A DNA stretch of 64,000 nucleotides from Pseudomonas matsuisoli (GTDB lineage Bacteria; Pseudomonadota; Gammaproteobacteria; Pseudomonadales; Pseudomonadaceae), in contig NZ_BMPO01000003.1 of the NCBI RefSeq assembly GCF_014647635.1, positions 577,978-641,977 of the forward strand. The letters are read 5' to 3'. The notes beneath the pieces were generated by a model, which was not told where the DNA came from, searched no databases, and was given only the letters and a program-made list of their open reading frames with translations. Both the position numbers and the translations under genes were made by a program. Positions 1 to 64,000 of this stretch are shown here, in pieces (within the stretch, counting starts at the first letter, position 1; each line of letters begins with the position of its first letter).

Positions 1-829
1 TTAGGTAGCCGTAGGGCGCGATCCAGCCGAAGACGTGGTCATAGACGGTGGCGACGCTGGTTGCCGCAAAGCACAGTAAAAAGCCATACGCCATCAGGTG
101 ATGGAAGCGCCTGCGCCGGTTCGTGTAGGTCGCGTCTTCCTCGTTGCACCCTTTGCCGTCGTCCCCGCCACCGAGATGACGCAGCGTCAGCGCATCGTGC
201 AGCGTCCGCCCGACCGCGCCAACGTCGAAGAAGTGCTTCAATCGACCGCCGATAGCAGACCAGTAGCGGGCAAAGCCCAGCAAGATTGCCAGCAGGTCAA
301 AGACGAAAACCGCCCCCGCCACACTGACCATCGCCTCATATGAAATGACCCGGTAAAAAGCCCCATCCCCGGTATGCACCGCGAACAGCTGAGCTGGGTC
401 GGTCAGCAGGATGCCAAGTACCAGCACCAAGGTGAAGATCAGTGCGGTGGCCATCGCAACCAACGTGCCGTTGCGTTCGAAAGCACCACTCATGAAGGCC
501 GGCCAGACGTAGCGGCTGTAGGTGCTCACCCGGACCTGCGTTAGCGCCTTTGGCACGTTGAGATCGAACACGTGTGGCGAGGTGTATTGGCACGCGTGGT
601 AACACGCCGTGCAGTTGTGGCAAAGATTGGCCAGATAGTCGATGTAGCGATCGTCGAAAACCCGCTTGGCCTCGATCGCCGGAAAGACCGCGCAAAAACC
701 TTCGCAGTAGCGACAGGCATTGCAGACCTCGGCGTTGCGCCTTGCTTCTTGGGTGATGTCGACGACGCTCAGCGGGTTTGCCGGCGTCGGCATCGAGCGT
801 TCGAACGTTCGCGGATCAACGACTTGCAT
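1..829 (-). CDS. tcuB: TcuB, tricarballylate/citrate utilization Fe-S membrane protein (partial, C-terminus beyond window)
   Basis: The minus strand reads open from an ATG at 829 to the window edge, giving about 276 residues of a family usually near 380. Early in the protein are two cysteine clusters, CNACRYCEGFC and CHNCTACYHAC, of the 4Fe-4S ferredoxin type, followed by several hydrophobic membrane segments. TcuB is known to reoxidise the flavin of TcuA and pass electrons to the membrane. Its start overlaps the 3' end of tcuA by 14 bases, so the two are probably translationally coupled. The C-terminal membrane part is missing only because the window ends. Confidence 0.9.
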   Translation of the reverse strand, partial: MQVVDPRTFERSMPTPANPLSVVDITQEARRNAEVCNACRYCEGFCAVFPAIEAKRVFDDRYIDYLANLCHNCTACYHACQYTSPHVFDLNVPKALTQVRVSTYSRYVWPAFMSGAFERNGTLVAMATALIFTLVLVLGILLTDPAQLFAVHTGDGAFYRVISYEAMVSVAGAVFVFDLLAILLGFARYWSAIGGRLKHFFDVGAVGRTLHDALTLRHLGGGDDGKGCNEEDATYTNRRRRFHHLMAYGFLLCFAATSVATVYDHVFGWIAPYGYL

Positions 830-2249
830 GGGCAGCCTCCTCGCCAGCGATCAGACCGAAAACGGTCCCAATCGCCATGCCGATGCCGGCGGTATACCCC
901 TGTCCGAGAATGTTGCCCGCCATAATCTCTCCTGCTGCATAGATGTTGGGGGAGGCACCGGTTTTCTCGAACAGCACTCGCGCTTTTTCGTCCACCTCCA
1001 CGCCCATGTACGTAAAGGTGATGCCAGGTGCCAACGTGTAGCCATAAAAAGGGGGATCGCAGATGGGCCGCGCCCAGTTGGTCTTGTCCACCGCCAGGCC
1101 CCGCGTGCAAAGGCCATCCAGTACGAGATTGTCGAATGCTCGATCTGCCACGATGGCGGCATTGAAATCGTCGACCGTTTTTCTCAGCGCGGCAGGTTCG
1201 AGCCCCAAGCGCTCCGCCAACGCCTCGATGCTGTCGGCCTCGAGTGGGGGGAAGACCGATGGCATGAAGTCGTTCAATGCTTTCGAGTCGATGATGACGT
1301 GCCCAACTTGATTCGCCTGGGCGGCGACCAGTCGACCCCAAATGGCGTAACGCTTCGGCCAGAAGTCTTCGCCTTCGTCGTAAAAACGCTGCGCCTGTTC
1401 GTTGACCACGATGCCGAAGGACACGCAATCGAGTCGTGTGACAATACCGCCATCGAATTGCGGCGCGCGGCCGTCGATAGCCACCGCATGACACTGGTCC
1501 GGTTCACCGATGATGCTCGCACCGTGGCGCATCATTTCTTTAAGCATTCGCCCGCGATTGAAGCGCGTGCCCCGAATCAGAAAATTGCGCGCACTCGGGC
1601 CCCACGCCTCTTCCAGCCATTCCAGATTGGATTCGAACCCGCCTGACGCCAGCACTAAAGCGCGCGCGTGAACCTCGTGCCGAATTCCTTTGTACTGAAT
1701 GACAGCGAACCGAAAAACACCCTCTTCGACGGTCAGCGCCGTGGCTTCCGTGTCGTAAAGGATGTGAACGCCCAGCCGCTCTGCCGTGTGATAGTACGCG
1801 TTGACCAGCGCCCGCCCGCCACCAAGGAAGAAGGCGTTGGTGCGGGACAAGCTCAGCGTGCCGCCGAGCGAAGGCTGGAAACGTACGCCGTGCTCCTCCA
1901 TCCAGTCATAAGCCGCGGTCGTTTGACGGATCACCATTCTCGCCAGCGCAGGCGTGGTTTTCCCGGCAGTCACCCGTAATAGGTCGGCGTAATACTCTTC
2001 CTCAGGGTACGCGCCGCTGAGAATGCCTTTCGGCCCTTCGTGCATGCAGCGGAAATTACGCGTGTGTTGGCTGTTGCCCCCGCGCAACGACTGCGGCGCA
2101 TGCTCGACGAGCAAGACGGAACGCCCCTCTTCGGCTGCCCGTATGGCCGCGCACAGTGCCGCGTTGCCACCGCCGACCACCAGGACATCCGGGTAAAGCG
2201 GATCCCCCGTTCGGGATCCGCTAGGCGCTTTCAAAACCTCTTCCTGCAT
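816..2249 (-). CDS. tcuA: TcuA, FAD-dependent tricarballylate dehydrogenase
   Basis: The 477-residue product has an N-terminal Rossmann FAD site (VLVVGGGNAALCAAIRAAE, about residues 23-41) and a C-terminal flavoprotein segment ending GQGYTAGIGMAIGTVFG, as in the fumarate reductase/succinate dehydrogenase flavoprotein superfamily. Members beside TcuB oxidise tricarballylate to cis-aconitate. It lies between a TctC-type binding-protein gene and tcuB on the same strand, so one transcript is likely. A GGGGAAA stretch precedes the ATG. The substrate assignment rests on family and neighbours; a related tricarboxylate such as citrate or aconitate is possible. Confidence 0.88.
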   Translation of the reverse strand: MQEEVLKAPSGSRTGDPLYPDVLVVGGGNAALCAAIRAAEEGRSVLLVEHAPQSLRGGNSQHTRNFRCMHEGPKGILSGAYPEEEYYADLLRVTAGKTTPALARMVIRQTTAAYDWMEEHGVRFQPSLGGTLSLSRTNAFFLGGGRALVNAYYHTAERLGVHILYDTEATALTVEEGVFRFAVIQYKGIRHEVHARALVLASGGFESNLEWLEEAWGPSARNFLIRGTRFNRGRMLKEMMRHGASIIGEPDQCHAVAIDGRAPQFDGGIVTRLDCVSFGIVVNEQAQRFYDEGEDFWPKRYAIWGRLVAAQANQVGHVIIDSKALNDFMPSVFPPLEADSIEALAERLGLEPAALRKTVDDFNAAIVADRAFDNLVLDGLCTRGLAVDKTNWARPICDPPFYGYTLAPGITFTYMGVEVDEKARVLFEKTGASPNIYAAGEIMAGNILGQGYTAGIGMAIGTVFGLIAGEEAAHASR

Positions 2250-2272
2250 TCAGTTTCCCCAATCCACCCGGC

Positions 2273-2328
2273 TTACTCCGCCAGACTTATCCGGCGAGAC
2301 CTACTCGGCCAGACCTACTCGGCCAGAC
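2273..2328 (-). repeat. Four tandem 14-bp units across the tctC stop codon
   Basis: Four consecutive 14-base units occupy exactly 2273-2286, 2287-2300, 2301-2314 and 2315-2328. On the minus strand the consensus is GTCTGGCCGAGTAG. The two units nearest tctC are identical and the other two are degenerate. Each ends in TAG or TAA, and the natural stop of the tctC-type gene is the one at 2315-2317. Confidence 0.9.
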
Positions 2329-3292
2329 CAAACTCCTTGGCCAGTGAGCGGTATTCCGCGACCTGTTTCTTGACGTAGGCATCGAGCGCTGGCCCCGTCA
2401 GGCGAAAGGGCTGGACGGAAAACCGCTCTCGCGTCTGCTCGAACGTCTCACTGTCCAAAAGCTGGGTGAACCGCTCTTCCCACCATTTGAAATCCTCGTC
2501 CGATACCTTCGGCCCGAGGTAGTAGCCCATGATCACCGGCCACGAGAAGTCGTACCCTTGCGACTTGGCGGTCGGCATGCCTCCCAAGCGTCCGCCTTGT
2601 GGTTCATCGGCGAGCAACGCAAGCACGCGCAAGTCGCCACTCTCCACATGGGGCAGTACCGAGCCGACGTTGCTGCTAAGCAGTTGGATGTGGTCGCCAA
2701 GCACCGCGCTGAACGCATCACCACCACCCTCGAAGCTGACATAGCGCATCGCCCTGGGATCGACGCCTACGCTGCGGGCAAACAAGGCCGACTGTGTCCA
2801 ATACTGACTGCCCACGGTTCCCGAGCCCCCGAAAGCGACCACGGCAGGATCCTCCCGCAGCGCCTTCACGAGATCGTCCAGCGTGTGGTAGGGCGAATCG
2901 CTGCGCACCGCGAGAATCCCGTAGTTGGCAGCCACCGCTGCGACCCAACGCACATCGTTCTCGTTGTATCGGCCAAACTTGCCTTGGGCGAGATTGAGCA
3001 GCGACCCACTGGTAAAGGCCACCAGCGTGCCCGGCTCGTCTGGCCGGTTGGCAATGATCGCGTTATAGGCCACCGCGCCGATTCCGCCCGGCATGTAAGT
3101 CACCGGCAATGGTTTTTCCAGCAAATTGGCGTCTTTGAAGCCGGCCTGGATTAGCTTGCATGTCAGGTCAAAGCCGCCCCCAGGGCTTGCAGGTGCCACA
3201 CAGGTCGTACGGCGTGGGTCGGCATGAAGTGCCGTACTCAGGACGAGTGCAGCCAGCACGGGCGCAGACCGCACCATGACGGATAAACGCAT
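2315..3292 (-). CDS. TctC/Bug-family tripartite tricarboxylate-binding periplasmic protein
   Basis: The 325-residue product begins MRLSVMVRSAPVLAAL, a clear signal peptide with a likely cut after LHA, followed by VAPASPGGGFDLTCKL, the PGGGxD ligand-binding signature of TctC (Bug) periplasmic receptors. I chose the ATG at 3292 because GGAGGAAA sits just upstream and a longer in-frame extension has no signal-peptide character. No TctA/TctB membrane genes are visible here, so the transporter partner is elsewhere or this protein acts in sensing. It is first in the run tctC-tcuA-tcuB. Ligand inferred from context: tricarballylate, citrate or a similar acid. Confidence 0.87.
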   Translation of the reverse strand: MRLSVMVRSAPVLAALVLSTALHADPRRTTCVAPASPGGGFDLTCKLIQAGFKDANLLEKPLPVTYMPGGIGAVAYNAIIANRPDEPGTLVAFTSGSLLNLAQGKFGRYNENDVRWVAAVAANYGILAVRSDSPYHTLDDLVKALREDPAVVAFGGSGTVGSQYWTQSALFARSVGVDPRAMRYVSFEGGGDAFSAVLGDHIQLLSSNVGSVLPHVESGDLRVLALLADEPQGGRLGGMPTAKSQGYDFSWPVIMGYYLGPKVSDEDFKWWEERFTQLLDSETFEQTRERFSVQPFRLTGPALDAYVKKQVAEYRSLAKEFGLAE

Positions 3293-3509
3293 GACGGTTT
3301 CCTCCAGGCTCGATGGCCTTATTGTTGTTATCGAGACGGCATTACTGCCTATCGCACCTGACGCGCAAACTGAGCGGATCAGGTGATCACGGTGTGAACG
3401 GCTTTGTTTTTCGGTGCCGTAAGCACGTCGAGGTATCACGCTCACTGGGAGCGGAACGGACTATAGGGACGTGGACATGGCTGGGGAATGAGGCATGACG
3501 CATGCCCCC

Positions 3510-3524
3510 ATCACGAATCGTGAT
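3510..3524. promoter_or_regulatory. Perfect palindrome with T-N11-A spacing, candidate LysR-type operator
   Basis: ATCACGAATCGTGAT is a perfect dyad around one central base and contains T-N11-A (3511-3523), the recognition pattern of LysR-type regulators. It lies between the LysR gene and the tctC-type gene, about 220 bases upstream of the latter's start. The assignment to this regulator is inference. Confidence 0.5.
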
Positions 3525-3536
3525 AACTGAAGGTCT

Positions 3537-4466
3537 TTACAGTTGAAGGGACGCACCGCGCCAGCGCCCGGATTGCACGACGGTTCGGACGCAATCACGC
3601 ACCACGACTTGCATCGCTAAAGCGGCCGGGGAGAGCTCTTCCTCAGGAAGCGTGCATAGCAGGTTCTGACGCAACGCCCCGGCATCCACCAACTCTGAAA
3701 GATGGAAATCCCGGTCGGCCTCGGGAAAGCGACCGAGCGCCGCGGCCGGTTGCACCGTGCCGCCTAGCCCATGGTTTACCGCGTCCATCAGCATCGCCAG
3801 GGAGTCCACCTCCAGAATGATGGAAGGTACCAGGCCCGCATTGGCGAAGATCGCGTCGAGTCCACTGCGCAGGCCGTGAGCGCTGGTAGGCAGGATTAAC
3901 GGCTGATTCGCCAGATCCACGATTCGCATGGTCTTTGGGGCTTTGCGTTCGCCATCCCGGCGGGTACGAATATGAAACAGCCGCTCAGCCAACAAAGGGC
4001 TGACGCTCCAGCGGCGACCCGGCGTGTTATCGAACAGAATGGCGAGATCGAGCTGTCGTGCGTTAAGCATCGTCGCCAAGTGCCCGGACAGGCTTTCCAC
4101 CACATGCAACCGCACGTCTGGATATCGCTCACGCATAGCTTGCATCAGCGGCAACCCGAGCATCGAGGACGTCGTTGGGGCGAGTCCAATGCTGACGCTG
4201 CCCGAAAGACGCGAATCCTGCGCGCATCTGATGGCCTGTTCGGCATGCCTCAAGGTCAACTGTGCTTCGCGGAAAAAAGCCATGCCGGCCGCAGTTGGCG
4301 TGACACCACTGGCCGAACGTTGCAGTAGCCGAGTCGACAATTCCGACTCAAGCCGACCGATCTGTTGGCTGAGTGCTGACTGCACCAAGCCCAACTCAAC
4401 GGCCGCGCGGCTCATGCTGCCGGCGGTGACAACCGCAACGAAGTATTTCAGCTGACGCAATTCCAT
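3537..4466 (-). CDS. LysR-family transcriptional regulator, likely of the tct-tcu operon
   Basis: The 309-residue protein has the N-terminal LysR helix-turn-helix (MELRQLKYFVAVVTAGSMSRAA through LSQQIGRLE) followed by a substrate-binding-like effector domain from about residue 90. It is the typical length. It is transcribed in the same direction as tctC, tcuA and tcuB, with a 244-base gap to tctC that holds a LysR-type palindrome. Regulation of tricarballylate genes by an adjacent LysR protein (TcuR) is known in Salmonella; equivalence here is inferred from position. Confidence 0.85.
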   Translation of the reverse strand: MELRQLKYFVAVVTAGSMSRAAVELGLVQSALSQQIGRLESELSTRLLQRSASGVTPTAAGMAFFREAQLTLRHAEQAIRCAQDSRLSGSVSIGLAPTTSSMLGLPLMQAMRERYPDVRLHVVESLSGHLATMLNARQLDLAILFDNTPGRRWSVSPLLAERLFHIRTRRDGERKAPKTMRIVDLANQPLILPTSAHGLRSGLDAIFANAGLVPSIILEVDSLAMLMDAVNHGLGGTVQPAAALGRFPEADRDFHLSELVDAGALRQNLLCTLPEEELSPAALAMQVVVRDCVRTVVQSGRWRGASLQL

Positions 4467-4994
4467 GAACGGTTTTCCTGGCCCTCAGTACCTGTTTGAT
4501 CACTCAACCGCCCGGAGCATGCCGCGCACGTTGCCTGGATTGGCGCAATGGCGTGGACGCCTATCCTCAGCGCTCTGCCTGGCACCCCGCGCGTGCCCGA
4601 ACTATCGTTAAGACTGTCCTAGCCTTAAACGGTATTTCCCCCCATGAACCGTAGAGTGCATCCCCCATCCGACGATTCTCAGCCACATTGCGAGCCGCCT
4701 CAGCAGGAGCGGCGAAGTGGAGAAGACCGGCGAAAGCGTAGCCGCTATTTGGTCAAGCCCCCGCGGCGTGAATCAGATGCCGACAACGAGATCGATACCC
4801 CGTCTTCCTGATCTTGGCACTCGCTCGCGTCCAACGGCTGATTGCCCCGCCAATAGCACGCAATGGCTTGGCGGCGACGCCCGGCCAACATGGGCTGGGA
4901 CGCGCACGGATGGCGCCGCTATAATGGCGGCTTTTCCGTGCGCTAGCCGCCGTCGCGCAGACGCCCAAACCGAGACGAGTCCGCCAAAGCCTTT
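4467..4994. other. Intergenic region between the LysR gene and valS
   Basis: This 528-base stretch separates two divergent genes and should hold both promoters. Apart from a consensus TATAAT at 4920-4925 I see no gene, RNA or strong repeat. Open frames here lack convincing codon structure or ribosome sites. Confidence 0.6.
4920..4925 (+). promoter_or_regulatory. Candidate -10 box for valS
   Basis: A perfect TATAAT lies about 70 bases upstream of the valS start. The matching -35 region is poor (TGGGAC, 18-base spacing), so only the -10 match is firm. Confidence 0.4.
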
Positions 4995-7826
4995 ATGGAC
5001 AAGACCTACCAGCCTCACGCCATCGAAACTTCCTGGTATCAGACTTGGGAAGACAACCAGTACTTCGCCCCGCAAGGCGCAGGTCAGCCCTACACCATCA
5101 TGATCCCGCCGCCCAACGTCACGGGCAGCTTGCACATGGGGCATGGTTTCAACAACGCGATCATGGACGCGTTGATTCGCTTTCGTCGCATGCAGGGCCG
5201 CAATACGTTGTGGCAACCCGGCACCGACCACGCGGGCATCGCGACCCAAATGCTGGTCGAGCGCAAAATCGGCGCTGAAGGGCTCTCGCGACATGATCTT
5301 GGCCGCGAAAAGTTTCTGGAAAAAGTGTGGGACTGGAAAGCCGAGTCCGGTGGCAACATCACGCGCCAGATCCGTCGCCTGGGCTCCTCGGTGGATTGGT
5401 CACGCGAGCGATTCACCATGGACGCCGGGCTGTCCAATGCCGTCAATGAAGCCTTCGTGCGCCTGCACGAAGACGGCCTGATCTACCGCGGTAAGCGTCT
5501 CGTCAACTGGGACACCAAACTGCATACCGCCATTTCCGATCTGGAAGTGGAAAACCATGATGAGAAAGGCCACCTGTGGAACCTGCGCTACCCGTTGGCG
5601 GACGGTGCAAAGACATCCGAAGGCAATGACTACCTGATCGTCGCCACGACGCGGCCGGAAACGATGCTTGGCGACGCCGCCGTTGCCGTGCACCCCGAGG
5701 ACGACCGCTACAAGCACCTGATCGGCCAATACATCGAGCTGCCCCTGGTGGGCCGTCGCATTCCAATCGTTGCGGACGATTATTGCGACCCTGAATTCGG
5801 CACCGGCTGCGTGAAGATCACGCCCGCCCATGACTTCAACGACTATGAAGTCGGCAAGCGCCACAATTTGCCGCTGATCAATATCTTCGACGCCGACGCC
5901 GCCGTTCTTCCAGGCGCGCAGGTGTTCAACATCGACGGCAGCGTCAACGCACTGCTCGACGCCACATTGCCCGCCGACTATATCGGGCTGGATCGATTCG
6001 AAGCGCGCAAGCGAATCGTCGAAGCCTTCGATGCACAGGGTTTGCTGGAAAAGATCGAAGACCACGCCCTGAAAGTACCGAAGGGCGACCGCTCCGGCAC
6101 GGTGATCGAGCCTTGGCTGACGGACCAGTGGTACGTCTCCACCAAGCCGTTGGCCGAGAAAGCCATTGGTGTCGTGGAAAGTGGCGAAATTCAATTTGTG
6201 CCTAAGCAGTACGAGAATATGTACTTCTCCTGGATGCGTGACATCCAGGACTGGTGCATCAGCCGTCAGCTCTGGTGGGGCCACCGCATCCCGGCGTGGT
6301 ACGACCAGGCGGGCAACGTCTACGTGGGTCGCGACGAGGCGGAAGTGCGTGCCAAGCATGGCCTCGAAGAAACGCCGCTGCGCCAGGATGACGACGTGCT
6401 CGACACCTGGTTCAGCTCGGGCCTGTGGACCTTCTCCACCCTCGGCTGGCCAGAGCAGACCGACGCCCTGAAGACCTTCCACCCGACCGACGTGCTGGTC
6501 ACGGGCTTCGACATTATCTTCTTCTGGGTCGCCCGGATGATCATGCTGTCCACGCATCTGACCGGGCAGATTCCGTTCAAGACCGTCTACGTCCACGGCC
6601 TCGTGCGCGATGGCCAGGGCCAGAAGATGTCCAAGTCCAAGGGCAACGTGCTCGATCCGCTGGACATCGTCGATGGCATCGACCTCGACACCTTACTGGC
6701 CAAACGTACGACCGGCCTGATGCAGCCCAAGCTGGCCGAAAAAATCGCCAAGCAGACCAAGGCCGAGTTCCCCGAAGGCATCGCCAGCTACGGTACCGAC
6801 GCCCTGCGCTTCACCTTCTGCTCGCTGGCCACGACGGGTCGCGACATCAAGTTCGACATGGGCCGCGTCGAAGGCTATCGCAACTTCTGCAACAAGCTGT
6901 GGAACGCGGCGAACTTCGTCATCGAGAACACCGACGGCCAGGACACTGGTACCAACGACGAAAGCGTTGAGTTGTCGTCGGTCGACCGCTGGATCATCAG
7001 CCAGCTGCAGCGCACCGAAGCCGACGTCACCCGTCACCTCGATGCCTTCCGCTTCGACCTCGCGACGCAGACACTCTACGAATTCATCTGGGACGAGTAC
7101 TGCGCCTGGTACCTGGAACTGGTCAAGCCCGTGCTCTGGGACGAAAACGCGCCGATCGAGCGTCAGCGTGGCACGCGCCGCACGCTGATCCGCGTTTTGG
7201 AAGTGATCCTGCGCCTCGCGCATCCGTTCATGCCCTTCATCACCGAAGAAATCTGGCAGCGCATCAAGGCGCAGGCGGGCGTCAGCGGTGAAACGCTCAT
7301 GCTGCAACCGTGGCCGGTGCCCAACGAGTCGCGTATCGACGCCGCCGCCGAAGGCGACATCGAATGGGTCAAAGCCTTCATGCTCGGTGTCCGGCAGATT
7401 CGCGGCGAGATGAACATCTCCATGGCGAAACGGATCGACGTCATCCTCGCGAACGCGAATGATGAAGACCGTCGCCGTCTGATGGAAAACCTGCCGCTGC
7501 TCACCAAGCTGGCGAAGCTGGAATCCGTTCGCTTGCTCGACGCCTCGGAAGACGCCCCAATGTCCGCCACCGCCCTGGTGGGTGACATGCAGGTGCTGGT
7601 GCCAATGGCAGGCTTGATCGACAAGGCAGCCGAGCTTGCTCGCCTGGATAAAGAGATCGGGCGCCTCGAAGGTGAGGTGAAGCGCGTCGGTGGCAAACTG
7701 TCCAACGAAGGCTTCGTCGCCAAGGCGCCTGCCGACGTGATCGAGAAGGAGCGCGCGAAGCTCGCCGAGGCCGAGCAGGCGGTCGCCAAGCTGGCCGAGC
7801 AACGGGGCAAGATCGCCAACCTTTAA
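4995..7826 (+). CDS. valS: Valyl-tRNA synthetase
   Basis: The 943-residue product has normal ValS length and all class Ia landmarks: HIGH-type HMGH at residues 47-50 after PPPNVTGSL, the editing-domain signature [10 protein letters not shown], and KMSKS at 544-548. The C-terminal 70 residues are Lys/Glu/Ala-rich ([18 protein letters not shown]), the usual ValS coiled coil. It charges tRNA-Val in the cytoplasm and edits mischarged threonine. The gene stands alone, with a hairpin terminator downstream; pepA/holC, often next to valS, are not present here. An essential gene, called with high certainty. Confidence 0.98.
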
Positions 7827-7838
7827 GGCCGAACGTAC

Positions 7839-7876
7839 GGTGGATTAACCGCCTCGCGGCGTAATCCACCTTTTGC
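7839..7876 (+). terminator. Hairpin terminator after valS, also a dispersed GGTGGATTA repeat
   Basis: GGTGGATTA (7839-7847) pairs with TAATCCACC (7862-7870), followed by TTTTGCTT. It starts 13 bases after the valS stop. The same type of sequence, with GGTGGAT/ATCCACC arms, recurs after rlmF at 15358. Confidence 0.75.
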
Positions 7877-8022
7877 TTCAAAGCACGACGAAACACGGGG
7901 GCCTATGCGTGGCTTCGATGGAAGTCCTTCGGGATTTCCACCAGGCGCGTTCACCGCTCACCGTATATGACCATCACCAAGCGTCAACACAAATAGATGG
8001 CCCAAAAGGCCGCAGGAGAGAC

Positions 8023-9000
8023 ATGAGCATGCTGACACGAAACAAATGGTTACCCTTCGCAGCCCTGGCACTTTCCCTAGGCGTTTCGTTCGGCAGTCAA
8101 GCCGCCGAGGAAAAATCCGTCGCGGTCACCGCCATCGTCGAACATCCCGCCTTGGACGCCATACGTGATGGGGTCAAGGACGCGTTGGCGGAGGCTGGCT
8201 ATGAGAGCGGCAAGAACCTGAAGTGGCAGTACCAGAGCGCCCAAGGGAACACCGGCACCGCCGCACAGATCGCGCGTAAGTTCATTGGTGATCAGCCGGA
8301 CGTGATCGTTGCCATCGCAACGCCCTCCGCCCAGGCGGTCGTCGCGGGCACTAAAAGTACACCCCTGGTGTTCTCTGCGGTGACGGACCCAGTCGAGGCG
8401 CACCTGATCCCAAGCTGGGAAGCTTCCGGCACCAACGTCACAGGCGTTTCGGATTTGCTCGAACTGGATAAGCAAATGGAACTGGTGAAGCGCATCGTGC
8501 CGGATGCCAAGCGCGTCGGCATGGTCTACAGCCCAGGCGAAGCGAACTCCGTCGTGGTCGTGAAGCGCCTGAAGGAATTGCTTCCTTCGATGGGCCTGGA
8601 ACTGGTCGAGGCCGCCGCACCGCGTACGGTGGACGTAGGCTCCGCCGCTCGCAGCCTTGCCGGCAAGGTCGACGTGATTTACACCAACACCGACAACAAC
8701 GTGGTGTCCGCCTATGAATCGCTGGTGAAGGTGGGCATCGACACCAAGACGCCGCTCATCGCATCGGACACCGACAGCGTTAAGCGCGGCGCCATTGCGG
8801 CGCTCGGCATCGACTACCGTGATCTTGGCGAACAGACCGGTCGCATGGTCGTACGTATTCTGGAAGGCGAGAAGCCTGGCGCGATCAAGCCGGAGACCAG
8901 CAGCAACCTGAGCCTGTGGGTCAATACCACGGCTGCGGAGCGTCAAGGCGTCACGCTGTCCCAAGACGTGCTCGACTCTGCCGCTGAAATCATCAAGTAA
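8023..9000 (+). CDS. ABC transporter periplasmic substrate-binding protein, TrpX-like
   Basis: The 325-residue product begins MSMLTRNKWLPFAALALSL, a signal peptide ending near SQAAEEK, and continues as a type I periplasmic binding fold (AVTAIVEHPALDAIRDGV; VIVAIATPSAQAVV; DVIYTNTDNNV) typical of the ABC_sub_bind family that includes the tryptophan/tyrosine receptor TrpX. The ATG at 8023 follows GCAGGAGAG; longer starts have no signal peptide. Permease and ATPase genes follow on the same strand. The ligand cannot be read from sequence; an aromatic amino acid is one possibility. Confidence 0.85.
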   Translation: MSMLTRNKWLPFAALALSLGVSFGSQAAEEKSVAVTAIVEHPALDAIRDGVKDALAEAGYESGKNLKWQYQSAQGNTGTAAQIARKFIGDQPDVIVAIATPSAQAVVAGTKSTPLVFSAVTDPVEAHLIPSWEASGTNVTGVSDLLELDKQMELVKRIVPDAKRVGMVYSPGEANSVVVVKRLKELLPSMGLELVEAAAPRTVDVGSAARSLAGKVDVIYTNTDNNVVSAYESLVKVGIDTKTPLIASDTDSVKRGAIAALGIDYRDLGEQTGRMVVRILEGEKPGAIKPETSSNLSLWVNTTAAERQGVTLSQDVLDSAAEIIK

Positions 9001-9010
9001 CGTTTCGGCT

Positions 9011-9058
9011 TTTGTAGGAGCCCGCCGGGCTGCGAAGGGCTTGCTGGCGATCGCTTTT
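9011..9058. repeat. Degenerate REP-like element
   Basis: The segment contains TGTAGGAGCCC followed by GCCGGGC and ends GGCGATCGCTTTT. These end sequences match the REP pair at 13113-13183, but the middle has diverged. It lies between the binding-protein and permease genes of the ABC operon. Confidence 0.5.
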
Positions 9059-9130
9059 GAGTTACCAAGCATCGCCAGCGAAAATCTCAACGCTCTGCTG
9101 TACAGCCAGATTCTTTCCCAGGTCCACTAA

Positions 9131-10021
9131 ATGTCCCTGTTTTCCCTTTTTGGCGCCCTTGAGATCGGGCTGATCTTCTCGCTCGTCGCCCTCGGCGTGT
9201 TCATCTCCTTTCGCTTGTTGCGCTTTCCCGACCTGACCGTCGACGGCAGTTTTCCGCTTGGCGGCGCCGTTGCCGCCATCCTCATCGCCAGCGGCTGGGA
9301 TCCATTCACCGCGACGCTCGTCGCGACCGCAGCGGGCGCATTGGCCGGCGTCGCCACGGCAATGCTGAACGTCCACCTCAAGATCATGGATCTGCTCGCG
9401 AGCATCCTCATGATGATCGCGCTCTATTCAATCAACTTGCGCATCATGGGCAGCCCAAACGTGCCGCTGATCATGGAGCCGACCCTGTTCAGCGTCCTTC
9501 AGCCTACGTGGCTGACCGATTACATCGCACGACCATTGATTCTCGTCGCCATCGTGCTGCTGGCTAAAGTCGGCTTGGACCTCTACTTTTCCACCCAACA
9601 AGGTCTGGCCATTCGTGCAACGGGCTCCAACCCACGCATGGCGCGGGCGCAAGGTATCAACACCGGCGCCATGATCATTCTCGGCATGGCCATCTCCAAC
9701 GGCCTCGTCGCCCTGGGAGGCGCTTTGTTCGCGCAAAGCCAGGGCGGCGCCGACATCTCCATGGGCATTGGCACCATCGTCATTGGTCTTGCGGCTGTCA
9801 TCGTCGGCGAAAGCATACTGCCCTCGCGCAAACTGCTGCTGGCGACCCTTGCGGTCATCGTCGGCGCCATCGTTTATCGCTTTTTCATCGCCCTGGCGCT
9901 GAACAGCGAGTTCATTGGCCTGCAGGCACAGGACCTCAATCTCATCACCGCGGTGCTGGTGGTGATCTGCCTCGTCATTCCATTGGCGAAAAAACGCCTG
10001 CTTCGCCGGAGGAACGTCTGA
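9131..10021 (+). CDS. ABC transporter permease of the TrpX-type importer
   Basis: A 296-residue membrane protein with about eight hydrophobic segments, starting LFSLFGALEIGLIFSLVALG and containing RFPDLTVDGSFPLG, a conserved region of the BPD_transp_2 permeases found with ABC_sub_bind receptors. It forms the inner-membrane channel for the receptor encoded 130 bases upstream. Its TGA stop overlaps the ATG of the ATPase gene by one base, indicating translational coupling. The C-terminus is basic (KKRLLRRRNV). Confidence 0.87.
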   Translation: MSLFSLFGALEIGLIFSLVALGVFISFRLLRFPDLTVDGSFPLGGAVAAILIASGWDPFTATLVATAAGALAGVATAMLNVHLKIMDLLASILMMIALYSINLRIMGSPNVPLIMEPTLFSVLQPTWLTDYIARPLILVAIVLLAKVGLDLYFSTQQGLAIRATGSNPRMARAQGINTGAMIILGMAISNGLVALGGALFAQSQGGADISMGIGTIVIGLAAVIVGESILPSRKLLLATLAVIVGAIVYRFFIALALNSEFIGLQAQDLNLITAVLVVICLVIPLAKKRLLRRRNV

Positions 10022-10815
10022 TGCTTAGCGCCAAAGACCTCAAGATCACGTTCAACCCTGGAACGCCGATCGAGAATCCGGCCCTGCGCGGTTTGTCCCT
10101 GGACATTCCAAACGGCCAATTCGTGACCGTCATCGGCTCCAACGGGGCGGGCAAGTCGACGTTCCTCAACGCCGTTTCGGGCGACTTGGCCATCGATAGC
10201 GGCCAGATCGTCATCGATGACACCGACGTCACGAAGCAGCCGGTGTGGGAGCGCGCCAAACGGGTCGCACGCGTGTTCCAGGACCCCATGGCCGGTACCT
10301 GCGAAGACCTGACCATCGAAGAAAACATGGCCCTCGCGCAGCAACGTGGCGAACGCCGCGGCCTGGGCAAAGCGGTCAGGGCCTCGATGCGCGACGGCTT
10401 CCGCGAAAGCTTGGCGACGCTTGGCCTGGGCCTGGAAAACCGCCTTTCCGATCGCATCGGCCTGCTTTCCGGTGGCCAACGCCAAGCGGTCAGCTTGCTG
10501 ATCGCCGCCCTGCAACCCTCGCGCATCTTGCTGCTCGACGAGCACACCGCAGCACTCGACCCGCGTACGGCGGATTTTGTCCTGCAGCTCACGGCACGGA
10601 TCGTGGCGGAAAAACAGCTCACGACCATGATGGTGACGCACAGCATGCGCCAGGCTCTGGATGTCGGCGAGCGCACGGTGATGCTGCATCAAGGTCAGGT
10701 CGTACTCGATGTGTCCGGCGAAGAGCGCAAGGGCATGGACGTCCCGGATTTGCTTGCCATGTTCGAAAAAGTCAGGGGTGAAAAGCTCAGTGACGATGCG
10801 CTGTTGTTGAGCTAA
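10021..10815 (+). CDS. ABC transporter ATP-binding protein of the TrpX-type importer
   Basis: The 264-residue ATPase has Walker A GSNGAGKST (about residues 39-47), signature LSGGQRQAV, and Walker B ILLLDEHTAALDP followed by an H-loop (MMVTHS). The EHTAALD variant of the Walker B region is common in ATPases paired with this receptor family. It completes a receptor-permease-ATPase operon and powers uptake at the inner membrane. Confidence 0.9.
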   Translation: MLSAKDLKITFNPGTPIENPALRGLSLDIPNGQFVTVIGSNGAGKSTFLNAVSGDLAIDSGQIVIDDTDVTKQPVWERAKRVARVFQDPMAGTCEDLTIEENMALAQQRGERRGLGKAVRASMRDGFRESLATLGLGLENRLSDRIGLLSGGQRQAVSLLIAALQPSRILLLDEHTAALDPRTADFVLQLTARIVAEKQLTTMMVTHSMRQALDVGERTVMLHQGQVVLDVSGEERKGMDVPDLLAMFEKVRGEKLSDDALLLS

Positions 10816-10934
10816 GTCGACTTCTCATCGCTTACAACCCACAAGGGCACCTTGCCGTTGCGAATATCGGCGCCTTCCCAGCCAAGGTCGGCGCTGGCAC
10901 TCTCGTTGCTCCCACCGATGGATCAGGACGCCAC

Positions 10935-11231
10935 ATGGAACCGAGCAAGACCCGAACCAGCTTTTATCGCCGTCTGTACGTCGCTTGGTTGATCGACCGC
11001 GGCGGCGCGAGCAGCATTCCAGCGCTCATGGCCATTACTGGAATGCCCCGCCGCACAGCGCAAGACACCGTTCTCGCCTTGGCGGATCTGGATATCGATT
11101 GCGCATTCGTCCAGGCCGAGGGGGAGCGCAATAACGCCGGTCATTATCGGATCGCGAGCTGGGGCCCTATCGACCATCGCTGGATCGAAGCGAATCTGTC
11201 CCAGATCAAGGCTACGCTCGGCTACCCTTGA
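10935..11231 (+). CDS. Small winged-helix DNA-binding-like protein
   Basis: The 98-residue product resembles small winged helix-turn-helix proteins of the HTH_43 kind: ARG-rich start, YVAWLIDRGGASSIPALMAI and TGMPRRTAQDTVLALADL as helix-turn-helix, then GHYRIASWGPID as wing. AGGAC precedes the ATG. It sits between the ABC operon and an SLC13 carrier and may regulate one of them, but nothing in the sequence shows a target. Confidence 0.7.
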   Translation: MEPSKTRTSFYRRLYVAWLIDRGGASSIPALMAITGMPRRTAQDTVLALADLDIDCAFVQAEGERNNAGHYRIASWGPIDHRWIEANLSQIKATLGYP

Positions 11232-11264
11232 TAGCCTGTTCGAACCTTTCTGGCGAAGCCGGCA

Positions 11265-13091
11265 ATGACCACCGACCTCTTCATCGTCCTGGCCTTACTG
11301 CTCACCTGCATCACGTTGTTCGTCATCAACAAGCCGCGCATGGACGTTGTCGGTCTGATGGTCGTCGTTGCCCTGCCCCTCCTTGGGATTCTGAGCATAG
11401 GGGAAACCCTTGCGGGCTTCAGCGACCCGAGCGTAGTCCTCATTGCCGCGCTGTTCGTCATCGGCGAAGGACTGGTGCGGACGGGCATCGCCTATCGTCT
11501 CGGTGACTGGTTGGTCAAGCGCGCCGGCAGCAGTGAAACCCGTTTGCTGGTGTTGCTGATGCTGGTGGTCGCAGGACTAGGATCGGTCATGAGCTCCACC
11601 GGCGTAGTGGCGATCTTCATTCCGGTCGTACTGAGCATCGCCGCTCGCCTGAATGTCACGGCAAGCCGCTTGATGATGCCGCTTGCATTCGCAGGCCTTA
11701 TCAGCGGCATGCTGACACTCGTCGCCACACCTCCGAACATGGTCGTGCATGGCGAGTTGCTACGAGCAGGTCTTTCGGGTTTCGGCTTTTTTAGCTTCGC
11801 ACCCATCGGACTTGTCGTTCTGGGTATGGGTGTCGTCTATATGTTGTTCGCCAGGCGCTGGCTCGGTGCGCAGGGTGAGCAATCCAATACCCAACGGCGC
11901 CATACCCTGGCGGACCTCGCTCAGGCCTACCATCTTTCGCAGCGCGAATGCCGTTTGCGTGTACTGCCTGCCTCGCGCCTCGCTAACCAGGCATTGAACG
12001 CGCTCGAACTGCGGCAGCAATACGGAATCAACGTCATCGGCGTCGAGCGCAAACGGGGCTTTCGGACTGAGCTACTGATCGCAACCGGCAGCACGGAATT
12101 ATTACCCGGTGACGTGCTGCTTGCCGATCTGGCCAGCCCCGCGATTGCCCTTTTGGGCGCTTACGACGAACTGGGTCTGGAAGCACTGCCGCTTAAAAGT
12201 TCGTACTACGCCGTTCACTCCCATGAATTGGGACTGGTGGAGGTCGCCCTTCCGCCGGAATCCGAGCTCATCGGTAAAACCATCCAAGAGCTCGGTTTCC
12301 GTAGCCGCCACAAATTGAACGTCGTGGGTTTGCGCCGCGACCGCCAGGCGCTCGACGGTTTATTGGTTGATGAGAAGCTCAAGCCCGGCGACACCCTGCT
12401 GGTCGCGGGTAAGTGGCGACGTATTCATGCTCTTCAGGGGCAAAGCCGGGATTTCCTGGTACTGACCCTGCCCGCAGAAGTCGACGAGGTCGCGTCCACG
12501 GCCAGCAAAGCCCCTTATGCACTGCTCAGCCTAGCAGTGATGGTTGTGTTGATGGTCAGCGGCTGGGTCCCCAATGTCGTTGCGGCATTGATCGCCTGCC
12601 TGATGATGGGCGCGTTTCGCTGCATCGATATGGACAGCGCCTATCGTGCCGTCCATTGGCCGAGCCTGCTACTGATCGTGGGGATGTTGCCGTTCGCGCT
12701 TGCCTTACAGCGCACGGGGGGCATCAATCTAGCCGTCGAGGGACTCATCGCCGTGGTCGGTGACGCCAGTCCGCACGCGATGCTCGCTGCACTGTTTCTG
12801 CTCACGGCCATCATCGGCCTATTCATCTCCAATACAGCAACGGCCGTGCTTATGGCTCCGGTCGCCCTGACGGCTGCGCAGCAACTGCAGGTCTCGCCCT
12901 ACCCCTTCGCCATGACCGTGGCGATTGCCGCATCCGCTGCGTTCATGACGCCGGTGTCATCGCCGGTCAACACCCTGGTGCTAGGGCCGGGCCAATATCG
13001 GTTCGTGGATTTCATAAAAATCGGCGTACCGTTCACGGTGTTAGTGCTAGTAGCGACGGTGGTATTGGTACCGCTGCTGTTTTCGCTCTGA
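11265..13091 (+). CDS. SLC13-family permease with two TrkA-C (RCK_C) domains
   Basis: The 608-residue carrier has an N-terminal membrane half (about residues 1-200), a soluble centre with two RCK_C/TrkA-C modules (INVIGVERKRGFRTELLIATG... and LNVVGLRRDRQALDG... ending KPGDTLLVAGKW), and a C-terminal membrane half with the carrier motif FISNTATAVLMAPVAL. This is the usual plan of bacterial SLC13 (DASS) proteins exporting or importing sulfate, dicarboxylates or other anions. Its substrate is not evident. It follows the small HTH gene by 33 bases on the same strand. Confidence 0.85.
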   Translation: MTTDLFIVLALLLTCITLFVINKPRMDVVGLMVVVALPLLGILSIGETLAGFSDPSVVLIAALFVIGEGLVRTGIAYRLGDWLVKRAGSSETRLLVLLMLVVAGLGSVMSSTGVVAIFIPVVLSIAARLNVTASRLMMPLAFAGLISGMLTLVATPPNMVVHGELLRAGLSGFGFFSFAPIGLVVLGMGVVYMLFARRWLGAQGEQSNTQRRHTLADLAQAYHLSQRECRLRVLPASRLANQALNALELRQQYGINVIGVERKRGFRTELLIATGSTELLPGDVLLADLASPAIALLGAYDELGLEALPLKSSYYAVHSHELGLVEVALPPESELIGKTIQELGFRSRHKLNVVGLRRDRQALDGLLVDEKLKPGDTLLVAGKWRRIHALQGQSRDFLVLTLPAEVDEVASTASKAPYALLSLAVMVVLMVSGWVPNVVAALIACLMMGAFRCIDMDSAYRAVHWPSLLLIVGMLPFALALQRTGGINLAVEGLIAVVGDASPHAMLAALFLLTAIIGLFISNTATAVLMAPVALTAAQQLQVSPYPFAMTVAIAASAAFMTPVSSPVNTLVLGPGQYRFVDFIKIGVPFTVLVLVATVVLVPLLFSL

Positions 13092-13112
13092 CGGGTTGGC
13101 GCTTGGCAAAAG

Positions 13113-13183
13113 AGCGATCGCCCACAAGTGGGCTCCTACAGAAAAGCGAGCCCTTTGTAGGAGCCCACTTGTGGGCGATCGCT
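13113..13183. repeat. REP doublet (two inverted 28-bp REP copies)
   Basis: The 28 bases at 13113-13140 are the exact reverse complement of 13156-13183, with a 15-base spacer. Each copy is itself partly palindromic, with GCCCACTTGTGGGC at its core and the TGTAGGAG end typical of Pseudomonas REPs. This inverted doublet (REPIN-like) occupies the space after the SLC13 gene and could also stop transcription. Confidence 0.9.
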
Positions 13184-13308
13184 TTTCTACCAGAGCAGCC
13201 CGACTCTAAACGTAGAGCAACAAATCGTTACGCGGTCATGACACTGCGCCTTGAATGGCAGAAAGCTTGCAGGCATCTATAACGGTACATTCCGTTGACG
13301 GTGCTTCA

Positions 13309-14250
13309 ATGTCCGCATTGTTTCTTAACTTACGTAAACGCTGGCTGAGCCTCTCTTTCCTTGTCGCCCTGGTCATTGGCTGGCCGGTAGGTTGCGCCAA
13401 GCTAGAGCAGACCGAGCGGGAACTGGTCTTTCGTATCGAGCCAGGTATTGCCAGTTGGTACACCGGCTTGCCGGCTGGCGTCGAGGAACTGGACCTGAGC
13501 GTGCCGACGTTCGGTGCGGATGAGAGCCTGTATGCCTGGTGGTGGCCGGCAGAGGATAAGGACGCGCCAACGCTGCTTTATCTGCATGGCTCCCGCTGGA
13601 ACCTTACCGGGCAACTGTTTCGCATCCAGGAACTGCGCCGTCTTGGATTTTCGATCCTGGCGGTCGACTACCGGGGTTTCGGCGAAAGCCGGGGGGCGCT
13701 CCCGTCCGAACGCACCGTGAACGAAGATGCGCGCACGGCCTGGGCGAAGCTGACGGAATTACAGCCCGACCCGGCAAAGCGACTCATCTATGGGCATTCG
13801 CTAGGCGGCGCCGTCGCAGTGGATCTTGCCGCCGAGCTCGGCCAAGACGCGGCAGATTCCGGCCAACCCGTAGCGGCACGCGGTCTCATCATCGAATCCA
13901 CGTTCACGACGCTGGCGGACGCGGCAGCGGCGGTGGCCGATACCTCGCTGCCGATTCGCTGGATCATGTCGCAACGCTTCGATTCGGTTGGCAAGATCGA
14001 AGAGATCAATATGCCGGTGCTCATCGTCCATGGCACGGACGATCGTTATGTCCCTGCGCGCTTCAGCGAAGAACTGTTCGCCGCCGCGCGCGATCCCAAG
14101 CAGTTGCTGCTGGTGCCAGGAGGCACGCACAACAACAGCATGCGCGTCAGCGGAGGCCGCTATCAGCAGGCTATCGAGCAATTGATGGAGAGCGGCACGG
14201 TCCCAACCACTGCAGGTACCACCACACCTAGAAAAGAGAATGCCGGCTAG
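13309..14250 (+). CDS. Alpha/beta hydrolase, membrane-anchored
   Basis: The 313-residue protein has an N-terminal hydrophobic segment ending in a lipobox-like GWPVGC (Cys29), then an alpha/beta-hydrolase fold: oxyanion region YLHGSRWNLTG, nucleophile elbow GHSLGG (Ser164), acid in VHGTDDRYVP and catalytic His in GGTHNNS. It is probably a cell-envelope serine hydrolase of the BAAT/dienelactone-hydrolase-like group acting on an ester or thioester. I took the ATG at 13309; an earlier in-frame start at 13255 would put 18 polar residues before the signal. No operon partner is evident. Confidence 0.8.
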   Translation: MSALFLNLRKRWLSLSFLVALVIGWPVGCAKLEQTERELVFRIEPGIASWYTGLPAGVEELDLSVPTFGADESLYAWWWPAEDKDAPTLLYLHGSRWNLTGQLFRIQELRRLGFSILAVDYRGFGESRGALPSERTVNEDARTAWAKLTELQPDPAKRLIYGHSLGGAVAVDLAAELGQDAADSGQPVAARGLIIESTFTTLADAAAAVADTSLPIRWIMSQRFDSVGKIEEINMPVLIVHGTDDRYVPARFSEELFAAARDPKQLLLVPGGTHNNSMRVSGGRYQQAIEQLMESGTVPTTAGTTTPRKENAG

Positions 14251-14325
14251 TGGTGGCATCTCGCGGGGATCGCCGCCCACGTGGCCTTGTGGGACACTAG
14301 CGCGCCCTACCCTGCTATACCGATC

Positions 14326-15300
14326 ATGTCCCGAACGACCCCGCCCAAACGCCCACCGCCCCAGGCCAAGAAAACCACGGGGCTGCACCCTCGCAACCGC
14401 CACCAGGGGCATTACGACTTCGACGCATTGATGCGGACGACGCCTGAGCTGAAGGCATTCGTCATCCTCAATCCCTACGGTAAACGCAGCATCGACTTCG
14501 CCGATCCGCACGCGGTGCGTACGCTGAACCGTGCGCTGCTGTGCCACCTTTACGGAATTCGCCACTGGGACATTCCTGACGGTTATCTCTGCCCGCCGGT
14601 ACCTGGGCGCGCAGACTATATCCACGGGCTTGCCGACCTGTTGGCCGAAGACGCCGCCGGCCGTATACCGCGAGGCGTATCGGTCCGGGCGTTGGATATC
14701 GGCACCGGCGCCAACTGCATCTATCCCCTGCTCGGTCATGGCGATTACGGCTGGCACTTCGTTGGCGCGGACATTGATGAGCGCGCGATGTCCGCGGCGG
14801 GTGCGATGCTCGCCGCCAACGGGCTCGAACCGGCCATCGAACTGCGTCGACAAACGAATCCCGACTGGCTGTTTCGCGGCATCGTGCAACCGGGTGAGCG
14901 GTTCGAGTTGACGCTCTGCAACCCGCCGTTTCACACCAATGCCGATGAGGCCCATGCCGGCAGTCGGCGCAAGTGGAAGAATCTAGGCAAGCTCGATCCG
15001 AAGCGAAAGCTGCCCACGCTCAACTTCGGCGGGCAGAGCAATGAACTGTGGTGTCCGGGTGGTGAACTCGCCTTTTTGCGGCGAATGATCGAGGAAAGCG
15101 AAGCCTACGCGACGCAGGTGCTCTGGTTCACGAGCCTCGTCTCGAAGGGCGGCAATCTCGACCCGCTACAGCGTGCGTTAGGACGCACCTCGGCCGTGGA
15201 GGTGCGGGTCGCGGAAATGGCTCAAGGCCAGAAACGCAGCCGATTCCTGGCGTGGTCGTTTCACGATGCGCGCACGCGCAAGGAATGGCTTAAGCCATAA
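14326..15300 (+). CDS. rlmF: 23S rRNA (adenine-N6)-methyltransferase, A1618
   Basis: The 324-residue product carries [14 protein letters not shown] near the N-terminus, the SAM-binding motif [14 protein letters not shown] (about 123-136) and the N6-adenine catalytic motif CNPPF (198-202), all hallmarks of RlmF. It methylates A1618 of 23S rRNA in the cytoplasm. The basic, proline-rich first 20 residues are common in the family. It stands alone between a hydrolase and a convergent hemerythrin gene. Confidence 0.93.
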
Positions 15301-15357
15301 TCCGTGGCTTTTGTCGGGGCGGCACCCGGGTTCACACCCGGTCTACAGGAGCCGTAG

Positions 15358-15385
15358 GGTGGATGGACGCAGCCATCCACCTTTT
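15358..15385. terminator. Hairpin between rlmF and hemerythrin genes
   Basis: GGTGGATGG (15358-15366) pairs with CCATCCACC (15373-15381), followed by TTTT. It lies between convergent genes and shares its arms with the valS terminator repeat. Confidence 0.6.
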
Positions 15386-15457
15386 AAAACGTACATTGAA
15401 GGCAACTGAAGCGTACGACGGCCCGGGCGATGGCTGCCCGGTTGCCCCTATGGATGC

Positions 15458-15928
15458 CTAACCTCGCCGTCCAAAAAAAGTACGTTTGGCTCTCGCCAAC
15501 CAGCCCTCGTGCGAATGGTCGCTGGTGATTTTCTTGAGATTGCGATTTACCACCTCGACGTAGTTACGATCGTCACTGCGGATATGACTCACCAGCCAGC
15601 GACCTAGCGTCTGGCCGAGCTCGTCGGTCACGTTCTCCCCTTCACGAAATCGCGTTCTCAAGGATTCGACGCGCTTTATGAATACTTCGTGGACACGCTT
15701 GTGCGCGCGACAAAAAACGTAGCCTGCTTCCTCCATCAGCGACTCCTCGAACGCGAAGTGAGAAATCGTGTAATCCACCAGTTGTTCGATGATGTCCGCA
15801 ACGGTGGTCGAAGACACTCCACGACGAGCGTCTTCGAGTCCATTGATCATCGCGATGATCTGTCGATGCTGATCGTCGATCACGTCGATACCCGTATCAA
15901 GGTCACTGCTCCAGACGAAATGAGCCAC
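15458..15928 (-). CDS. Bacteriohemerythrin
   Basis: The 156-residue protein has the complete diiron site of hemerythrins: His21, His57, Glu61, His76, His80, His115 and Asp120 in the patterns DDQHRQI, HFAFEE, HKRVH and HIRSDD. Bacteriohemerythrins bind O2 reversibly and may deliver or sense it. I chose the GTG at 15928 because it gives the typical start MAHFVW and GAGGA lies 8 bases upstream; another GTG at 15934 is possible. A basic tail (RAKRTFFGRRG) extends beyond the core domain. Neighbours give no functional clue. Confidence 0.88.
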   Translation of the reverse strand: MAHFVWSSDLDTGIDVIDDQHRQIIAMINGLEDARRGVSSTTVADIIEQLVDYTISHFAFEESLMEEAGYVFCRAHKRVHEVFIKRVESLRTRFREGENVTDELGQTLGRWLVSHIRSDDRNYVEVVNRNLKKITSDHSHEGWLARAKRTFFGRRG

Positions 15929-16128
15929 GTCCACGTCCTCAATCGATGCTTGAAGGGGCAAGCTTGCCGGCTCGCACACGGCTGTTCATTGACGGACATC
16001 AATGCCGCTGGACAGCGGCCAGCGCTTTCGCAATCCCAACAGGACCGTTAGGCTGGTCCGCTCAATTCACCCGCGGTCCGTCATCGCGCCCTGCATTCCC
16101 GCATTCCCGATACCAGAGCAACCCCTGC

Positions 16129-17247
16129 ATGTTCAGATCCCGCTTTACCATGCTGTCGATCATCGTTGGTCTTCATCTGCTCGTTGCCGTCTCGCTCATT
16201 CCCTTCCTGCCAATAGGCCCACTCGGACAAGCCCTCGCGAGCCTCTACATGATCGCCTCTTGCGCCCTGATGCCCATCGGCTTCCGGTCTCGGGGAATCA
16301 ATTCCAAGCCGCTGGCCTGGGCGAGCTTGATGACCATGGGCATCTTCTCCAGCCTGGCGGTGTTCGCGCTGATCCGTGCGCTCGTGTTGGGCGTGTTGAT
16401 GGTGGTAGGCGTGGACGTTGCCGCGCACTGGGCACAGGGCTCGGCGATCGCGGTGCTGGTAGGCGTGGGCATGGTGACGCTGGTCGGCGTCTACACCGCT
16501 CGGCGCGTGGCGCCGGTCAAATCCGTACAGATTCCACTCAAGGGGCTGCCGGAGGCGTTCGAAGGTTTCACGATCGTGCAGATCAGCGACATCCACGTCG
16601 GGCCGACCATCAAGCGGCGCTACATCGAACGCATCGTCGAACGCGTCAACAGCTTGCAGCCGGACTACGTGGCCGTCACTGGTGATCTAGTAGACGGCAG
16701 CGTCGCGCAGCTTTCTCAGCACATCGGACCCTTGGCGAATCTCAACGGCGCGCATGGCGTGGGCGTAGTGACCGGTAACCACGAATACTATTCCGGTGCC
16801 CCGGCCTGGGTTGCCGAGCTACGGCGCATGGGCCTGACCGTACTGATGAACGAACATCGCATCATCGAGCGCGAAGGCGCAGCGCTGGTCATTGCGGGTA
16901 TCACCGACTATTCCGCGGGCGCGTATGAGCCGTCCCACACGAGTGATGCACGCGCCGCCATCGCGGGCGCACCAACGGATGCATGCAAGATCCTGCTGGC
17001 GCATCAGCCACGGTCCTCGGAGGCCGCCAGGGACGCGGGCTTCGATCTTCAATTGTCCGGGCACACCCATGGAGGGCAATTCTGGCCGTGGATGCATTTC
17101 GTGCGCATGCAGCAGCCGTGGGTCGCAGGCATTCATCACCTGGGCAAACTGACGGTCTACATCAGCCGAGGCACCGGTTATTGGGGCCCTCCCATTCGCT
17201 TTGCCGCACCCTCGGAGATCACCCGCATCCGTCTTGTCGCCGCCTAA
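16129..17247 (+). CDS. Membrane-anchored metallophosphoesterase
   Basis: The 372-residue protein starts with about four hydrophobic segments (to about residue 125), followed by a calcineurin-like phosphoesterase domain with the full metal motif set: DIHVG, GDLVDG, GNHEYY and GHTHGGQ. Members of this group (YaeI/YkuE-like) hydrolyse phosphodiesters, some on UDP-diacylglucosamine or other lipids. Substrate not evident. The ATG at 16129 has only a weak ribosome site; the ATG at 16150 is an alternative. phzF-like gene follows after 15 bases, so co-transcription is likely. Confidence 0.85.
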   Translation: MFRSRFTMLSIIVGLHLLVAVSLIPFLPIGPLGQALASLYMIASCALMPIGFRSRGINSKPLAWASLMTMGIFSSLAVFALIRALVLGVLMVVGVDVAAHWAQGSAIAVLVGVGMVTLVGVYTARRVAPVKSVQIPLKGLPEAFEGFTIVQISDIHVGPTIKRRYIERIVERVNSLQPDYVAVTGDLVDGSVAQLSQHIGPLANLNGAHGVGVVTGNHEYYSGAPAWVAELRRMGLTVLMNEHRIIEREGAALVIAGITDYSAGAYEPSHTSDARAAIAGAPTDACKILLAHQPRSSEAARDAGFDLQLSGHTHGGQFWPWMHFVRMQQPWVAGIHHLGKLTVYISRGTGYWGPPIRFAAPSEITRIRLVAA

Positions 17248-17262
17248 CCAGAGGATTTTGCA

Positions 17263-18165
17263 ATGATTCGCCGCTTCAAACAGGTCGACGTCTTCACCCA
17301 GGCTCCTTTCAAAGGCAACCCGCTGGCCGTGGTACTCGAGGCGGACGGGCTTTCGGACGCCGACATGCAGGCCATCGCACGCTGGACCAACCTCTCGGAA
17401 ACGACTTTTGTCCTGCCGCCGACGTCGATCGAGGCCGACTACCGCGTACGCATCTTCACACCGGATACCGAATTGCCCTTCGCCGGCCATCCAACGCTCG
17501 GCACCGCGCATGCATTGCTCGAATCGGGGCTGGAAACACGCGAGCCAGGACAATTACTGCAGGAATGCGCAGCGGGGCTCATCCAGATCGAAACCCGCAG
17601 CGATGGCGCGCTCGCCTTTCGGGCACCGGCCGCTGACGTCCTCCCGTTGGAAGACCGTCACCTACCAACGTTAGACCGCGCGCTGGCTGGAACCTATCGC
17701 TGTGCGGGCACCTCTCCGACACGCGTGCAGGCGGGAATTCCATGGTTGCTGGTACGCGTGCCGACGCTCGAAGCGTGCCTTGCACTCGAGCCCGACGTCG
17801 CCGCGCTGAACGAGCTGCTTCACGCATGCAACGCCACGGGCCTTGCGATCTATGCGCCCCAGCCCGACGCGTTGATCGCCGAGTACGAGCTGCGTACGTT
17901 CCTCGTCGAACACGGTTCGCTGGTCGAAGACCCGGTAACGGGCTCGGCCAATGCCTGCCTCGCACGTCTGCTGCAAACACAAGACTTCCCGGACGGTAGC
18001 CAGACACGTGATGGATACCGCGCACGCCAAGGGACTCGCTTGCATCGCGACGGGCGGGTGAGTGTGATCTACCGTTCAGGGGATCCATGGATCGGCGGGC
18101 ATAGCGTAACCCTCGTCGACGGCACGCTTACCACCTCATTGCCGACGGACGAGCCATTGGCGTGA
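17263..18165 (+). CDS. PhzF-family isomerase-like protein
   Basis: The 300-residue product fits the PhzF/diaminopimelate-epimerase fold: N-terminal VDVFTQAPFKGNPLAVV, the catalytic-glutamate region NLSETTFVLPP (Glu46), the acid motif IFTPDTELPFAGHPTLGTAH and DPVTGSANACLA. PhzF proteins are isomerases, one acting in phenazine synthesis, but most homologues including this one have no phenazine genes nearby. AGAGGA lies ahead of the ATG. It follows the phosphoesterase gene closely and precedes an isochorismatase-fold gene; the three may form one unit. Confidence 0.88.
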   Translation: MIRRFKQVDVFTQAPFKGNPLAVVLEADGLSDADMQAIARWTNLSETTFVLPPTSIEADYRVRIFTPDTELPFAGHPTLGTAHALLESGLETREPGQLLQECAAGLIQIETRSDGALAFRAPAADVLPLEDRHLPTLDRALAGTYRCAGTSPTRVQAGIPWLLVRVPTLEACLALEPDVAALNELLHACNATGLAIYAPQPDALIAEYELRTFLVEHGSLVEDPVTGSANACLARLLQTQDFPDGSQTRDGYRARQGTRLHRDGRVSVIYRSGDPWIGGHSVTLVDGTLTTSLPTDEPLA

Positions 18166-18252
18166 CACGCTCGATTGCACTCGGGCACGTCATCTGCGGT
18201 CCGTATTGGACCTCATCGTGAATTCGCGCGTAGACACTCGACAGGAGGACGC

Positions 18253-18825
18253 ATGACAACCGCTTTCATCGGCTTGGACTACATCGTCGATATCACCCAC
18301 CCTGACGGCAAGATGGCCGGCGCGGCAGAACAGGTCATCGACCGCGACGTCATCGCCAATGCCAACCGCGCCTTGGCGATCGCCAAGGAAAAGGGTTGGT
18401 TGACCGTGCTGGTCAAAGTTGGCTTCGCCAAAGGCTATCCCGACCAGCCCAAGCACTCGAAGCTATTCGGCAAGGCACACGAATACGGCGTGCTGGAAGA
18501 AGGCAGCCCCGGCATGGCATTCCATCCTGACCTGGATGCCGCCAAAGCCGATATCGTGCTGACCAAACCGCGGGTAAATGCGTTCTATGGCACCCAACTC
18601 GACCCCGCGCTGCGTGCACGCGGCGTCACTCGCGTGGTGTTGGCCGGCGTCAGTACGATGATGGCCGTCCAGAGCGCCGCTCGGGATGCCCATGATCGCG
18701 ACTACGAGGTCTTGATCCTCGAAGAGGCGTGTGCTGCGGCTGAAACTGCAGACCACGAGGATTCCATCCGGACCTTACGAACCGTCACCGATGTGGTGAC
18801 GCTCGACGAGCTGGCGAAGCTTTAG
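18253..18825 (+). CDS. Isochorismatase-fold hydrolase with Ala in place of the usual catalytic Cys
   Basis: The 190-residue protein has the isochorismatase/cysteine-hydrolase fold: Asp9 (IGLDYIVD), Lys105 (VLTKPRVNAF) and the strand VVLAGVSTMMAVQSAARDA. In amidohydrolase members the last motif reads GVxTxxCV with a nucleophilic Cys; here the position is Ala138. Loss of the Cys is seen in true isochorismatases (vinyl-ether hydrolysis), so this is not a standard amidase. AGGAGG precedes the ATG at 18253. It sits 87 bases after the PhzF-like gene. Confidence 0.82.
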   Translation: MTTAFIGLDYIVDITHPDGKMAGAAEQVIDRDVIANANRALAIAKEKGWLTVLVKVGFAKGYPDQPKHSKLFGKAHEYGVLEEGSPGMAFHPDLDAAKADIVLTKPRVNAFYGTQLDPALRARGVTRVVLAGVSTMMAVQSAARDAHDRDYEVLILEEACAAAETADHEDSIRTLRTVTDVVTLDELAKL

Positions 18826-18880
18826 GCTGTTCGCTGGCTAGGGCGGGCTTTTCTGCGGAGCCTGCCCCGCCTCATCGCAA

Positions 18881-18931
18881 GCCGGGCTCTACCCGGCCTA
18901 CAGAACGATCCGTAGGGCGGGTGAAACCCGC
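18881..18931. repeat. Two short hairpins after the isochorismatase-fold gene
   Basis: GCCGGGCTCTACCCGGC (18881-18897) and GCGGGTGAAACCCGC (18917-18931) are adjacent small palindromes between convergent genes, with T-rich runs just after. They resemble dispersed intergenic hairpins and may act as terminators. Confidence 0.45.
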
Positions 18932-19015
18932 GTATTTTCCGGTTTTTTGTGGCGTTTTTTGGAAGAGCTCCAGGTTCGCACCCAGCCTACGATGGCCAAG
19001 CATCCATGGGCGTGT

Positions 19016-20872
19016 TCACAGGCACCGTTGGTAAAACGCGAGCTCCTTCTCCAGCACGTCCGCGAGGTTTGCGGCTTGTCGGAAGCCGTGGCGCTCGTCG
19101 GGGTAGAGGTGGTATTCGACCTCGATGCCGTTGCGCTGCAAGGCTTCGACCATGTGCTCGGTCTGTTCGGGTACCACCACCGCATCACGCCCGCCCTGAA
19201 AGAAAATCACCGGCGTGGTGATTCGCTGGGCATGCAGAAGCGGCGCACGCGCCTCGTAGCGATCCCGGTCGAGGTCCGGGTCGCCAATCAACCAGTCCAG
19301 ATAATCCCCTTCGAACTTGTGGGTCGCCTTGCCCAGCGCAAGCGGATCGCTCACTCCGTACAAGCTGGCACCCGCGCGGAAACGGTCGGTGAAGGCCAAT
19401 GCACACAGCGCCGTATACCCGCCGGCGCTGCCGCCACGAATGAATGCGCGTTGACCATCCGCCCACCCCTGAGCGGCCAGATAGTCCACCGCCGCAACGG
19501 CGTCCTCCACGTCGGTAACCCCCCACTCGCCTTTCAAGCGGAAGCGGTAGTCGCGACCAAAGCCACTGCTGCCCCGGTAATTGAGATCGGCGACTGCAAA
19601 ACCGCGTTGCGTCCAGAATTGGATGCGCGGATCGAACACCGGATAGCAGGCGGACGTCGGTCCGCCGTGAAGGAAAATTACCAAAGGCGGCAATGTCCCC
19701 ACCGGTGCGTGAGAGGCAGCGTTTTGTGGTCGGTAGAAAAAACCATGCGCGCGCTCCCCAGACACGGGGTATTCGAATGGCTCCGCGGTGGACAACTCGT
19801 CTGCCGCCAAGGGCGCATGGCCACCCGCTAAGACGCGCACCTCGCCGTTGTCCCAGGTGATCGCCAATACAGCCGAGCCACAATGCGCCGCGGCGGCAAT
19901 GACATAAACCTGTTCGCCATCCGATGCCAGGCTACGAAAACGCGTGTAAGGCGTTGCGAAACGCCGCTCCACACCCGCTTGGCAGGCGACCAGTACGCCA
20001 AAGCCCTGTTCCAGCCGACACGCGAGATAACTACCCTCTTCCAATGGTAGGTAACTGCAGCCCCCCAGCTGCCATGGCGCTGGCGCGTGATCGGCGATGC
20101 GTTCGGCGTCGACCGGGGTCCATCCGCCTGCTTTTTCACACCAAGGCTGCCAGGCGCCCGCCCGGTCACTCAGGCAGTACAAACGGTCATTGGCATCGAA
20201 ACGCGGCTGTTGCAACGACGCGTCACCCTGAGTTCCCGCGACCCGGCAACGCTCTGTCCAAGAGCCGCAGGTTGAGCGCGTGCTCGTGACCAGTCGTGTC
20301 GAGGTCCAGGGTTGCTCCGGTCTGTCCCATTCGATCCAGGCAAGTCGCCGGCCATCGGGGCTTAGGGCAGGCGACGCGTAGAAGTCCGCGCCTTCGGCGA
20401 TCACCGTTCGCTCGCCGGAGGGAATGGCGATCGTCACCAGACGATGCTGCACGGTCTTTTCAGTGTGGTCCTCTTCTACACAGAGGACGGCGTTACCAAT
20501 AGGGTCGAAAAGCACGTCACCGTGACGCCGAGTCTCATTGGCCGTCAGTGGCGTCGGTGATCCTTCGCTCAGCCCCTGAAGGTAGATTTGTTGATCGGCT
20601 TCGTTGACGAAGGCGATGCCAGCATCCGTTACGCAGAACGCGCCGCCGCCGTATTCGTAAACGCGGCTGCGTACGGAGTAATTGGGTGGTGTCAAAGCCC
20701 GAGCCTGACCGTCGCGATGGAACCACAGGGAACAGCGGCCTTCGTCAGGTCGGTATTCCACCCAAAACACCCCGCCGTGCCCCGCCCGCAGTTCCGCGTA
20801 ATCGGCGCTGGCAGCCGCCGCCATGTCCGCGGTCCAGTCGGAAGGCCAAAAGCCGTAGGGAGTGGTGGGCAT
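19016..20872 (-). CDS. S9-family prolyl-oligopeptidase-like peptidase of the PQQ cluster (PqqM/PqqH type)
   Basis: The 618-residue protein has a beta-propeller-like N-terminal half and a C-terminal alpha/beta-hydrolase peptidase domain with HGGPTS, the nucleophile motif GGSAGGY and the His motif DERHGF. S9 peptidases are found after pqqE in Pseudomonas (named pqqM or pqqH) and may help degrade or process PqqA. I chose the ATG at 20872 (MPTTPYGFWPSDW): an in-frame upstream extension runs through the REP pair and is not credible. It is separated from pqqE by the REP pair and the transposase gene. No pqqF gene is seen. Confidence 0.85.
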   Translation of the reverse strand: MPTTPYGFWPSDWTADMAAAASADYAELRAGHGGVFWVEYRPDEGRCSLWFHRDGQARALTPPNYSVRSRVYEYGGGAFCVTDAGIAFVNEADQQIYLQGLSEGSPTPLTANETRRHGDVLFDPIGNAVLCVEEDHTEKTVQHRLVTIAIPSGERTVIAEGADFYASPALSPDGRRLAWIEWDRPEQPWTSTRLVTSTRSTCGSWTERCRVAGTQGDASLQQPRFDANDRLYCLSDRAGAWQPWCEKAGGWTPVDAERIADHAPAPWQLGGCSYLPLEEGSYLACRLEQGFGVLVACQAGVERRFATPYTRFRSLASDGEQVYVIAAAAHCGSAVLAITWDNGEVRVLAGGHAPLAADELSTAEPFEYPVSGERAHGFFYRPQNAASHAPVGTLPPLVIFLHGGPTSACYPVFDPRIQFWTQRGFAVADLNYRGSSGFGRDYRFRLKGEWGVTDVEDAVAAVDYLAAQGWADGQRAFIRGGSAGGYTALCALAFTDRFRAGASLYGVSDPLALGKATHKFEGDYLDWLIGDPDLDRDRYEARAPLLHAQRITTPVIFFQGGRDAVVVPEQTEHMVEALQRNGIEVEYHLYPDERHGFRQAANLADVLEKELAFYQRCL

Positions 20873-20923
20873 GAGGCTCTTCTCCGAGTTAGCCGGTTTT
20901 ACGGTGAGGACAGTCCAATCGCA

Positions 20924-20989
20924 TTCGCGAGCAAGCTCGCTCCTACAAAAGTGCCGCGTTCCTCCTGTAGGAGCGAGCTTGCTCGCGAA
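20924..20989. repeat. REP doublet next to the REP-associated transposase
   Basis: The 24 bases at 20924-20947 are the exact reverse complement of 20966-20989, with an 18-base spacer. Each copy contains GTAGGAGCGAGCTTGCTCGC. The doublet lies 8 bases from the stop of the transposase gene at 20997. This REP differs in its core from the doublet at 13113-13183. Confidence 0.92.
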
Positions 20990-20996
20990 CAGTGAT

Positions 20997-21449
20997 TCAA
21001 AGCCAAACCGCATTCCAGTAGGGATAATCACTGGCGCGGCTAACCAAACCCGCTCTAACCGGGTTCAGCACGATGTATCGAGCAAGAGCGCGAACATCCT
21101 CCTCACTCCGCATCGCACGATCGTGATAACCCTTTTGCCACAGTTGACCAGACACTCTCATAACCGCATTAATGTCGCGCGCTATAAAAGACTTCACGCG
21201 CTGCACCGGGCGATAAAGCGGACCATCCTTCAGTGCGAACATCCAATGAATGTGATCTGGCATGACCACCCAAGCCAAGGTCTTGATTGAGTCGTCGACT
21301 GAAGCCGCATGCAAACGCCGAGAGGCAAATTTCGCTAAAGCACTGTCAGCGAATACCCTCTTTCGCTCGCACGTAACTGCCGTCACTACGTAAATCTGAT
21401 TCGGTACGGACACCCGTCCCTTTTGCAAATCCCGTCCATGGAACTGCAT
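20997..21449 (-). CDS. REP-associated tyrosine transposase (RAYT)
   Basis: The 150-residue product belongs to the Y1 transposase family of RAYT proteins: the HUH-type motif VVMPDHIHWMF (His66, His68), RVKSFIARDIN, GYHDRAMRSEEDVRALARYIVLNPVRAG with the candidate catalytic Tyr125. RAYTs bind and cut REP sequences as single-stranded DNA and are thought to spread them, usually as single-copy domesticated genes. A REP doublet lies directly at its 3' side. It sits in the PQQ cluster between pqqE and the S9 peptidase, on the same strand, and starts 30 bases after pqqE. It looks intact. Confidence 0.92.
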   Translation of the reverse strand: MQFHGRDLQKGRVSVPNQIYVVTAVTCERKRVFADSALAKFASRRLHAASVDDSIKTLAWVVMPDHIHWMFALKDGPLYRPVQRVKSFIARDINAVMRVSGQLWQKGYHDRAMRSEEDVRALARYIVLNPVRAGLVSRASDYPYWNAVWL

Positions 21450-21479
21450 TCGTTTCCCCTAAAAAGCGGATTCGCCCCC

Positions 21480-22634
21480 TCACACCTTCGCAATGATCCG
21501 CGACGCCTTCTCATTGCGATACTGCAGCTGATCCATGCCCAGCGCCGCCATTTCTGCCTCTTCCCGCGCGGCGAGGATGATGCCGTGATGTTCGGACTTG
21601 CCGCAGACCGGGTCAGCGTTCTCCGCGTTGCCGGTGAGCATGAAGGCCTGACAGCGGCAGCCGCCGAAGTCTTTTTCCTTCTCATCGCACGAACGGCAAG
21701 GCTCTGGCATCCAGTCGTAACCGCGAAAACGGTTGAAACCAAAAGACTCGTACCAGATGTGCTTCAAGCTGGCGTCACGGACGTTGGGAAACTGCACCGG
21801 AAGCTGCCGGGCGCTGTGGCACGGCAAGGCAGTGCCATCCGGTGTGATGTCGAGAAACAGATTGCCCCAGCCGTTCATGCACGCCTTGGGGCGCTCTTCG
21901 TAGTAGTCGGGGGTAACGAAGATGAGCTTGCACGGATGCCCCTGCGCTTCGAGTTTTTCCCGCCACTCACTGGTGATCCGCTCCGCGCGCTCGAGCTGGG
22001 CCTTGGTCGGCAGCAACCCGGCGCGGTTGAGTTCCGCCCAGCCGTAGAACTGGCACGTTGCGAGCTCGACGAAATCGGCTTCGAGCTCGATGCAGAGTTC
22101 GATGATGCGGTCGATGCTGTCGATGTTGTGCCGATGAGTAACGAAGTTGAGCACCATCGGATAACCGTGGGCCTTCACCGCCCGCGCCATTTCCAGCTTG
22201 TGCGCGAACGCCTTGCGCGACCCGGCGAGCATGTTGTTCACCTCCTCGTCGGCCGCCTGAAAGCTGATCTGGATGTGGTCGAGGCCCGCCTCGGCGAACT
22301 CGGCGATACGCTTTTCCGTCAAGCCAATACCGGAGGTGATGAGGTTGGTGTAGTACCCCATGTCACGCGAGGCTTTGATCAGCTGTGCCAGATCCTGCCG
22401 CACCAGCGGCTCGCCGCCCGAAAAACCTAGCTGCGCCGCGCCCATGTCACGCGCCTGGCGAAAGACGTCGATCCATTCGTCCGTGGTCAGCTCGGTGCCC
22501 TGCTTGGCGAAATCGACAGGGTTGGAGCAATACGGGCATTGCAGCGGGCAACGATAGGTCAGCTCGGCCAATAACCAGAAGGGCTGACCGACTACTACCC
22601 CAGGCTTAGCGAAGCTCGATCCAGTGTTTGCCAC
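21480..22634 (-). CDS. pqqE: PqqE, radical SAM PqqA cross-linking enzyme
   Basis: The 384-residue product has the radical SAM motif RCPLQCPYC (Cys29, Cys33, Cys36) and a C-terminal SPASM region with [20 protein letters not shown]. PqqE forms the C-C bond between Glu and Tyr side chains of the PqqA peptide, with PqqD as chaperone. The start at 22634 overlaps the 3' end of pqqD by 29 bases. Full length for the family. The gene is followed by a transposase gene. Confidence 0.97.
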
Positions 22635-22881
22635 AGGCCACCTCGATGAACTCGACCACGTCGTCCTTCAGGGTCGGAAATCCGGGGAACTGCGCTTCCA
22701 GCGCGGCGATGATGGCGGCGACGTCGCGTTGACCGTCGACCTGCTTGAGTATTTCGGCTGCGCTACCGTTGAGCTTGATCATGCCCTCGGGGTATAGCAG
22801 TACGTGCGCGTCCTGCGCGGGCTCGAACTGAAAGCGGTAGCCGCGACGAAAGACGGGCGTCTGGTGCAATGCAACGGTCAT
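22606..22881 (-). CDS. pqqD: PqqD, peptide chaperone for PQQ synthesis
   Basis: The 91-residue protein fits Pqq[39 protein letters not shown] and the C-terminal helix region DVVEFIEVA. It binds PqqA and presents it to PqqE. I chose the ATG at 22881 (MTVALHQTP) with AGAGAG upstream; the longer frame back to 22950 overlaps pqqC and has no family support. It lies between pqqC and pqqE. Confidence 0.95.
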
Positions 22882-22915
22882 GGCAGACTCTCTTGAAAGC
22901 GGGGCGAGCACGGGC

Positions 22916-23668
22916 TCACAGCGCGATACCCTTGTGCCATACACGCGCATGAGTAACGGTGTGGTACGGCGGACGATGTAGCTCGTAGGCCATGCTCATC
23001 GCATCGAGCATGCTCCACAGGATGTCGAGCTTGAACTGAAGAATTTCCAGCATTCGCTCTTGCGCATCCCGCGTGGTGTAGTGCTCGAGCGTGATACGCA
23101 GGCCATGCTCGACATCACGTCGCGCCTGCCCCAGACGCGTGCGGAAGTAGTCATAGCCGGCCGGATCGATCCAGGGGTAATGCGTGGGCCAGGTGTCCAG
23201 TCGCGATTGGTGAATCTGCGGCGCGAACAGCTCAGTAAGCGAGCTGCTCGCGGCTTCATGCCAGTTGGCACGACGAGCGAAATTCACATAGGCATCGACA
23301 GCGAAGCGCACGCCAGGCAACACCAGCTCTTGGGACAACACTTGCTCGCGGTCCAGACCTACGGCCTCGCCAAGACGCAACCATGCTTCGATGCCGCCCT
23401 CTTCACCGGGTGCACCGTCGTGATCAAGGATGCGCTGCACCCATTCGCGGCGCGTATCGCGATCCGGGCAATTCGCGAGGATGGCGGCATCCTTTAGCGG
23501 GATGTTGACCTGATAGTAGAAGCGATTAGCGACCCAGCCTTGGATCTGCTCGCGTGTCGCACGGCCTTCGTACATCGCCACCTGGTACGGGTGATGGATG
23601 TGGTAGTAGTCGCCCTTCGCGCGCAGTGCCCGCTCGAAGGCTTCGGGAGTCATTGCCTCGGCCGTCAT
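22916..23668 (-). CDS. pqqC: PqqC, pyrroloquinoline-quinone synthase
   Basis: The 250-residue protein has the usual PqqC length and conserved segments [27 protein letters not shown] and [12 protein letters not shown]. It catalyses the last step, an eight-electron oxidation and ring closure giving PQQ, without a metal cofactor. It is flanked by pqqB (16 bases upstream) and pqqD. Confidence 0.97.
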
Positions 23669-23684
23669 GATCTGCCCTCCTCAC

Positions 23685-24596
23685 TCACAGTTCGAGGCCC
23701 ATGCCGTCGAACGCCACCTCGATACCGTGTTCGCCGAGGACTTTTCGCTCAGGCGAATCTTCATCGAGGATCGGGTTGGTGTTGTTGATATGGATGAGCA
23801 CCTTGCGTGGTTTACTCAATCCATCCAGCACCTCGATCATGCCACCGGGGCCGCTTTGTGCGAGGTGACCCATTTCCTGACCCGTTTTGCTGCCGACCCC
23901 GCGGGTCTGCATTTCATCGTCGGTCCAGAGCGTGCCATCTACCAATACGAGATCGGCCGCGCGCATGGTTTCCAGCAGCGCGTCGCTGATCTTGCCCAGC
24001 CCTGGCGCATAGAACAGCGTGCGGTCCGTACGTGTATCGCGCACCAGCAGCCCGATGTTGTCGCCTGGGTGCGGATCGTTGCGGTGCGGCGAATACGGTG
24101 GCGCGGCACTGCGCAATGGAATGGGCGTGATCTGAAGTGCCGGACAAGTAGGAACGGTAAAACCGGCATCAAGATCGATACGGTTCCAGCGCAGGCCGCC
24201 ATTCCAGTGCTTGAGCATGTTGAACAGCGGAAAGCCGGTCGTGAGGTCCTGATGGACCATCTCGGTGCACCACACCTCGTGCGGGCAACCTTCACGCAGT
24301 GTCAGCAAGCCCGTGGTGTGATCGATCTGGCTGTCGAGCAGAATGATGCCGCCGATCGCCGTATCACGCAGCGCCCGCGCTGGCTGCAGCGCCGGGAAGC
24401 TTTCCAGCTGGGCACGGATATCAGGAGAAGCGTTGCAGAGAATCCAATCAACGCCATTGTCGGACAGCGCAATGGATGACTGGGTACGTGCCTTTGCATT
24501 CAGCGTGCCGGCACGCAGGCCCTTGCAGTTCGGGCAATTGCAGTTCCACTGAGGGAAGCCGCCGCCGGCCGCGGAGCCGAGAATCTGGATGAACAT
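23685..24596 (-). CDS. pqqB: PqqB, metallo-beta-lactamase-fold PQQ biosynthesis protein
   Basis: The 303-residue product opens with [19 protein letters not shown], the PqqB signature with a Cys-rich zinc-binding segment, and ends in DGMGLEL. It is an MBL-fold protein; published work assigns it hydroxylation of the diamino acid intermediate. It is preceded by pqqA with a hairpin between the two, and followed closely by pqqC. Confidence 0.97.
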
Positions 24597-24609
24597 TCAA
24601 TAACCTTGG

Positions 24610-24664
24610 AAAAGAAAAATGCCCCGCGACCGGAAAACGCTAGGCGTTCGGGCCGCTGGGGCAT
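24610..24664 (-). terminator. Hairpin with T-run between pqqA and pqqB (likely partial terminator)
   Basis: On the minus strand GCCCCAGCGG pairs with CCGGTCGCGGGGC (imperfect), followed by ATTTTTCTTTT. The hairpin lies just after pqqA and before pqqB, so it should cut read-through and keep the small pqqA message in excess over pqqB-E. Confidence 0.75.
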
Positions 24665-24673
24665 CAGGAGCGA

Positions 24674-24751
24674 TCAACGGTTTGCGAAGTACAGGGTCAC
24701 TTCGAAGCCGATGCGCAGGTCTGTGAATTCAGGCTTGGTCCACATGAGCAT
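24674..24751 (-). CDS. pqqA: PqqA, precursor peptide of PQQ
   Basis: A 25-residue peptide, MLMWTKPEFTDLRIGFEVTL followed by YFANR, matches PqqA. It contains the invariant Glu and Tyr (FEVTLYF) that become the PQQ skeleton. The start at 24751 has AGAGG four to five bases upstream; the second ATG at 24745 would give the more usual 23 residues. Too short for ordinary gene finding. It is the first gene of the cluster. Confidence 0.95.
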   Translation of the reverse strand: MLMWTKPEFTDLRIGFEVTLYFANR

Positions 24752-24876
24752 TTACCTCTTTCAAAAATGTCGGACTATCCCGACTGCGACTATTGTACGC
24801 ACCTGTTCCGCAGTTTGCAGAAGTGCATCCTTACAACAGACCGTTCCCCCGCCATGGAAGTGCGACGCGTCTTTCG

Positions 24877-25476
24877 TTAGCCAAATAGTTTGGTTGCCGT
24901 TTTCGCGACCAACTCACCTTGGTGGCGGGCGCCCTCCAACTCGATCGCGCTGGGCTGGCGAGAGCCGTCGCCACCTGCAATAGTGGTGGCGCCGTAGGGC
25001 GCGCCGCCGACAATCTCATCGAGTGTCATCTGCCCCTGATGACTGTAAGGCAGCCCGACGACGATCATCCCAAAGTGCAGCAGGTTGGTGATGGTGGAGA
25101 ACAACGTTGTCTCTTGCCCGCCGTGTTGGGACGCGGTTGAGGTGAAAGCCGCGCCAACTTTGCCGTTCAATTCCCCTCGCGCCCATAAACCGCCTGCCTG
25201 GTCAAGAAACGCTGCCATCTGGCTGCTGATACGCCCGAATCGGGTAGGCGTCCCGATGATGATGGCGTCGTAGTGCGCCAGCTCCGACACTTTGGCGATC
25301 GGTGCAGCTTGGTCAAGCTTGAAATGCGCCGTTTTGGCGACCTCCTCCGGGGCAGTTTCCGGAACGCGCTTGACGTCGACCTCGGCGCCGCCCGCACGCG
25401 CGCCTTCAGCCATCGCATTAGCCATGGTTTCGATATGACCGTACGTCGAATAGTAAAGAACGAGAACTTTTGCCAT
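24877..25476 (-). CDS. wrbA: NAD(P)H:quinone oxidoreductase WrbA
   Basis: The 199-residue product begins [19 protein letters not shown], the FMN-binding flavodoxin motif of WrbA, and contains [23 protein letters not shown] and the [20 protein letters not shown] segment typical of the family. WrbA reduces quinones by two electrons, limiting redox stress. I chose the ATG at 25476; the frame continues upstream without family similarity. It is 126 bases upstream of pqqA on the same strand and has its own logic. Confidence 0.95.
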
Positions 25477-25570
25477 TGATATGCCTCCAGGCATGGATGA
25501 ACGGATTGGCTCGTTTGAAAAACTCAGCGCGAGCCACTGGGTGATCGACCGGAACCACACACCGTTCCTA

Positions 25571-26791
25571 CTATCGCCGGCGATCGAGAACGTTGATGAC
25601 CAGTCGATCCAGCCAGCCCCAAATACGTTGATAGACACGTACCGCCAACGGGCGCTCGTGCCAGCGCTCGAGTGTGATTTCCCGACTGGCGACGAAATCG
25701 TTGGTAAGGCACTGCTGGGCATCGGCGATCAATTGAGGGTCAACCGACTCCAGGTTGTTTTCCAGATTCCAACGCAGGTTCCAATGATCGAAATTGCAGG
25801 ACCCCAAACTGACCCAGTCGTCCACGAGCACCATTTTCATATGCAGGAACTTGGGCTGGTATTCGAAGATACGGACGCCCGCACGCAGCAGGCGTGGGTA
25901 ATAGCGCTGACCGGCGAACCGGATTGGCGGGTGGTCGGTATTGCGACTGGTCAACAAGAGCCGGACATCGACGCCACGGCGCGCGGCCTTGACCAACGCC
26001 CTTCGCACCCGCCATGTCGGCAAGAAATAAGGGGTTGCGAGCCATACCCGGTGTTCTGCCCGCGAAAGGTTGCGCAACAGCGCATGCACGATGTCACGGT
26101 GCTGTCGTGAGGCGGTGTAAGCAACCCGGCCGCAACCCTCGCGATCGCCTCCCGAGGGCGCCGGTGGCAGGCGTGCTGGGCGCAACGGCACACGTGGGGA
26201 CCAAAAGCCGCTGCGCTGGCAATGCGCCCACAGCTGGTCGAACAAGGCGCGCCAGTCCTGCAGCAAGGGGCCGCTCATTTCCACCATGATTTCGTGCCAG
26301 GGCGCAGCCTCGTCCGGCAACCAGAACTCGTCCGTGGACCCCGCGCCACCGACATAACCGTAGGTGTCGTCCACCAACAGCAGTTTGCGGTGATCGCGGA
26401 AGAGGTTTGCCCAGCCGCGACGAAGATTCAGCGGGTTGTATTGCATCACCTCCACACCTGCCTCGTGCAGGCGAGTCCGTAAGGGTTGCCCTAGCTTTAG
26501 CGACCCGAACCCGTCGAACAGACAGCGCACCGCGACGCCTCGGCTCGCCGCCGCAGCCAAGGCATCGACCAAACGGTCACTGCACTTTCCATCTTCGATG
26601 AGATACAGCTCGACCTCGATCTGCCGGGTCGCGCGCGTGATGGCATCGAGCATGCGCGGAAAGAATTGTTCGCCGTCGATCAGCAGTTCGAAGCGATTCC
26701 CGCGCCGCCAGGGAAACACGGTTCCCCGGCGCGCGCCGGGGGCCAACGCGTCGGCGGTTTGAGAGGCGATACGCTCGAGGGTATGGGCCAT
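25571..26791 (-). CDS. Phospholipase D-family cardiolipin synthase-like protein (ClsB type)
   Basis: The 406-residue protein has two HKD motifs: HRKLLLVDD (His134, Lys136, Asp141) and HMKMVLVDD (His317, Lys319, Asp324), each followed by a GGAG/GSCN-type element. There is no N-terminal transmembrane hairpin, which fits ClsB rather than ClsA. It would transfer phosphatidyl groups to make cardiolipin. AAGGA precedes the ATG at 26791; a further in-frame start at 26839 is less likely. The ornithine-lipid genes are divergent across a 239-base gap. Confidence 0.88.
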
Positions 26792-27030
26792 GACGTCCTT
26801 AAACGCACAAAAGAGGGTTCGGTAGCGCGCAGCCCTCATATAGTCCGGCGGCCGCGGACGGGAGTTCCATCCGTGACGCGACGACGCGGCACACCGGGAG
26901 AGGTTGTCACCGAAGCATCATCTGGCCGTCATGGATGCGACACCACGCCTGCCTAGTCTGGCGGTGCTCGGGCCGCGCAGCCCGCAATTGGGCGGCGCGC
27001 CATGACTCAGACGTCTTCAAGGAGGTCGCC

Positions 27031-27777
27031 ATGGCATTTGCTTCCACGTCTAGAAACGCTTCTCGCCGCCTGCAGGCTGAACGGCTCGTATCGGCCGCAG
27101 CCATTCAGGAAGCACAAGCGCTCCGCTTTAACGTGTTCAGTTCCGACTTCGGTGCTTCATTCGACAGCAGCTCTGGTCTGGACGCCGACCTCTTCGATCC
27201 GCACTGCGCACACCTGGGGGTACGTGACCTGGAAACCGGGAAACTTGTCGCCACGACACGGCTATTGGACCATCACAGCGCAGCGCGCCTGGGCCGGTTC
27301 TACAGCGAAAGCGAGTTCGCACTGCACGGTTTGCTCGCCCTGGAAGGCCCGATTCTCGAAGTTGGCCGCACCTGCGTACTGGCGAGCCACCGCAATGGCG
27401 GCACCATCGCCATACTCTGGAGCGAGCTGTCGGAAGTGCTCAACGAAGGTCGCTACCGCTATCTCATGGGCTGCGCGAGCATCCCGATGCGCGACGATGG
27501 GGTTCAGGTGGAAGCGATCATGCGGCGATTGCGCGAGCGCCACCTGTGCACCGACCACTTGCGGGCCGTCCCGCGCACGCCTGTGCCGCCAATAGAAGTG
27601 CCAGAACAAGTCACCGCAGAACTGCCGCCCTTGCTCAAAGCCTATATGCGACTCGGCGCGAAAATTTGCGGAGAACCCTGTTGGGACCGTGAGTTTCAAA
27701 CCGCGGACGTATTCGTCTTGCTCAAGCGCGAAGACCTTTGCCCGCGCTACGCGCGCCACTTCAAGACAGCCGTCTGA
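27031..27777 (+). CDS. olsB: OlsB, ornithine N-acyltransferase (lyso-ornithine lipid synthesis)
   Basis: The 248-residue protein fits the GNAT-like acyltransferases of the OlsB/hemolysin-like family: [39 protein letters not shown] and a C-terminal [14 protein letters not shown]. OlsB attaches a 3-hydroxyacyl chain from acyl carrier protein to ornithine. A strong AAGGAGG precedes the ATG at 27031. Its TGA overlaps a possible start of olsA. Ornithine lipids are phosphorus-free membrane lipids, often induced by phosphate limitation. Confidence 0.92.
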
Positions 27778-28640
27778 TGCGTTCGCGCACAACCGGATTC
27801 AATCATTCGTTCTTGCAGAGAAGACGGGCACCGGGTAAATACGGGCCCTTTCCAACGAACCGGATGTTTATGGAGTCCTTTCGGCTGTACTCAAGGCTCG
27901 TTTGCTTGATAGGCGTATTGCTCTACGGCGTGCTGCTGGCAGTACTGGCTTGCGTGATCGAGCGCTTCGTCCGTGATCCGCTCAGCGTGCGGCAAACCCT
28001 CTGCCGTTCATTCATGGCCTGCCTGGTCTGGGTGCTTCCCTTCCGCGTCCGGGTCGAGGGCAAGCGCCCCCGCGAACCCATGTTATGGGTCGCCAATCAC
28101 GTCTCCTGGACGGATATTCCGTTGATTGGTCACCTGGCGCCGGTTTCGTTCCTGTCCAAATCCGAAGTGCGCGCCTGGCCGCTGGCCGGCTGGCTCGCGA
28201 GGCATGGCGGAACGTTGTTTATTCGCCGTGGCGCTGGGGAAAGTCAATCCCTGTCTCAGCAGATGGGGGAGTATCTCGAAAATCGTCATCCGCTGGTGAT
28301 GTTTCCAGAAGGTACGACGGGCGACGGTTTATCGGTGCTCCCGTTTCATGGGCGTTTGCTGACCGCCGCAGTCGAGCGAAACCTACCCATCCAACCGGTT
28401 TCGCTCGCTTATCGCCGCAACGGTGCGCCCTGCCCGTCCTCGCCCTTCATTGGCGACGAGACGCTACCGGTGCACCTGTTCCGCTTGCTCCGTTCCACAC
28501 CGTGCGACGTCATTATCACGCTGCTACCGGTAATTCCCACCGAGGATCGAGGGCGCAGCGAGGTGGCGCGGGCCGCGCGCACCGCGATTGTCGACGCGCT
28601 GGATCTGCCCGCGGCCCCCGCTGAACATGTGGCCGCTTAG
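27777..28640 (+). CDS. olsA: OlsA, lyso-ornithine lipid O-acyltransferase
   Basis: The 287-residue product is a PlsC-type acyltransferase with NHVSWTD (His108, Asp113, the NHX4D motif), a hydrophobic segment at about 41-60 and FPEGTT (176-181). Next to olsB it should add the second acyl chain to lyso-ornithine lipid. The start is uncertain: ATG at 27777 overlaps the olsB stop (TGATG, coupling), while ATG at 27864 gives 258 residues starting closer to the membrane segment. The C-terminus is at 28640, 37 bases from a convergent gene. Confidence 0.9.
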   Translation: MRSRTTGFNHSFLQRRRAPGKYGPFPTNRMFMESFRLYSRLVCLIGVLLYGVLLAVLACVIERFVRDPLSVRQTLCRSFMACLVWVLPFRVRVEGKRPREPMLWVANHVSWTDIPLIGHLAPVSFLSKSEVRAWPLAGWLARHGGTLFIRRGAGESQSLSQQMGEYLENRHPLVMFPEGTTGDGLSVLPFHGRLLTAAVERNLPIQPVSLAYRRNGAPCPSSPFIGDETLPVHLFRLLRSTPCDVIITLLPVIPTEDRGRSEVARAARTAIVDALDLPAAPAEHVAA

Positions 28641-28677
28641 GTAAATCTGGCGACGCGTGGTGCGGGGACCGACGCGC

Positions 28678-29535
28678 TCAGGCGTCGTGCCCGGCAGCTG
28701 GCGGAACGGTCAGAACATCGCAATCCAGGCTGTCCAGCAGCGAGCTTGCGACGCTGCCTACCAGGACACGTTGCACACCGCGGCGGGCGTGCGTCCCGAT
28801 CACCAACAGATCGGCATCCATATCCCGCAGTTGATCCGCGATAACTTGCCGTGCTTCGCCATCACGTACGTGTAGGCGCCCGTCGGCTAGATCCAACCCT
28901 GCCTCCTGCAAGAACGCACGCGCTTTCTGCCGTGCTTCTAGGAGCATGTCGTCCACCAGCTTTGGATCGGGAACCACCTCGGCCATTGCGCCCACGGGCA
29001 GCAACTCAGCGGCGTGGACCGCTTCGACATCCACCGAGTCGATCAGGCCCAAACGGGATGCGGCATGCAGCGCATCGCTTGAAACCGGGGAAAGGTCGAG
29101 CGCAACCAACGAGCGCACATAGTCACGCAATGCAGGGCGTACGACCCGCAGCACCGGAATGTGACTGCTGCGGATGACCCGCCCCACGGTCGTGCCAACG
29201 AAGAAATCCCGCAGCGCGGACTTGCGATGCGCGCCGACCACCAGCAAATCGACACCTCTCTGTTCCGCTGTTTCGACGAGCGTAGGCACCACGTCACCGT
29301 GAGTGACGACGATGTCGGGCGCGCATCCCGCTTGCTCTGCCAAGCGTTCGGCAGACGCTTTCAAGGCAGACATGGCCTCCTCGGCTTGCCGAGCGCCAAG
29401 GTCTGCCGGCGCATCGCTATCCACCACGTGCACCAACGTCCACTGACCACCGTACTCGCGCACCAAGCGCGCAGCTCGCCCGATAGCGGGAGTGGATCGT
29501 TCGGACAGGTCGGTTGCGACAAGCATGTTGATCAT
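28678..29535 (-). CDS. Universal stress protein with tandem Usp domains
   Basis: The 286-residue protein has two Usp domains. The first starts MINMLVATDLSERSTPAI and ends with VGRVIRSSHIPVLRVV; the second starts VALDLSPVSSDAL and contains GTHARRGVQRVLVGSVASSLL, the ATP-binding G-2x-G-9x-G(S) pattern. AAGGAGAA precedes the ATG at 29535. Usp proteins help survival under starvation or low oxygen; partners unknown. Convergent with olsA. Confidence 0.92.
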   Translation of the reverse strand: MINMLVATDLSERSTPAIGRAARLVREYGGQWTLVHVVDSDAPADLGARQAEEAMSALKASAERLAEQAGCAPDIVVTHGDVVPTLVETAEQRGVDLLVVGAHRKSALRDFFVGTTVGRVIRSSHIPVLRVVRPALRDYVRSLVALDLSPVSSDALHAASRLGLIDSVDVEAVHAAELLPVGAMAEVVPDPKLVDDMLLEARQKARAFLQEAGLDLADGRLHVRDGEARQVIADQLRDMDADLLVIGTHARRGVQRVLVGSVASSLLDSLDCDVLTVPPAAGHDA

Positions 29536-29667
29536 GGCGTTCTCCTTGCTGACAGCGTATTCATCCGGCATTCAATGCGCGAAGCGAAGTCCGCGTACTG
29601 ACATAGAGCAACGGACGTTCACTGACCGCGACTCATGTCTCTTGGACTTCGGGAAAGCGCCAAGGAT

Positions 29668-30261
29668 TCAGCCAGATGACGCGGCCGGCGGCACCCACGC
29701 CTTGGCGAAAGCGATCAAGTCCGGATAGAACGCCTGGAAGTCATCGCACAGCGGCTCGTACAGGTTCTCGAGTTCGGTGAACGAGCCTGCCAACCATTCG
29801 GGTCGACTCAGCCGCCGGCTCATGCCACGGATTACCGTCTCCAGCACCGCGAAATCGGCATAGCTGCCCAGCCAGTCCTCGCGCGCCATATGGGGCGCGA
29901 CCTGAGCTAAACGGCCAGGTAACGCAGGCTCATCCGCGAGCACCCGATACACGCGGCGAGTAAAGGCATCCAGCGGCTCAGCGCCATAGCGGGACCAATC
30001 CTTGGCGAGACAGTGATCGAAGAAGACATCCAGCAGTATGCCGGCGAAGCGGCGTCGCGCGCGGGGAAACCGTGCCTTGCCGGCGATGACGACAGGATGG
30101 CTGTCGGTGTAGGCATCGATCGCGCGATGCAGGCGGATGCCGTACTCGATGGAGACCGGCCAACGCCCCGCCAGTGGACCCTTAACGAAATCACCGTACA
30201 GGCTTCCGAGCATTTGCTCGGGCCGTTCGCCGCCCAGGTGAAGATGTGCCAGATAATTCAT
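29668..30261 (-). CDS. acpH: Acyl carrier protein phosphodiesterase AcpH
   Basis: The 197-residue product begins MNYLAHLHLGG and contains GSLYGDFVKGPL, LHRAIDAYTDSHP and LLDVFFDHCLAKDW, the metal-binding HD-like motifs of AcpH. The enzyme removes 4'-phosphopantetheine from acyl carrier protein. Length normal. The upstream region is shared with a divergent ArsR regulator gene. Confidence 0.92.
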   Translation of the reverse strand: MNYLAHLHLGGERPEQMLGSLYGDFVKGPLAGRWPVSIEYGIRLHRAIDAYTDSHPVVIAGKARFPRARRRFAGILLDVFFDHCLAKDWSRYGAEPLDAFTRRVYRVLADEPALPGRLAQVAPHMAREDWLGSYADFAVLETVIRGMSRRLSRPEWLAGSFTELENLYEPLCDDFQAFYPDLIAFAKAWVPPAASSG

Positions 30262-30340
30262 TGGCGAAGCTTACGCTGCTTGAAGGGGACGTGCGCATAT
30301 CGATCGTGTCGATAGCAACTATTGCGCGCGTTCGATCGTC

Positions 30341-30360
30341 ATATCGCGATAGAGCGATAT
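30341..30360. promoter_or_regulatory. Palindrome upstream of arsR, candidate operator
   Basis: ATATCGC (30341-30347) and GCGATAT (30354-30360) form a perfect inverted repeat with a 6-base spacer, 42 bases before the ArsR start. It is suited to a dimeric winged-helix repressor. Use by the adjacent ArsR protein is inference. Confidence 0.5.
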
Positions 30361-30402
30361 AAAGTCCGCCCCATGGTTTCAAAGCAGGAACGGGAAGGCG
30401 CG

Positions 30403-30705
30403 ATGCACGTCGATCTCGACACAATTCTGAAGGCTCTGGCCCACCCGGTTCGCCGGCAAATGCTGGTATGGCTGAGTTCACCCGAGCATTATTTTCAGCA
30501 ACAGGATCATCCATTCGACTTAGGTATCTGCGCCGGCAAATTCGACGAACGTTGCGGGCTGTCTCAATCAACGGTTTCCGCTCACTTGGCCACACTTCAA
30601 CGTGCTGGGTTGATAACCAGCCAGCGCGTCGGTCAATGGAGTTTTTTCAAACGCGACGAGGTCGTTATTCGAGCATTCCTCGAACGGCTCGCCCGCGAAC
30701 TCTGA
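30403..30705 (+). CDS. ArsR-family repressor, likely of the old yellow enzyme gene
   Basis: The 100-residue protein has an ArsR winged helix: ILKALAHPVRRQMLVWLSS, LSQSTVSAHLATLQRAGLI as recognition helix, and QRVGQWSFFKRDE as wing. GGAAGG lies before the ATG at 30403; ATG at 30373 is an alternative. It contains a Cys pair-like CAGKFDERC segment in an insertion before the recognition helix, a possible thiol or electrophile sensor. The old yellow enzyme gene follows in 60 bases. Similar ArsR-xenobiotic reductase pairs occur in pseudomonads. Confidence 0.85.
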   Translation: MHVDLDTILKALAHPVRRQMLVWLSSPEHYFQQQDHPFDLGICAGKFDERCGLSQSTVSAHLATLQRAGLITSQRVGQWSFFKRDEVVIRAFLERLAREL

Positions 30706-30765
30706 ACACCTTCGCTTTAGCCATTTGGCTGTTTCGAACCATGCTTTCATTCACGGAGCTTATGC

Positions 30766-31815
30766 ATGCCCACGCTTTTTGACCCGATCAAGATCGGTGA
30801 ACTGGAATTGTCCAACCGCATCATCATGGCGCCACTGACGCGCTGCCGCGCAGATGAGGGCCGCGTGCCGAACGCCCTGATGGCGGAGTATTACAGCCAA
30901 CGCGCGTCCGCAGGCCTGATCCTGAGCGAGGCGACCTCGGTGACACCAATGGGGGTGGGTTACCCGAACACGCCGGGGATCTGGTCGGACGATCAGGTCA
31001 AGGGCTGGGCCAACATCACCCGCTCCGTACACGCCAATGGCGGCAAGATCGTTCTGCAGCTCTGGCACGTTGGGCGTATCTCCGACCCGATCTATCTGGA
31101 CGGCGAACTGCCGGTCGCGCCCAGCGCGATCAAACCGGAGGGCCACGTCAGCCTCGTCCGTCCGCAAAAAGGCTACGAGACGCCCCGCGCTCTGGAAACC
31201 GCTGAAATTGCCGAGGTTGTCGAGGCTTACCGCAAAGGGGCGGAGAATGCCAAGACAGCCGGTTTCGACGGTGTCGAAATCCACGGCGCCAACGGTTACC
31301 TGCTCGACCAATTCCTGCAGGACAGCACGAACACCCGTACCGATGCGTACGGTGGCTCCCTGGAAAACCGCGCTCGGCTGCTGCTGGAAGTCACGGATGC
31401 GGCCATTTCCGTGTGGGGCGCCGGCCGTGTGGGCGTGCACCTGGCACCGCGGGCCGACTCGCATGACATGGGCGACTCGAACCGAGCAGAGACCTTCGGC
31501 TATGTTGCACGTGAACTGGGCAAGCGCGGCGTCGCGTTCATCTGCACCCGCGAACACGAAGCCGAAGACAGCCTGACGCCGGGCTTGAAAGAAGTGTTCG
31601 GCGGCGTGGTCATCGCCAACGAAAGCTTTACCAAGGAACAGGCCAATGCCTGGCTCGCAGCGGGCAAGGCGGACGCCATCGCCTTCGGCAAGACCTTCAT
31701 CGCCAACCCTGATCTGCCTGCGCGCTTAGAGAAAAACGCCCCCTTGAATGCGGCGGACACCAGCACGTTCTACGCATCGGGCCCAGTGGGCTATATCGAC
31801 TATCCACGCCTGTAA
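30766..31815 (+). CDS. Old yellow enzyme family alkene/xenobiotic reductase (XenB/NemA-like)
   Basis: The 349-residue TIM-barrel flavoprotein has the OYE FMN and substrate motifs: MAPLTRCRA, GYPNTPGIWS, QLWHVGR, EIHGANGYL (His173, Asn176) and DAYGGSLENR. These enzymes use NADPH to reduce activated alkenes, nitrate esters and nitroaromatics. It follows the arsR gene, and the pair resembles the electrophile-responsive arsR-xenB arrangement of Pseudomonas. Followed by a strong bidirectional terminator. Confidence 0.93.
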   Translation: MPTLFDPIKIGELELSNRIIMAPLTRCRADEGRVPNALMAEYYSQRASAGLILSEATSVTPMGVGYPNTPGIWSDDQVKGWANITRSVHANGGKIVLQLWHVGRISDPIYLDGELPVAPSAIKPEGHVSLVRPQKGYETPRALETAEIAEVVEAYRKGAENAKTAGFDGVEIHGANGYLLDQFLQDSTNTRTDAYGGSLENRARLLLEVTDAAISVWGAGRVGVHLAPRADSHDMGDSNRAETFGYVARELGKRGVAFICTREHEAEDSLTPGLKEVFGGVVIANESFTKEQANAWLAAGKADAIAFGKTFIANPDLPARLEKNAPLNAADTSTFYASGPVGYIDYPRL

Positions 31816-31831
31816 AAGCCTGAATAGACGC

Positions 31832-31867
31832 AAAAGGCCCATCGTCCAAATGGCGATGGGCCTTTTT
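31832..31867. terminator. Bidirectional terminator
   Basis: AAAAGGCCCATCG pairs with CGATGGGCCTTTTTT around a 9-base loop. A-run and T-run on both sides serve the convergent OYE and DUF1615 genes. Confidence 0.92.
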
Positions 31868-31890
31868 TGTATCCATAAGCAAGGGGCTGT

Positions 31891-33024
31891 TTAACGCACC
31901 GCGGCGCGACTCATGCAGCGTTTCCAACGTGCATCTACCCGATCGGCAAACCAGGCGGTCGTCAGGTTGCGCGTGATCTTGGGACTTTCCAGACGGATGC
32001 CTGGCAGCACCGCCGCCGGAAACACCTTGCCCGTTCGGTTACGGGCCAAGGCGAATACCGCCTCGTATAGGTCGGTACGCTCGAAATCTTCCCCTGTGCC
32101 GCGCTCCAATGCACGGCGTATCTCGGCTTCGCTCATATTCAAGCGTGGCCCCAGACGGCGTGCCGCCATTTCGGTCTGCCCGGCGCGACTGGAGCCGTGG
32201 ATGATGAGATCACCATCCAACGCCAGCTTCACGCCTGTCGCCGCACTCAACGCCGCCTGAAAAGCGGCATTGCGGCTGGCGTACCAACCCGCATTGAAAT
32301 CGGCGAACCGGTACAGCGGGCGGTCATAGTTAGCGGGATAACCGAGCAAATGCGCGATGCCGAAATACATGCCGCCTTCCCGGCCGAACACTTCGCGACG
32401 TAGCGAGCCTTCGATTTCATAGGGATAACCGCGCGAGTCCGCCTCGGCAAACGCGATGCTGACCTGCATCGGTCCGCCCGTGCGCACCGGATTGAGACCG
32501 CCAAACAGTTTCTGGCCAAGGGGCACGAGGCCAATGAGGTCTTCGAAGATGGCGCTGAGCTCGCCTTCGGTCTTGACCTTTGCCAGTCGATCGGCATAGG
32601 AACGCCCATCCGGGGACGGAATGCGTAGCGCCGCATCCACGAGGAACGTAGGCACGTGCAATGCCCCTGCTCGCCGGTCGATCTCAGCCCGCGCGATCTT
32701 CGCCAGGCCTGGAACCGGAGGGTCTGCCTGGAACGTGGATTCCTGTTCCGTGACCGCAATCACGGCGCAAATATTCTCCGGCGAAGGTTCGATGCCCTGG
32801 ATGCTGAACGCGGTCTGGAACACGTCAGCCCAGCCGGGCTTGTCAGTGGTCGCTGCTGGCAGGAGACGAATCACGTCCGCACGAACGGCCTCGGGGGGAC
32901 GTTCAGGCGGCCCGGTCAGGGTATCTCGTGTGCTACAGGCGCTCAGCAGTAACGCAACGCCTGCGAGCGTGACGTTCCAGACGGAACGCGGAATGTGGGG
33001 AACGCCAGAAGATAGGAAATGCAT
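31891..33024 (-). CDS. DUF1615 family lipoprotein
   Basis: The 377-residue product has a signal peptide and lipobox (VTLAGVALLLSAC) and then a soluble domain with conserved ICAVIAVTEQESTFQADP and GGMYFGIAHLLGYP segments of the DUF1615 family. The EQESTF and later motifs recall lytic transglycosylase-like folds, but I cannot show that. I took the ATG at 33024 because it places the signal peptide at the N-terminus; no strong ribosome site is seen. Function unknown, probably envelope-located. Confidence 0.8.
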   Translation of the reverse strand: MHFLSSGVPHIPRSVWNVTLAGVALLLSACSTRDTLTGPPERPPEAVRADVIRLLPAATTDKPGWADVFQTAFSIQGIEPSPENICAVIAVTEQESTFQADPPVPGLAKIARAEIDRRAGALHVPTFLVDAALRIPSPDGRSYADRLAKVKTEGELSAIFEDLIGLVPLGQKLFGGLNPVRTGGPMQVSIAFAEADSRGYPYEIEGSLRREVFGREGGMYFGIAHLLGYPANYDRPLYRFADFNAGWYASRNAAFQAALSAATGVKLALDGDLIIHGSSRAGQTEMAARRLGPRLNMSEAEIRRALERGTGEDFERTDLYEAVFALARNRTGKVFPAAVLPGIRLESPKITRNLTTAWFADRVDARWKRCMSRAAVR

Positions 33025-33244
33025 GGGATCGATAGGCAAGGATGTCGGGATTTGGGCAACGCGTTGGCGGAATCGTGCCGAACCCAGCATAGAGACAGCC
33101 ACGCTGCTCGAGCCCATGAGCCGTGCAGGCAGGATGATGAAAGACCGTGCAGCGCCGCGCGGGATTTACCCACCCTGCCGGCAGATACCTTCCGCCGTAT
33201 CGGCAAAGCCGGTAAGGTCGGCCCGTCTTCTATTGGAGTAAGCC

Positions 33245-34000
33245 ATGCCCTTGCCCGCTGCCCTGTCCGGCCCTCAATACCTGCGCGAAGGTTTGCGCCT
33301 GATGCTCAGTCCTGGCCTGAGGCTATTCGTCATCTTGCCGCTGACGATCAACCTGGTCGTGTTCGTGGGTCTGTTCACGCTGGCCATTCACCAGTTCGGC
33401 GGATGGGTCGACACGTTGATGCCAAGCCTGCCGAGCGCGCTGCAATTTCTGGAGTACCTGATCTGGCCATTGTTCGTGTTGCTGGTGCTCGTGATCGTCT
33501 ACTTCACCTTCAATCTGGTGGCGACGATCATCGCCTCGCCCTTCAACGGATTCCTGGCGGAAAAAGTCGAAGTGGTCGCCCGCGGCCGGGACGATTTCCC
33601 ACCTTTCAGCTGGGCAGAGCTTTTCGCCATGGTGCCCCGCACGTTCGGCCGGGAAATGCGCAAGCTGCGCTATTTTCTTCCGCGCGCGCTCGGGCTGCTG
33701 ATCCTGTCCTTCATCCCGGTCGTCAATCTCGTCGCCGCTCCGCTCTGGATCCTGTTCAGCGTCTGGATGATGGCAGTGCAGTACATCGACTATCCGGCGG
33801 ACAACAACAAACTGGGATGGAACGAGATGATGACTTGGCTGCGTGAGCGTCGCTGGCGCAGCCTGGGGTTCGGCGGCAGCGTCTATCTCGTGCTGCTGAT
33901 CCCGTTCGTCAACGTGCTGATGATGCCCGCCGCTGTGGCAGGCGCGACGCTGTTCTGGGTTCGGGAAGGCGGCCAGGGCAACATCCGCCTGGATCGATAG
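33245..34000 (+). CDS. cysZ: Sulfate transporter CysZ
   Basis: The 251-residue membrane protein begins [31 protein letters not shown] and contains [20 protein letters not shown] and [14 protein letters not shown], the signature of CysZ/EI24. CysZ imports sulfate across the inner membrane for cysteine synthesis. Normal length with about four to five membrane segments. A good Shine-Dalgarno (TTGGAGTAAGCC) lies just ahead. Confidence 0.93.
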
Positions 34001-34120
34001 CGACCCAGCCCGGTCCCGGCGGCAGTTAATACCCAACGAGCGAGGATGGCCGGGTCCATTTCAAGCGCAAGCTGCGCTCGATGTCGAGCATCGAACGCAG
34101 CCTGCGTTTAGGAGTAGTAA

Positions 34121-35734
34121 TCAAACCCCGAACAGCGAACGCATGATCACGAACGCGATGGCGGCCAGGATTGCCGCCGCGGGCAGCGTGATCACCCATG
34201 CCAGGGCGATGGGCTTCATCAAAGCCCAATTGGTACTGTGATTGACCATGCCGATCCCCAGTACTGCGCCAATCAGGATATGCGTACTCGACACCGGCAA
34301 GCCCAGCAGAGATGCCAGCATCACCACCGCGGCAGCGGCCAGTTCTGCCGAGAAACCGGACGCGGGGTGCATGGCGGTCAGGTTATGACCGACCGTGGCG
34401 ATGACCTCTTTGCCGATGAACCAAAGCCCTACGATCAATGCGACCCCGAACGCGATCATCGCCACCGGCGGGATCGACGCCTCCGAACCCACCTGCCCCG
34501 TCCGTAGCACCTCAAGGATCGCGACAAAAGGCCCGATCGCGTTGGCGATGTCGTTGGAGCCATGGCTGAACGCGAAGCCCGACGCCGTGAACACCTGCAT
34601 CCAGCTGAACATAAGGAACGTCGCACGGCCGAGTGACTCACCTTTAAGGGTCTTGGCGAAAATGAACGTGCCCATCCACACCGCCGCGCCGATCATGCCC
34701 ATGATCAGGTAGTTGTGCAGCGTGGTCAGGCCGAGGTTCATGTTCTTCAGGCCTTTGAACAGCAGCATCGATGAAATGATCATAGCGCCAACGGCGGCGA
34801 TCATCGGCACCCAGGCTTCCAGTGCCCGATGGGCATGCACGCTGCTGCGCTGCTGGTCAATCTGGTACATGTCTCGGTAGTACTCTGACTCCAGCTCTTC
34901 CGGCTGGAAGTCGCGGTCGTGAATGACCTGCATGTCCCGCGCCATCATGTGCGTGTAGGAAATCTTCTGGATTTCGGAAAGTCGCTCGAACGCTTCCTTG
35001 TGCTTACGCTTTTGGGCCTTCTTCTCGGCCCTGATCTCTTTCAGCCGCGACTCGGCCTCGTCGTTGTAGCTGAGGATGTGTTTCTTGATCTGCGCGAACA
35101 ACAGGTAAGCGGCGAGACCGCCCAGCAGCGGCGAGACGACCCAAGAGATAGCGATCTGCCCGATCTTGTCCCATTGGACCAGGGCAAATGCCGCGTCCGC
35201 CCCGGTCATCATGATGCCAAGCGCAATCGAGCTCCCCACGATGGCGCCTACGATCGAATGCGTCGTCGATACCGGGTATCCCTTGCGGGTCGCATACAGC
35301 AGCCAAAGCGCTGCTGCGATCAAGGCAGACATCATGATGTAGACGAAGTCCATCGGCGCCACGGCCATGCTGCCCAGATCGACGATGCCACCGCGGATCG
35401 TGCTGGTCACTTCACCGCCGGCGATCACCGCGCCACTGACTTCGAAGACCGCAGCGACCAACAGGGCTTGGCGAATCGTCAGCGTGCCCGCACCGACACT
35501 CGTCCCAAAGGAGTTGGCGACATCGTTACCACCGATATTGAACGCCATGAACAGCCCGAACAGCGTCGCCAGCACGAACAGGAACGTGTAATTGCCCTGT
35601 ATGTACCCCAAGCCCCAATAAAGGAAATAACCCCCAACGCCAAGCATGAGTGCCGCGAAAAACACGCTGGTTCGAGAAAAGCCGCCAGCCGCATCAATGG
35701 ATGGAGTACCGCCTGAAGCGACGTAATTAGCCAT
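34121..35734 (-). CDS. Pit-family inorganic phosphate transporter
   Basis: The 537-residue protein has two inverted PHO4 signatures, [19 protein letters not shown] and [17 protein letters not shown], and about ten membrane segments split by a charged cytoplasmic loop ([19 protein letters not shown], residues about 235-255). Pit proteins import metal-phosphate by proton symport with low affinity. The long central loop is usual for PitA of gammaproteobacteria. No regulator is adjacent. Confidence 0.93.
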
Positions 35735-35868
35735 GAAGCCCTCGCAGAGAGTGATGGAGTCTCAAACGCCGCCAACGACTTCAAAGCGGCCAAGGGCACA
35801 TAATATGTAACTCGAAGTGACAGAAATGTTAATACAGCTGTACGTTGCGCCATTTAATCGACGCGCAT

Positions 35869-35898
35869 AAAAAAGACGCCAAAAAAGGCGTCTTTTTC
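35869..35898. terminator. Bidirectional terminator between slyD and pit genes
   Basis: AAAAAAGACGCC pairs with GGCGTCTTTTT around six A residues. On the minus strand it ends slyD. Confidence 0.92.
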
Positions 35899-35911
35899 TA
35901 CACGGCGTCGA

Positions 35912-36397
35912 TCAGTGGTGATGACCGCCTTCGCCGTGGATATGACCGTGGGCAACTTCCTCCTGGCTCGCATCGCGAACGTCGACAACTTTCACTTCAA
36001 AGTTGAGACGCTGGCCCGCCAGTGGGTGGTTACCGTCGACAGTGACGTCTTCGCCATCGATGTCGCGGATGGTCACGATCTGCATGCTTCCGTCGGGGCC
36101 GGATGCATGAAACTGCATGCCGACTTCCAACTCATCCACACCCTCGAACATCGAGCGGTTCAGATTGGCGACCAGCTCGGCACTGTACTCACCGTAGGCA
36201 TCGGCCGGCTCGACAGCCACTTTCAGCTCGTCGCCCGCTTGTTTGCCTTCCAAGGCTTTTTCCAAACCCCCGATGATGTTGCCGGCGCCATGCAGATAGG
36301 CGAGCGGCGCGCCACCGTTGGAACTGTCAATGACTTCGCCAGCGTCATTCTTCAGGGTGTAGTCGATATAGACGGCCTTGTTGGCGGCGATCAGCAT
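35912..36397 (-). CDS. slyD: FKBP-type peptidyl-prolyl isomerase SlyD
   Basis: The 161-residue product has the split FKBP domain with insert-in-flap of SlyD (NKAVYIDYTLKNDAGEVIDSS; AYGEYSAELV; GNHPLAGQRLNFEV) and a short His-rich tail (HGHIHGEGGHHH) able to bind Ni or Zn. It folds proteins and, in E. coli, helps nickel insertion into hydrogenase. I chose the ATG at 36397; the open frame continues upstream without similarity. The tail lacks the Cys residues of E. coli SlyD. Confidence 0.93.
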   Translation of the reverse strand: MLIAANKAVYIDYTLKNDAGEVIDSSNGGAPLAYLHGAGNIIGGLEKALEGKQAGDELKVAVEPADAYGEYSAELVANLNRSMFEGVDELEVGMQFHASGPDGSMQIVTIRDIDGEDVTVDGNHPLAGQRLNFEVKVVDVRDASQEEVAHGHIHGEGGHHH

Positions 36398-36738
36398 GAG
36401 GCAAAGACCTTTGAAAAGAATAAATGGATGAGCAAGTCTACAAGTCCCGTAGCGCGATTGCGAATCGACGTCCCAGTACCACTTGCTCGCCGTGCTGCCG
36501 TCTGCGACTTCGAACACGAGGATCGATAGGGGCTCGGGCGCTGTACGTACTATTGGCTTTGGCAGTGGAAGCGTCCCACCGTTCACAGCATTCGTCGCCA
36601 ACGCGTTCGATCCTGATCGCGACGCATCAGTCACCGCTCGCAACGCGCATCGGGGTCGCGACGATTATCCGGGGGTTCCGAAGGTTTGCTGCGGGCAAAA
36701 AAAAGCGGCAAACGCCGCTTTTTTCAGTCGTCCGGAGA
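36398..36738. other. Intergenic region between slyD and pagL
   Basis: This 341-base stretch holds the slyD upstream region and the terminator at 36697-36724. No gene or RNA is evident in it. Confidence 0.6.
36697..36724. terminator. Terminator after pagL
   Basis: AAAAAAAAGCGGC pairs with GCCGCTTTTTT around an AAAC loop, 15 bases beyond the pagL stop on the minus strand. It could act in both directions. Confidence 0.92.
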
Positions 36739-37257
36739 TCAGAACGCCATGCTGTAGTTGAGGCTGTAGGTTTCTACGCCGTCATTGGGGCCCTTGATAC
36801 CGGCGTTCGAATAGTGAATAGCGCGAATGCCCAGGGAGTGGCCGCCAGCAAAGCGCAAGCCTGCTCCAATACGATCTTCGAATTGAAATGCCGAACCGAG
36901 ATCTCGATCCTCGACATGCGTGCGGCTGAAACCGGCGATACCGATACCCGCTTCGATGTAAGGCTTGACGCTGTCGCCGTTGAATTCATAGACGAATACA
37001 GGCGCAAGCGAGAGGCTGTGATTGTCGGACCGATCGTCACCTTTCCAGAACGTGTAGCCCGCGTCCCAGTATCCGGTCAGGCGACCCGTATCCGTCTGCC
37101 ACCAGCTACGGTTGAAATCGAATTGAAGGCCAAGGCGCGCAGTCGTCGAGGATTGCCCCGTCCGCCCCACCGATACGGAAAAGTCCGCCGCGTTTGCAAC
37201 GTATGCCTGGCTCAGCGCAATCACTGCCGCTGCAGTCACGGTAAACAGTTTATTCAT
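36739..37257 (-). CDS. pagL: Lipid A 3-O-deacylase PagL
   Basis: The 172-residue product has a signal peptide with likely cut after VANA (24/25) and an outer-membrane beta-barrel ending in Phe172. The catalytic triad His148, Ser150 and Glu162 appears in AIHYSNAGIKGPNDGVE. PagL removes the 3-O acyl chain of lipid A, altering immune recognition. AAGGA precedes the ATG at 37257. Its place next to murI matches P. aeruginosa order. Confidence 0.93.
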   Translation of the reverse strand: MNKLFTVTAAAVIALSQAYVANAADFSVSVGRTGQSSTTARLGLQFDFNRSWWQTDTGRLTGYWDAGYTFWKGDDRSDNHSLSLAPVFVYEFNGDSVKPYIEAGIGIAGFSRTHVEDRDLGSAFQFEDRIGAGLRFAGGHSLGIRAIHYSNAGIKGPNDGVETYSLNYSMAF

Positions 37258-37339
37258 CAGATCCGTCCTTATCTTTTTTTCTTCGATGGTGGGATAGCAC
37301 TCGGAGAGCGTCATCCGAATAGAACGCAAATAACCGCTT

Positions 37340-38125
37340 TTAGAAGCGGCCTACGTCGGCCTTTGCGCCCCACAGCAAAGGTAGTCGCTTTTGCAGAACG
37401 TCGGGTTCCGATGACGTCCAGAACGAGGTCGTGCTGGCGCCAGCAGAGGTGAGACTTTTGTTACATAACAAACGTTCCACCTGTCGGGCAACTGCCGCGC
37501 CGGTATCTACGAGTGTCACCTCGGGCGGAAGCATTCGCTCAAGCGCACGCCGCAAGAACGGATAGTGGGTGCAGCCCAAAATGACCGTGTCACAGCCTTG
37601 GGCCAATAGCGGCCCTGTGAACGTTTTCAACAGGCGTTCCGTTTCCGGGTCGTCCAGCTTGCCCGCCTCGACCTGCTCGACTAGCCCCGGACAGGGCTGC
37701 GTGACGACGCAGATATCAGCCGCGAAACGATCGAGCAACGCAGCAAAGCGGGCGCTCGCCAATGTACCGGAGGTTGCGAGAACGCCGATGACGCCATTCC
37801 GCGTCGCGGCCGCAGCCGGCTTCACTGCTGGCTCCATGGCGATGATTGGCAACTCGGGATACCGCTCACGAAGATCAGCCGCTGCAGCAGCGGTGGCGGT
37901 ATTGCACGCAACGACGAGCGCCTTGGCATTTTTCAGCAGCAGAAAATCGGCAATCGCCCGACACCGTTCGCGAATGTATTCGGGGGTCTTTTCGCCATAA
38001 GGGACATGGCCGCTGTCGGCGACATAAATCAGCGATTCGAGCGGCAGGCGCGCATGGATTTCACGCAGAACGGAAAGCCCGCCTACGCCTGAATCGAAAA
38101 CGCCTATCGGGCGCTCATCGCTCAC
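37340..38125 (-). CDS. murI: Glutamate racemase
   Basis: The 261-residue enzyme begins with [19 protein letters not shown] and has the two catalytic cysteines in VVACNTATA (Cys74) and ILGCTHYPF. It makes D-glutamate for peptidoglycan. I chose the GTG at 38125 (upstream GAGG), overlapping the moeB end by 11 bases; a GTG at 38149 is possible. Last gene of the hemA-prfA-prmC-moeB-murI run. Confidence 0.95.
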
Positions 38126-38876
38126 GGCAGACCTCGCAGCGCGGGTCACGCCGGACCTTCAGCTCACGGAAGCGGCTACCGAAGGCATCGATCAACAACA
38201 GTCGGCCCATCAAGGTCTCGCCAAAGCCCGCAATGACCTTCAACGCCTCCAGAGCTTGCAAGCTGCCGACAAGCCCTACCAGCGGCCCAAGAACCCCGGC
38301 CTCGCTGCACGTCAGTTCCGCCTCGCTGCCGTGCCCATACAGGCAGTGATAGCACGGGCTCGTTTCGAGCCGGGTATCGAACACGGACAGCTGACCTTCG
38401 AGTCGGATGGCAGCACCGCTCACCAAGGGCTTGGCAGCCTTCACGCACGCGCGGTTCACCGCTTCGCGCGTGCCGAAATTATCGGAACAATCCAAAACGA
38501 CATCGACCTGCGCCACGACTGCGTCGAGTGAGTCCTCGTCCAGCGCCCTACGATGGCAGTGGAGTTGCACCGCGGGTTGGATGCGTAAAAGCCGTGCAGC
38601 TGCGGAATCGACTTTCTCTTTGCCCAACGAGCCGGTGTCGTGAATGATCTGGCGCTGCAAGTTGGTGAGGTCTACCGTATCGAAGTCGGCCAAGTGCAGC
38701 GTTCCCACGCCCGCTGCCGCGAGATACAACGCTACAGGCGAGCCCAGGCCACCCAGCCCGACGATGAGCGCGCGGCCATTACGCAGCCGCATCTGCCCGT
38801 CGATGTCAATTTGTGGCAGGAGGATCTGCCGGCTGTAGCGCAACAGTGCGTCGTCATCGAGAACGTCGTGGCTCAC
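38115..38876 (-). CDS. moeB: HesA/MoeB/ThiF-family adenylyltransferase (MoeB)
   Basis: The 253-residue protein has the nucleotide site GLGGLGSP (40-47), the metal site CYHC (175-178) with CEVC (247-250), and Cys190 at the thioester position. MoeB activates the MoaD C-terminus for molybdopterin synthesis; ThiF-type activation of ThiS is an alternative. It starts with GTG in a 4-base GTGA overlap with the prmC stop, so translation is coupled. Confidence 0.92.
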
Positions 38877-39703
38877 AGTGGATAGCTCCCAAGCGTGATA
38901 CGGGGATGGCCAGCCAGATCACGCCGGCTGGATATCTGTTGAAACCCCTGTGCGACCAGTAAAGCTGCAACGTCTTCGGCTTGATCGAAACCGTGCTCGA
39001 GGAGCAGCCAACCACCTGGTTGCAGATAGGCTGGCGCCTGCCCGACGATGAGGCGGATATCGTCCAGGCCGTCGTCGCCCGCAACGAGCGCACTGCGCGG
39101 CTCATATCGCACATCGCCTTCATCAAGGTGATGGTCGTCTTTCGCGATATAGGGCGGATTGCTGACGATTAACTCGAAGCGCTCACCCGCCAGTGCGCTG
39201 AACCAATCTGAGCAGAGGAACCGCGCATTCTTAACGGCATGCTGGCACCGGTTGCGCTCGGCCAAGGACACGGCGCCGGGCATGCGATCCACACCCGTCA
39301 GTTGCCAATGGCGGCGTTCCACCGCCAGGGCCAGCGCGATTGCGCCGGTTCCTGTCCCTAAGTCAAGCACCTTGCCGGGCGTGTCCGGCCGCAGCGAAAG
39401 CGCCGTCTCGACCAGCAATTCGGTGTCGGGTCGTGGAATCAGGGTATCCGGAGCCACTTCGAGATCCAGCGTCCAGAAACCTTGGTGCCCAATGAGATAG
39501 GCAATGGGTTCGCCTTCACGCCGGCGTTCAATAAGCCGTTCGAATGCAAGGGCTTGCGCCCCATCGAGCGTTTTTTCCGGCCAGGTACGCAGGTAGCTTC
39601 GCGTTTTACCGAGGACATGCGAGAGCAGTATTTCAGCGTCCAACCGCGCCGTCGCCGAGGCCGGCAGCTGGGCTTCGGCAAGCGCCGCCGCTATCGTTGA
39701 CAT
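38873..39703 (-). CDS. prmC: Peptide chain release factor N5-glutamine methyltransferase PrmC
   Basis: The 276-residue product has DLGTGTG (114-120) for SAM and NPPY (182-185) for glutamine binding, plus IPRPDTELLVE. It methylates the GGQ glutamine of release factors, and its gene follows prfA directly. I chose the ATG at 39703, preceded by CGAGGAG; a TTG at 39727 is poorer. Confidence 0.96.
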   Translation of the reverse strand: MSTIAAALAEAQLPASATARLDAEILLSHVLGKTRSYLRTWPEKTLDGAQALAFERLIERRREGEPIAYLIGHQGFWTLDLEVAPDTLIPRPDTELLVETALSLRPDTPGKVLDLGTGTGAIALALAVERRHWQLTGVDRMPGAVSLAERNRCQHAVKNARFLCSDWFSALAGERFELIVSNPPYIAKDDHHLDEGDVRYEPRSALVAGDDGLDDIRLIVGQAPAYLQPGGWLLLEHGFDQAEDVAALLVAQGFQQISSRRDLAGHPRITLGSYPL

Positions 39704-39723
39704 AGAACTCCTCGAAGGACGGC

Positions 39724-40806
39724 TCAATCGCCCAGCGCGGCGAGCTGATCGGCCTGGTATTCCTGCAACAGCGGCTCGATAACTTGCTCGACGGCGCCAC
39801 TGACGACTTCGTTCAACGAATAAAGCGTGAGGTTGATGCGGTGATCGGTCACCCGCCCCTGCGGAAAATTGTAGGTCCGGATGCGCTCGGAGCGGTCACC
39901 CGAGCCGACCAGCAGACGACGCGTATCAGAGATTTCCTTATGCGCGGCGGCTTCCTGCTGATCCTGCAGCTTCGCGGCGAGCCACGACATCGCTTTTGCG
40001 CGGTTCTTGTGCTGCGAGCGTTCTTCCTGGCACTCCACCACCGTACCGGTCGGCAAGTGGGTGATGCGGATGGCCGAATCGGTGGTGTTGACGTGCTGCC
40101 CGCCCGCTCCCGACGAACGATAGGTATCGATACGTAGATCTGCCGGATTGATCTCGATCGCTGCCTGACCATCAGGCTCGGGCAATACTGCTACGGTGCA
40201 CGCCGAGGTATGGATACGCCCCTGCGACTCCGTCTCCGGAACACGCTGCACGCGATGCGCACCGGATTCGAATTTGAGTTTGCTGTAGACGTTGTCGCCT
40301 TCGATGCGCGAGATGACTTCCTTGTAGCCGCCATGCTCCCCTGGGTTTTCGGACAACACCTCGACTCGCCAGCCCTGCCGCTCGGCGTAACGGGAATACA
40401 TGCGGAACAGGTCTCCGGAAAAGATCGCGGCTTCGTCGCCACCCGTACCGGCGCGAATTTCCAAAAACACGTTGCGGCCATCGTTGGGGTCTTTCGGCAG
40501 CAGACTGCGCTGCAACGCTTCTTCCAACTCGACCAGCCGTGCCTTGGCCTCGGCTACTTCTTCCTCGGCCATCTCGCGAAGGTCCGGGTCGTTGTCCTTC
40601 AGCAGTGCCAGCGCGCCCTCGAGATCGTTCTGTACCTTACGGAAATGCTGAAAGGTCGAAACCACAGGCTCGACTTCGGCGTATTCCTTGGAATAGGCGC
40701 GAAAACGCGTCTGATCGGAAATGATTTCCGCGTCCCCCAATAACGCCGTGAGCTCTTCGTAACGATCCTGCAAGGTGTCGAGCTTATTGAGCAGTGAAGC
40801 TTTCAT
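39724..40806 (-). CDS. prfA: Peptide chain release factor 1
   Basis: The 360-residue protein has GGQ at 235-237 ([10 protein letters not shown]) and the RF1 domain order of coiled N-terminus, PCRF and RF-1 domains. It reads UAA and UAG stops. Its ATG overlaps the hemA stop (ATGA), and prmC, which methylates its GGQ, follows. Confidence 0.98.
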
Positions 40807-42071
40807 GATTTTGGCTCGCCCTCGTCGAGAGCAAAGAGTTCCTGTGCGACGCCCAAGGCCTCGAAACGCCCGGACGCGGAGAATTTTTTCATCTGCACGC
40901 TCGGTGCATGCAACAATTTGTTCGTCAGGCTACGCGCCAATTGGGCCATGGCCTCTTCCGGGCTCGCCCCGTTCGCCAGCGCGCGCTGCGCCTTGGCTAA
41001 CTCATCGTCACGGAGGCGCTCGGCCTGTTGGCGGTAGGATCTGAGTACGTCGACGGCAGCCAGTTCACGCAGGCGCAACATGAAATCGCCAGCGCCATTG
41101 CTTACCAGTTCCTCGGCCGCTTGCGCGGCGCCCTGCCGATTCTTGAGGTTTTCCGCGACGACTTCGTGCAGGTCATCGACGGTGTACAAGTACACGTCGT
41201 CGAGCTGACCCACCTCGGGCTCGATGTCACGCGGTACGGCAATGTCCACCATAAACATTGGCTTGTGCTTGCGCACCTTGATCGCTCGCTCAACCGCGCC
41301 CTTGCCCAGGATCGGCAGCTGGCTGGCCGTGGAGCTGATGACGATGTCGCTGTGCACGAGTTGCTCAGGAATATCCGCCAGGAGCACCGCGTGAGCGCCA
41401 AACTGCTCGGCAAGCATCCCGGCGCGCTCGAGCGTACGGTTCGCGACGACGATGCGCTTGATGCCCTGTTCGTGGAGGTGGCGTGCCACGAGCGTGATGG
41501 TCTCACCGGCACCGATCAACAACGCCTGGCTGTCATGGAGATCGGTGAATATCTGCTTGGCCAGGCTGACCGCGGCGAATGCCACCGAAACGGGATTTTC
41601 CCCGATCGCCGTATCCGTTCTGACGGTCTTGGCGGTACTGAAGGTCGCTTGAAACAGCCGCCCCAGCAACGGGCCGACGGTCCCGGCCTCACGCGCCACG
41701 GCGTACGCAGATTTCATCTGCCCAAGAATCTGCGGCTCGCCCAATACCATGGAGTCGAGCCCGGCAGCGACCCTCATCATGTGGCGCACGGCTTCGTCTT
41801 CGGCGTGCACGTAGGTGCAGGCGCGCAACTCGTCGAGGTCAAGGTGGTGATAGTCGGCCAACCAGGCAAGCACGCTGTCCGGCGCCGGATCATCCTGCTC
41901 CAGGTACAGCTCGCTACGGTTGCACGTCGAGAGAATCGCCGCTTCGCGGCTGGGCGTGATCTGACATAACTGTTTCAACGCGTCGACCAGCTGCTCCGGC
42001 GTGAACGCCACGCGCTCGCGTACGTCCACAGAAGCGGTCTTGTGATTGATGCCGAGCGCGATGAAAGCCAT
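40803..42071 (-). CDS. hemA: Glutamyl-tRNA reductase
   Basis: The 422-residue enzyme begins [19 protein letters not shown], with catalytic Cys50 in STCNRSELY and the NADPH site [15 protein letters not shown]. It starts tetrapyrrole (heme, siroheme, B12) synthesis from glutamyl-tRNA. It heads the minus-strand run hemA-prfA-prmC-moeB-murI and is divergent from the TPR lipoprotein gene over 230 bases. Confidence 0.98.
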
Positions 42072-42301
42072 GCGGAATAGGAGACGGAACTACGAAGCCG
42101 GCAATTGTCCTACTTCGCTGAACATGCGACAACCACTGACCGATAGATCGTGCTAATAGCGAAGCGCCAAAAGCGCCGCACGAACCCACAGCAGGTGTGT
42201 CTTACACCTAGGTAACTCCAGCCGACCTCGCCCATGTGCTTGCCAGATCGCATATGTCATGATGACCAAACCGCAGGTAAGCCGCAGCGCCCTCTATATC
42301 T

Positions 42302-44011
42302 ATGAAAAAACTTCCCGCATTGCTGACCGCCCTTCTCATGCTCGGTGGCTGCCAGAGTTTCACCCCGCCTGAGCAGGAGACGTCACCGCCTTCGGAGAAT
42401 AAGGATGCAGTGGCAGCACCGGAGCAATACGGCTCGTTCAGTGCAGATACGCTCTATGCGCTGCTGACCGCAGAACTGGCTGGCCAGCGGAACCGGTTCG
42501 ATATCGCCCTAGGCAATTACGTGCAACAAGCCAATGCCACGCGCGACCCTGCGGTCGCGGAACGTGCATTTCGTATCGCCGAATACCTGGGCGCGGAACA
42601 AGCCGCCTTGGACAGCGCAATGATTTGGGCGGACGCCGCACGCAACAACCTGGACGCGCAGCGCGCGGCTGCCATGCAACTGGCACGTGCCGGCCGGTAC
42701 GACGAAGCCATGACGTACATGGAGAAAGTGCTGCAGCGGCAAGGCGCGACACATTTCGACTTCCTCGCGCTCTCGGCTGCAGAAACCGATCCTGCCACTC
42801 GCGCAGGCCTGCTGAGCAGCTTCGATCGTCTACTGGAAAAATATCCCAGCAACAGCCAATTGCTGTTCGGTAAAGCGGTCCTGCTACAGCAAGACGGCAA
42901 ATCCGAAGAGGCCCTCACATTACTGGGGGACAACATGGAAGTGGCACCGGTCCTGCTGCGTGCTCGGCTGCTGCAAGAACTCGACCGGGGCGACGAAGCA
43001 CTGCCGGCGTTGCGTGACGGTATCGAAGAGCATCCCGACGATAAACGCTTGCGTCTCGCTTACGCCCGGACACTGGTGGAAAACGGCCGGATCGATGATG
43101 CCAAGAACGAATTTGCCACGCTCCTGCAGCAGTTCCCAACCGATGACGACCTGCGTTTTTCCCTTGCGTTGGTCAGCATGGAAGCCGGTGCATGGAACGA
43201 GGCCCAGTCCTATCTCGAGGAATTGCTCGCTCGGGGCACCGATCTGGATACGGTCCACTTCAACCTCGGACGCGTGTACGAAGAACAAGGCGAGCCGCTT
43301 CGCGCACTCGGTGAATACGAGCAGGTTGGCCCAGGCGCGGACTACCTATCCGCCCAGTTACGGCACACCGTCATCCTGTTCGATGCTGGCCGCGAAGACG
43401 AAGCGCGGCGCCAACTTGCCAATGCACGTCAGGCGCAGCCCGACTTCGCCATCCAACTCTTCTTGATCGAGGCGGAAAACTACAAGGAGCGCGAGCGATA
43501 CGCCGATGCCCAGCGCGTATTGGATACGGCGCTGACGCAATTCCCAGACGATGCGAGCCTTCTTTACACCCGCGCAATGCTTGCCGAACAAGGCGGCGAC
43601 CTCAAGAAACTGGAATCCGATCTGCGCCGAATCATAGAGCGCGAGCCCGAAAACGCGATGGCCCTGAACGCGCTGGGTTACACCCTGGCGGATCAAACCG
43701 ACCGTTTCGACGAGGCCAAACAGCTTATCGAGGCCGCGTACAAACTTGCTCCCGAGGACCCTGCAGTGCTCGACAGCCTTGGCTGGGTCAATTTCCGCCT
43801 AGGCAACTTTCCTGAAGCCGAGCGTCATCTGCGCGATGCGCTGCAACGCTATCCAGACGGCGAGATTGCTGCGCACCTGGGTGAAGTGCTCTGGGCACAG
43901 GGTAAAAAACAGGAGGCGCGAGACATTTGGCGCACCGCGTACCAGGCAGAGCCCGAAAGCACGGTACTGCGCAGCACCCTGAAACGCCTGACTGGATCGG
44001 AGACACCCTAA
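42302..44011 (+). CDS. TPR-repeat lipoprotein (PA4667-like)
   Basis: The 569-residue product has a lipobox (LLMLGGC, Cys17) and then a long series of tetratricopeptide repeats through the C-terminus (for example [19 protein letters not shown] and [19 protein letters not shown]). It is likely an outer-membrane-bound scaffold. The gene sits divergent from hemA and two bases before lolB, a Pseudomonas arrangement. Function not known. Confidence 0.88.
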
Positions 44012-44013
44012 AC

Positions 44014-44628
44014 ATGCTGGCACGTTATCTCACGCTAGGACTCGTATTCGCACTGCTCGCTGGCTGCGCCGGAGTGGGTCAACGCGAAGCGGTAGAGGGT
44101 CAAGGCGACCCCAGGCAATGGGCCGAACACAAAGCGCGCGTCGCCACGCTGGACGGTTGGCAAATCAGTGGGAAGGTCGGCATCCGCGCACCGCGCGATT
44201 CCGGAAGCGGCTCGCTTTTCTGGCTCCAGCGACAGGACTATTACGATATCCGGCTCTCCGGCCCCCTGGGCCGTGGCGCCGCGCGCCTGACCGGACGTCC
44301 TGGCGCCGTCCAACTCGAATCGAGCGAAGGCCGCTACGCCGCCGAGTCACCCGAAGCTCTCTTGACCCGGCAAGTCGGTTGGCAATTGCCCGTATCCAAT
44401 CTGCTCTGGTGGATTCGTGGCCTGCCCGCGCCCGATAGCAAAAGCCGCGTTTCCCTGGATGCAGGAAGCCATCTTGCCCGACTAGAGCAGGACGGCTGGT
44501 CGATCGAATACACGCGTTACGCCGATTTCGACGGCTACACGCTTCCTGAACGACTCAAGCTCACTGGCCAAGATGTGGAAGTGATTCTTGTCGTGAAGGA
44601 GTGGCAGCCACGGGTGCTCGGTCATTGA
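44014..44628 (+). CDS. lolB: Outer-membrane lipoprotein insertion receptor LolB
   Basis: The 204-residue lipoprotein has lipobox LLAGC (Cys18), then [24 protein letters not shown], the LolB signature, and a beta-barrel-like half. It receives lipoproteins from LolA and inserts them in the outer membrane. It starts two bases after the TPR gene and ends one base before ispE. Confidence 0.94.
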
Positions 44629-44629
44629 C

Positions 44630-45484
44630 ATGAAAGACGCTGCATTGATTCTTCCGGCGCCCGCCAAGCTAAATCTCATGCTTCACATTCTGGGTCGCCG
44701 CGCTGACGGTTATCACGAATTACAGACCCTCTTCCAATTCATCGATCACTGCGACCAACTTGGCTTTGCCCCGAGATCGGACGGTGAAATACACCTGCAT
44801 AGCCCGATCGAGGGGGTCGCTCACGACGACAATTTGATCGTGCGCGCAGCGCGTAAGCTGCAGCGTCATGCGCAAAACGGCACGGGTGCGGATATCTGGC
44901 TGGAAAAATATCTGCCAATGGGCGGCGGACTCGGCGGCGGAAGCTCCGATGCTGCAACGACGCTCGTTGCGTTGAACCACCTATGGAGTACCGGGCTCGA
45001 TGAAGATGCGCTGGCCGACATCGGCCTCGCGCTGGGCGCAGACGTCCCTGTTTTCGTCCGTGGGCATGCCGCTTTTGCTGAAGGCGTGGGCGAACGCCTG
45101 CAGCCTGTAACCCTCGAAGAGCCTTGGTATCTCGTTATAGCGCCGCAAGTATTTGTCAGCACAGCAGAAATTTTCTGCGCACCGGAGTTGACACGTGATA
45201 CGCCCGCCATTAAAGTGCGCACCGTTCTCGAGCGGGGCGGTCGAAATGACTGTCAACCGGTAGTAGCAGAGCGCTATGAAGCAATTCGTAACGCGCTGAA
45301 TTGGCTGGATAATTTCACGACAGCAAAACTGACCGGAACTGGCGGATGTGTATTTGGGGCCTTCCCAAACAAAGTCGAAGCTGATAAAGTCTCGGCCCAA
45401 CTTCCAGCCCACCTGCCAGGGTTCGTAGCGAAGGGTTGCAATGTTTCACCGTTGCACCAAAAGATGCGATCACTGACTCGATGA
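44630..45484 (+). CDS. ispE: 4-diphosphocytidyl-2-C-methyl-D-erythritol kinase
   Basis: The 284-residue GHMP kinase begins [25 protein letters not shown] and has the ATP loop [17 protein letters not shown] (about 93-109). It phosphorylates CDP-ME in the MEP isoprenoid pathway. One base separates it from lolB. A tRNA gene follows, as in other pseudomonads. Confidence 0.97.
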
Positions 45485-45491
45485 GCACTAT

Positions 45492-45566
45492 AGGGGCGTC
45501 GCCAAGCGGTAAGGCAGCAGGTTTTGATCCTGCCATGCGTTGGTTCGAATCCAGCCGCCCCTGCCA
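45492..45566 (+). tRNA. tRNA-Gln (anticodon TTG)
   Basis: The 75-base sequence folds as a cloverleaf. The acceptor stem is AGGGGCG/CGCCCCT, with discriminator G and an encoded CCA. The anticodon stem GCAGG/CCTGC encloses loop TTTTGAT, with anticodon TTG at 45524-45526. The T-arm contains GGTTCGAATCC. It lies 7 bases after ispE, the usual Pseudomonas position. Confidence 0.97.
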
Positions 45567-45574
45567 TATCTTAG

Positions 45575-45627
45575 AAAGCTGTTCAGAACGAAAGCCCCAA
45601 CGCTCTCGCTTTTGAACAGCTTTTTGT
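45575..45627 (+). terminator. Hairpin terminator between tRNA-Gln and prs
   Basis: AAAGCTGTTCA (45575-45585) pairs with TGAACAGCTTT (45613-45623) and is followed by a T run. It would define the 3' end of the tRNA transcript or attenuate read-through to prs. Confidence 0.8.
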
Positions 45628-45664
45628 TTATCAGGTTTACCCAAAAAGTCGGCAGGAACTGCGT

Positions 45665-46606
45665 GTGTCGAAGATGATGGTCTTCACGGGGAACGCGAAC
45701 CCCGACCTGGCTCGCCGAGTAGTGCGCCAGCTGCATATACCTCTGGGCGACGTGTCCGTTGGCAAATTCTCCGACGGTGAAATCAGCGTCGAGATCAACG
45801 AGAACGTGCGTGGCAAGGATGTCTTCCTCATCCAGCCTACTTGCGCCCCAACCAATGACAACCTGATGGAACTGGTCGTGATGGCTGACGCCTTCCGCCG
45901 TTCCTCGGCTACCCGCATCACGGCTGTCATCCCCTACTTCGGCTACGCACGCCAGGATCGCCGTCCTCGTTCTGCGCGTGTTGCCATCAGCGCCAAAGTG
46001 GTCGCTGATATGCTCACGGTGGTTGGCGTCGATCGCGTCTTGACCGTCGATCTGCATGCTGACCAGATTCAGGGCTTCTTCGATATCCCCGTCGACAACA
46101 TCTACGGCTCCCCCGTACTCGTCGACGACATCGAAGACCAGCGCTTCGAAAATCTGATGATCGTTTCCCCCGATATCGGTGGTGTCGTTCGCGCCCGGGC
46201 TGTTGCCAAATCGTTGGGTGTCGACCTTGCGATCATCGATAAGCGTCGGCCGAAAGCCAACCAGTCCGAAGTCATGCACATCATCGGTGACGTTCAGGAT
46301 CGTACCTGCGTTCTGGTCGATGACATGGTCGATACCGCAGGCACGTTAGGCCATGCTGCCAAGGCGCTTAAAGACCACGGCGCTGCCAAGGTCATCGCTT
46401 ACTGCACGCACCCTGTACTGTCCGGTCGCGCTATTGAGAACATCGAGAATTCGGTACTCGACGAGTTGGTCGTTACCAACACCGTTCCGCTGTCCGCTGC
46501 CGGTCAAGCCTGCACACGTATTCGCCAGCTGGACATTGCGCCCGTCGTCGCGGAAGCGATGCGTCGCATCAGCAATGAGGAATCCATCAGCGCCATGTTC
46601 CGCTAA
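45665..46606 (+). CDS. prs: Ribose-phosphate pyrophosphokinase
   Basis: The 313-residue enzyme starts with GTG then [18 protein letters not shown], as in other pseudomonads, and has the PRPP-binding loop [17 protein letters not shown] and the flexible loop [11 protein letters not shown]. It makes PRPP for nucleotides, His and Trp. AGGAA precedes the GTG. Confidence 0.98.
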
Positions 46607-46629
46607 GCGGAAGCGACGTTGATACAACG

Positions 46630-46654
46630 GCCCCGCCTCGTGCGGGGCTTTTTT
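46630..46654 (+). terminator. Terminator between prs and rplY
   Basis: GCCCCGC pairs with GCGGGGC around CTCGT, followed by six T residues. Confidence 0.93.
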
Positions 46655-46716
46655 GCCGAACCGCTCAATCGCTGGTCGCAAGCGAACGTACGGAACGGTT
46701 TTTTTGGAGAAACACC

Positions 46717-47340
46717 ATGAGCAATGAATTCAACCTGAATGCCGAAGCGCGTTCCGACCTGGGGAAAGGTGCGAGCCGCCGCCTGCGTCGTAACGCTGCC
46801 CTCGTTCCTGCCGTGATCTACGGCGGTGACAAGGCGCCTGTATCGATCAGCCTGGTCGCGAAAGATTTCGCCAAGCTGTTGGAAAACGAAGCCGCCTTCA
46901 GCCACGTGCTGAACCTGAGCGTCGACGGCAAAGCCGAAAACGTTCTGATCAAAGCGCTGCAGCGCCACCCAGCTAAAGGCTTCGTCCTGCACGCCGACTT
47001 CGTACGCGTTGTCGCTGGCCAGAAGCTGACCGCGCACGTCCCGCTGCACTTCATCAACGAAGGCACGGCCGTTGGCGTCAAGCAAAGCGGCGGCGAAATC
47101 CTGCACAGCTTGAGCGAAGTCGAAGTCTCCTGCCTGCCGAAAGACCTGCCGGAGTTCATTGAAGTCGACTTCGCTAAAGTCGAACTCGATCAGACCGTTC
47201 ACCTGTCCGACATCAAACTGCCGAAAGGCGTTGAGCTGGTTGCTCTCGCACATGGCAGCGATCTGCCGGTTGCCAGCATCCACATGCCGCGCATTCGTGT
47301 AGAAGATGAAAGCAGCGAAGGCGAAGGCACTGCCGAGTAA
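46717..47340 (+). CDS. rplY: 50S ribosomal protein L25 (Ctc/TL5 type)
   Basis: The 207-residue protein begins [25 protein letters not shown] and has both the L25 5S-rRNA-binding domain and the C-terminal TL5 beta domain, ending with an acidic tail ([12 protein letters not shown]). A TTTGGAGAAAC ribosome site precedes it. Standard place between prs and pth. Confidence 0.97.
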
Positions 47341-47351
47341 TATCGGCGCGA

Positions 47352-47369
47352 TCCGCACCTAGGTGCGGA
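47352..47369. repeat. Perfect 18-base palindrome between rplY and pth
   Basis: TCCGCACCTAGGTGCGGA is a perfect dyad without loop and without a T-run, so it is not a classical terminator. It may be a protein-binding or processing site. Confidence 0.5.
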
Positions 47370-47393
47370 CCTGCTTCAAGAAAGGGCTCCTGT

Positions 47394-47984
47394 ATGACTG
47401 CCGTACAACTGATCGTTGGCCTGGGTAACCCCGGCCCCGAATACGACCAGACTCGGCACAATGCAGGGGCCCTTTTCGTTGAGCGCCTGGCAGACAGCCA
47501 GCGCATCAACCTTAGCGTCGATCGCAAGTATTTTGGCCTAGTGGGCAAGTTCGTCCATCAGGGTCGCGAGGTTCGTCTGCTCATCCCTACCACCTTCATG
47601 AACCGCAGCGGCCAGTCCGTAGCGGCGTTGGCGAATTTCTTCAAGCTCAAGCCTGAGGAGATCCTGGTAGCCCACGACGAACTCGACATGCCTCCCGGCG
47701 TCGCCAAACTCAAACAGGGTGGCGGGCACGGCGGGCATAACGGGCTGCGCGATATCATCGCAGCGCTCGGTAACCAGAATAACTTTCACCGCCTGCGGCT
47801 CGGCATCGGCCACCCCGGGCATGCCAGCCTAGTGTCCAACTTTGTGCTCGGTCGCGCCCCGCGTGGCGAGCAGGAGCTGCTGGACACCAGCATCGGTTTC
47901 GCTCTCGACGTCCTCCCGGAAATACTCGCCGGTGACTGGACAGTCGCGATGCGCAAGTTGCACAGCCAGAAAGCCACTCTCTAA
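47394..47984 (+). CDS. pth: Peptidyl-tRNA hydrolase
   Basis: The 196-residue enzyme has [17 protein letters not shown] with catalytic His22, [12 protein letters not shown] and [12 protein letters not shown]. It frees tRNA from dropped-off peptidyl-tRNA. AAAGGGCTCCTGT lies before the ATG. Followed by ychF. Confidence 0.97.
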
Positions 47985-48018
47985 TTTTATCTACCGCCTT
48001 TGGCGCGAGGGACACACC

Positions 48019-49119
48019 ATGGGATTCAATTGCGGCATCGTCGGCCTGCCCAACGTTGGCAAGTCCACCCTGTTCAATGCCCTCACCAAATCCGGTATCG
48101 CGGCGGAAAACTTTCCCTTCTGCACCATCGAGCCGAACAGCGGCATCGTACCGATGCCCGATCCGCGCCTTGATGCCCTGGCGGCCATCGTCAAGCCGGA
48201 GAAGGTCATTCCTACCACGATGGAATTCGTCGACATCGCCGGCCTAGTGGCAGGCGCGTCCAAAGGCGAAGGGCTGGGCAATAAGTTCCTCGCCAACATC
48301 CGTGAGACCGATGCGATCGCGCACGTGGTGCGTTGCTTCGAAGATGAAAACGTCATCCACGTCTCCAACAGCGTCGACCCAAAGCGTGACATTGAGATCA
48401 TCGATCTTGAGCTGATCATGGCCGACCTCGACAGCTGCGAGAAGCAACTCCAGCGCGTCACGCGCACCGCCAAGGGTGGCGACAAGGAAGCCGTAGCGCA
48501 AAAGGCGCTGCTGGAAAAACTCATCCCGCACTTCACCGAAGGCAAGCCCGCGCGCAGCCTGCTGAAGACACTGGGTGATGACGAAAAGCGTCTGGCCAAG
48601 ACCTTCCACCTGCTGACCACCAAGCCGGTCATGTACATCGCCAACGTCGCCGAAGACGGCTTCGAGAACAACCCGCACCTGGACGTGGTAAACGCCATCG
48701 CCGAGGAAGAAGGCGCCATCGTGGTACCGGTGTGCAACAAGATCGAAGCCGAGATTGCCGAGTTGGACGATCTGGAAGAGATGCAGATGTTCCTCGAAAC
48801 CATGGGCATGGAGGAGCCGGGGCTGAACCGTGTGATTCGCGCGGGTTACTCGCTGCTGAACCTGCAGACCTACTTCACCGCTGGCGTAAAAGAAGTGCGC
48901 GCGTGGACAGTCAAGGTAGGCGCCACCGCGCCGCAGTCCGCTGCCGCGATTCACACTGACTTCGAAAAAGGCTTCATCCGCGCCGAAGTGGTCGCCTATG
49001 ACGACTTCATCCAATACAAGGGCGAAGCGGGCGCCAAGGAAGCCGGCAAATGGCGCTTGGAAGGCAAGGAATACATCGTCAAAGATGGCGACGTGATGCA
49101 CTTCCGCTTCAACGTTTAA
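48019..49119 (+). CDS. ychF: Redox-responsive ATPase/GTPase YchF (OLA1 family)
   Basis: The 366-residue P-loop protein starts [20 protein letters not shown], has [32 protein letters not shown] and a C-terminal TGS domain ([19 protein letters not shown]). It binds ribosomes and prefers ATP. I chose the ATG at 48019; the frame upstream runs into pth in another phase. Confidence 0.97.
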
Positions 49120-49133
49120 CCGCCGAGACCTTC

Positions 49134-49168
49134 AAAACCCGCACACGTCAGGTGTTGCGGGTTTTTTT
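49134..49168 (+). terminator. Terminator after ychF
   Basis: AAAACCCGCA pairs with TGCGGGTTTTTTT around a 12-base loop. Confidence 0.92.
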
Positions 49169-49312
49169 ATGCCTGTATGCCCCTCGGACACGGCTTGGGC
49201 AAGCGACTGACGCCTAGCGACCGTCCATGCCTACGCCCCTTCGTCCTATCAATCGAATTACCCTGCCCCGCCCTCTTCAAACGTTCAATAGACAAAAAGA
49301 GGGGACGACGCG

Positions 49313-50146
49313 ATGCGCATACATCACCTCAATTGCGGCTGCATGTGCCCCATCGGCGGTAAATTGTTCGACGGATTCAGTAAAGGGCTTACCGCGCGGC
49401 TGGCGTGCCATTGCCTATTGATAGAGACCGACGCCCACGGCCTGGTGCTCGTAGATACAGGCCTGGGTACGCGGGACATGCGTGCACCGGCTGAAAGGCT
49501 CACACCCTTCTTTCGCGTGTTCAACAACATTCGCTATGCGATGGACCTGACCGCTCTAGCGCAAGTGCAAGCGCTGGGGTTCGCAGCGTCGGACGTGCGG
49601 CATATCGTGCTGACGCATCTGGATTTCGACCACGCCGGGGGACTCGAGGATTTCCCGGGCGCGCAGGTACATCTGCTCCAGCGGGAAATGGATTCGGCAC
49701 GGGCCACCCGTGGATTCATCGCGCGCAACCGATATCGCGCCAAGCAATGGGAAAACATCAGCGACTGGCATTTCTACGCACCTGACGGCGATGCCTGGTT
49801 CGGCTTCGAACGTACCCGCGCGCTCGACGGCCTTCCGCCGGAAATCAGGCTCATCCCGCTACCGGGTCATACCCTTGGGCACGCCGGCGTCGCCATCGAG
49901 AGCGAGAACGGCTGGCTGCTGCACGTGGGCGACGCCTATTTTTACCGCGGCGAGGTGGGACAACCTAAACGCTCATGCACACCCGGTTTGAAGCTGTACC
50001 AACGCATGATGGAAGCTGACAGGACGGCGCGACTAGAGAACCAGGCGCGGTTACGCGCGCTATCGATCGCTCACCAGAAGCAGGTACAGATGTTTTGCAG
50101 CCATGACGCACTGGAGCTGCGTCAAATGCAGGTGGAAACACGCTAA
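49313..50146 (+). CDS. MBL-fold metallohydrolase (lactonase-like)
   Basis: The 277-residue protein has the metallo-beta-lactamase zinc motif THLDFDHAGG (His102, Asp104, Asp106, His107), PLPGHTLGHAG and HVGDAYFY. The usual HxHxDH reads HxDxDH here. It resembles the AHL-lactonase/AttM group in size and start (HHLNCGCMCPIGG), but quorum-signal hydrolysis is only one option. It stands alone, with 193 bases of empty sequence before it. Confidence 0.83.
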   Translation: MRIHHLNCGCMCPIGGKLFDGFSKGLTARLACHCLLIETDAHGLVLVDTGLGTRDMRAPAERLTPFFRVFNNIRYAMDLTALAQVQALGFAASDVRHIVLTHLDFDHAGGLEDFPGAQVHLLQREMDSARATRGFIARNRYRAKQWENISDWHFYAPDGDAWFGFERTRALDGLPPEIRLIPLPGHTLGHAGVAIESENGWLLHVGDAYFYRGEVGQPKRSCTPGLKLYQRMMEADRTARLENQARLRALSIAHQKQVQMFCSHDALELRQMQVETR

Positions 50147-50297
50147 GGCCATGTCATCCGCGCCGTGACTAACACGCGCAGCTGCTTGGCAACTGCCCTC
50201 CTCTACCTATAGCCGGATACTCCGCGCCTTACAACATCGACTCAGCGACGCACCTACATATCAAGCCCTGCGCAATAACAGGGCCTGACGACTACAG

Positions 50298-52187
50298 TTA
50301 GATACGGAACCCCCCCACCAATCGCTGAAGGCGGTCAGCTTCTTTTTCCAGTTCGGTACACGCCTGCAAGGTCGCTTCGAGGTTATCGACACTGCGCTGA
50401 TTGATCAGGTTGATCTCGCTGATGTCCATGTTGATCGTTTCGACGACGGCCGTTTGCTCTTCGGTCGCGGTGGCGACCGATTGATTCTGGCCGTCGATCT
50501 CGCCAATGCGCACGGTGATGCTGCCCAGGTACTCACCCGCTTGCTCGGCGACCTGCACGCTATGGCCACTCTGCCGCTGGCTCTCGCGCATGAGTTCGAC
50601 GGCGTCGCTCGAACCGCGCTGCAGCTCCTCGATCATCTGCTGAATCTGCTGAGCGGAGCTCTGCGTACGACTTGCCAAGGAGCGTACTTCATCTGCTACT
50701 ACGGCGAATCCACGACCCGCTTCGCCCGCACGTGCGGCCTCGATGGCCGCATTGAGTGCCAGCAGGTTGGTCTGCTCGGAAATACCGCGGATGACTTCCA
50801 GAATCTGCCCGATATTGGCCGCCTTGCTGTTGAGCGCTTCAATGTGCTCGCAGCTGGTGCCGATCTTGCGACTGAGTGCCTGCATGGAGCTCAGCGCCTC
50901 TGCCAAAACCTCCCGTCCCTCCTCACTCTGGTTGCGTGCGCTGCTCGCCTCCCCTGAAGCATGCGCCGCGTTGCGCGCGATTTCCTGCGCGGCGGCGCCG
51001 AGTTCATTGATGGCCGCCGCGACGCTGTTGGTGCGCTGGCTCTGGTTGTCCGACTGGTCCATGGAGGCCTGCGAGGACTGCAGCACGTGCTGGGTGACGC
51101 GGTTGAGCTCGGAGGTACTGCTCGATACATCGCGAATGGAGTCGTGGATACGCGCGACGAAACGGTTGAACGCCGTCGCCAGCGCGCCAAACTCGTCATG
51201 GGAGCCGACCGGCAGACGGCGCGTCAAATCGCCTTCGCCCTGAGCGATGCCGTCCATTGTCCGGGTCAGTTCATTCAATGGACGAAGCAATGCTTTGATG
51301 AGTACACCCAGCAGCACGATGATCATCAATACGGCAACGATGGTCGCGATCACCGCCAAGTTGCGCGCTTCCGTAACGGGGGCGTAAGCCTTATCGCTGT
51401 CGATGGACAGACCCAGATACCAGTTCACACCGGGCAACCCCTCCACGGGTGTGAAGCTAACCAAGCGATCTGCGCCAGCCTGCGTCGTTTGCGTGAAACC
51501 AGGCGCGACCTGAGGCGTGGCCACCGGGAACACCTCGCGCAAGTTCTTCAGTACATGATCGGAATGCCCGCTCACGAGAATTTTGCCGTCACTGTCTACC
51601 AGGAAGGCCTCACCCACCCCACCTGCATCCAAGGAGGTGACTATCTTCACCAATGTCGACAGGTTGAGATCACCCGCCACGACCCCGGCCAGTTGTCCAT
51701 TGCGCATCAGTGGCGTGGCAATGGTGATGCCGAGCTCACCCGATGAGGCAAAGACATACGGTGGCGTCAGCAATGTGCTGCCCGCCGCAACGGCAGCGCC
51801 GTACCAAGGCCGTTTACGTGGATCGTAGCCCTCGGGAAGCGGCTGTTGCGGTCGGGCGGTGTACGTACTGTCGGTTTCGCCCAGATAGGTTGAGACGAAG
51901 TTACTCGTATACACCTTCTGGCTCAGCAAGCCGACGAGCCCCTCGCGAGAGTCGTCACGCGCCAATACCTGAGCCTGCGAGTCGATCAACTTCACACGTG
52001 CATCGAGCCAGTAGGCAATGTTTCCGGCAGCGACTTTACCCGTCTCGGTCAGGGTCGCACGCAAGCTCTTGTCGATCGCATCGCGCTGCAGATAGGCGTT
52101 GAACGTCGCGAACGCTGCCAGCGCCAAGGTCACGACGACAGCGGCAGCAAGAAGAATCTTGGTCTGGAACTTGAGGTTTTTCAGCAC
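50298..52187 (-). CDS. Methyl-accepting chemotaxis protein with periplasmic Cache domain
   Basis: The 629-residue receptor has a membrane segment ([16 protein letters not shown]), a periplasmic dCache-like sensor with Y..RPWY ([16 protein letters not shown]) typical of amino-acid or organic-ligand binders, a second membrane helix ([19 protein letters not shown]), HAMP, and a signalling domain whose tip reads [24 protein letters not shown]. The likely start is the GTG at 52187 (LKNLKFQTK). Upstream in-frame starts add an unlikely N-terminus. It lies divergent from the B12 region; the ligand is unknown. Confidence 0.9.
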
Positions 52188-52409
52188 GGCATCAGATCTC
52201 GAATAGAGGGAGTCGCATCGAACGCTCGATCGACACCGCCTTATCGGCGAAGACACTTCTTTCCTGAGCACGTCGATCAACTATTTCGCCGATCGCATAT
52301 ACCGTCGGGCGGCCGCCCGATCAGGGAAACCCCACGTGAATGCCAACCATCGACGATAACCCTTCGCACCACAACCCGGGGTCGCTATTCGACCCTCAAT
52401 CCTCTAGCA
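52188..52409. other. Spacer between chemoreceptor and cobalamin riboswitch
   Basis: No gene seen. The region should contain the promoters of the divergent receptor and the B12 operon. I see no strong boxes. Confidence 0.5.
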
Positions 52410-52590
52410 TTCCGGCGCCGGTTTCCGTCGGGAATTAATAGGGAATCCGTCGGGCATCACGCTCGGTAAACGGAACTGCCCCCGCAACTGTAGGCACCGA
52501 GACGCTTCCATCGATACCACTGGGCTCATGCCTGGGAAGGTTGGAAGTGATCGTCGACGTGCGAGTCAGGAGACCTGCCGGCATGCTTGA
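52410..52590 (+). ncRNA. Cobalamin (adenosylcobalamin-type) riboswitch
   Basis: The segment has the conserved elements of cobalamin riboswitches in order: GGGAAT near 52441, GCCCCCGCAACTGTAG (52478-52493), the B12 box-like ACCACTGGG (52517-52525), CTGGGAAGG (52532-52540) and GAGTCAGGAGACCTGCCG (52563-52580). The edges are approximate. It precedes btuF-btuC-btuD, so B12 excess should reduce uptake gene expression. Confidence 0.95.
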
Positions 52591-52593
52591 TCA

Positions 52594-52633
52594 CTGACCG
52601 GCGGGGTGTCCGGGAAGGACATTCCGCTGTCAG
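52594..52633 (+). promoter_or_regulatory. Long hairpin after the riboswitch, possible expression platform
   Basis: CTGACCGGCGGGGTGTCC pairs imperfectly with GGACATTCCGCTGTCAG around a short loop. No T-run follows, so it is not a plain terminator. About 130 bases remain before the btuF start. Confidence 0.5.
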
Positions 52634-52767
52634 ATGTCGTTGGCTGGTTTATCCGTTCAAGTCTTTCGCGTCTTTATTGCCATGGACCCAATCGGTCTGC
52701 TGGCCGCGGCTTTGGAATGTGCTCCTGCGTCATGCCCGCTACCGCCTAAAGTAAGGAGAGTTGGCTC

Positions 52768-53775
52768 ATGGCTTCAGGACGTTCCCTCGCGCTCGCCGCA
52801 GCGCTTTGCCTTTCCAGTGCCGCGATGGCAGCGCCCACACAGTATCCGCTGTCGATTGAAAACTGCGGGCAGACGTTGACCTTCGCACAGGCTCCGGAAA
52901 ATGCGGTCACCATTGGCCAAGCCGGAACCGAAATGCTGTACGAGCTGGGCGTCGGTGAGCGCTTGGCGGGTACGTCGTTATGGTTCAACCCGGTTCTGCC
53001 GCGATTCGCCGAGCAGAACGCCCGCGTCGAGCGACTGGCGGACAACGACCCGAGCTTCGAGTCAGTGATCGGGAAGCGGCCGGGGCTCGTGGCCGTCCAA
53101 TTCGAATGGATGGTCGGCCCCCAGGGCGTCGTTGGCACCCGTGAGCAGTTCCATGAATTGAAGATTCCGACCTATATCCTGCCCTCGGACTGCGAAGGCA
53201 AAGACAACCTGGTGGGCGCCGACGGTACGCGCTTGCAGGCGTTCAATATCGAAAGCCTCTACAAGAGCGTCGATCAGCTGGCGCAGATCTTCGATGTTCA
53301 GGACAAAGGGCAAGAGCTGATCGCCGATTACCGCAAGCGCGTCCAGGCGGCGGCCCAGCGCGTGGCCGCTCATGAAGGTGACCCGCTGAGCGCGGTGTTC
53401 TGGTTTTCCAGTGCAGATCTGGAAATCGATCCCTACGTAGCAGGTCGTCAAGGCGTGGCGGATTCGATGCTCACCACGTTGGGCATGCAAAACATCATCG
53501 ACTCGAACGAGGAATGGCCGACCGTTGGCTGGGAAACCATCGCCAAGGCCAGCCCCGATATTCTCATCATCGCGCGCATGGATCGTCGGCGCTTCCCGGC
53601 GGACGATTACGAGAAGAAATTGGCGTTTCTCAAGCAGGACCCCGTCACCCGCAACATGGATGCCGTCAAGAACGACCGTATCGTGATCATGGATGCCGAC
53701 GCGATGCAGGCCAGCATTCGCTACATCGACGGCTTGGAACAACTGGCCGAGGCTAGCGAATCCTTCGCTCAATGA
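52768..53775 (+). CDS. btuF: Cobalamin-type ABC transporter periplasmic binding protein (BtuF-like)
   Basis: The 335-residue product has a signal peptide (ALAAALCLSSAAMA) and a class III periplasmic binding fold: AVTIGQAGTEMLYELGVGERLAGTS, with the long central helix and TVGWETIAKASPDILII. Upstream AAGGAG and the riboswitch support B12 or a corrinoid precursor as ligand. Its TGA overlaps the permease ATG (ATGA). No btuB outer-membrane receptor is in the window. Confidence 0.9.
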   Translation: MASGRSLALAAALCLSSAAMAAPTQYPLSIENCGQTLTFAQAPENAVTIGQAGTEMLYELGVGERLAGTSLWFNPVLPRFAEQNARVERLADNDPSFESVIGKRPGLVAVQFEWMVGPQGVVGTREQFHELKIPTYILPSDCEGKDNLVGADGTRLQAFNIESLYKSVDQLAQIFDVQDKGQELIADYRKRVQAAAQRVAAHEGDPLSAVFWFSSADLEIDPYVAGRQGVADSMLTTLGMQNIIDSNEEWPTVGWETIAKASPDILIIARMDRRRFPADDYEKKLAFLKQDPVTRNMDAVKNDRIVIMDADAMQASIRYIDGLEQLAEASESFAQ

Positions 53776-54806
53776 GCCGACCGATTTCACGGCTCGGGCT
53801 GCTGGCGCGCCTAATTGGCAGTGTGACAATTCTGGCCATCGCGGTACTTGCCGGCATCGCGATTGGCGAGACGGCGATCGAGCCTTCGATTGTCTTGCAG
53901 ACCCTAGCGAACAAGCTGTGGACAGCAGGCTATGGGCTGGACCCGATCGATGAAGGTATTGTCTGGAGTTACCGGCTGCCACGTACGTTGGTGGCGGGCG
54001 CCTGTGGGGCGGGATTGGCAATTTGCGGTTTGATCTTGCAGGCGTTGCTGCGTAACCCGCTTGCCGAACCCTACTTGCTGGGTATCTCGGCCGGCGCATC
54101 CACCGGGGCGGTGTTGATCGCCGTCATCGGTGTCGGCGGTGGCCTGATTTCGCTCCCCGTGGGCGCGTTTGCCGGGGCTGTCGTCGCCTTCGGGCTCGTT
54201 GCCATTCTTGCGCGCACGTCACGTGGCGCTAGTGCGTCCAGCCAAATCATTCTTGCCGGCATCGCGGGTTCACAACTGTTCAACGCGCTGACGGCCTACC
54301 TCATCACCAAATCCGCCAGCGCTGAGCAAGCACGCGGCATCATGTTCTGGCTATTGGGCAACCTCAGCGGCGTCCGCTGGTCGTCCGTATGGATGGCGAT
54401 ACCCGCGGTGGCTATCGCGCTGCTGGTGTGCTTCTGGTACCGCCGAGCCTTGGATGCGTTCACCTTTGGCTCAGACTCGGCAGCCTCGCTGGGCATCCCC
54501 GTTCGCCAAACGCGGACGGTCCTGATCGCCTGCGCGGCATTCGTCACGGCGATCATGGTGTCCATCGTTGGCTCGATTGGTTTCGTCGGGCTGGTGATCC
54601 CCCATGCCGTGCGGCTATTGGTCGGCTCACGGCACACGCGACTGGTCCCGACAAGCGCCCTGGTCGGCGCCCTCTTCCTCATCTCGGCGGATATCCTTTC
54701 GCGCATTCTCATCAAGGGCCAGGTTCTGCCCATCGGCGTCATCACCGCGCTGATCGGGGCGCCGGTCTTCGCCCTTTTACTTATCCGAGGTGCCAGGGTT
54801 CGATGA
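53772..54806 (+). CDS. btuC: FecCD/BtuC-family ABC permease
   Basis: The 344-residue permease has about nine to ten membrane segments and FecCD motifs: RLPRTLVAGACGAGLAICGLILQ, RNPLAEPYLLGISAGAS and GSIGFVGLVIPHAVR. It is the channel for the BtuF-type receptor. Four-base overlaps link it to both neighbours. Confidence 0.92.
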   Translation: MSRPISRLGLLARLIGSVTILAIAVLAGIAIGETAIEPSIVLQTLANKLWTAGYGLDPIDEGIVWSYRLPRTLVAGACGAGLAICGLILQALLRNPLAEPYLLGISAGASTGAVLIAVIGVGGGLISLPVGAFAGAVVAFGLVAILARTSRGASASSQIILAGIAGSQLFNALTAYLITKSASAEQARGIMFWLLGNLSGVRWSSVWMAIPAVAIALLVCFWYRRALDAFTFGSDSAASLGIPVRQTRTVLIACAAFVTAIMVSIVGSIGFVGLVIPHAVRLLVGSRHTRLVPTSALVGALFLISADILSRILIKGQVLPIGVITALIGAPVFALLLIRGARVR

Positions 54807-55621
54807 GCGATCCGCTAACCACGAATTCGGAAATCGTGCTGGAGTGTCAGGCACTGGGCTATGCCGTGCGCGAGACATGGCTGGTGCGCGACATCAGCCT
54901 TTCAATCGCGCGAGGCGAGCGCATCGGCATTGTCGGGCCGAATGGCTCTGGCAAATCGACGCTGCTCAAACTGCTGGCGGGGATCATGAAACCGCGTGAG
55001 GGGCAGGTCCAGCTAATGGGCCGCGCCCTGCAGGGTTTGAATCGCCGCGAAATCGCGCAGACGTTGGCTTTCGTGGAACAACAGGCTGACACGCTGGACG
55101 CCATCAGCGTGCAGGATGCGGTGGAGCTTGGCCGCACGCCTTGGTTGAGCCCGGTTCAACCATGGAGCGAGCGCGATGACGAGGTAGTCCGGCATGCATT
55201 GCAGGATGTCGCGCTGGCCCACTTGTCCACGCGCGCCTGGAAGACGCTCTCCGGTGGCGAGCGCCAGCGAGTGCATATTGCCCGTGCACTCGCCCAGACA
55301 CCGCAAGTACTCCTTCTCGACGAGCCCACCAATCACCTGGATATTCGCCAGCAATTGGCCCTGCTTAAACTCGTGCACGGTTTGCCCGTTACGACCGTCA
55401 TGGCCCTGCACGACCTCAACCAGGCACTGACCTGTGATCGTCTTGCCGTCATGAGCAGCGGACGGCTGGTCGCACTGGGCCCACCACACGATGTGCTCAC
55501 GCCTCAACAGCTGCAAAACACCTTTGGTGTAGCCGGGCGTTGGCTCATCGACCCCGTGGACGGCGCGCGGATGCTGCGCCTCGAACATCTTTCAGAACAG
55601 GAACGTGAAACCCATGATTAA
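54803..55621 (+). CDS. btuD: ABC ATPase of the cobalamin importer (BtuD/FepC-like)
   Basis: The 272-residue ATPase has Walker A GPNGSGKST, signature TLSGGERQRVHIARAL and Walker B VLLLDEPTNHLDIRQ, and an H-loop MALHDLNQAL. It overlaps btuC by four bases and the downstream pseudoazurin start. The ATG at 54803 starts MSDPLTT. Confidence 0.92.
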   Translation: MSDPLTTNSEIVLECQALGYAVRETWLVRDISLSIARGERIGIVGPNGSGKSTLLKLLAGIMKPREGQVQLMGRALQGLNRREIAQTLAFVEQQADTLDAISVQDAVELGRTPWLSPVQPWSERDDEVVRHALQDVALAHLSTRAWKTLSGGERQRVHIARALAQTPQVLLLDEPTNHLDIRQQLALLKLVHGLPVTTVMALHDLNQALTCDRLAVMSSGRLVALGPPHDVLTPQQLQNTFGVAGRWLIDPVDGARMLRLEHLSEQERETHD

Positions 55622-56042
55622 AGTTTTAGCGGCGCTCCTTGCGCTGGCGAGCCCGCTCGCATTCGCGCAGACGTATGAAGTCAAAATGCTGAATCGTGGC
55701 GCTGCGGGCAGCATGATCTACGAGCCTGACTTCCTCGATATCGCGCTAGGGGATTCGGTCAAATTCATTGCGACGCACAGCACGCATAATGCGGCTTCCA
55801 TTCCAGGCATCGCTCCGGAAGGCGCTCCCGCATTCAAAGGCAAGATCAACGAAGAGATCACCGTCCGATTCGACGAGTCGGGCGTTTATGGCATCGAGTG
55901 CATACCCCATCTCGCTATGGGTATGGTGATGCTGGTACGCGTTGGCGGTGCGGATGTGCCGGCGCCTGCAATACCGGAGAGCCTTCCCGATCGTGCGATA
56001 CAACGACTCAATGCCATCGTCCAGCGCGAGTTCGATCGCTAA
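55614..56042 (+). CDS. Pseudoazurin (blue copper protein)
   Basis: The 142-residue protein has a signal peptide cut after AFA (QTYEVKML), then a cupredoxin domain with type 1 copper ligands His58 (THNAAS), Cys96, His99 and Met104 in CIPHLAMGM. Pseudoazurins carry electrons in the periplasm, often to nitrite or nitrous-oxide reductase. Its start lies inside the end of btuD (8-base overlap), so it is probably expressed with the B12 operon, an unusual pairing. A GTG at 55605 is an alternative start. Confidence 0.9.
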   Translation: MIKVLAALLALASPLAFAQTYEVKMLNRGAAGSMIYEPDFLDIALGDSVKFIATHSTHNAASIPGIAPEGAPAFKGKINEEITVRFDESGVYGIECIPHLAMGMVMLVRVGGADVPAPAIPESLPDRAIQRLNAIVQREFDR

Positions 56043-56180
56043 GAAGGACTGCGTCGTTGCGCTGCGCATCATGAGAAATATTTATGTTTTCAACGAAAAA
56101 AGTGAGATTTACTCACCTTGGCTCACGGTCAATAATCGCTTCCTGATACCACTGCTGCGGCAGCGTCCAGGACACCGATC

Positions 56181-57167
56181 ATGATTAACACCGACTTCAC
56201 TTTCGCGCTCAAACGTATTCATTTCGATGAAAACTATCATCCTGCCGAAAACACGCGCATAACCACCAACTTTGCCAATCTGGCACGAGGCAGCAGCCGT
56301 CAAGAGAATCTGCGCAACACCTTGAAGATGATTGATAACCGCTTCAATGCGCTGGCGCATTGGGATAATCCCAATGCCGATCGTTATACAGTCGAGCTAG
56401 AAATCATCTCGGTGGAAATGAATCTTGACGCCAAGAGCAGTGGCAACGCTCTGCCTTTGATTGAAATATTGAAAACCAATATTGTTGACCGGAAAACCAA
56501 CGAACGCATCGAAGGTATCGCCGGCAACAACTTCTCCTCTTATGTTAGAGACTACGATTTCAGCGTGGTGCTACTGGAGCATAATAAAAACCGGTCGGAG
56601 TTCAGTGTTCCGAAAAACTTTGGCGATCTTCATGGAAACCTATTCAAGTGCTTCCTACATTCAGATGCTTACAAACAGCACTTCAAAAAGCGGCCTGTTA
56701 TCTGTTTGAGTGTATCGAGTAGCAAGACCTACCATCGCACTGAAAACCTACACCCCGTATTGGGGGTAGAGTATCTGCAGGATGAGTACTCTCTTACCGA
56801 TGAGTATTTCAGCAAAATGGGGTTAAAGGTTCGCTACTTCATGCCGCCGAATAGTGTAGCGCCTTTGGCTTTTTATTTTGCCGGCGACCTGCTGGCCGAC
56901 TACACCAATCTTGAGCTAATCAGCACGATCAGTACGATGGATACCTTCCAGAAGATCTACCGACCCGAAATCTACAACGCGAACTCTGCTGCCGGAAAGT
57001 CTTATCGGCCAAGCTTGAAGCATCAGGATTATTCGCTGACTCGGATTGTGTACGACAGAGAAGAGCGTAGCCGTCTCGCGATTGAGCAAGGCAAGTTTGT
57101 TGAAGAACAGTTCATCAAACCCTTCCATACCCTTCTTGAACAATGGTCCGCTAATTACGCGCATTGA
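56181..57167 (+). CDS. mesX: MesX (DUF1852), partner of core methionine synthase MesD
   Basis: The 328-residue protein belongs to DUF1852. It starts MINTDFTFALKRIHFDENY and contains NFANLARGSSRQENLRNTLKMIDNRFNALAHWDNP. DUF1852 genes pair with short MetE-like genes, and published genetics named them MesX and MesD: MesX is required for MesD in an oxygen-dependent, cobalamin-independent methionine synthesis. The next gene here is the MesD-like one. The A+T content looks higher than in neighbours. Confidence 0.88.
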   Translation: MINTDFTFALKRIHFDENYHPAENTRITTNFANLARGSSRQENLRNTLKMIDNRFNALAHWDNPNADRYTVELEIISVEMNLDAKSSGNALPLIEILKTNIVDRKTNERIEGIAGNNFSSYVRDYDFSVVLLEHNKNRSEFSVPKNFGDLHGNLFKCFLHSDAYKQHFKKRPVICLSVSSSKTYHRTENLHPVLGVEYLQDEYSLTDEYFSKMGLKVRYFMPPNSVAPLAFYFAGDLLADYTNLELISTISTMDTFQKIYRPEIYNANSAAGKSYRPSLKHQDYSLTRIVYDREERSRLAIEQGKFVEEQFIKPFHTLLEQWSANYAH

Positions 57168-57193
57168 ATCATTCGAAAACAAGGCTACTCACC

Positions 57194-58225
57194 ATGAAAA
57201 AACTATTGCCTACATCAACGGCCGGCAGCTTGCCAAAACCTTCTTGGCTGGCGCAACCCGAAACACTTTGGTCCGACTGGAAGCTGCAAGGCGATGAACT
57301 GACCGATGGCAAGCAAGATGCGTTGCGTTTGTCTCTACAAGAGCAACAACAAGCAGGCATTGATATCGTCAGTGATGGCGAACAATCGCGCCAACACTTC
57401 GTTACCACCTTTATCGAACATCTTGAAGGTGTAGATTTTCAGAAACGCGAAACCGTAAGAATCCGCGATCGCTATGACGCCAGCGTACCGACAGTGGTGG
57501 GCGCGGTAAGCCGCCAGAAGCCCGTGTTCGTTGAAGATGCTAAGTTTTTGCGCCAGCAGACCGGGCAACCTATCAAGTGGGCGTTGCCAGGCCCCATGAC
57601 CATGATCGATACGCTGTACGATGCCCATTACAAAAGCCGCGAAAAACTGGCTTGGGAGTTCGCCAAGATCCTCAACCAGGAAGCCAAAGAACTTGAAGCT
57701 GCCGGTGTTGATATCATTCAATTCGATGAACCCGCTTTCAACGTGTTCTTTGACGAAGTCAATGACTGGGGGATCGCGACATTAGAAAGAGCCATTGAAG
57801 GGCTCAAGTGCGAAACGGCCGTGCATATCTGCTATGGCTACGGCATCAAAGCCAACACCGACTGGAAAAAGACGCTGGGGTCGGAGTGGCGTCAATATGA
57901 AGAAATCTTTCCCAAGCTGCAGTCGTCCAACATCGACATCATTTCGCTGGAATGCCACAACTCTCGCGTGCCCATGGAACTCATGGAACTCGTTCGAGGC
58001 AAGAAGGTGATGGTCGGGGCCATTGACGTCGCGAGCGATACCATTGAAACACCTGAGGAAGTCGCTAACACCTTGCGCAAAGCCCTCCAGTACGTGGATG
58101 CCGACAAACTATGCCCGTGCACCAACTGCGGCATGGCGCCTTTGTCTCGCCGCGTCGCCAGAGGCAAGTTGAATGCACTGAGTGCAGGCGCAGAAATTGT
58201 TCGCAGAGAGCTTTCGAACTCCTAG
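57194..58225 (+). CDS. mesD: MesD, core methionine synthase (MetE catalytic domain only)
   Basis: The 343-residue protein is the C-terminal catalytic domain of MetE without the N-terminal half. It has zinc ligands in HICYGYG, the ECHNSR segment and CTNCGMAPLSR, and the start TSTAGSLPKPSWL. Such short enzymes next to DUF1852 form the MesD family. They methylate homocysteine; the methyl donor for MesD has not been firmly defined to my knowledge. I chose the ATG at 57194 with AAGG upstream, 26 bases after mesX. Confidence 0.9.
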   Translation: MKKLLPTSTAGSLPKPSWLAQPETLWSDWKLQGDELTDGKQDALRLSLQEQQQAGIDIVSDGEQSRQHFVTTFIEHLEGVDFQKRETVRIRDRYDASVPTVVGAVSRQKPVFVEDAKFLRQQTGQPIKWALPGPMTMIDTLYDAHYKSREKLAWEFAKILNQEAKELEAAGVDIIQFDEPAFNVFFDEVNDWGIATLERAIEGLKCETAVHICYGYGIKANTDWKKTLGSEWRQYEEIFPKLQSSNIDIISLECHNSRVPMELMELVRGKKVMVGAIDVASDTIETPEEVANTLRKALQYVDADKLCPCTNCGMAPLSRRVARGKLNALSAGAEIVRRELSNS

Positions 58226-58327
58226 TAAGTTGAAGTGCACGTGCGGTGTAAGGCGCTGAAGTCAGCTAGCGTGAGTGGCGACTTCACGCCGTCTCGGCCT
58301 CTTTAAGCCCCCTCCTCAGGATGCTCC

Positions 58328-58837
58328 ATGTCCCCTACTAATACGGCTATCGAGCCACTGAGCTTTCGCGAAGCGCTCGGGCACTACGCCTCCGGTATCA
58401 CGGTGATTACCAGCCATACGGATGGCGAGCCGCTTGGCTTCACCTGCCAATCGTTCTATAGCGTGTCGATGAGCCCGCCGCTGGTGTCATTCAGCGTCAT
58501 GTCCAGTTCGGCGAGCTATCCCAGGATTCGCCAGGCAGGCCGATTCGCCGTGAATATCCTGTCCGGCCAGCAGGTGAAGATTTCCAACCAGTTCGCTCGC
58601 AAAGGCACGGACAAGTGGCATGGCGTCGAATGGCACGCGTCGCCGCTGGGCAACCCGATCATTGCCGGGAGCCTCCACTGGCTAGATTGCGAACTTCATG
58701 CGGAACACGCCGCCGGCGATCACCTGATCGTAATCGGCGAAGTAAAAGCGCTTAACCGCCACGACGCTACTGCGACGCAGCCACTGCTGTATTTCAAAGG
58801 GCAGTATCGCAGCCTTGCTGCACCTGGCGCGCTTTGA
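58328..58837 (+). CDS. Flavin reductase-like protein next to mesXD
   Basis: The 169-residue protein has the flavin reductase (HpaC/RutF) fold: FREALGHYASGITVIT, PLGFTCQSFYSVSMSPPLVSFSV, FAVNILS, and GDHLIVIGEVKAL. It would reduce FMN or FAD with NAD(P)H. Placed 102 bases after mesD, on the same strand, it may supply reduced flavin to an oxygen-using step that needs MesX; this is inference from position. Confidence 0.87.
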   Translation: MSPTNTAIEPLSFREALGHYASGITVITSHTDGEPLGFTCQSFYSVSMSPPLVSFSVMSSSASYPRIRQAGRFAVNILSGQQVKISNQFARKGTDKWHGVEWHASPLGNPIIAGSLHWLDCELHAEHAAGDHLIVIGEVKALNRHDATATQPLLYFKGQYRSLAAPGAL

Positions 58838-58890
58838 GCGATTGCCTCCAAGCCCACCCTCTTAACCGCTTCGCCTCTCGGGGCTCGGAC

Positions 58891-58914
58891 CAATCTGCCA
58901 AAAGCGGGCGTTTA
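58891..58914 (+). repeat. Partial copy of the island-flanking repeat
   Basis: AATCTGCCAAAAGCGGGCG matches the right end of the repeats at 59041-59090 and 62501-62552 (CGGCCAAAAGCGG), including the CCAAAAG-CGG core. Confidence 0.45.
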
Positions 58915-59040
58915 GTAGATGCGGCGCAGATCAATCACCCAAAGGATCGAAAACCTCTATAAAAACAGAGGCAACTCACTTATCGGGCATTCGTTCTTCC
59001 AGTGATCTTTGAAATTCAATGCTGCGACCAGCAACTTTTG

Positions 59041-59090
59041 GCTGAAAGCTGCCCACCACGGCCGACAGCTATCGGCCAAAAGGGGACACT
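59041..59090 (+). repeat. Flanking repeat, left copy
   Basis: The block has GAAAGCTGCC near its start, then a dyad-like centre with GCCGACAGCTATCGGC, and ends in ATCGGCCAAAAGGGGACA. The copy at 62501-62552 has the same order GAAAGCTGCC ... ATCGG ... AATCGGCCAAAAGCGGA. Both are in the same orientation, about 3.4 kb apart, on either side of the three-gene operon. Confidence 0.6.
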
Positions 59091-59235
59091 AGAGAGTATA
59101 AATCTGTGCCCTTTCAGGTTACTGGTAGTTGAGGGTGTAATGCGCGGGGCCGGGGTGAACGCCCCAAACGCCGAGCCAGCCGAGACAGGCTAGTGCTAGA
59201 CCAATCTCACTCGCCCTCTCGCAGCATCTGCATAT

Positions 59236-59922
59236 CTACCGGATCAAAAGACCTGTCAGCAGGTGCAGGTGCTCCTCATCATCCCACGACAATGCAATCG
59301 AACCTGAGCGCGAGAGCTCAATCTGAACAGGCCTTGAGTTGTACGTGTAGACGATTTTGATCTTGTCGATCGGTGCCGCGCGGCCACCCGTGATCTCCAA
59401 CAACTTCGTCATCGCATTCCCCGTCGATGCAATATCGACCCGGTAGCTGCTTTCGATATCAAACGTCACCGCTTCAGAAACGATCCGCTTAGCCATGACT
59501 CTCGTGAAGCGCTTGTCAGCCTTGAGCTGCTGATAGACCGCAGAGATGTCCGGCTTCACGATCTCCAGCGCGAAGTTCGTCCCAGTTGCAGCTCGGATGA
59601 GTTCTAAAAACGGCTTCAAATCCTTAGGGGGCGAACCCATGCAGATCGAATACCGATCCGGCCCAAGCATTTCAAACACTATGTCGAAGCTGATGAACGT
59701 CGAGTAACTCGATTCGACTGTTTCGCCCAGAGGGTTTGTGAACGACTGGGTAATATCCCGCTGCTCGTGGTACCGAAAAGTGGCCTTGCCATTCAGGAAC
59801 TCGATAGCCTCGACACCAACGTGATTCTGGTCGTTGAACGGCTGCTGTCGAAGCCCATGCAAAAGGGTCTGAAAGTCAATGCGAGCGGTCAGAACCCAGA
59901 GTTTCAGCCGCTTTGACTTCAT
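59236..59922 (-). CDS. Hypothetical protein A, third gene of a coupled three-gene operon
   Basis: A 228-residue soluble protein that I do not recognise. It starts MKSKRLKLWVLTARIDFQTLL and includes CMGSPPKDLKPFLELIRAATGTNF and a C-terminal IKIVYTYNSRPVQIELSRSGSIALSWDDEEH. No signal peptide, membrane segment, P-loop or obvious nuclease motif is visible. The fold looks mixed alpha/beta. Its ATG overlaps the stop of gene B (ATGA), so the products are probably made in fixed ratio and may form one complex. Confidence 0.8.
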   Translation of the reverse strand: MKSKRLKLWVLTARIDFQTLLHGLRQQPFNDQNHVGVEAIEFLNGKATFRYHEQRDITQSFTNPLGETVESSYSTFISFDIVFEMLGPDRYSICMGSPPKDLKPFLELIRAATGTNFALEIVKPDISAVYQQLKADKRFTRVMAKRIVSEAVTFDIESSYRVDIASTGNAMTKLLEITGGRAAPIDKIKIVYTYNSRPVQIELSRSGSIALSWDDEEHLHLLTGLLIR

Positions 59923-61088
59923 TTCGTCAGACTCCTTTCGATGTCATTCAGGGTCTTTTGCGCCGCCTCCTCCAAGCGGATCTTGAGCTTCTGCTCGAAC
60001 ACCGGTTCGGCACGTACCAGATTTTTGGCGTATTTCCCGTTGTTGTAGTTGTAGACACCTTTGACGATATAGGAGAAATCGCAGTACTTGGCCTGGTTAC
60101 CAAACTGAGCCTCAAACAGGACTAGCTCAGACCCAACGAGCTTCTCACGAGCTTTCCATCGAATCTTCCACATATAGAACCCGTGGCTTTCAAGCTCAAG
60201 CAACTGCTTCGACTCCAATACACCCTTACCCTTCAGGGACGCCTTGTCGATGCGAATGATCTTGTGAATCCTGGCTTCTGGCTGCGGCCTGGCCAGTTCG
60301 GCCTCAGGGTCGCCATCCTCCCCCTCATCTTCTGACTCAACCTCAATCGAATCCTCGATCACCAGCGCATCGTCACTTAGATCTAGGTCATCATCTTCTT
60401 GGTCTTTAGGGTTGAACGTGGAGACGTCGATCACGTCGACCACCTCCATATCCTTGAGATTACGGATTAAGCTACGAAGGAAATTCGTCCTGATGCTCGC
60501 ATCAAGGATCGCCTCCAAGGAAATGGTTCGGGTCGCCACGTCCTGATCAGTGACGATCTCGATCTGGGAATACAACTGATCTGTGATGTCCTTGAACTTG
60601 TCATTCATGGGGCCAGTGATCTTCCAGCCACTGCCCTGCTTCTCAAGGATCACCTCCGCCGTCTTCTCAACCACTTGGCGGAACTCTGCCTGGCTCAGAT
60701 CGAGCTTTTGGTATTTGACGGTGAGTTTGAGCTGATCGCCATGGACGGCCACCTCAGCCTGTTCGCGCTGGTCATCCACCAGCCATTCCTTGACGGATGT
60801 GAGAGCGTCGGTCAGCTGGTCTTTAGTGACCGATGTCGTGACGACCACATTGGTGGTTTTCTCACGACTGTCACGCCCACCCACCAGGAGGGACAGGTTC
60901 CGATAGTCGTAGTAGTCATGGAACAGAGCACTGAAACGATTGGCTAGGAATTTTTTGTCCGATTCATTGGAGATCACGATCCCTCTGGAGAGGAAGACCT
61001 TCCTGAGCTCAGCGCTCGTCAGGCTTCGCTGCGTGAGCGCATCGTAGATCGCTTTGTCGGATGCAAAGTACAAACTACCCATTCTCAT
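59919..61088 (-). CDS. Hypothetical protein B, second gene, with acidic linker
   Basis: A 389-residue protein of unknown family. The N-terminal part (about residues 9-70, DKAIYDALTQRSLTSAELRKVFLSRG) looks like a helix-turn-helix-type module. The centre (about 225-270) is a low-complexity acidic linker (QEDDDLDLSDDALVIEDS; EDEGEDGDPEAE), and the C-terminal 110 residues form a basic, Tyr-rich domain (IRWKAREKLVG; YIVKGVYNYNNGKYAKNLV). The start at 61088 follows the gene C stop by one base; ATG at 61082 is an alternative. Possible DNA- or RNA-binding adaptor, by inference only. Confidence 0.8.
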   Translation of the reverse strand: MRMGSLYFASDKAIYDALTQRSLTSAELRKVFLSRGIVISNESDKKFLANRFSALFHDYYDYRNLSLLVGGRDSREKTTNVVVTTSVTKDQLTDALTSVKEWLVDDQREQAEVAVHGDQLKLTVKYQKLDLSQAEFRQVVEKTAEVILEKQGSGWKITGPMNDKFKDITDQLYSQIEIVTDQDVATRTISLEAILDASIRTNFLRSLIRNLKDMEVVDVIDVSTFNPKDQEDDDLDLSDDALVIEDSIEVESEDEGEDGDPEAELARPQPEARIHKIIRIDKASLKGKGVLESKQLLELESHGFYMWKIRWKAREKLVGSELVLFEAQFGNQAKYCDFSYIVKGVYNYNNGKYAKNLVRAEPVFEQKLKIRLEEAAQKTLNDIERSLTK

Positions 61089-61089
61089 G

Positions 61090-62133
61090 TCAGTCTCGCT
61101 CCCATCCGATTACTTCGGGCTTATAGTTCGGAATCGCGTGATTTATTATTTCCAGTTCGACCGCCTGCAGTTTTCGCTTGCGGTTTTCGTCTTCGCCCCA
61201 CTCGGTCACATAGCTGTTAATGGCAGTATTGAAGTTGCTAATGATGCTGCTGTGATGGTGGCGATTGGCAACCCTGATTCGGATCTTCAAGTCCTTGTTG
61301 GCGTTAAGGATCTGGAACCTGGAAAGCGCGTCAAAGAGGTACCTAAACTCGATCTCAGTGCTGCCATCGCGGCGATAATAGATCAGATAGCCTTCGCTAT
61401 AAGTCTCAGTTACGTCTTGGGCCTTCTCGCAGTACGACTTGACCTCTTTGTGGTGAATGATCATATACGGCGAGGCGATGAGTTCCGCGGTTGCCGCACG
61501 ATCCCAGTATTCACCACTAGCCTTGTGCAAGACGAGGTCAGGGTAATAGAAGGTGTAATTGTCCCTAGGGAATTTCCCTTCCGCCCTCAGGGTGTTTACA
61601 TCGAGCTGCAAGGTCTTTAGGTAATTGATCAATGAAGGTTCGACGATATGAACCTGCTGAGAATCTTTGATGTGCAGATTCTCACCTTTGTAATCCTTGA
61701 AGTGATCGTAGAAATTCTTGTCGTAATCGTCATCGTGGTTATAGACGAACAGCATCCCACGGATTTCATACTTCTCACGCTTAGCCAAATGATAGCGAGT
61801 CTGCCATTCCGGCGAAGCCCGAGCACAGTCGATGGTCTTGCCCAAGGACTTCAAGGCCTTCTTGATCGAGTCCAGAGTAATAGAGCCAACCGCATAGCTC
61901 TTCAAATCGGTATGAAGGTAGATGGCTTTGTTCAGATAAGGATCTGCGTACTTGAACACCACGTCAGCCGGGTGTGTGTGCTCGGACTTTTTCAACGGCG
62001 CGTGAGCATCCTTCTTCACACAGACGAAGTTGAGGTTTGGAGGCCCCTCTTTCTTCCACCTGAAAAAGCTGAAGATGTCGTTGGAAACGAGCTCCGCGAG
62101 TCTCGCAATGTTATCGGTTTCGCCGCCTGACAT
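61090..62133 (-). CDS. Hypothetical protein C, first gene, possible PD-(D/E)XK nuclease
   Basis: A 347-residue protein of unknown family, first in the operon. In its N-terminal third, HTHPADVVFKYADPYL followed by KAIYLHTDLKSY gives Asp57 and, after a hydrophobic strand, Asp76-Leu-Lys78, the spacing and context of a PD-(D/E)XK nuclease core; Glu13 could be the helix acid. The rest is mixed alpha/beta with a FVYNHDDDYDKNFYDHFKDY stretch. I chose the ATG at 62133 with CAGGAA upstream. Motif is suggestive, not proof. Confidence 0.75.
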   Translation of the reverse strand: MSGGETDNIARLAELVSNDIFSFFRWKKEGPPNLNFVCVKKDAHAPLKKSEHTHPADVVFKYADPYLNKAIYLHTDLKSYAVGSITLDSIKKALKSLGKTIDCARASPEWQTRYHLAKREKYEIRGMLFVYNHDDDYDKNFYDHFKDYKGENLHIKDSQQVHIVEPSLINYLKTLQLDVNTLRAEGKFPRDNYTFYYPDLVLHKASGEYWDRAATAELIASPYMIIHHKEVKSYCEKAQDVTETYSEGYLIYYRRDGSTEIEFRYLFDALSRFQILNANKDLKIRIRVANRHHHSSIISNFNTAINSYVTEWGEDENRKRKLQAVELEIINHAIPNYKPEVIGWERD

Positions 62134-62275
62134 GGTCGTTCCTGTCACGAAATGGATGCGCAGGAACGATACCGGCCTGGGAGCGTTGGCCCGTGCCGTG
62201 GAGGTGCGTCCTGCTTTGAATGTGGCCTCATGCCAGTACAAAGTATCGCAAAACTCTGTGCTCGGCCATCAGGTG

Positions 62276-62482
62276 ATGGGGGATCACCCGCGCGTCACGC
62301 GCTGCGGTGGCCGGCAGGGGCATGCAGCCTTCACTTACCACCTTAACCAGATCACCAAAGGCACCGACAACCTCCGCGATCACGTCCTAAGCGAGCTCTA
62401 CAACGTCGGGTCAGTGCTGCGCTGGCAGCTCAAAGACGCGACACCGCTCCACCGCGGTGTCACCCGCTATGTCAGCCCGTAG
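62276..62482 (+). pseudogene. Coding-like remnant, C-terminal fragment of an unknown protein
   Basis: The plus strand reads open for 68 codons to a TAG at 62480-62482 with strong G/C third-position bias, for example GHAAFTYHLNQITKGTDNL and YNVGSVLRWQLKDATPLHRG. There is no start or ribosome site, and the sequence upstream reads as gene C on the other strand. It looks like the 3' end of an older gene cut by island insertion. Family not recognised. Confidence 0.35.
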
Positions 62483-62500
62483 GGACGGCTGACCGCCCTT

Positions 62501-62552
62501 GACCGAAAGCTGCCGGCGATGACGATCGGAAATCGGCCAAAAGCGGATGTTC
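62501..62552 (+). repeat. Flanking repeat, right copy
   Basis: It contains GACCGAAAGCTGCCGG and AATCGGCCAAAAGCGGAT. It matches the left copy at 59041-59090 in order and orientation, with substitutions in the centre. Confidence 0.6.
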
Positions 62553-62710
62553 CCCAGTGTGCACCTAGCCCGGAAATCACCATAGTGGCTCTGGCTGAAA
62601 AGTAGCGGCATGGACAGTCGATCACAGTCTGAGTTATTTCTGACGTTCGGTTAACGCCCTAGCCGTCAGCGGTAGCATGCACAAATTCGAGGGGCAGTAA
62701 GGGGAAGGTA

Positions 62711-63874
62711 ATGAAATGGATTCGCAGGTTTTTTTGCCGTCTCACTTCAATTTCGGAATCATCTGCTAGTGAACCCTCGGCTCAGCAGTCCGAACACAAC
62801 CGAGAGGACGATCACTATTTCTCGGATGAGCCCATCGAGTCTAAAGCCTATGACCGGTTTGGAAGGGCACTTTTCGCCGCTAGGATTGCCGAGACGATTG
62901 CCAAGCGTAGGGATCCATCCAGTATCGTTATAGGTCTATTCGGCCCGTGGGGTGATGGCAAGACTTCCGTACTCAAAATGATGGAGGAGTCGCTTGTCCA
63001 ATATGAGCAGGTCGTCACGATACGATTCAACCCTTGGCACTTCCCCTCCGAGGATGCGCTTCTGCGGGGATTCTTCGCCACCTTGGCTGAGGCTCTAGGC
63101 AAGGAGCCGGCCTTCAAAGAAAGAGCAGCAAAACTGCTTGAGTCCTATGGCGGTATTCTATCGGTCGTCTCAGTCGCTCTACCAGGTGTAGAGATTAATC
63201 CCGGTGAAGCTGCGAAGAATATCGGGGAGTCCTTATCTAAGGTCAGTCTCGATCAACTCAAAGGCCAGATAGACGCTCTTCTAGGTCAGAGTGGAAAAAG
63301 GTTGGTCATTCTCATCGATGATATCGACCGGTTGGATAAAGACGAAACGAATGCCATCTTCAAGTTGGTAAAGCTCTCGGCAAGTTTCAAGTACACCAGT
63401 TATGTACTGGCTTTTGACGATGATGTAGTCGCTGCGGCTATAGGAGAACGATACGGCGCGGGTGGGCATGAAGCCGGGCGGGCGTTTCTAGAAAAGATCA
63501 TCCAAGTTCCTTTACATCTGCCTCCCGCCGATCGGATGAGCCTGCGTCAGATCACTTTTGAAGGTATCGACCATGCTCTGAACCAAGCGGGAATTGTCCT
63601 TGATCAGCGCCAGATCGACGTGTTCTCGCGTTATTTCGTGGACGGACTTGAACCGAAGCTAGAGACCCCAAGGATTGCGAAGCTGTACACAAATGCGCTG
63701 ATGTTTGCGTTACCTCTTGTAAGCGGCGAAGTGAACATTGCCGAGTTCATGCTAATTGAAGGGGTGCGAGTGCTTTACCCAAAGCTATATGCGGCTATCC
63801 GTGACAATCCCGACATATTCTTGAAAGGTGAGCCTCGCCAGGCCTTGAGAGGCTTGGAGCAACCACCTTCCCCC
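62711..63874 (+). pseudogene. KAP-family P-loop NTPase, truncated by an IS3-type element
   Basis: The first 388 codons encode a KAP NTPase: Walker A GPWGDGKTS (about residues 77-85), the family signature RFNPWHF, Walker B LVILIDDIDRLDKDE and LAFDDDVV. KAP NTPases are often membrane-linked and occur in phage-exclusion loci such as that of PifA. At about 63875 the reading frame passes into an IS end and stops 26 codons later with unrelated residues. The family is usually longer, so the C-terminal part is lost or moved. Confidence 0.85.
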
Positions 63875-64000
63875 TGTAGTGGTCAACCCATCCCGGACAG
63901 TGGGTTAAGTTTTTCTTCGGCCACCGCAGGTGGCAGTCCGTCGTTGAACTGATGTGGCCTGATCCAGTTGTAACGGTGCATCAGGTAATAACTGATATCC
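63875..64000 (-). mobile_element. IS3-family insertion sequence (one end, rest beyond the window)
   Basis: The element begins with TGTAGTGGTCAACCC at 63875, a TG-starting terminal repeat, and is followed at once by the 3' end of an IS3-type OrfB on the minus strand. It interrupts the KAP NTPase gene. The other end and any target duplication are not visible. Confidence 0.85.
63883..64000 (-). CDS. IS3-family transposase OrfB, C-terminal part (partial)
   Basis: The minus strand reads DISYYLMHRYNWIRPHQFND and then GLPPAVAEEKLNPLSGMG before a TGA at 63883-63885. This is the highly conserved C-terminus of rve-type IS3 transposases (YN..RPHQ..GGLPPA). Only the last 38 codons are in the window. Confidence 0.92.
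   Translation of the reverse strand, partial: DISYYLMHRYNWIRPHQFNDGLPPAVAEEKLNPLSGMG

Follow-up and report, generated by a model that had tools for sequence, protein, structure and literature searches.

A three-gene system carried by P2-like prophages confers protection against phage P1 (Rousset et al. 2022, PMC9122126) and, judging from the DefenseFinder naming (PMC9090908) and the matches described below, most likely belongs to the family Rst_3HP, or 3HP, the majority of whose members are placed on prophages in the DefenseFinder paper. PMC9122126 describes no clear domain in the three 3HP proteins, a table in a later survey lists the mechanism as unknown (PMC10855318), and we found none in the literature searched, with subscription journals and preprints largely outside its scope. 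3HP has been listed in defence catalogues since 2022, and an RdgC-like clamp coupled to a nuclease, if true, would turn a name into a mechanism. A second point of comparison is GAPS4, an anti-phage system of Gamma-Mobile-Trio elements, which has a two-gene make-up that includes GAPS4b.

The operon described here lies on the minus strand of the window, the stretch of 64,000 nucleotides that was analysed as a whole. Its three adjacent genes, gene 1 (62133-61090, 347 aa), gene 2 (61088-59919, 389 aa) and gene 3 (59922-59236, 228 aa), are separated by a 1-base gap and a 4-base overlap, exactly as laid out in an initial annotation made from the DNA alone. That annotation placed none of the three in a known family and called the operon uncharacterised. 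Pfam and NCBIfam scans of genes 1-3 gave no significant match, which is consistent with the first of these statements, but neither holds, as PADLOC models assign gene 1 to Hp1 (PDLC03004, E = 2.6e-65) and gene 2 to Hp2 (PDLC03005, 2.9e-39), gene 3 is a divergent Hp3, and the system already has a name. Unnamed PHROGs families also match all three proteins (phrog_7059 for gene 1, at 1.6e-116). The operon is thus a near-certain member of Rst_3HP; its reading as an unknown system was rejected, since PADLOC and one public record carry the name. It shares with Rst_3HP three homologous genes, their order and their tight spacing, and differs by the divergent Hp3 missed by the PADLOC model and by its setting as a cassette among unrelated flanks. 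The P1-protecting operon is most likely an E. coli relative, and the window operon is a divergent new addition to a known defence system, for which the clamp-nuclease mechanism proposed below was not met in the literature searched.

The assignment of gene 3 required more than the existing model. PADLOC's own Hp3 model gave no match to it at E ≤ 1, and matches 79 of the 107 third genes of our alignment A2, without gene 3 of this operon. A profile of 145 third genes from outside its clade recovered gene 3 at 1.2e-33, with none of 1,242 decoys, taken as ORFs from the same loci, appearing at E ≤ 1, and hhalign returned 99.8%. Together these results identify gene 3 as a divergent Hp3, mostly only 11-24% identical to third genes from beyond its clade. 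Owing to this divergence, complete 3HP systems of this clade may escape surveys that rely on profiles.

Gene 1 encodes the predicted nuclease. Residues E5 (codon at 62119-62121, minus strand), D57 and D76-L-K78 (the predicted catalytic core, 61900..61965, minus strand, with H54-P55 immediately before it) follow each other in the order of a PD-(D/E)XK site, and the possible core of this type noted in the initial annotation is borne out by their conservation. Among 95 non-redundant Hp1 homologues, in an alignment numbered 36 above the Hp1 residue numbers, D57, D76 and K78 of this E-D-DxK core occur in 95 and E5 in 94, with H54, P55 and S79 likewise invariant; D57, D76 and K78 are also present in 29 of 29 rows of a smaller alignment (A1). 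Neither the single sequence nor a profile of Hp1 matched any PDB chain. The precomputed label PF26115 is attached to every one of the 120 homologues listed, out of 386 found, and three of these 120 bear the UniRef name "GAPS4 PD-(D/E)XK nuclease domain-containing protein", from which we infer that PF26115 denotes the GAPS4 PD-(D/E)XK nuclease domain. The apparent likeness of 3HP to GAPS4 lies in these labels and in the two-gene plasmid loci described below, and the third gene sets 3HP apart.

The three genes form a stable unit. Loci were chosen by gene 1, taking the best 80 of 85 from bacterial genomes and the best 80 of 97 from viral contigs, the latter found with an alignment query where a scan with the single gene 1 sequence returned nothing. 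Adding the window itself, six loci found by searching whole genomes and six from phages or plasmids brings the set to 173 loci, in which the window operon is counted twice (as the window and as L001) and many viral contigs are near-duplicates. Hp1, Hp2 and Hp3 lie in order on one strand in 159 of them, whereas nine loci hold gene 1 only and five hold genes 1 and 2 only. In 12 of these 14 incomplete loci the contig runs out inside the last gene found or shortly beyond it, and three of the 12 look like a single sequence in triplicate; the remaining two are L084, where the third gene was not detected, and L012, a distant variant. The genes occur together more often than by chance. Leaving aside four complete loci that were duplicates or had gene 3 cut by the locus edge, 155 remained, which reduced to 95 at 90% gene 1 identity; the distance matrices of the three proteins correlate at 0.93, 0.77 and 0.81 (permutations ≤ 0.09), as expected if the three genes travel together.

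Relatives of gene 1 turned up in eight phage records out of 50,697 and in 21 plasmid records out of 72,556, and all six of these 29 records that were examined hold the three genes in the same order. The record of Vibrio phage 1F53_PE003 names Rst_3HP Hp1, Hp2 and Hp3 in its notes. In a P2-like Klebsiella phage, an operon matching the three PADLOC models near-perfectly is flanked by the genes for the portal protein and the replication endonuclease, the kind of hotspot treated by Rousset et al. (PMC9122126), and at least 80% of this version was found in 17 of 5,426 E. coli genomes by a search for near-identical DNA. Among genomes of the same family and order as the window, five of 95 contain gene 1, its own genome included; one of the five has a distant variant and one a fragment at a contig end. 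As a separate observation, at a P2-like phage locus (L003) the stretch immediately upstream of the 3HP operon (6208-6887) carries a small gene and one annotated SinR, both on the other strand.

The predicted models of Hp2 and Hp3 share a fold. In Hp2, a helical, HTH-like N-terminal domain (residues 11-69; 60882..61058, minus strand), modelled as four helices, is barely covered by the fold search and was assigned no fold, while residues 73-385 are predicted to adopt a two-domain RdgC-like fold matched over most of its chain. Hp3 is likewise modelled as a two-domain RdgC-like fold over most of its chain. The first kinetochore match in Foldseek was CENP-N for the Hp2 model and Iml3/CENP-L for the Hp3 model. 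Both models thus resemble E. coli RdgC, a DNA-binding ring (2owl), from which 3HP differs in lacking the helical tip in either model, in having two different chains in one operon and in its coupled nuclease. With CENP-N and CENP-L (Chl4 and Iml3 in yeast) 3HP would share the use of two different proteins of RdgC-like fold, although it is bacterial, has no kinetochore and its Hp2-Hp3 pairing is an inference. CENP-N also has an N-terminal helical domain, as does Hp2.

Several features temper the fold assignment. For Hp2, the margin over half-domain matches to other folds is narrow (KA1, 8.7 over 82 residues), which counts against the clamp reading; Foldseek gives it low TM-scores (about 0.2), one of its four matches at E ≤ 0.001 is the unrelated protein ywmB, and RdgC is absent from the 50 Foldseek matches listed. 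RexA is absent from the 50 fold matches listed for each of the two models, an absence that carries no weight either way. Sequence and profile searches against PDB chains gave no relevant match for Hp3, nor for Hp2 beyond three chance matches at E 0.49-3.1, and a comparison of the Hp2 and Hp3 profiles showed no similarity. Pfam scans for RdgC or CENP-L/N, covering the best 25 of 50 and the best 25 of 128 families, matched CENP-L in one of 107 Hp3 members at E 0.0074, insignificant over 107 scans. PF15008 (DUF4518) matches 16 of 102 Hp2 members of alignment A3 (best E 1.5e-5) and none of ten on rescan.

Residues 226-280 of Hp2 (60249..60413, minus strand) form an acidic linker of net charge -16, which is net negative in 94 of 95 homologues and at or below -5 in 77 of 95. 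The linker had been described as joining an HTH-like to a basic domain. Its existence stands and it is conserved, but the model places it inside the second half of a single RdgC-like fold, which it interrupts, at mostly low confidence (pLDDT about 52-71 across most of its length), so that its role as a joint does not.

On this basis we propose, leaning slightly towards it, that Hp2 and Hp3 form a clamp that holds invading DNA and presents it to Hp1, the predicted PD-(D/E)XK nuclease, which would then cut it. Hp2 would pair with Hp3, as yeast Chl4 does with Iml3 (PMC11077077), and the pair would grip DNA of any sequence within an open horseshoe, a shape suggested by the missing helical tip; Hp1 would dock on this pair, and phage or plasmid DNA would be cut. 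More speculatively, the cue that separates self from foreign could be an end, a branch or a topological state met by the clamp on DNA, and the conserved acidic linker of Hp2 may fill the clamp at rest. The earlier idea of a nuclease with two accessory subunits acting against phage is favoured by the P1-protecting family, most likely the same one, by the nuclease motif of gene 1 and by the predicted clamp folds of genes 2 and 3. Lambda RexA likewise places an RdgC-like fold in a phage exclusion system, differing from 3HP as a homodimer with RexB as partner and no nuclease, and its ability to exclude phage without strictly requiring DNA binding (PMC11077077) counts against a DNA clamp, as does the overall acidity of the Hp2 family (median pI 5.45). 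A coupling analysis of 95 Hp2-Hp3 pairs gave a best value of 0.657 against 0.63 in shuffled pairs, which is not clearly better.

The same nuclease and clamp evidence would serve abortive infection, in which Hp2-Hp3 would respond to a phage event by releasing Hp1 against the DNA of the host cell, which would die before phage release; the parts are shared with the clamp reading and the target differs. A non-specific clamp would not by itself spare host DNA, and the conserved acidic linker could lock a dangerous enzyme, yet the available text of PMC9122126 reports P1 protection only and nothing on cell death for this system, and we consider this outcome unlikely. We give still less credence to a guard on recombination, whereby the RdgC-like pair would bind DNA at sites of RecA or phage recombinase action and Hp1 would cut the intermediates, triggered by phage recombination or replication restart: RdgC lowers RecA activity and is a non-specific DNA binder (PMC11077077), the predicted folds of Hp2 and Hp3 match RdgC and phages also encode RdgC-like proteins, but function does not follow from a common fold. 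The operon could also have no part in defence and ride on prophages and plasmids as a toxin-antitoxin-like unit or a module for maintaining mobile elements. This would suit the occurrence on phages and plasmids and the movement as a cassette but is very improbable, given that a relative most likely protects against P1, the reason why toxin-antitoxin was rejected as first choice, and that the Hp1-Hp2-Hp3 order is kept in bacterial genomes too.

The clamp-nuclease reading, if true, would tie phage defence to a DNA-clamp fold that also occurs in lambda RexA, in the control of recombination and in the inner kinetochore of eukaryotes, and would link 3HP with GAPS4-like systems. Distant relatives suggest how such a family might be built. 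In one variant (L176 3399-6489, G025:C43), an operon encodes an NA37/NdpA-like nucleoid protein (2.7e-22), an Hp1-like nuclease (1.1e-17) and an Hp2-like protein (1.1e-8). Two-gene plasmid operons in Ewingella and Pantoea (L177 3947-6020 and L178 3947-6023), which are perhaps GAPS4, combine an Hp1-related nuclease, matching Hp1 at 1.5e-10 or better, with one partner that matches the L176 partner (about 25% identity) and Hp2 itself weakly (0.07) or not at all. A core of nuclease and Hp2-like protein therefore seems to take different third subunits. Tentatively, and with more doubt than for the mechanism itself, 3HP could be a bacterial counterpart of the CENP-N/CENP-L clamp turned weapon, within one modular clamp-nuclease family in which the nuclease and Hp2 core is joined by NA37, another or no third subunit and which would include 3HP and possibly GAPS4.

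The window operon is a mobile cassette amid unrelated flanks. Another contig of the same genome holds a second complete 3HP operon (L173 8838-11852, G000:C2), with proteins 88.7, 88.2 and 87.7% identical; its neighbourhood includes genes for DUF5677 and DNA polymerase III alpha as well as one that matches TPR weakly. Across 11 related copies, DNA similarity starts 108-178 nt upstream of gene 1 in ten and 368 nt upstream in one, and stops within 22 nt of the end of gene 3 in nine and about 160 nt beyond it in two. The leader common to copies at other sites (62134..62273, minus strand) likely holds the promoter, and a scan upstream of gene 1 gave no consensus promoter. The neighbours in the window (the mesX and mesD homologues, a flavin reductase-like gene and the KAP gene) were found in none of the 13 related loci searched. 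A short plus-strand ORF remnant at the edge of the shared cassette (62282-62482), without plasmid match, may be the end piece of a gene that the insertion disrupted.

Of the surroundings described in the initial annotation, the adjoining KAP NTPase gene (62711-63952) is confirmed (PF07693, 3.5e-48). It also matches PADLOC's PifA model at 3e-60, spanning only positions 4-348 of 720, and therefore looks truncated. The window ends with the contig, and its final 126 bases (63875-64000) recur at the end of another contig of the same genome, behaving as an assembly-breaking repeat would; the KAP gene runs into this sequence and looks cut by a mobile element. The flanking dispersed repeats proved weak, amounting to a pair of 49-nt copies (at 59038 and at 62499) that are 71% alike, with eight occurrences of a 15-base core at up to three mismatches in the window against 3.3 expected, a count reached in two of 100 shuffles. 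At another locus (L175 12636-18008, G027), a 1790-aa ORF with weak AAA/nSTAND1 matches lies just downstream of the 3HP operon, and an integrase-core, transposase-like gene lies upstream.
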